Below are positions 1 to 18,068 of a stretch of DNA of 18,068 nucleotides, piece after piece. Numbering within the stretch: position 1 is the first letter of the stretch; each line of letters begins with the position of its first letter. Under the pieces are notes generated by a model. That model was not told where the DNA came from. It ran no database searches and saw only the letters and a list, made by a program, of their open reading frames with translations. The position numbers and the translations under genes are program-made. The DNA lies in the NCBI GenBank assembly GCA_900541565.1, contig UQKB01000030.1:1-18068 (forward strand). The letters are read 5' to 3'. The stretch comes from an uncultured Oscillospiraceae bacterium. GTDB taxonomy: Bacteria; Bacillota; Clostridia; Oscillospirales; Acutalibacteraceae.

Positions 1-2383
1 ACGGCTCCGTCGGTTGTGGCTCCGTTGGTTCTGGTTCTGTCGGCTGTGGCTCTGTTGGCTGCGGTTCCGTTGGCTGTGGATCGGTCGGCATGGTTGCATC
101 GTTAAAGACCTTGCCAATATCATATTGGGTTGACATCTTTGCAAGATACTTTTGCACTTCCAGAACGTCTGCAATTTCAATGTTGCCGTTTCTGTCCACA
201 TCGCCCGCGGTCATTTGCAGCTGTGTAAGAGTAGTCATCATTGCCATGCTGCGCTGCATGATTAATATGTCTTCCAGCGTAATTTCATCATCAAACGTAA
301 CGTCGCCAAGCATATAGCGTTCGCCTGCCGGAGGTTCCGTCGGTTCCGGTTCTGTGGGTTGTGGCTCGGTTGGCTCCGGTTCTGTGGGTTGTGGGTCAGT
401 CGGATTTGAATCTATATATTCCTGCCATTGACCGTTTTGATAAACCATGGAAAAGCCGTCAAGCACCATACCGGGCTCGTCTTGCGCGGGAATCTGCGGG
501 CCGGAGTAGCCTGCGGTAAAGAGGACGTTGCCGTTTTCCAATTCTTCCGGAACTTCATATTCATAAAGGCCTTCGCTGTTTTGTGTCATAGCAACACCGG
601 GCCATGCTGCGTTTTCCACAACGGTCGCACCGCTGTCGTTATACATATAACAGTATACGTTGTTCCAGTTTGTCTGGCTGTTGTCAAAATATACATAGGT
701 GGAGGTGTTTAAAACCTTCGTAAATGTGTAGGTAGCGTCTGTGGTTGTTTCCCCGTCTGTTGCCGTAAGATTTACGCGGATTGACGTTCCCACCGGGACA
801 CCAGCGCCAATTGTAATTTGTGCGGTATCCGTATAGGTGATAATCTGGCCGTTATCGATTTGGTACGTACCGGAGGTTGCATTGGTAAGGCCCAGGGTAA
901 GCGTAAGCGTTTCTGTTTTAAAATTACCGCCCTGCTTGGAGATTGTGTTTTTCGGCTCTGTTACGGCGTTATACACGACCGCGATACCGTCGCTTCCGAC
1001 TGTTCCGCTGATCGTGCCGTTTGCTACGGTAAATATATTGCCGGTTATCTGGTCTGTATATGTACCCGAAGCCATCCTGTTTGCCTTTAAGCTGACAGAA
1101 CCGCCGCCGTTGAGTTTGGAAATAACAACCCCGGTTGTGCCGCGCTCATTATAGGCGACACTGCCGCTGGAGGCCAGATATTCGCTTTGTCCGATAAAGT
1201 AGTTGTGGAATTTATTGACCTCTGCAACAGATTTGTCCTTCCAGGTTGTGTCTGTGCTGGCATCCCCCATCTTTGCAGCGGGGCGCGCAAAAAACAGCGC
1301 AGTTGCACCGTTGCGGGAGCCCACCATCGCCCAGGCCTGCTTGATTTTTGCATTGGAAATGCCGGACGTATTGCCGGAGCTGCCCATGTAGGTGTCGTGA
1401 GATTCCGCCCAGAGAACCACCTTGTTTGGCGCAGCGCCGATGCTGTAATATGAAGTAGCTGCACCGGAGGCGTTGCCGCTGTTTACATTGGCAAGAATGC
1501 CGTCGCCGGTGCGGTTGTCGGTTACGCTCATATATTGCGTATAATTGGAAATGGCGGTAGACGCAGTGTTTAGGATTTCCCCATAATAGAAAATATCCTT
1601 GCCGCCGGCATGGCTTTTGGAGCCGTTGATCACGGTCGGCCAGAACTGGCTGCCGCAGCCGCTGTCGTTTGGCAGTTCAATATGCTTGGCGGCATCAAAC
1701 CGGAAACCGTCTGCGCCCAGGTCGATACAGGTGTTCAGAAGGCTTAAAACCATCTGCTGGATATCGCTGTTGCCTGTGTTGAGGTCCGGCTGGGTGATGG
1801 AGCCCTGCGTCATGTCGTAACGGCTGCCGTCGTTTGCCCAGATATTGTTGACATGCCAGTAGCTGTTGTTATTGCGAATGTTTGCATCGATCTGCGGGGA
1901 GCGGTTGCTTGCACTGTTGCCGGAACCGCTTGCGTCTGCCATGTGGTTTGCAACGATATCCACAATGATCTTTATGCCGTATTTTTCGGCTTCGTCGCAC
2001 ATGGCTTTAAATTCGGCTTTTGTGCCCAGCCAGGTGTTGCCGTCGCTGAAGCTTAGGGATATGGGTTGGTATAGCTTCCACCACTGGCCTTTTACGTCTG
2101 TGTAGCTTGCGCTGTAGTCTTTTGGCCTTTGCACAGGGGATGTTTGCACGCTGCTGTAGCCAGCCTGCGCAATGGCCTGCATATTGGCCTTAATGTTGTT
2201 GTAAGACCAGTTCCAGGCATGCAAAATTACACCGTCCTGGGTTTTTTCCGCAAGACCGTAGTCTGTTGCGGCGGTTGCTTCCGTCTGCTCCGGCGCCGCA
2301 GACACCGTTACAGCAGGAAGTGCGAACATGGCGATTGCCATGCATAGGGTAAGGATTAAACTGGTTGTTTTTTTCAAAATCAT
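1..2383 (-). CDS. Secreted alpha-amylase (GH13_28 type) with CBM26 and dockerin, 3' end outside window
   Basis: Endo-acting starch hydrolase, exported and probably docked to a cell-surface amylosome. 794 residues are visible, with no stop before the window edge. Order: signal peptide (1-29, ending VSA-A); GH13 catalytic domain (about 50-395) with VDIVANH at 141-147, GFRFDAAKH with nucleophile Asp230, YYGEI with acid/base Glu269 and AESHD with Asp330; beta C-domain to about 475; AmyE-like domain (485-555); complete CBM26 (562-655, YFDNSQ...WPG); PT-rich linker (661-686); type I dockerin (690-760); second PT-rich linker (766 onward). The catalytic motifs resemble B. subtilis AmyE, the basis for GH13_28. 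The start is fixed by GGAGGA six bases upstream. It is a tandem paralogue of the amylase gene upstream. The first dockerin calcium loop is imperfect (Thr at position 3). What follows the second linker is unknown. Confident in function; the subfamily is from memory. Confidence 0.95.
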   Translation of the reverse strand, partial: MILKKTTSLILTLCMAIAMFALPAVTVSAAPEQTEATAATDYGLAEKTQDGVILHAWNWSYNNIKANMQAIAQAGYSSVQTSPVQRPKDYSASYTDVKGQWWKLYQPISLSFSDGNTWLGTKAEFKAMCDEAEKYGIKIIVDIVANHMADASGSGNSASNRSPQIDANIRNNNSYWHVNNIWANDGSRYDMTQGSITQPDLNTGNSDIQQMVLSLLNTCIDLGADGFRFDAAKHIELPNDSGCGSQFWPTVINGSKSHAGGKDIFYYGEILNTASTAISNYTQYMSVTDNRTGDGILANVNSGNASGAATSYYSIGAAPNKVVLWAESHDTYMGSSGNTSGISNAKIKQAWAMVGSRNGATALFFARPAAKMGDASTDTTWKDKSVAEVNKFHNYFIGQSEYLASSGSVAYNERGTTGVVISKLNGGGSVSLKANRMASGTYTDQITGNIFTVANGTISGTVGSDGIAVVYNAVTEPKNTISKQGGNFKTETLTLTLGLTNATSGTYQIDNGQIITYTDTAQITIGAGVPVGTSIRVNLTATDGETTTDATYTFTKVLNTSTYVYFDNSQTNWNNVYCYMYNDSGATVVENAAWPGVAMTQNSEGLYEYEVPEELENGNVLFTAGYSGPQIPAQDEPGMVLDGFSMVYQNGQWQEYIDSNPTDPQPTEPEPTEPQPTEPEPTEPPAGERYMLGDVTFDDEITLEDILIMQRSMAMMTTLTQLQMTAGDVDRNGNIEIADVLEVQKYLAKMSTQYDIGKVFNDATMPTDPQPTEPQPTEPQPTEPEPTEPQPTEP
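2..88 (-). repeat. PTEPQ/PTEPE-encoding linker repeats, second linker
   Basis: Short in-frame repeats of roughly 15 bases encode a Pro-Thr-Glu-rich flexible linker after the dockerin of the partial amylase. The repeat continues to the window edge, so its full length is unknown. Such linkers separate modules in cellulosome and amylosome proteins. Confidence 0.85.
326..403 (-). repeat. PTEPQ/PTEPE-encoding linker repeats, first linker
   Basis: In-frame degenerate 15-base repeats encode the Pro-Thr-Glu linker between CBM26 and dockerin in the partial amylase. A longer 30-base unit can be seen twice. It matches the linker at the left window edge in both codon use and peptide. Confidence 0.85.
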
Positions 2384-2422
2384 CGCTATTCCTCCATTAT
2401 TTCAAGATAATCCTTATAAAAA

Positions 2423-2452
2423 AGTATATCATGAAAATATATTTGTTTTCAA
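2423..2452 (-). promoter_or_regulatory. Sigma-A promoter of the downstream amylase gene
   Basis: On the minus strand the -35 is TTGAAA (2447-2452) and the -10 is TATACT (2423-2428) with an 18-base spacer. It lies about 40 bases before the start codon and aligns with the promoter of the paralogous amylase. The leader between promoter and start (2384-2417) is nearly identical in both genes. Confidence 0.7.
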
Positions 2453-2517
2453 TTGCGCATATATGACAAAGATTTCTTTTTTTTCGTTACTTATCTCTAT
2501 TTTTTAGCAGATAAAAA

Positions 2518-2545
2518 CTTCCCGCATGCAAATGCATGCGGGAAG
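2518..2545 (-). terminator. Terminator after the upstream amylase gene
   Basis: A perfect 13-bp inverted repeat (CTTCCCGCATGCA and its complement) with only two bases between the arms is followed on the minus strand by TTTTTATC. It sits about 175 bases past the stop at 2719 and upstream of the next amylase promoter, so the two amylases probably form separate transcription units. The 2546-2718 stretch between holds nothing else I recognise. Confidence 0.8.
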
Positions 2546-2718
2546 CCAATACAATAGAACGGTTTTTCAAAAAGATAAAGATAAGGATTTATCTTGGCAT
2601 TTTATTTGCCTTTTACCGGATTGCCGGAAGGGCAATTATAGCATGCCGAGAGAATATGTCCGGCAAACGAAAAAGCTGTTTTACAAAAGCGTTTCAGTAA
2701 CTGTAAAAGGGCTGTTCG

Positions 2719-5700
2719 TTAAAAAATTTTCCCAATTTCGTCGTTTATGGTAATTCTTGAAAAATATTGCTGGACGATAAGGATGTCGGCCAGATTAACC
2801 TCGCCGCTTCTGTTGACATCGGCGCTTAAGACCTGCAGCGGTGTGAACTGGACTTTATTTGAAAGATACATTTGCATATAAAGCACGTCGTCCAGCGAAA
2901 TTTTTAAATCCCCGTTGCTGTCACCAAGCATATATTTTTCTCCTTCCGGGACGGTAGGCACGGTGGGGGTTGTTGGGTCGTCTTCATCGTCCGGGTCCGT
3001 GGGGGCGGTTGGGCGAATGGGATCCGAGCCGATATATTCTGCCCATTTCCCGTCCTGATAGATCATCGACGTGCCGGAAAGCTGCATGCCGGGTTCTTCC
3101 TGTCCGGGGATTTGCAGACCGTCCATACCAGCTGTAAACAGAACACAGCAGTTGTCTTCAAATTCTTCCGGGACCTCGTAGCTGTAAAGATTATCGTTTT
3201 CTTTTGTCATCAATTCACCAGGCCATGGCGCGTTTTCCGGAGCTGCCGCGCTGGAAGAAAGAACCCTTGCAGTTGTGGACATTGTGTGGATGGCCATAGC
3301 GGCGGCATCCCAGGCGTTGGCGTTGTACTTGCCGTCTGTCTGGGTACCGTCAAGCCAATAGCCCTCGGCACCAAGCGAAAGGTCGACCGTTTGCGCGCTG
3401 CCGTTATTAAATACAACGCTGGTTGCACCGGAGGGGATATCGATCTGATAATTTCCCTTACCTTCAAAATTGCTTTCAAACCACGTCATGTTGGAACCGG
3501 GCCATTCTGCGCCGCAGGTGCCGCTTTCGTTAAAGAAATAAGCGTTGACATTACCCCAGCCAAGGCTGTCTGTAAATTTGATCGTACCGGAAAAGCCCCC
3601 ACCGCCGGTATTTCCGCCGGAATCGCCGCCCATGGCGGCGGCATCCCAGGTGTTGGCGTTGTACTTGCCGTCTGTCTGAGAACCGTCAAGCCAATAGCCC
3701 TCGGCACCAAGCGAAAGGTCGACCGTTTGCGCGCTGCCGTTATTAAATACAACGCTGGTTGCACCGGAGGGGATATCGATCTGATAATTTCCCTTACCTT
3801 CAAAATTGCTTTCAAACCACGTCATGTTGGAACCGGGCCATTCTGCGCCGCAGGTGCCGCTTTCGTTAAAGAAATAAGCGTTGACATTACCCCAGCCAAG
3901 GCTGTCTGTAAATTTAATGGTATTTGAAAAACCACCGCCGGTATTTCCGCCGGAATCGCCGCCGCCAATATCGTCTCCACCGCTGCTGCCGGTGTTTTTA
4001 TAGATATAGCAGTAAACCTGGCTCCAGCCCTCCTGACTGTTGTCAAAATATACGCGGGTAACGGCGTTGGGATCTTTTTTAAAGAATGTGTAGGTTTCTT
4101 CTGTTGTGGCCGCACCATCAGTAGCTGTGACCTTCAGTGTGATTTCTGTGTTAACAGGTACGTTTTTTCCGATTGTGACCGTTGTATCGCCACGGTATGT
4201 TTGCACAGCGCCGTTATCGATTTGATACGTGCCGGAGGTGGCGTTGGAAAGGCCAAGGCTTACTTTGAGCGTATCTGTGCGGAACGTAAATTTACCGTCT
4301 TCCGGACTTACCGTATTTTTGGGCTCTGTGACCGCATTATATACAACGGCGATGCCCGTACTGCCAATTTGTCCTTTGATTTGTCCGCCCGAAACGGTAA
4401 ACGTATTGCCGGAAATCTGGTCTGTGTATGTGCCGTCTTTCATTTTATTGGCTTTTACGTTTACAGAGGCGGAGTTACCGCTTACGTTTACCAAAACAAC
4501 GCCGCTTGTACCGCGCTCGTTATAGGCAATACTGCCGCTGGAGGCCAGATATTCGGATTCTCCGCTAAAATAGTTGTGGAACTGGTTAACAGCGGTGACC
4601 TCTTTGCTTTTCCACTGGGTAGATTCGATGTTTCCAAGCGTGCCGCCGCGATATCCTCTTGAGCGTGCATAATAAAGTGCCGTTGCGCCGTTTCTTGAAC
4701 CGACCATGGCCCACGCCTTGTTGATGTTTGCATCGCTTACGCCGGTTGATTCTCTTGATTCGTTGGAATAGGTGTCGTGCGATTCGGCCCACAAGACAAT
4801 TTTGCTTGCGGATTGTCCCGTATTGTAATGCGGCGTTGCCGCGCCGGAGGCATTTCCGCCTGCCACAGCGCTGCGGATGTTATTGCCGGTTGTGTTGTCC
4901 GTAATGCTCATGTATTTTGTATAGGAGCCGTAGCTGCGGCCGCTTCCGGGAGTGTTGAGGATTTCGCCGTAGTTGTACAGCTCATCGTATGTTCCCTTTG
5001 AAGCGTAGTACGATTTTGCAGCGTTCAGCACATTGGGCCAGAACTGGCTGCCGTTTGCGCCGTCGTCCGGCGTTTCAATATGTTTTGCAGCGTCCCACCG
5101 GAACCCGTCGGCACCGTTATCTATGCATTCCTTGAGAAAAGAAATCACCCTGTTTTGCACTCTGCTGTCCTCTGTTCGGAGGTCTGGCATGCCAATCTGG
5201 CCTTTTACCACGTTATAAGCGTTTCCATCGTGTTGGTTTCCTTCGTTGTGGAACAGCCAGTTGTTTGCAATTTCGGGCTCATACTGGTATGCCCTGTCGC
5301 AAAGGTTCGTCCAGTCGGTTCTGTTTCCCAGATGGTTTGCGACAACGTCTACAATAATGCGGATTCCGTATTTATGAGCTTCATCGCACATTGCTTTAAA
5401 GTCCGCTTTATTGCCAAGCGCGCTTCCGCCGGTGTTGTCAATGGTAAAGCCGGCCGGCTGGTAAAATACCCACCAGTTTCCAACGCTTACATTCTTTGTG
5501 TTTTCCTTGGCAATCTGGATAGGTGACGTTTGGATTGCGGTGTAGCCGCTTTCCGCAATCGTTTTCATCTGTGCTTTGATGTTGTTGAACGACCAGTTCC
5601 AGGCGTGCAGGATAACACCTTCCTGAACGCTGTCTGCAAGGCCATAGTCCGCAGCAGCGGCGGGTTCGGTGTACTCCACGGCTGCGTTTACCGGCACAGC

Positions 5701-5769
5701 GGGGAGCACAAAGATGCTGACTGCCATGCAAAGCGTGACAATCAGACTAAGGGTTTTTTTCAAAATCAT
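2719..5769 (-). CDS. Secreted alpha-amylase (GH13_28 type) with nested starch-binding modules and dockerin
   Basis: Secreted starch hydrolase, probably part of an amylosome. Three ATGs in a row occur at 5775-5767. I choose the third (5769) because it lies six bases after GGAGGA, as in the paralogue, and gives MILKKTLSL; the protein is then 1016 residues. Order: signal peptide (1 to about 28); GH13 domain with VDVVANH, GFRWDAAKH (nucleophile Asp226), YGEIL (Glu269) and AESHD (Asp332); C-domain; AmyE-like domain (about 488-565); first part of a CBM26 (573-596, VYFDNSQ...YCYIY); Gly/Ser linker; two near-identical CBM26-like modules (about 614-712 and 726-824); second part of the first CBM26 (from about 838, SSSAAAPENAPWPG); acidic PT linker (914-943); dockerin (945-1016) with loops beginning GDSNGD and ADVNRSG. 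The catalytic residues are all present. The split CBM26 is an inference from alignment to the paralogue. Confidence 0.96.
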   Translation of the reverse strand: MILKKTLSLIVTLCMAVSIFVLPAVPVNAAVEYTEPAAAADYGLADSVQEGVILHAWNWSFNNIKAQMKTIAESGYTAIQTSPIQIAKENTKNVSVGNWWVFYQPAGFTIDNTGGSALGNKADFKAMCDEAHKYGIRIIVDVVANHLGNRTDWTNLCDRAYQYEPEIANNWLFHNEGNQHDGNAYNVVKGQIGMPDLRTEDSRVQNRVISFLKECIDNGADGFRWDAAKHIETPDDGANGSQFWPNVLNAAKSYYASKGTYDELYNYGEILNTPGSGRSYGSYTKYMSITDNTTGNNIRSAVAGGNASGAATPHYNTGQSASKIVLWAESHDTYSNESRESTGVSDANINKAWAMVGSRNGATALYYARSRGYRGGTLGNIESTQWKSKEVTAVNQFHNYFSGESEYLASSGSIAYNERGTSGVVLVNVSGNSASVNVKANKMKDGTYTDQISGNTFTVSGGQIKGQIGSTGIAVVYNAVTEPKNTVSPEDGKFTFRTDTLKVSLGLSNATSGTYQIDNGAVQTYRGDTTVTIGKNVPVNTEITLKVTATDGAATTEETYTFFKKDPNAVTRVYFDNSQEGWSQVYCYIYKNTGSSGGDDIGGGDSGGNTGGGFSNTIKFTDSLGWGNVNAYFFNESGTCGAEWPGSNMTWFESNFEGKGNYQIDIPSGATSVVFNNGSAQTVDLSLGAEGYWLDGSQTDGKYNANTWDAAAMGGDSGGNTGGGGFSGTIKFTDSLGWGNVNAYFFNESGTCGAEWPGSNMTWFESNFEGKGNYQIDIPSGATSVVFNNGSAQTVDLSLGAEGYWLDGTQTDGKYNANAWDAAAMAIHTMSTTARVLSSSAAAPENAPWPGELMTKENDNLYSYEVPEEFEDNCCVLFTAGMDGLQIPGQEEPGMQLSGTSMIYQDGKWAEYIGSDPIRPTAPTDPDDEDDPTTPTVPTVPEGEKYMLGDSNGDLKISLDDVLYMQMYLSNKVQFTPLQVLSADVNRSGEVNLADILIVQQYFSRITINDEIGKIF
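3301..3579 (-). repeat. Tandem starch-binding module, C-terminal copy
   Basis: This 279-base stretch repeats at an offset of 336 bases (112 codons) with only three mismatches by eye. It encodes a CBM26-like module with WPG and IDIPSGATSVVFNNG motifs. All three differences fall in two codons and change two residues, so the duplication looks very recent or recently converted. Confidence 0.95.
3637..3915 (-). repeat. Tandem starch-binding module, N-terminal copy
   Basis: Partner of the 3301-3579 copy, in the same frame. The two are joined by a GGDSGGNTGGG linker that is itself repeated before this module. Identity is about 99 percent over 279 bases by direct comparison. Confidence 0.95.
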
Positions 5770-5808
5770 CATCATTCCTCCATTATTTCAAGATAAATCC
5801 TTATTTTT

Positions 5809-5837
5809 AGAATAGCATGTTTTATTTTGCATTTAAA
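5809..5837 (-). promoter_or_regulatory. Sigma-A promoter of the upstream amylase gene
   Basis: On the minus strand the -35 is TTTAAA (5832-5837) and the -10 is TATTCT (5809-5814), spacer 17. It aligns position by position with the promoter of the paralogue. Downstream lies the shared leader AAGGATT(T)ATCTTGAAATAATGGAGGA. Further upstream (5838-6007) the DNA is AT-rich; apart from a short inverted repeat AAACT-tttt-AGTTT (5853-5866), nothing stands out. Confidence 0.65.
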
Positions 5838-6007
5838 TTGATTATATTTACAAACTTTTTAGTTTTTATTAGTAAAAATCACTATAACTTATTATGTAAA
5901 CACTTTTTTCTTATAGGGGTTATTAAAAGCAAAATAAACAAATTTCTTTATAATAATACAAAATTCGCGCAGTAAAGCGGGTGAAAAACGCCTTTTTTAT
6001 AAAAAAA

Positions 6008-6031
6008 GCGTTCCAGCTTTGGCTGGAACGC
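6008..6031 (-). terminator. Terminator of the radical SAM/DUF4130 operon
   Basis: Perfect 10-bp stem GCGTTCCAGC with a four-base loop, followed on the minus strand by seven T residues. It lies about 45 bases beyond the stop of the DUF4130 gene. Confidence 0.9.
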
Positions 6032-6073
6032 ATAAAAATTATATAGGCAAAGATGGTTTACGAAAGCTTCTAT

Positions 6074-6904
6074 TTAAAATCGTTTAGATAGGGCGTTTGT
6101 TTGATTACCAGCACCGCTGTTTTTAGCACCCTGTTTTGAAAAATCTGGTTTTCTTCTGTTGCAGAATTCGGTCATTACATCCCAATAGCGTTTGGGCATA
6201 TGCGCCATACGGCATTTGGGATTATACCGTTCCTTTATAGCGATGGCATCGTAATATTCACACCAAAGGTCGCGGTACAGTTGTTCTTCTTTGTCCGGTG
6301 CTTCCATTACAAAAGAATCGACCGGTACAATGGCCGACTGTCCGGGCCGGTAGACCAACGCCATACCGTGTGTTGCATCGTAGATCAGGAAAGCTTCCCC
6401 GGAGTACCGGTCTGTAAAATGCGGCGCGATAAGCGGAAGCACCTGGTTGCGCGGCTGGATTATGCTTGCCAGGACCTGTCCGGATGCGGAGAAACGGATA
6501 AACTGCTTATATCTGTGGCTTTCGTTTAACAAATGCCGCTGGGCTTTTAGTAAGATGGAGACGGTATCGTCTGCAAGGCAGCGCAGTATATCGGCTCCTA
6601 TGGAAAAGCCCTGCTGCAGAAATTGAAGCATGTAAAGCTCTTTTTGTTCTAAAAAGCTTAAATAGACGTTTTCCACCAGCCAGAGGGCTTCGCGCGATAG
6701 TTTCTGACAGATGCCGCGGCGTACGCGCCCTGCCTTTTTTAAATCTGTGTGAATGGAGCGGACAGGCCCGAGCGTAAGCTGCGGCGCGTGCATGGCGTGT
6801 ATGCCAAGCGGCGTTTCCCTTTTTTGAAAGCTTTCAAATACGCAACAAAAAAAGCCGTCCAGCGTGCCGTCATATTCATACGTTACGTTCCCGCATGCAA
6901 ACAT
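6074..6904 (-). CDS. DUF4130 (TIGR03915-type) DNA metabolism protein, partner of the radical SAM gene
   Basis: 276 residues. Recognised by the N-terminal YDGTLDGFFCCVFES (11-25), the FTDRYSGEAFLIYDATHGMA block (163-182) and the near-terminal AIKERYNPKCRMAHMPKRYW (222-241). These are hallmarks of the family that accompanies TIGR03916 radical SAM proteins, and that is fused to a uracil-DNA-glycosylase-like domain in other bacteria. No such glycosylase domain is seen here. The molecular function is not established; a role in DNA repair or modification is inferred from the company it keeps. The start is an ATG preceded by GAGGAGG at seven bases and overlaps the end of the radical SAM gene by 22 bases, so the two are cotranscribed and probably translationally coupled. 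It is the last gene before a strong terminator. Confidence 0.88.
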   Translation of the reverse strand: MFACGNVTYEYDGTLDGFFCCVFESFQKRETPLGIHAMHAPQLTLGPVRSIHTDLKKAGRVRRGICQKLSREALWLVENVYLSFLEQKELYMLQFLQQGFSIGADILRCLADDTVSILLKAQRHLLNESHRYKQFIRFSASGQVLASIIQPRNQVLPLIAPHFTDRYSGEAFLIYDATHGMALVYRPGQSAIVPVDSFVMEAPDKEEQLYRDLWCEYYDAIAIKERYNPKCRMAHMPKRYWDVMTEFCNRRKPDFSKQGAKNSGAGNQTNALSKRF

Positions 6905-8199
6905 GCGCAGGCCTCCTCTATCTCAGAGCTGTTTTTAGGGAAGAGGCTGAGCTGTTCATGCTGCACAGGCAGCTGCCGGCGCATGAGGTCCAGCCCCTGC
7001 TGGGAAATGAGGCTGCGCAAAATGCTGTCCTGCGTGACGCGCAGGCCTTCATTGCATTTACCGCCTACGGTAATAAAGTACTGCGCCCGTTTAAGCACAA
7101 CGCCCATTTTTTTCAGACCGCTGTAGCTTAAAGGAGCGGCTTTCCGGGCGGTTATGATTCGTTTGGCGCTTGTAACGCCGATCCCCGGTACGCGCAGCAG
7201 TTCCCTGTACGGTGCGCGTGTTACTTCGATAGGGTACCGTTCCATATGGTTGAGTGCCCAGTTGCATTTGGGGTCGACCAGCGGGTTTAAGCTTTGGTGG
7301 CGTTCGTCAAGCAGCTCGTCTGCCTCAAAGCCGTAATAACGCAATAGCCAGTCGGCCTGATAAAGGCGGTGCTCCCGCAAAAGCGGCGGCGGCGTGCTGG
7401 CGGCGGGGAGCAGAGGATTGGAGGAGACCGGCATATAAGCAGAGAAAAACACGCGTTTGAGCTGGTACTTTTTATAAAGCGCGCTGCTCAGTTTTAAAAT
7501 TTGATAATCGGTGTCCGGCGTAGCGCCGATGATCATCTGCGTGCTTTGTCCGGCCGGGGCAAAACGCGGCGCATGGCGGTATTGTGCCAGCTCATGCTTG
7601 TTTTCACGCAGTCTGCCGCTGATAAAGCCCATAGGGGTTAAAATGGAATTTTTGGATTTGTCGGGCGCCAGCAGGCGCAAGCTTTTCTGGCTTGGCAGCT
7701 CAATATTGACGCTCATACGGTCGACCAGCATCCCCAGCCGGGTCAGCAGCGCCTGATCTGCGCCGGGGATGGCTTTTGCATGGATGTAGCCGTAAAAGTG
7801 GTAGGTATGCCGCAAAAGCTCAACCGTTTTTATGAGCTGTTCGCAGGTGTAGTCGGGGTTTTTTATTACGCCGGAGCTTAAAAAGAGGCCTTCTATATAA
7901 TTGCGCCGGTAAAACTGTATGGTAAGCTCGGCCAGCTCGCGCGGCGTGAAAGCGGCGCGCGGAAGATCGTTACTGCGCCGGTTGATGCAGTAAGCGCAGT
8001 CATAAATGCAAATATTGGTCATGAGCACTTTAAGCAGAGACACGCAGCGTCCGTCGGCAGAAAAGGTATGGCAAATGCCGCAGCCGGCGGCATTGCCTAT
8101 GCCGCGCCGCCCGTTTTTTCTGTTGATTCCACTGGAGGTGCAGGCTACGTCGTACTTGGCGCTGTCGGTTAAAATCTTAAGCTTATCGAGCAGTTCCAA
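6883..8199 (-). CDS. Radical SAM protein of the putative DNA modification/repair family (TIGR03916)
   Basis: 438 residues from a TTG start at 8199, chosen because AGGAGG lies eight bases upstream; a longer ATG reading from 8253 would run through the promoter. The radical SAM cluster motif is CIYDCAYC (Cys64, Cys68, Cys71). Extra cysteines at 20, 40, 43 and 52 precede it. A helix-hairpin-helix type stretch, LLRVPGIGVTSAKRII (334-349), suggests DNA binding. Near the end, QLSLF (416-420) fits the canonical bacterial sliding-clamp-binding pentapeptide. The family is known as a putative DNA modification or repair radical SAM enzyme linked to DUF4130 and uracil-DNA glycosylase; its substrate is unknown to me. 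It is distinct from spore photoproduct lyase. Two LexA-like boxes overlap its promoter, suggesting DNA-damage induction. Family assignment is firm; the repair role is inferred. Confidence 0.92.
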   Translation of the reverse strand: MELLDKLKILTDSAKYDVACTSSGINRKNGRRGIGNAAGCGICHTFSADGRCVSLLKVLMTNICIYDCAYCINRRSNDLPRAAFTPRELAELTIQFYRRNYIEGLFLSSGVIKNPDYTCEQLIKTVELLRHTYHFYGYIHAKAIPGADQALLTRLGMLVDRMSVNIELPSQKSLRLLAPDKSKNSILTPMGFISGRLRENKHELAQYRHAPRFAPAGQSTQMIIGATPDTDYQILKLSSALYKKYQLKRVFFSAYMPVSSNPLLPAASTPPPLLREHRLYQADWLLRYYGFEADELLDERHQSLNPLVDPKCNWALNHMERYPIEVTRAPYRELLRVPGIGVTSAKRIITARKAAPLSYSGLKKMGVVLKRAQYFITVGGKCNEGLRVTQDSILRSLISQQGLDLMRRQLPVQHEQLSLFPKNSSEIEEACACLHAGT

Positions 8200-8223
8200 C
8201 TTACATCCCTCCTGACATGTTTT

Positions 8224-8253
8224 AGTATACACCAGAACAAATGTTTTCGTCAA
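8224..8253 (-). promoter_or_regulatory. Sigma-A promoter of the radical SAM/DUF4130 operon
   Basis: Minus-strand -35 TTGACG (8248-8253) and -10 TATACT (8224-8229) with an 18-base spacer, about 24 bases before the TTG start. The spacer is occupied by a LexA-like box. Confidence 0.8.
8234..8247 (-). promoter_or_regulatory. LexA-like SOS box in the promoter spacer
   Basis: Plus-strand reading AGAACAAATGTTTT contains GAAC-N4-GTTT. It agrees with the Gram-positive LexA/DinR consensus CGAACRNRYGTTYC in the central 12 positions. It fills the space between -35 and -10, where a bound repressor would block RNA polymerase. Confidence 0.68.
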
Positions 8254-8260
8254 GAAAAAT

Positions 8261-8274
8261 CGAACAAATGTTTA
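8261..8274 (-). promoter_or_regulatory. Second LexA-like SOS box upstream of the -35
   Basis: Plus-strand reading CGAACAAATGTTTA matches 13 of 14 positions of the Gram-positive LexA consensus CGAACRNRYGTTYC. Its 12-base core is identical to the box at 8234-8247. The centres are about 27 bases apart. Confidence 0.72.
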
Positions 8275-8348
8275 AATTTGGGCGAGGTAAAAGCAAGAAG
8301 CATGGCGTTATCAAAGTTTGTACAAACAAAGGGGCTTCTATTTTTTTG

Positions 8349-8378
8349 TTGCAGGCGCGGTAGATCGTATGGTACAAT
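8349..8378 (+). promoter_or_regulatory. Promoter of the TIM44-like gene
   Basis: TTGCAG (8349-8354) and TACAAT (8373-8378), spacer 18, located 34 bases before the ATG. Divergent from the radical SAM promoter, about 100 bases from the nearer LexA-like box. Confidence 0.6.
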
Positions 8379-8411
8379 AAAAACACATTTACGAGGAAAT
8401 GGGGGTTCTGT

Positions 8412-9437
8412 ATGAGGAGACGGCTTGTTGCAGTTTTTTTGTCTGTATGTGTGGTATGCTTTCTGACTGCGGCCGGTTGTATGGGAGCAGGTGCTTTGCA
8501 GGCAAGACCGCTTGATGTGGGCAATTACAATGATTACGGCGGCGGCAACTATGGCGGCGGTTACGATGGCGGAAATTACGGCGGAGATTACGGCGGCGGA
8601 GTGATTTTCTTTGGAGGGGATGACGATGGCGACGGCTCCGGCGGAGGCGGCGGGATTGGTATAGTTGTGGCCATATTTGTCTTGCTGGTTGTGCTGATCC
8701 TTGTATTTGACAAGATGAAAAAGGCAAAGCGCCCGCCTGAAGGATCGGGCAGTATACCGGTGCAGCAGCCGCAAAACCACGAGGCAAGCATAATACCTGC
8801 GATTACGCAAATTGACCCGAACTTCAGCAACGATAAATTTATAGCGTGGACCAAGGAAGTGTTTATTACGCTGCAGCAGGCGTGGACGGCGCGTGACTGG
8901 TCAAAAATCCGCCCGTTTGAAAAGGAAGAGCTTTTCCGGCAGCATGAGATGCAGCTGCAGGAATATATCAATTTGAAGCGGATTAATAGGATTGAGCGAA
9001 TTAACATCCGGCAGGCATATTTACACAAATATGTGCGCGACAGCCAATACGAATACCTGACGGTATACATGTCTACGCGTATGGTAGACTATATTATAGA
9101 CGAACAGACCCGCAAGGTTCTAAAGGGAGACCCCAATACAGATTGTTATTTGGATTATGTGCTTACGTTTATGCGTAAAACAGGGGTAAAAACAAAGGAT
9201 GCGGCCAGCACCGCCGTTTCCAGGTCGTGTCCGCACTGTGGCGCGCCGATGCAGGTTACAAGCGCAGGCAAGTGTGAATATTGCGGCAGTATTATTACCA
9301 CCGGTGAATTTGATTGGGTGCTTGCAGAAATGGACGCAGTCAAACCGGGGATCCACATAGATAATACAGGCGTTATCATTCAGGATAGCGGCACGCAGAG
9401 TAAAGAAGGCGAAAACAACGGCGATACGCCGCAGTAA
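8412..9437 (+). CDS. Membrane protein with Gly-rich segment, TIM44-like domain and zinc ribbon
   Basis: 341 residues. An N-terminal signal or first membrane segment (about 4-28) is followed by a Gly/Tyr/Asp-rich low-complexity stretch (37-82, GGGNYGGGYDGG), a transmembrane helix (82-99, IGIVVAIFVLLVVLILVF) with basic residues just after it, a TIM44-like domain (about 134-262) and a two-pair cysteine zinc ribbon CPHC...CEYC (273-291). The charge pattern suggests the TIM44-like part and ribbon are cytoplasmic. Bacterial TIM44-like proteins are uncharacterised for the most part; I can assign no reaction. AAGC near residue 23 is a poor lipobox, so lipidation is doubtful. The ATG follows GGGGG at six bases. 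A hairpin follows the gene. Confidence 0.85.
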   Translation: MRRRLVAVFLSVCVVCFLTAAGCMGAGALQARPLDVGNYNDYGGGNYGGGYDGGNYGGDYGGGVIFFGGDDDGDGSGGGGGIGIVVAIFVLLVVLILVFDKMKKAKRPPEGSGSIPVQQPQNHEASIIPAITQIDPNFSNDKFIAWTKEVFITLQQAWTARDWSKIRPFEKEELFRQHEMQLQEYINLKRINRIERINIRQAYLHKYVRDSQYEYLTVYMSTRMVDYIIDEQTRKVLKGDPNTDCYLDYVLTFMRKTGVKTKDAASTAVSRSCPHCGAPMQVTSAGKCEYCGSIITTGEFDWVLAEMDAVKPGIHIDNTGVIIQDSGTQSKEGENNGDTPQ

Positions 9438-9466
9438 ACAAGGATTGTTTCCATATGGCGATCAGG

Positions 9467-9496
9467 CGCATTTGGCGGAAGCATTCGCCAAATGCG
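9467..9496 (+). terminator. Hairpin between the TIM44-like gene and metF
   Basis: Perfect 11-bp stem CGCATTTGGCG with an eight-base loop, followed by only four T residues then CC. Probably a moderate terminator of the TIM44-like gene. No separate promoter fits between it and metF. Confidence 0.6.
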
Positions 9497-9534
9497 TTTT
9501 CCATAAAAATGAAAAAAGGAAAGGATAGGGAAAT

Positions 9535-10398
9535 ATGCATATAAAAGATAAATTTCGCAAAGGGAAAACAGTCTTTTCTTTTGAGATTTTCCCACCCAAA
9601 AAAACAAGCCCGATTGAAACCATATACAACACATTGGAGCAGTTGGGCGATTTAAAGCCTGATTTTATCAGCGTAACCTATAGCGCAGGAGGCGGGGGCG
9701 CTGCGCAGACAAGCTGCGAGATTGCTTCGCGGATTAAAAATACTTATGGAATAGAAGCTATGGCGCACTTGACTTGTCTGAACAATTCAAAAGAAGAGGT
9801 TCGGGCAATTTTGCAGGAACTGCGGGACAACCATATTGAAAATATTTTGGCTTTGCGCGGCGACAGAAACCCGGACGTGCCGCCGAAAATGGATTTCTGC
9901 CATGCAAGCGATCTGGTGCGGTTTATCCGGGAATGCGACCCGGGTTTTGGAATTTCGGGCGCATGCTACCCGGAGGTACATATGGAGTCAAAGGATGGGG
10001 TTGAAGACATTCTGAACCTGCGCAAAAAAGTGGAAATGGGTGCGCAGCACCTGATCACACAACTGTTTTTTGACAACCAGAGCTTTTACCGCTTTCGTGA
10101 GCGATGCCAGATTGCAGGGATCAACGTGCCGATAGAGGCAGGCATTATGCCGGTAGTCAACAGAAAACAGATCGAGCGCATGGTGTCTATCAGCGGTGCA
10201 AGCCTGCCTGTAAAATTTACGAAAATTATGCAGAAATATGGGGAAAACCCGGAAGCCATGCGCGACGCCGGAATTGCCTATGCAGTTGACCAGATTGTAG
10301 ACCTGATTTCCAACGGCGTTGACGGCATACATCTGTATACCATGAACAACCCATATGTTGCAAGGCGCATTAGTGAAAGCATAAAGACACTGCTTTAA
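9535..10398 (+). CDS. metF: 5,10-methylenetetrahydrofolate reductase
   Basis: Flavoprotein of one-carbon metabolism that interconverts methylene- and methyl-tetrahydrofolate, supplying the methyl group used by the downstream methionine synthase. 287 residues, a full-length bacterial MetF. Visible motifs: FSFEIFPPK (14-22, containing the conserved catalytic Glu17), AHLTC (77-81), LRGDRN (107-112), ACYPEVH (143-149) and QLFFDNQSFYRF (176-187). The ATG follows an AGGAAAGGATAGGG purine run. First gene of a three-gene set with the MetH activation protein and metH, with a 25-base gap to the next gene. Cytoplasmic. No partner MetV-type zinc protein is seen here. Confidence 0.96.
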   Translation: MHIKDKFRKGKTVFSFEIFPPKKTSPIETIYNTLEQLGDLKPDFISVTYSAGGGGAAQTSCEIASRIKNTYGIEAMAHLTCLNNSKEEVRAILQELRDNHIENILALRGDRNPDVPPKMDFCHASDLVRFIRECDPGFGISGACYPEVHMESKDGVEDILNLRKKVEMGAQHLITQLFFDNQSFYRFRERCQIAGINVPIEAGIMPVVNRKQIERMVSISGASLPVKFTKIMQKYGENPEAMRDAGIAYAVDQIVDLISNGVDGIHLYTMNNPYVARRISESIKTLL

Positions 10399-10423
10399 AT
10401 TTGTTTGTTGGGAGCCGATAGGA

Positions 10424-11095
10424 TTGATCAAGCTGGAAGGCCTGGACCATACAGAGGCGTTGCGGTATTTGGGTATGCAGGGAAAAACGCCCGATGCAGC
10501 TACGGCGCGCCTGTTGGAAGACTGTGAAAAAGAGCTGCTTGCTGCAGTGAAGCCCGCATATATTTACCGTTGTTTTGAGATTACGCATACACTAGGCGGC
10601 GTGGCGCTTGCAGGCTGCGGGCTGCTACTTACCGGAAAAGAGATATACAGCCATCTGGAAGGCTGTGAGAAGGCGGTTTTACTGTGCGCGACGGTTTCCG
10701 CCGGGGTAGACGGGCTGATCCGCAAAGCGCAGGTGGAAGACATGGCAAGGGCGGTTGTATTGGATGCGTTGGCAAGCGTTGCGGTGGAACAGCTGTGCCA
10801 GAAGCTGGAAGAGCAGATTGGCTGCAATTTTGCGCAGTATTATAAAACCTGGCGGTTCAGCCCCGGGTACGGCGACTTACCCATTGAACTGCAGCGGGAC
10901 TTTTTAAACGTGCTGGACGCACCGCGCAAAATCGGCGTTTGCACAAGCGAAAGCTGTATGCTCACGCCGGCAAAATCGGTAACAGCCGTGATCGGGCTTT
11001 CCAGAGAAGAGATCAAGAAAAAAAGGCGCAGCTGCGCAGACTGTACCATGCGGGAGCGCTGCGCATTCAGAAAGGCAGGCGAGCGCTGTGTTTAA
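10424..11095 (+). CDS. Stand-alone methionine synthase (B12-dependent) activation domain protein
   Basis: 223 residues equivalent to the C-terminal AdoMet-binding reactivation domain of E. coli-type MetH, made here as a separate protein. Its role is reductive methylation of cob(II)alamin with S-adenosylmethionine when the cofactor becomes oxidised. The marker motif RFSPGYGDLP (144-153) and CTSESCMLTPAKSVTAVIGLS (173-193) are conserved in this domain. The C-terminus has a Cys cluster (204, 207, 213, 222; CADC...RERC), common in stand-alone versions, possibly a metal site. The start is TTG at 10424 with GGGAG nine bases upstream. It overlaps metH by eight bases, so coupling is likely. Confidence 0.9.
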   Translation: MIKLEGLDHTEALRYLGMQGKTPDAATARLLEDCEKELLAAVKPAYIYRCFEITHTLGGVALAGCGLLLTGKEIYSHLEGCEKAVLLCATVSAGVDGLIRKAQVEDMARAVVLDALASVAVEQLCQKLEEQIGCNFAQYYKTWRFSPGYGDLPIELQRDFLNVLDAPRKIGVCTSESCMLTPAKSVTAVIGLSREEIKKKRRSCADCTMRERCAFRKAGERCV

Positions 11096-13448
11096 AACAC
11101 TTTTGGAAAGCGGCGGCTATATTATGCTTGACGGGGCTATGGGAACAATGCTCCAGGCAAAGGGGCTTAAGGCCGGGGAGATGCCGGAGCTGCTGTCTTT
11201 GACCCATGCCGATACAATTGTGCAGATCCACAAGGAATATATACAGGCAGGCGCGCAGGTGGTCTATACCAATACCTTCGGTGCAAACCGCTATAAGCTT
11301 TCCGACTATAAGGCAAGCGTGCAGCAGGTTATAGGTGCGGCGGTGGAAAACGCCCGGCGCGCCTGTGAAGGGACAAACACGCTTGTGGCACTGGATATAG
11401 GTCCTGTGGGCAAGCTGCTGGAGCCAAACGGCACGCTTGCTTTTGAGCAGGCATACGATATTTTTAAGGAGCAGGTGTTGGCCGGGCAGGGCGCAGATTT
11501 GATTGTATTGGAAACGATGACCGACCTGTACGAGCTTAAGGCCGCGCTGCTTGCTGTAAAGGAAAACAGCGCGCTGCCGGTTATGTGTACGATGACATTT
11601 GAGCAGAATATGCGTACATTTACAGGCTGTTCTGTGCCGGCTATGGCACTTACGCTTTCCGGACTGGGGGCAGATGCCATAGGCGTTAACTGTTCGCTGG
11701 GGCCGGATGAACTGTACCCGATTGTAGAAGAGCTTGTAAAATGGACAAAGCTTCCAATTGCGGTCAAGCCCAACGCCGGGCTGCCCGACCCCGTGACAAA
11801 CCAATATAACGTAACGCCGCAGGACTTTGCGGAAAGCATACGCCGCCTTTTGCCGCTGGGCGTGCAGGTTGTGGGTGGGTGCTGCGGCACAACGCCGGAA
11901 TATATGCGCCAGGTGAAGAAAGCGCTTTGTGGCCATGCGCCTGTAAAAAGGCGGGTGCAAGTCCCACATGCTGTGTGCAGCGCGGCAAAGACAGTGCGCA
12001 CAGATTGCCCGAGGATTGTGGGAGAGCGAATCAATCCCACCGGGAAAAAGCGCTTTAAAGAGGCGCTGAAAAACAACGACATGGACTATATTTTGGCACA
12101 GGCCATTGAGCAGGTGCGCGCAGGCGCAGAAATTTTGGATGTAAACGTAGGCCTGCCGGAGGTCGACGAAAAAAATATGATGGTCAAAGCAGTCAAAGCG
12201 TTGCAGAGCGTGACAGACGCGCCGCTGCAGATTGATTCGACTAACCCGCAGGTTTTACAAGCGGCATTGCGCGTATATAATGGTAAGCCGGTGGTCAATT
12301 CTGTCAATGGGGAGGAAAAGTCGCTTTGTACAGTGCTGCCGCTTGTAAAAAAATATGGTGCGGCGGTGATAGGACTGACGCTGGATGAAAACGGGATTCC
12401 CCAAACGGCGCAGGGACGCTTTGCAATAGCAAAGCGTATTGTAGACCGAGCGTGCGCGCTGGGCATTGAAAAGGGCGATATTTTTATTGACTGTTTAACG
12501 CTTACGGCTTCTGCTGAGCAGGAAGGCGCCATGCAGACGCTCTTGGCGCTTAAGCGTGTAAAGGAGGAGCTGGGTGTAAAGACAGCGCTTGGCGTTTCGA
12601 ATATATCGTTTGGGCTGCCGAACAGAGAGCTGGTAAACGCAACGTTTCTGGCAATGGCGCTGCAAAACGGGCTGGACCTGCCGATTATCAATCCAAATGC
12701 CGCTGCAATGACAGGCGCAGTGCGCGCCTACAGGCTGCTTGCAAATATAGACCGAAACGCCGCGGAGTTTATCGCTGCGTATAACAAAGACAAAATTGAA
12801 CAGGAAAAGAAAGTGGAGGATTCTGGCGAAATAGACCTTCCGTACGCAATAGAAAACGGCCTGAAGGGTGACTGCGCCCGCCTGACGCAAAAGCTTTTGG
12901 AAACAACCGGCGCGATGGATATTGTAAACGGCATTTTGATCCCCGCGCTGGACAAAACAGGCGTGCAGTTTGAACAGGGAAAGATTTTTCTGCCGCAGTT
13001 GATTCAAAGTGCAACAGCGGCGCAGAGCTGCTTTGAGGTGATTAAAAAAAAGCTGGCGGACGACAAAGGCACGCCCGTCAGTAAGGGAAAGATTGTGCTT
13101 GCCACCGTAAAGGGCGACATACACGACATTGGAAAAAATATTGTGAAGGTTTTGCTTGAAAATTACGGCTATACAGTTTTAGACCTGGGAAAGGACGTGC
13201 CGCCTCAAGCGGTATTGGAAGCGGTGCGTGCAAACAAGGTGCGGCTGGTGGGCTTATCTGCATTGATGACGACCACGCTGTGTTCGATGGAGGACACCAT
13301 TGCATTGCTTAAGAAAAGCGGCTGTAGCTGTAAGGTGATGGTGGGCGGCGCGGTGCTTACCGCAGAATACGCACAAAAGATCGGTGCAGATTATTATTGC
13401 AGGGATGCAAAGGAAAGCGTAGACACAGCGCGTCTGGTTTTAGGCTGA
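11088..13448 (+). CDS. metH: Cobalamin-dependent methionine synthase, lacking the activation domain
   Basis: Transfers the methyl group of methyltetrahydrofolate to homocysteine through methylcobalamin. 786 residues from a GTG start, overlapping the preceding gene. Domains: homocysteine-binding barrel (1 to about 290) with zinc ligands Cys202 (GVNCSLGP), Cys265 and Cys266 (GGCCGTTP); methyl-folate (pterin-binding) barrel (about 308-565, IVGERINPTGKKR); cobalamin cap helices (about 582-660); cobalamin-binding Rossmann domain (668-786) with DIHDIG (677-682), His679 being the expected axial ligand. The fourth reactivation domain of E. coli MetH is absent and is supplied by the adjacent gene. No cobalamin or SAM riboswitch was recognised upstream of the operon. 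Confidence 0.96.
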   Translation: MFKTLLESGGYIMLDGAMGTMLQAKGLKAGEMPELLSLTHADTIVQIHKEYIQAGAQVVYTNTFGANRYKLSDYKASVQQVIGAAVENARRACEGTNTLVALDIGPVGKLLEPNGTLAFEQAYDIFKEQVLAGQGADLIVLETMTDLYELKAALLAVKENSALPVMCTMTFEQNMRTFTGCSVPAMALTLSGLGADAIGVNCSLGPDELYPIVEELVKWTKLPIAVKPNAGLPDPVTNQYNVTPQDFAESIRRLLPLGVQVVGGCCGTTPEYMRQVKKALCGHAPVKRRVQVPHAVCSAAKTVRTDCPRIVGERINPTGKKRFKEALKNNDMDYILAQAIEQVRAGAEILDVNVGLPEVDEKNMMVKAVKALQSVTDAPLQIDSTNPQVLQAALRVYNGKPVVNSVNGEEKSLCTVLPLVKKYGAAVIGLTLDENGIPQTAQGRFAIAKRIVDRACALGIEKGDIFIDCLTLTASAEQEGAMQTLLALKRVKEELGVKTALGVSNISFGLPNRELVNATFLAMALQNGLDLPIINPNAAAMTGAVRAYRLLANIDRNAAEFIAAYNKDKIEQEKKVEDSGEIDLPYAIENGLKGDCARLTQKLLETTGAMDIVNGILIPALDKTGVQFEQGKIFLPQLIQSATAAQSCFEVIKKKLADDKGTPVSKGKIVLATVKGDIHDIGKNIVKVLLENYGYTVLDLGKDVPPQAVLEAVRANKVRLVGLSALMTTTLCSMEDTIALLKKSGCSCKVMVGGAVLTAEYAQKIGADYYCRDAKESVDTARLVLG

Positions 13449-13458
13449 ATAAAAAACG

Positions 13459-13495
13459 AAAGAGGGTAACACCATTTTAAAGTGCTGCCCTCTTT
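13459..13495. terminator. First hairpin after metH
   Basis: AAAGAGGG pairs with CCCTCTTT, continued by an imperfect inner stem. On the plus strand it lacks a T-tract; on the minus strand CGTTTTTTATT follows, so it might also act against minus-strand transcription. Confidence 0.5.
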
Positions 13496-13521
13496 AAGAT
13501 CTATGCAGGCTAAAATAAAAC

Positions 13522-13557
13522 AAAGCAGCTTCTTATCAAAGGATAAGAAGCTGCTTT
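13522..13557. terminator. Bidirectional terminator between metH and the basic Ala/Lys-rich gene
   Basis: Perfect 16-bp stem AAAGCAGCTTCTTATC with a four-base loop. The plus strand runs into TTTTTA, ending the metF-metH unit; the minus strand runs into TTTGTTTTATTTT, ending the convergent gene whose stop is at 13582. Confidence 0.9.
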
Positions 13558-13581
13558 TTACAGAGCTAAAACTATTTTTGA

Positions 13582-14016
13582 TCAGCAGAAGTAAACGTCC
13601 ATTCTGTTGCCTTCCAGTTCGCCGTTTACAACAAAATACGCGGCGTTCTCCTCCGGCTTTACGTAAACCTCAAGCGTTTTGATAGCGTCCTTGCCGCCCT
13701 GCGCCTTATAGGTTGCTTCTACGTTCTTAACAATCTCTTCCGCAGCGACTTTAACGCCGTTGAATTCAATAAACAAAGAAACTTCTGCAGCCTTCTTTGC
13801 AGGTGCCTTTTTTGCCGCCGTTGTCTTTGCGGCCGCCGTTTTTGTAGCCGTTGTCTTTGCAGCGGTTGCTTTTTTAGCGGCTGTCGTCGTTTTTGCAGCT
13901 GCAGCCTTGGGGGCTTCTGCTGCCTTTGGAGCAGTTGTTTTTCCTTCTGTTACTTTTGCGGCAGCGGCCTTTGTCTCCGTTGCCTTTGCAGGGGTTGTCT
14001 TCTTTGCCTGTGCCAT
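13582..14016 (-). CDS. Ala/Lys/Thr-rich basic protein with DUF6465-like C-terminus
   Basis: 144 residues from the ATG at 14016 (MAQAKKTT); the extra upstream codons of the longer reading run into the leader. The first ~75 residues are a repetitive Ala/Lys/Thr tract (AAKTTAAKKA-type units), very basic and histone-H1-like. The last ~65 residues form a folded-looking domain (VSLFIEFNGVKVAAEEIVKN ... AAYFVVNGELEGNRMDVYF) that I associate with DUF6465, found in clostridia. Function is unknown; nucleic acid binding by the tail is an inference. It has a perfect consensus promoter, so high expression is expected. GAAGG about eight bases upstream serves as ribosome binding site. Confidence 0.82.
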   Translation of the reverse strand: MAQAKKTTPAKATETKAAAAKVTEGKTTAPKAAEAPKAAAAKTTTAAKKATAAKTTATKTAAAKTTAAKKAPAKKAAEVSLFIEFNGVKVAAEEIVKNVEATYKAQGGKDAIKTLEVYVKPEENAAYFVVNGELEGNRMDVYFC

Positions 14017-14089
14017 CTTAACATACCTTCTTTCAGAATATAAAAATCGCAATTTAAGCTTTTTTAATATGCGGCTTTACCACGCAGCT

Positions 14090-14118
14090 ATTATATACCG
14101 CTTTTTTTATTCTGTCAA
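14090..14118 (-). promoter_or_regulatory. Perfect sigma-A consensus promoter for the basic protein gene
   Basis: Minus-strand TTGACA (14113-14118) and TATAAT (14090-14095) with the ideal 17-base spacer. Leader of about 70 bases to the ATG at 14016. No operator-like repeat overlaps it, suggesting constitutive strong expression. Confidence 0.88.
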
Positions 14119-14189
14119 ACAAATGGCGGTTTAATCGCAATTTTTCTGTTTCTGTAACAATTTTTCAGCATGAGATGGAAGGTTATTAA

Positions 14190-14468
14190 TCATATATCAC
14201 AACAAATGCTGTGCTTTACGCGGTCGTTGACTTCCGCCCTTTTTGCGTTGTTAAAGCGGTCTACCGTACCGACCAGATAGCCGGTGATCCGGCGAATGCG
14301 TTCAATCGGAACCGTTTCAAAATGGCAGGTGAGATCGACGTATTCCCCGTCCAGGTGAATATCCATTGCCTCTATCTTTCTGCCGGGATATTTCTTTTGG
14401 CTGTGGTCAATGTACAGGTCAATCTCTTTCTGCGAAAGCTCGCCGCCTGTTACGTTTACTGCAATCAT
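14190..14468 (-). CDS. Small protein resembling the glycyl-radical tail of anaerobic ribonucleotide reductase (NrdD)
   Basis: 92 residues from the ATG at 14468, chosen because AGGAGG lies about nine bases upstream. The C-terminal part RRITGYLVGTVDR (59-71) and NNAKRAEVNDRVKH (73-86) resembles, from memory, the end of E. coli NrdD, where the motif RRVCGYLG carries the radical glycine; the corresponding residue here would be Gly63. The N-terminal 55 residues (GGELSQKEIDLYIDHSQKKY ...) match no domain I know. The CxxC pairs of the NrdD zinc ribbon are absent; the only cysteines are 48, 89 and 90. Short clostridial proteins of this type are sometimes annotated as anaerobic ribonucleoside-triphosphate reductase. 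It cannot be a reductase alone. A spare-part or regulatory role is possible but unproven. Confidence 0.7.
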   Translation of the reverse strand: MIAVNVTGGELSQKEIDLYIDHSQKKYPGRKIEAMDIHLDGEYVDLTCHFETVPIERIRRITGYLVGTVDRFNNAKRAEVNDRVKHSICCDI

Positions 14469-14514
14469 ACTTTTTCCTCCTCTTTTTAAAATCAATATAT
14501 TGCGTTTTGAGTCC

Positions 14515-14543
14515 ATTATATAACAATATTTTGTTGTTTTCAA
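14515..14543 (-). promoter_or_regulatory. Sigma-A promoter of the NrdD-tail-like gene
   Basis: Minus-strand TTGAAA (14538-14543) and TATAAT (14515-14520), spacer 17. Leader of about 40 bases. It is divergent from the WYL regulator promoter, with about 50 bases between the two -35 boxes. Confidence 0.82.
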
Positions 14544-14595
14544 GTCTATTTTATAAAAACAGGAATAATTTTTATTTTTGTTGAAAAATGTCCGG

Positions 14596-14625
14596 TTGAC
14601 GCTTGCCAAAAGGGTATGTTATAAA
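14596..14625 (+). promoter_or_regulatory. Promoter of the WYL regulator gene
   Basis: TTGACG (14596-14601) and TATAAA (14620-14625), spacer 18. It lies about 110 bases before the ATG, leaving a long leader. Confidence 0.7.
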
Positions 14626-14631
14626 TAAGGT

Positions 14632-14736
14632 AGCTGCTGTGCATGTAAGCAGCGGCACAAGAAAGGAAGACAAGGGGAATCCCCGGACAAAGAAAAAAGA
14701 AACAGCGGTGTACGCGGAAAAAAGGAGGAATGCACC
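14632..14736 (+). promoter_or_regulatory. Structured ~105-base leader of the WYL regulator
   Basis: Two small hairpins are visible: GCTGCT (14633-14638) with AGCAGC (14648-14653), and GGGG (14674-14677) with CCCC (14681-14684). GGTG (14707-14710) can pair with CACC (14733-14736), bracketing the AAGGAGG ribosome binding site. I recognise no riboswitch class. A regulatory role is speculative. Confidence 0.3.
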
Positions 14737-15741
14737 ATGCCAAAAAGCCCAAATCAGAAATTAAAACTTTTATACCTGCTGAAAATTTTGCAGGAAAGAA
14801 CCGACGACGAGCACGCCATTACACTGGCGCAGATTTTGCAGGAGCTGCAGGCTTACGGAATAACGGCGGAACGGAAAAGTATTTACGATGACCTGGAAGC
14901 GCTGCGCGTTTACGGTATAGATGTGGAAATGCGCAAGGGAAAAGGCTATGCGTATTATATTGCAAACCGTACCTTTGAGCTGCCGGAGCTGAAGCTTTTG
15001 GTGGACGCTGTGCAGGCCTCTAAATTTATTACGCATAAAAAATCAAACGAGCTGATCAAAAAGGTAGAGGGCCTTGCAAGCACGTACCAGGCAGGACAGC
15101 TGCAAAGACAAGTTGTTGTGGCAAACCGCGTTAAAACTATGAATGAAAGCATTTACTATAATGTGGACAAGCTGCATGCGGCCATTTCACAGGGAAAACA
15201 GGTTACTTTTTATTACTTTGAATGGGCTGTGTCGTTTACGACCAAGGACAAGCTGAAAAAGCGTTACCGCAAAAACGGCGAAAAATACATTGTAAGTCCA
15301 TGGGCACTAACATGGGATGATGAAAACTATTATTTAGTAGGTTATGACAGCGCGGCAAAGAAAATGAAGCATTACCGCGTGGACAAAATGCAGTCGATTG
15401 AAATTACGCAGGACGACCGCGACGGGCAACGCGTGTTTGACAAATTTGACATAGCGGAATATGTAAAAAAGACGTTTGGCATGTTTGGCGGAGAGGAAGA
15501 GCAGGTCAAGCTGCGTTTTAAAAATGATAAAATCGGTGTGGTGGTAGATCGCTTTGGAAGGGATGTTTTTCTAACGCAGGATGGACACGACGCTTTTGTG
15601 ATCCAGGTTAAGGTTATAACCAGCCCGCAGTTTTATGCATGGCTGTTTGCTCTGGGGGAGGATGTGCAGATCCTTTCCCCGCAAAGTGTGGTCAAGCAGT
15701 TTAAAAAGCAGATGAAAAAGACGATGAAGCAGTATAAGTAG
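14737..15741 (+). CDS. WYL-domain transcriptional regulator
   Basis: 334 residues. Winged helix-turn-helix (about 8-75, with AQILQELQAYGITAERKSIY as the likely HTH), a linker helix region, then the WYL domain (about 140-225) and a C-terminal WCX-type extension (about 250-330). The canonical Trp-Tyr-Leu signature appears as NYYLVGYD (197-204) after SPWALTWDDE. WYL regulators sense ligands, in some cases nucleic acids, and act as repressors or activators in metabolism, DNA damage response or phage defence. The target here is not evident; the divergent small gene and its own leader are the first candidates. AAGGAGG precedes the ATG with good spacing. Confidence 0.92.
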   Translation: MPKSPNQKLKLLYLLKILQERTDDEHAITLAQILQELQAYGITAERKSIYDDLEALRVYGIDVEMRKGKGYAYYIANRTFELPELKLLVDAVQASKFITHKKSNELIKKVEGLASTYQAGQLQRQVVVANRVKTMNESIYYNVDKLHAAISQGKQVTFYYFEWAVSFTTKDKLKKRYRKNGEKYIVSPWALTWDDENYYLVGYDSAAKKMKHYRVDKMQSIEITQDDRDGQRVFDKFDIAEYVKKTFGMFGGEEEQVKLRFKNDKIGVVVDRFGRDVFLTQDGHDAFVIQVKVITSPQFYAWLFALGEDVQILSPQSVVKQFKKQMKKTMKQYK

Positions 15742-15758
15742 GAGACTTCCTTATAGAC

Positions 15759-15792
15759 CGTTTTATAGTACAGGTTATGTGCTATCATAACG
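15759..15792. repeat. Imperfect inverted repeat between the WYL gene and the small ORF
   Basis: CGTTTTATAGTACA and TGTGCTATCATAACG form an imperfect palindrome of about 14 bases per arm just before a strong ribosome binding site. There is no T-tract after it, so a terminator is unlikely. It could be an operator or an RNA hairpin affecting the small ORF. Confidence 0.4.
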
Positions 15793-15809
15793 GTAAAGGG
15801 GGGAGAACC

Positions 15810-15926
15810 ATGCTGGAGGCATGTCTGTTTCTGTTTATAATCAAAGCAGTGGACGAAATTCTAAAAATGATGAAAAAACACAGGCGTTCTACGGGTGTAT
15901 ACCGCAAAAGAAGAACGCTTGGATAA
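15810..15926 (+). CDS. Small ORF, 38 residues, hydrophobic head and basic tail
   Basis: The ATG at 15810 is preceded by GGGGGGAG with ideal spacing. The peptide begins MLEACLFLFIIKAVDEILKM, potentially a short membrane or amphipathic helix, and continues with a strongly basic tail, KKHRRSTGVYRKRRTLG. A stop at 15924-15926 is followed 20 bases later by a strong hairpin. No homologue is recognised. The ribosome binding site, the compact layout and the Arg/Lys-rich tail make it a plausible real small protein, but composition alone cannot prove translation. No convincing promoter of its own was seen; readthrough from the WYL gene is possible. Confidence 0.5.
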   Translation: MLEACLFLFIIKAVDEILKMMKKHRRSTGVYRKRRTLG

Positions 15927-15946
15927 AAGAGAAGCAATATGTAAAT

Positions 15947-15976
15947 AGGCGCGCCGCATATTTGTGCGGCGCGCCT
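15947..15976. terminator. Strong GC-rich hairpin after the small ORF
   Basis: Perfect 12-bp stem AGGCGCGCCGCA with a six-base loop, followed on the plus strand by GTTTGT. The T-tract is weak but the stem is very stable. Probably ends the WYL/small ORF transcript. Confidence 0.65.
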
Positions 15977-15996
15977 GTTTGTAAAGAGAATTTTTC

Positions 15997-16025
15997 TTGC
16001 CTGTGCCCGGCTGCGGTGGTATGAT
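15997..16025 (+). promoter_or_regulatory. Promoter of the flavodoxin-like gene
   Basis: TTGCCT (15997-16002) and TATGAT (16020-16025), spacer 17, 29 bases before the ATG. Confidence 0.6.
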
Positions 16026-16054
16026 AGCTTTGAAAAATAAAAGGAGGCGTCTGT

Positions 16055-16564
16055 ATGAAAGCGGTAATTTTGTATACAACAAAAACGGGAACGGTACAAA
16101 AGTGTGTACAAAGGCTTAAGGACCTGCTTGATGCCGATGCAATAGATCTTTCTCAGCACGGCTGTGAGCTGTCTGCTTACGATACTGTGATTTTGGGCGG
16201 AAGTATACGTATGGGGCGTGTGCAAAAGCCGTTGCGCCGGTTTATGGCTGCAAACGAAGCTGCGCTTACACAGAAAAGGTTGGGGCTGTTTTTATGCAGT
16301 GCTTTTACGGACCAGACAAACATGGAAAGCTATTTTAAAGCAAATTTTCCACAAAGCCTGCGCATGCACGCGCTTATCTGCGCCGGCTTTGGAGGCGAGT
16401 TGGAGCCCGCTTGTTTGAAGGGGATGGACAGGCTGGTTGCCGGGATGGTTGCAAAGCTGCAGGGAGGAATTTCCGTACAGGTGGATGATACGGCCATTGT
16501 ACACTTTGCGCAGAAAATGCAGGCAAAAGATGATGAACCCCAAAAGGGGCAGAGCTGTTTGTGA
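16055..16564 (+). CDS. Flavodoxin-like protein
   Basis: 169 residues with a flavodoxin fold signature. The N-terminal strand MKAVILYTTKTGTVQKC (1-17) includes the FMN-phosphate loop TTKTGTV, then LSAYDTVILGGSIRMGRVQ (39-57) and the LGLFLCSAF strand (76-84). The overall pattern resembles the flavodoxin_5 family that includes HemG-type protoporphyrinogen oxidases, but no heme genes are nearby, so I would not call it HemG. Likely an FMN-dependent electron carrier or oxidoreductase in the cytoplasm. Own promoter and a strong AAAGGAGG site. A 113-base gap separates it from the next gene; in it a 9-base inverted repeat (CGCTTGCAT at 16591 and ATGCAAGCG at 16649) is the only structure seen. Confidence 0.8.
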   Translation: MKAVILYTTKTGTVQKCVQRLKDLLDADAIDLSQHGCELSAYDTVILGGSIRMGRVQKPLRRFMAANEAALTQKRLGLFLCSAFTDQTNMESYFKANFPQSLRMHALICAGFGGELEPACLKGMDRLVAGMVAKLQGGISVQVDDTAIVHFAQKMQAKDDEPQKGQSCL

Positions 16565-16676
16565 GTCCAGCTGGGTAACACTTGAAACAGCGCTTGCATT
16601 TTGCGTATTGACCGCTGGGGAAATTTGGGCCGAAACCAAAACAGCCGGATGCAAGCGGAAATGGAGATGAAGGCAT

Positions 16677-17336
16677 TTGATTACCTTTGAGCAGGTGCGA
16701 AAAAGCGAAGAGATCCGTACGTATATTGAGAAAGCAGACGAATCACTGATTGCAATGGGGTATACCGAGCACAGCTATGCCCATGTAACAAAAGTGGCGG
16801 CTACAGCACGCTATATTCTGCTGACACTGGGCTACCCGGAGCGCGAGGCCGAGCTTGCGCAGATTGCTGGTTTTTTGCATGATATTGGAAACGTTGTCAA
16901 CCGTGTGGACCATGCGCAAAGCGGCGCTGTTATGGCTTTTAGAATTTTGGACCATATGAACGCAAGTCCGCAGGATATAGCGACCATTATCACGGCGATC
17001 GGCAACCATGACGAGGGAACAGCTTATGCAGTCAACCCGGTATGCGCAGCGTTGATTTTGGCGGATAAGAGTGACGTGCGCCGCTCCCGTGTACGAAACA
17101 GCGACATTGCGACCTTCGACATACACGACAGGGTGAATTACTCTGTTGTGGAATCCAGGCTCAACATCAACGAGGCGTGTACGGAAATTGAGCTGCGCCT
17201 GAAAATTGATACGCAGGTTTGTTCGGTAATGAACTATTTTGAAATTTTTTTAAACCGCATGGTACTTTGCCGGAAAGCTGCACAGCGGCTGCAATTGAAA
17301 TTTAAGCTGGTCATCAATGAGCAGCAGCTTTTGTAG
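16677..17336 (+). CDS. HD-domain phosphohydrolase
   Basis: 219 residues from a TTG start. A GGAGATGAAGG run just upstream supplies the ribosome binding site; the ATGs in that run are in another frame and stop quickly. The metal-binding HD signature is complete: His36 (EHSYAHV), His68-Asp69 (FLHDIGN) and Asp130 (ILADKSDV), with further His79 and His111 as in some binuclear HD enzymes. HD proteins hydrolyse phosphate esters, often of nucleotides or cyclic dinucleotides; the substrate here is unknown. The C-terminal part (about 150-219) is not recognised. No partner synthetase is present. It may be cotranscribed with the flavodoxin-like gene, since no clear promoter was seen in the gap. Confidence 0.85.
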   Translation: MITFEQVRKSEEIRTYIEKADESLIAMGYTEHSYAHVTKVAATARYILLTLGYPEREAELAQIAGFLHDIGNVVNRVDHAQSGAVMAFRILDHMNASPQDIATIITAIGNHDEGTAYAVNPVCAALILADKSDVRRSRVRNSDIATFDIHDRVNYSVVESRLNINEACTEIELRLKIDTQVCSVMNYFEIFLNRMVLCRKAAQRLQLKFKLVINEQQLL

Positions 17337-17465
17337 GGCGGGTATCAACATGCCAAAAGGGTGCGCAGCGCGGTGACAGACAGGTGTATAAACGAGAGAA
17401 AGTTGTGTTTTTGTAATGCATGCAGAACTTATCCATAGAAAACCATTAAGATTTGGAGGATGCAA

Positions 17466-18002
17466 ATGAAATATATTCAGATCAGGCAATGGCTGACAGC
17501 GCTGCTGTTGCTTGTGGCGGCGCTGGTTTTTACAGGTTGCCATACGGAAGACGGCGTACAGCCGCATAGCAGCCAGACAACTGTGGAAGAGAGCGCACAA
17601 ACGCAGCATGAGCAGGAGAATATTTCCCAAGAGAAAGGCCGGCCGTCCAGCGGCGCGCAGAGTGAAGCTTCTGCGTCTGCAAGCGAGCAGGAAAACACGC
17701 CGGTACAGCAGGCCCTTACAGGCGTATGGTCGCCCGTGTCTGCTACAGTGGATGGGCAAGATGCGCCGCAGGTTGCCTTAAACAGCGGTGTTTCGTACCG
17801 TTTTGCAGCAGATGGAAGCTTTACCATGCTGATCCATGGGCAAAGCGCAGGAACGGGAACCTATACGGTAAATGGAGAAGAGATCATCTGTGAAATGGAT
17901 GGAGCGACCCAAATGTTTGCCTATCGGGATGGTACGCTTCGCACGCAATATAACGGAGGCAGCGGTTTGGTGATTACCGTGTATGAAAAAACAGGCAGCT
18001 AA
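17466..18002 (+). CDS. Lipoprotein with a C-terminal lipocalin-like beta domain
   Basis: 178 residues from the ATG at 17466, preferred over the ATG at 17460 because GGAGG abuts the earlier one and is six to seven bases from the later one. The signal peptide (about 1-24, LLLLVAALVFTGC) ends in a lipobox with Cys25 as the likely lipidated residue. Residues about 26-85 are a Ser/Gln/Glu-rich linker. The C-terminal ~90 residues (LTGVWSP ... YRFAADGSFTM ... GTGTYTVNGEEIIC ... VITVYEK) look like a small beta-barrel of the lipocalin-like DUF5640 kind. Surface-attached; function unknown. The 17337-17459 gap shows no convincing promoter. Confidence 0.8.
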   Translation: MKYIQIRQWLTALLLLVAALVFTGCHTEDGVQPHSSQTTVEESAQTQHEQENISQEKGRPSSGAQSEASASASEQENTPVQQALTGVWSPVSATVDGQDAPQVALNSGVSYRFAADGSFTMLIHGQSAGTGTYTVNGEEIICEMDGATQMFAYRDGTLRTQYNGGSGLVITVYEKTGS

Positions 18003-18041
18003 AAAAGAAAGAGAAAGTGAATTGTCAAACTAAGTGCAACA

Positions 18042-18060
18042 GGAATTGAGCTCAAGTTCC
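18042..18060. repeat. Short inverted repeat at the right edge
   Basis: GGAATTGAG and CTCAAGTTCC pair with one bulged base around a central TTGAGCTCAA palindrome. It may be the start of a terminator for the lipoprotein gene, but the window ends before a T-tract could be seen. Confidence 0.3.
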
Positions 18061-18068
18061 CATAATTC

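Follow-up and report, generated by a model that had tools for sequence, protein, structure and literature searches.

That a radical SAM/DUF4130 gene family is under SOS control is already in print as a prediction, for Clostridium acetobutylicum (2013) and for the Bacteroidetes (2021). Two correspondences are assumed in the comparison: CAC3344, the gene of unknown function in the clostridial pair, is taken to be a DUF4130 gene, and COG4277 is taken to be the family TIGR03916. The 2013 report predicts LexA control for CAC3343-CAC3344, given as a radical SAM gene and a gene of unknown function (PMC3828012). A 2021 paper assigned the COG1573-COG4277 operon to the SOS network of the Bacteroidetes; it also cites earlier reports from the Verrucomicrobia and Alphaproteobacteria, describes the operon as a putative system of base excision repair that includes a uracil-DNA glycosylase, and lists SplB, the spore photoproduct lyase, as SOS-regulated in several species (PMC8565304). 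DUF4130 was predicted in 2013 to be an enzyme related to mutagenesis, in association with SplB-like photolyases and uracil glycosylases (PMC3765255), and a LexA table for Streptomyces venezuelae lists one radical SAM gene (PMC9380542). In the literature searched, one paper names DUF4130 and none names TIGR03916 or TIGR03915.

The DNA analysed here (the window) is a stretch of 18,068 nucleotides from an uncultured Oscillospiraceae bacterium, and the features of its radical SAM/DUF4130 operon are collected in Table 1. The locus resembles COG1573-COG4277 in being a two-gene operon under an SOS motif, but the SOS motifs of that operon are others, and profile searches with the DUF4130 protein of the window found DUF4130 alone, with no match to the uracil-DNA glycosylase superfamily. 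It differs from CAC3343-CAC3344, as that pair is described, in having two identical boxes, one of them in the -35/-10 spacer. SplB, too, is a radical SAM enzyme with links to DNA repair and to SOS regulation, but the protein of the window matches TIGR03916, and SplB was not among the matches listed for it by sequence or by structure (the latter from a model of pLDDT 71.6), those by structure being other radical SAM enzymes. The comparison contributes the extent of the association among Clostridia, the pairing of the boxes, the neighbouring DinB and S24 genes, and an operator type that changes between phyla. The preferred reading, to which a probability of about 0.9 is given from sequence comparison, is that the two boxes are LexA operators that would repress the TIGR03916-TIGR03915 operon, which would be expressed in the SOS response and whose products would act on damaged DNA.

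Table 1. Features of the radical SAM/DUF4130 operon and of its promoter in the window
Feature	Position	Strand	Remarks
Radical SAM gene, TIGR03916	6883..8199	-	TIGR03916, 662.6 bits against a curated cut-off of 343.5
DUF4130 protein, TIGR03915	6074..6904	-	TIGR03915, 219 bits against a cut-off of 112.25; PF13566, 157.1 against 27
LexA-type box 1	8235..8246	-	Exact copy, within the 18-bp -35/-10 spacer
LexA-type box 2	8262..8273	-	Exact copy, upstream of the -35
-35 TTGACG	8248..8253	-	Promoter reading; TTGAC invariant in five aligned promoters
-10 TATACT	8224..8229	-	TATACT in four of five aligned promoters, TATAAT in one
Ribosome-binding site AGGAGGG	8207..8213	-	GGAGGG invariant in five aligned promoters

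The two genes overlap by 22 bases, and the DUF4130 gene lies downstream of the radical SAM gene in 59 of the 61 loci found in the genome scan described below. A TTG codon, picked by its ribosome-binding site, was chosen as the putative start of the radical SAM gene. Structure comparison of the predicted model assigned the TIGR03916 protein to the radical SAM fold. Its CX3CX2C cluster motif (C65, C69 and C72, in the numbering of window:6883-8202) was invariant in all 24 aligned TIGR03916 sequences, as were C21, C44 and C53. The mean pLDDT of the model was middling, and residues 15-53 fell below 50, so that it gives no basis for assigning a role to the extra invariant cysteines. The protein carries a C-terminal helix-hairpin-helix, and its C-terminal part matches a ComEA-related protein (E 4.6e-4). 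In the eight loci checked, the ORF that follows the pair differs in its Pfam matches, with no third gene in common; in two loci this ORF is a helicase gene (RecQ at L033:5337-7286 and XPD-like DEAD_2 at L048:5135-7249).

Read on the minus strand, the promoter consists of TTGACG (8253-8248), an 18-bp spacer and TATACT (8229-8224). The 12-mer GAACAAATGTTT is present in two exact copies with a start-to-start distance of 27 bp, one in the spacer and one upstream of the -35, as the sequence-only reading had proposed. The LexA consensus of Bacillus is CGAACRNRYGTTYC. Against this consensus, the upstream copy fits at 13 of 14 positions, the count given earlier, and the spacer copy at 12 of 14. The loose pattern GAAC-N4-GTTY is not unusual in the window: it was found twice, where 1.10 occurrences are expected, and 57 of 200 shuffles reached two. 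The 12-mer is less easily obtained, as two occurrences with at most one mismatch arose in only one of 200 shuffles of the window. When the intergenic stretch 8200-8411 (212 bp) was subjected to 20,000 dinucleotide shuffles, two or more sites of at least 7/8 appeared in 0.25 % and two identical sites in none. The case for the boxes is strong because they are conserved in relatives.

A scan of GTDB species genomes yielded 61 loci, of which 60 were used, L061 being omitted for want of the gene start. The four closest relatives (L001-L004) were 78-83 % identical in the scan. Their alignment with the window shows conservation of the -35, the spacer box, the -10 and the ribosome-binding site next to a diverged sequence above the boxes. 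The spacer box is present in all four, and in L001, L003 and L004 (GAATATTTGTTC) the upstream box is kept at an unchanged distance of 27 bp; in L002 the upstream box is absent from the aligned promoter and the spacer box is perfect. Across the 60 loci, GAAC-N4-GTTC was found within 250 bp upstream of the radical SAM gene in perfect form in 32 and at 7/8 or better in 46, against 2 and 14, respectively, of 200 other ORFs of the same loci. The ORF starts in this control are mechanical, and 23 further ORFs sharing the upstream stretch had been set aside. In mononucleotide shuffles the corresponding values were 0.23 and 6.7 %. With the window counted, box-bearing loci number 47; in 34 of them a box overlaps the best-scoring promoter, and 16 have two or more boxes.

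For a second sample, 299 genomes were taken evenly across the phylum to which Clostridium hydrogenum (G007, locus L012) belongs. TIGR03916 scored above its cut-off in 65 of these, at 66 places. Perfect boxes were found in 18 of the 66 upstream stretches (one of them shorter than 250 bp) and boxes of at least 7/8 in 47, while the reversed pattern gave 0 and 1, respectively, and mononucleotide shuffles 0.29 and 6.3 %. G007 is common to both sets and more overlap is possible; since the loci are related, the counts over them are not independent. The conservation in related genomes to which the sequence-only reading had looked is thus seen, with a box in 46/60 and 47/66 loci and both boxes in three of the four closest relatives.

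Loci scored as lacking a direct box (none of at least 7/8 within 250 bp) numbered 14 of 60 in the first set and 19 of 66 in the second sample. One of the former, L016, has two perfect boxes just beyond the 250-bp limit. In L043 the radical SAM gene begins five bases after a gene for a Y-family (DinB-like) polymerase (L043:1766-2989; PF00817, PF11799), the promoter of which carries two boxes of 7/8. In L046 and L060 it begins 57 bases after a gene for a repressor with an HTH and an S24-peptidase domain (L046:2257-2937, L060:2230-2937); the promoters of these repressor genes have no box of that kind and contain a different palindrome in the spacer. The contig of L051 starts inside the upstream ORF, the last residues of which resemble the end of the same repressor. 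The Bacilli loci L055, L057 and L058, together with L056 (Calditrichaeota) and L059 (Calditerrivibrio), remained below 7/8, and L013, L018, L035 and L038 lack a direct box for no evident reason.

To what extent LexA is the expected binder was considered from the recA and lexA promoters of ten relatives' genomes, read up to 400 bp from the match start; the window organism's own are not among them, and in G002 the contig extends no more than 128 bp upstream of lexA. A recA box of at least 7/8 was present in six of the ten, in two cases 250 and 387 bp away, and the identical 12-mer GAACAAATGTTT stands upstream of recA in three (G004, G005 and G010). A lexA box of at least 7/8 was found in three of the ten, and a weaker AAAC-N4-GTTT at lexA in five more. 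No recA box of at least 7/8 lies within 400 bp of the match start in G001-G003, the three nearest genomes. Genome-wide counts of the loose pattern in five relatives showed no enrichment, with 21 to 22 sites where its reverse had 23 to 27, and are uninformative; among eight other sites whose neighbourhoods were read, a known SOS gene, recA, adjoined one alone.

The boxes might be bound not by housekeeping LexA but by another palindrome-binding repressor, phage-type or a second S24 protein, so that control by damage would be indirect or absent. The repressor genes with their own palindrome in front of the radical SAM gene in L046 and L060 would fit such an arrangement, as would the recA genes of the three closest genomes, which are without a clear box. 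Against it stand the same 12-mer at recA in three relatives and, in Clostridioides difficile, at both lexA and recA, whose operators contain it and whose promoter regions both bound LexA when binding was measured (PMC4234289). An S24 repressor would, moreover, still be expected to answer to RecA, and the proteobacterial records described next show different LexA motifs at the same gene. Binding by another repressor is regarded as improbable.

Relatives were found in 158 of 72,556 plasmid records and in 10 of 50,697 phage records; judged by the first word of the organism name against ten listed names, at least 133 of the 158 plasmid records are from proteobacterial genera. Eleven records were read, ten of them plasmid records picked by hand and one a phage record. 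Both Caballeronia records have a perfect CTGT-N8-ACAG, the E. coli-type motif, which is also the LexA motif of Caballeronia itself. In all seven Alphaproteobacteria records, a perfect GAAC-N7-GAAC stands no more than 50 bp from the start. The Alphaproteobacterial SOS motif is given as GTTC-N7-GTTC (PMC8565304) and the E. coli-type LexA motif as CTGT-N8-ACAG (PMC4234289). Shuffles produced the perfect Alphaproteobacterial motif in 0.56 % and the E. coli-type motif in 0.33 % of cases, and the reversed motifs were perfect in none of the 11 records. Among the motifs tried, the Parabacteroides record showed a weak six-letter GGA-N5-TCC alone, and the Acinetobacter phage record showed none of the LexA motifs. 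In Clostridia, Alphaproteobacteria and Betaproteobacteria alike this gene carries a LexA operator, in three different sequences, so that an SOS role can hardly be doubted. Membership of the operon in the SOS response is considered very likely, because the boxes lie on the promoter and because, in many bacteria, the host's own version of the LexA site is found at the same gene.

The partner gene in five of the plasmid records is annotated as a UdgX-family uracil-DNA binding protein, and all five of the proteobacterial partners tested contain DUF4130 followed by a uracil-DNA glycosylase domain (PF03167). Parabacteroides has a TIGR03915 gene in place of the UdgX partner, and in the remaining three plasmid records the stretch read has no annotated partner. 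A TnpB-family gene lies between the radical SAM and UdgX genes in Azospirillum (L149:2746-3888). The radical SAM/DUF4130 pair at L144:2983-5045 belongs to a record of 240 kb that is labelled an Acinetobacter phage; glycyl-tRNA synthetase genes are present there as well, so that this label may be doubtful. The idea that the pair is a phage or defence system was dropped: no close relative was confirmed in IMG/VR viral contigs, relatives in phage records are confined to the 10 mentioned above, and neither protein matched a PADLOC family.

Two further explanations of the boxes were weighed. They could serve the divergent gene at 8412 (a Tim44-domain protein), with the radical SAM promoter adjacent by chance, and they do lie within the intergenic stretch common to both genes. 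They overlap or adjoin the minus-strand core promoter, however, in a register kept in the closest relatives, and they follow the radical SAM gene even though the upstream ORFs listed for relatives vary in strand, length and distance, so that this explanation is very improbable. It is just as far-fetched that the repeated 12-mer is a functionless chance duplication in an A+T-rich promoter, as the loose pattern is indeed expected about once per window but the boxes are conserved in the four closest relatives, in the first set and in the second sample, and two identical sites arose in 0 of 20,000 shuffles of the intergenic stretch.

If the boxes are LexA operators, LexA on box 1 would block the -35/-10 region and box 2 would add to LexA occupancy. 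RecA on single-stranded DNA triggers the self-cleavage of LexA; by this established pathway, the operon would be expressed in the SOS response. The radical SAM enzyme may then be tethered to DNA via its C-terminal helix-hairpin-helix, with the DUF4130 protein as its constant partner, and the targets of the pair are probably lesions in gaps or single strands. The UdgX-type fusion of DUF4130 in the proteobacterial records would point to lesions of the uracil or abasic type. These results do not, of course, establish the role of the enzymes, for which LexA control alone is insufficient, but the direct SOS control proposed from the sequence is favoured by the conserved boxes and by the 12-mer at the recA genes of relatives. 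The family names give just 'putative DNA repair'; the operator finding indicates when to look, namely after DNA damage, and turns an old annotation guess into a directly testable question, that of which lesion the pair repairs.

A more far-reaching proposal, offered tentatively and thought rather unlikely, is that the pair, with a uracil-glycosylase-type domain fused in Proteobacteria, would form a broadly conserved SOS core of undescribed lesion chemistry, in which DUF4130, as a highly diverged DHH/DHHA1-type (RecJ/Cdc45-like) protein, would present or trim single-stranded DNA for radical-based lesion removal. The structure ranking was coherent with a DHH/DHHA1 fold for DUF4130. The DUF4130 profile had no match by sequence among solved structures at E values up to 1, and profile-profile comparison with four small DHH/DHHA1 sets, at least one reference sequence of which was apparently read in the wrong frame, returned nothing; with that comparison empty, the identity of DUF4130 as a DHH/DHHA1 enzyme stays a lead.

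Several other genes of the window are of interest in their own right. A 1018-aa alpha-amylase (2719-5775, minus strand) combines three starch-binding stretches of the CBM26 type with a type I dockerin, an architecture that hints at an amylosome or a similar complex for starch degradation. In a 123-aa protein encoded at 14190-14561 (minus), residues 83-117 match the very C-terminus of the anaerobic ribonucleotide reductase NrdD. By analogy with YfiD, the stand-alone spare domain for pyruvate formate-lyase, this protein might be a stand-alone spare NrdD domain. Adjacent genes between 9535 and 13448 (plus) encode a methylenetetrahydrofolate reductase, a small protein that carries a partial MetH activation domain on its own, and a MetH-like protein, which matches just the first 850 of 1182 model positions. 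The stretch 13582-14052 (minus) encodes a Lys/Ala-rich histone H1-like protein with DUF6465.
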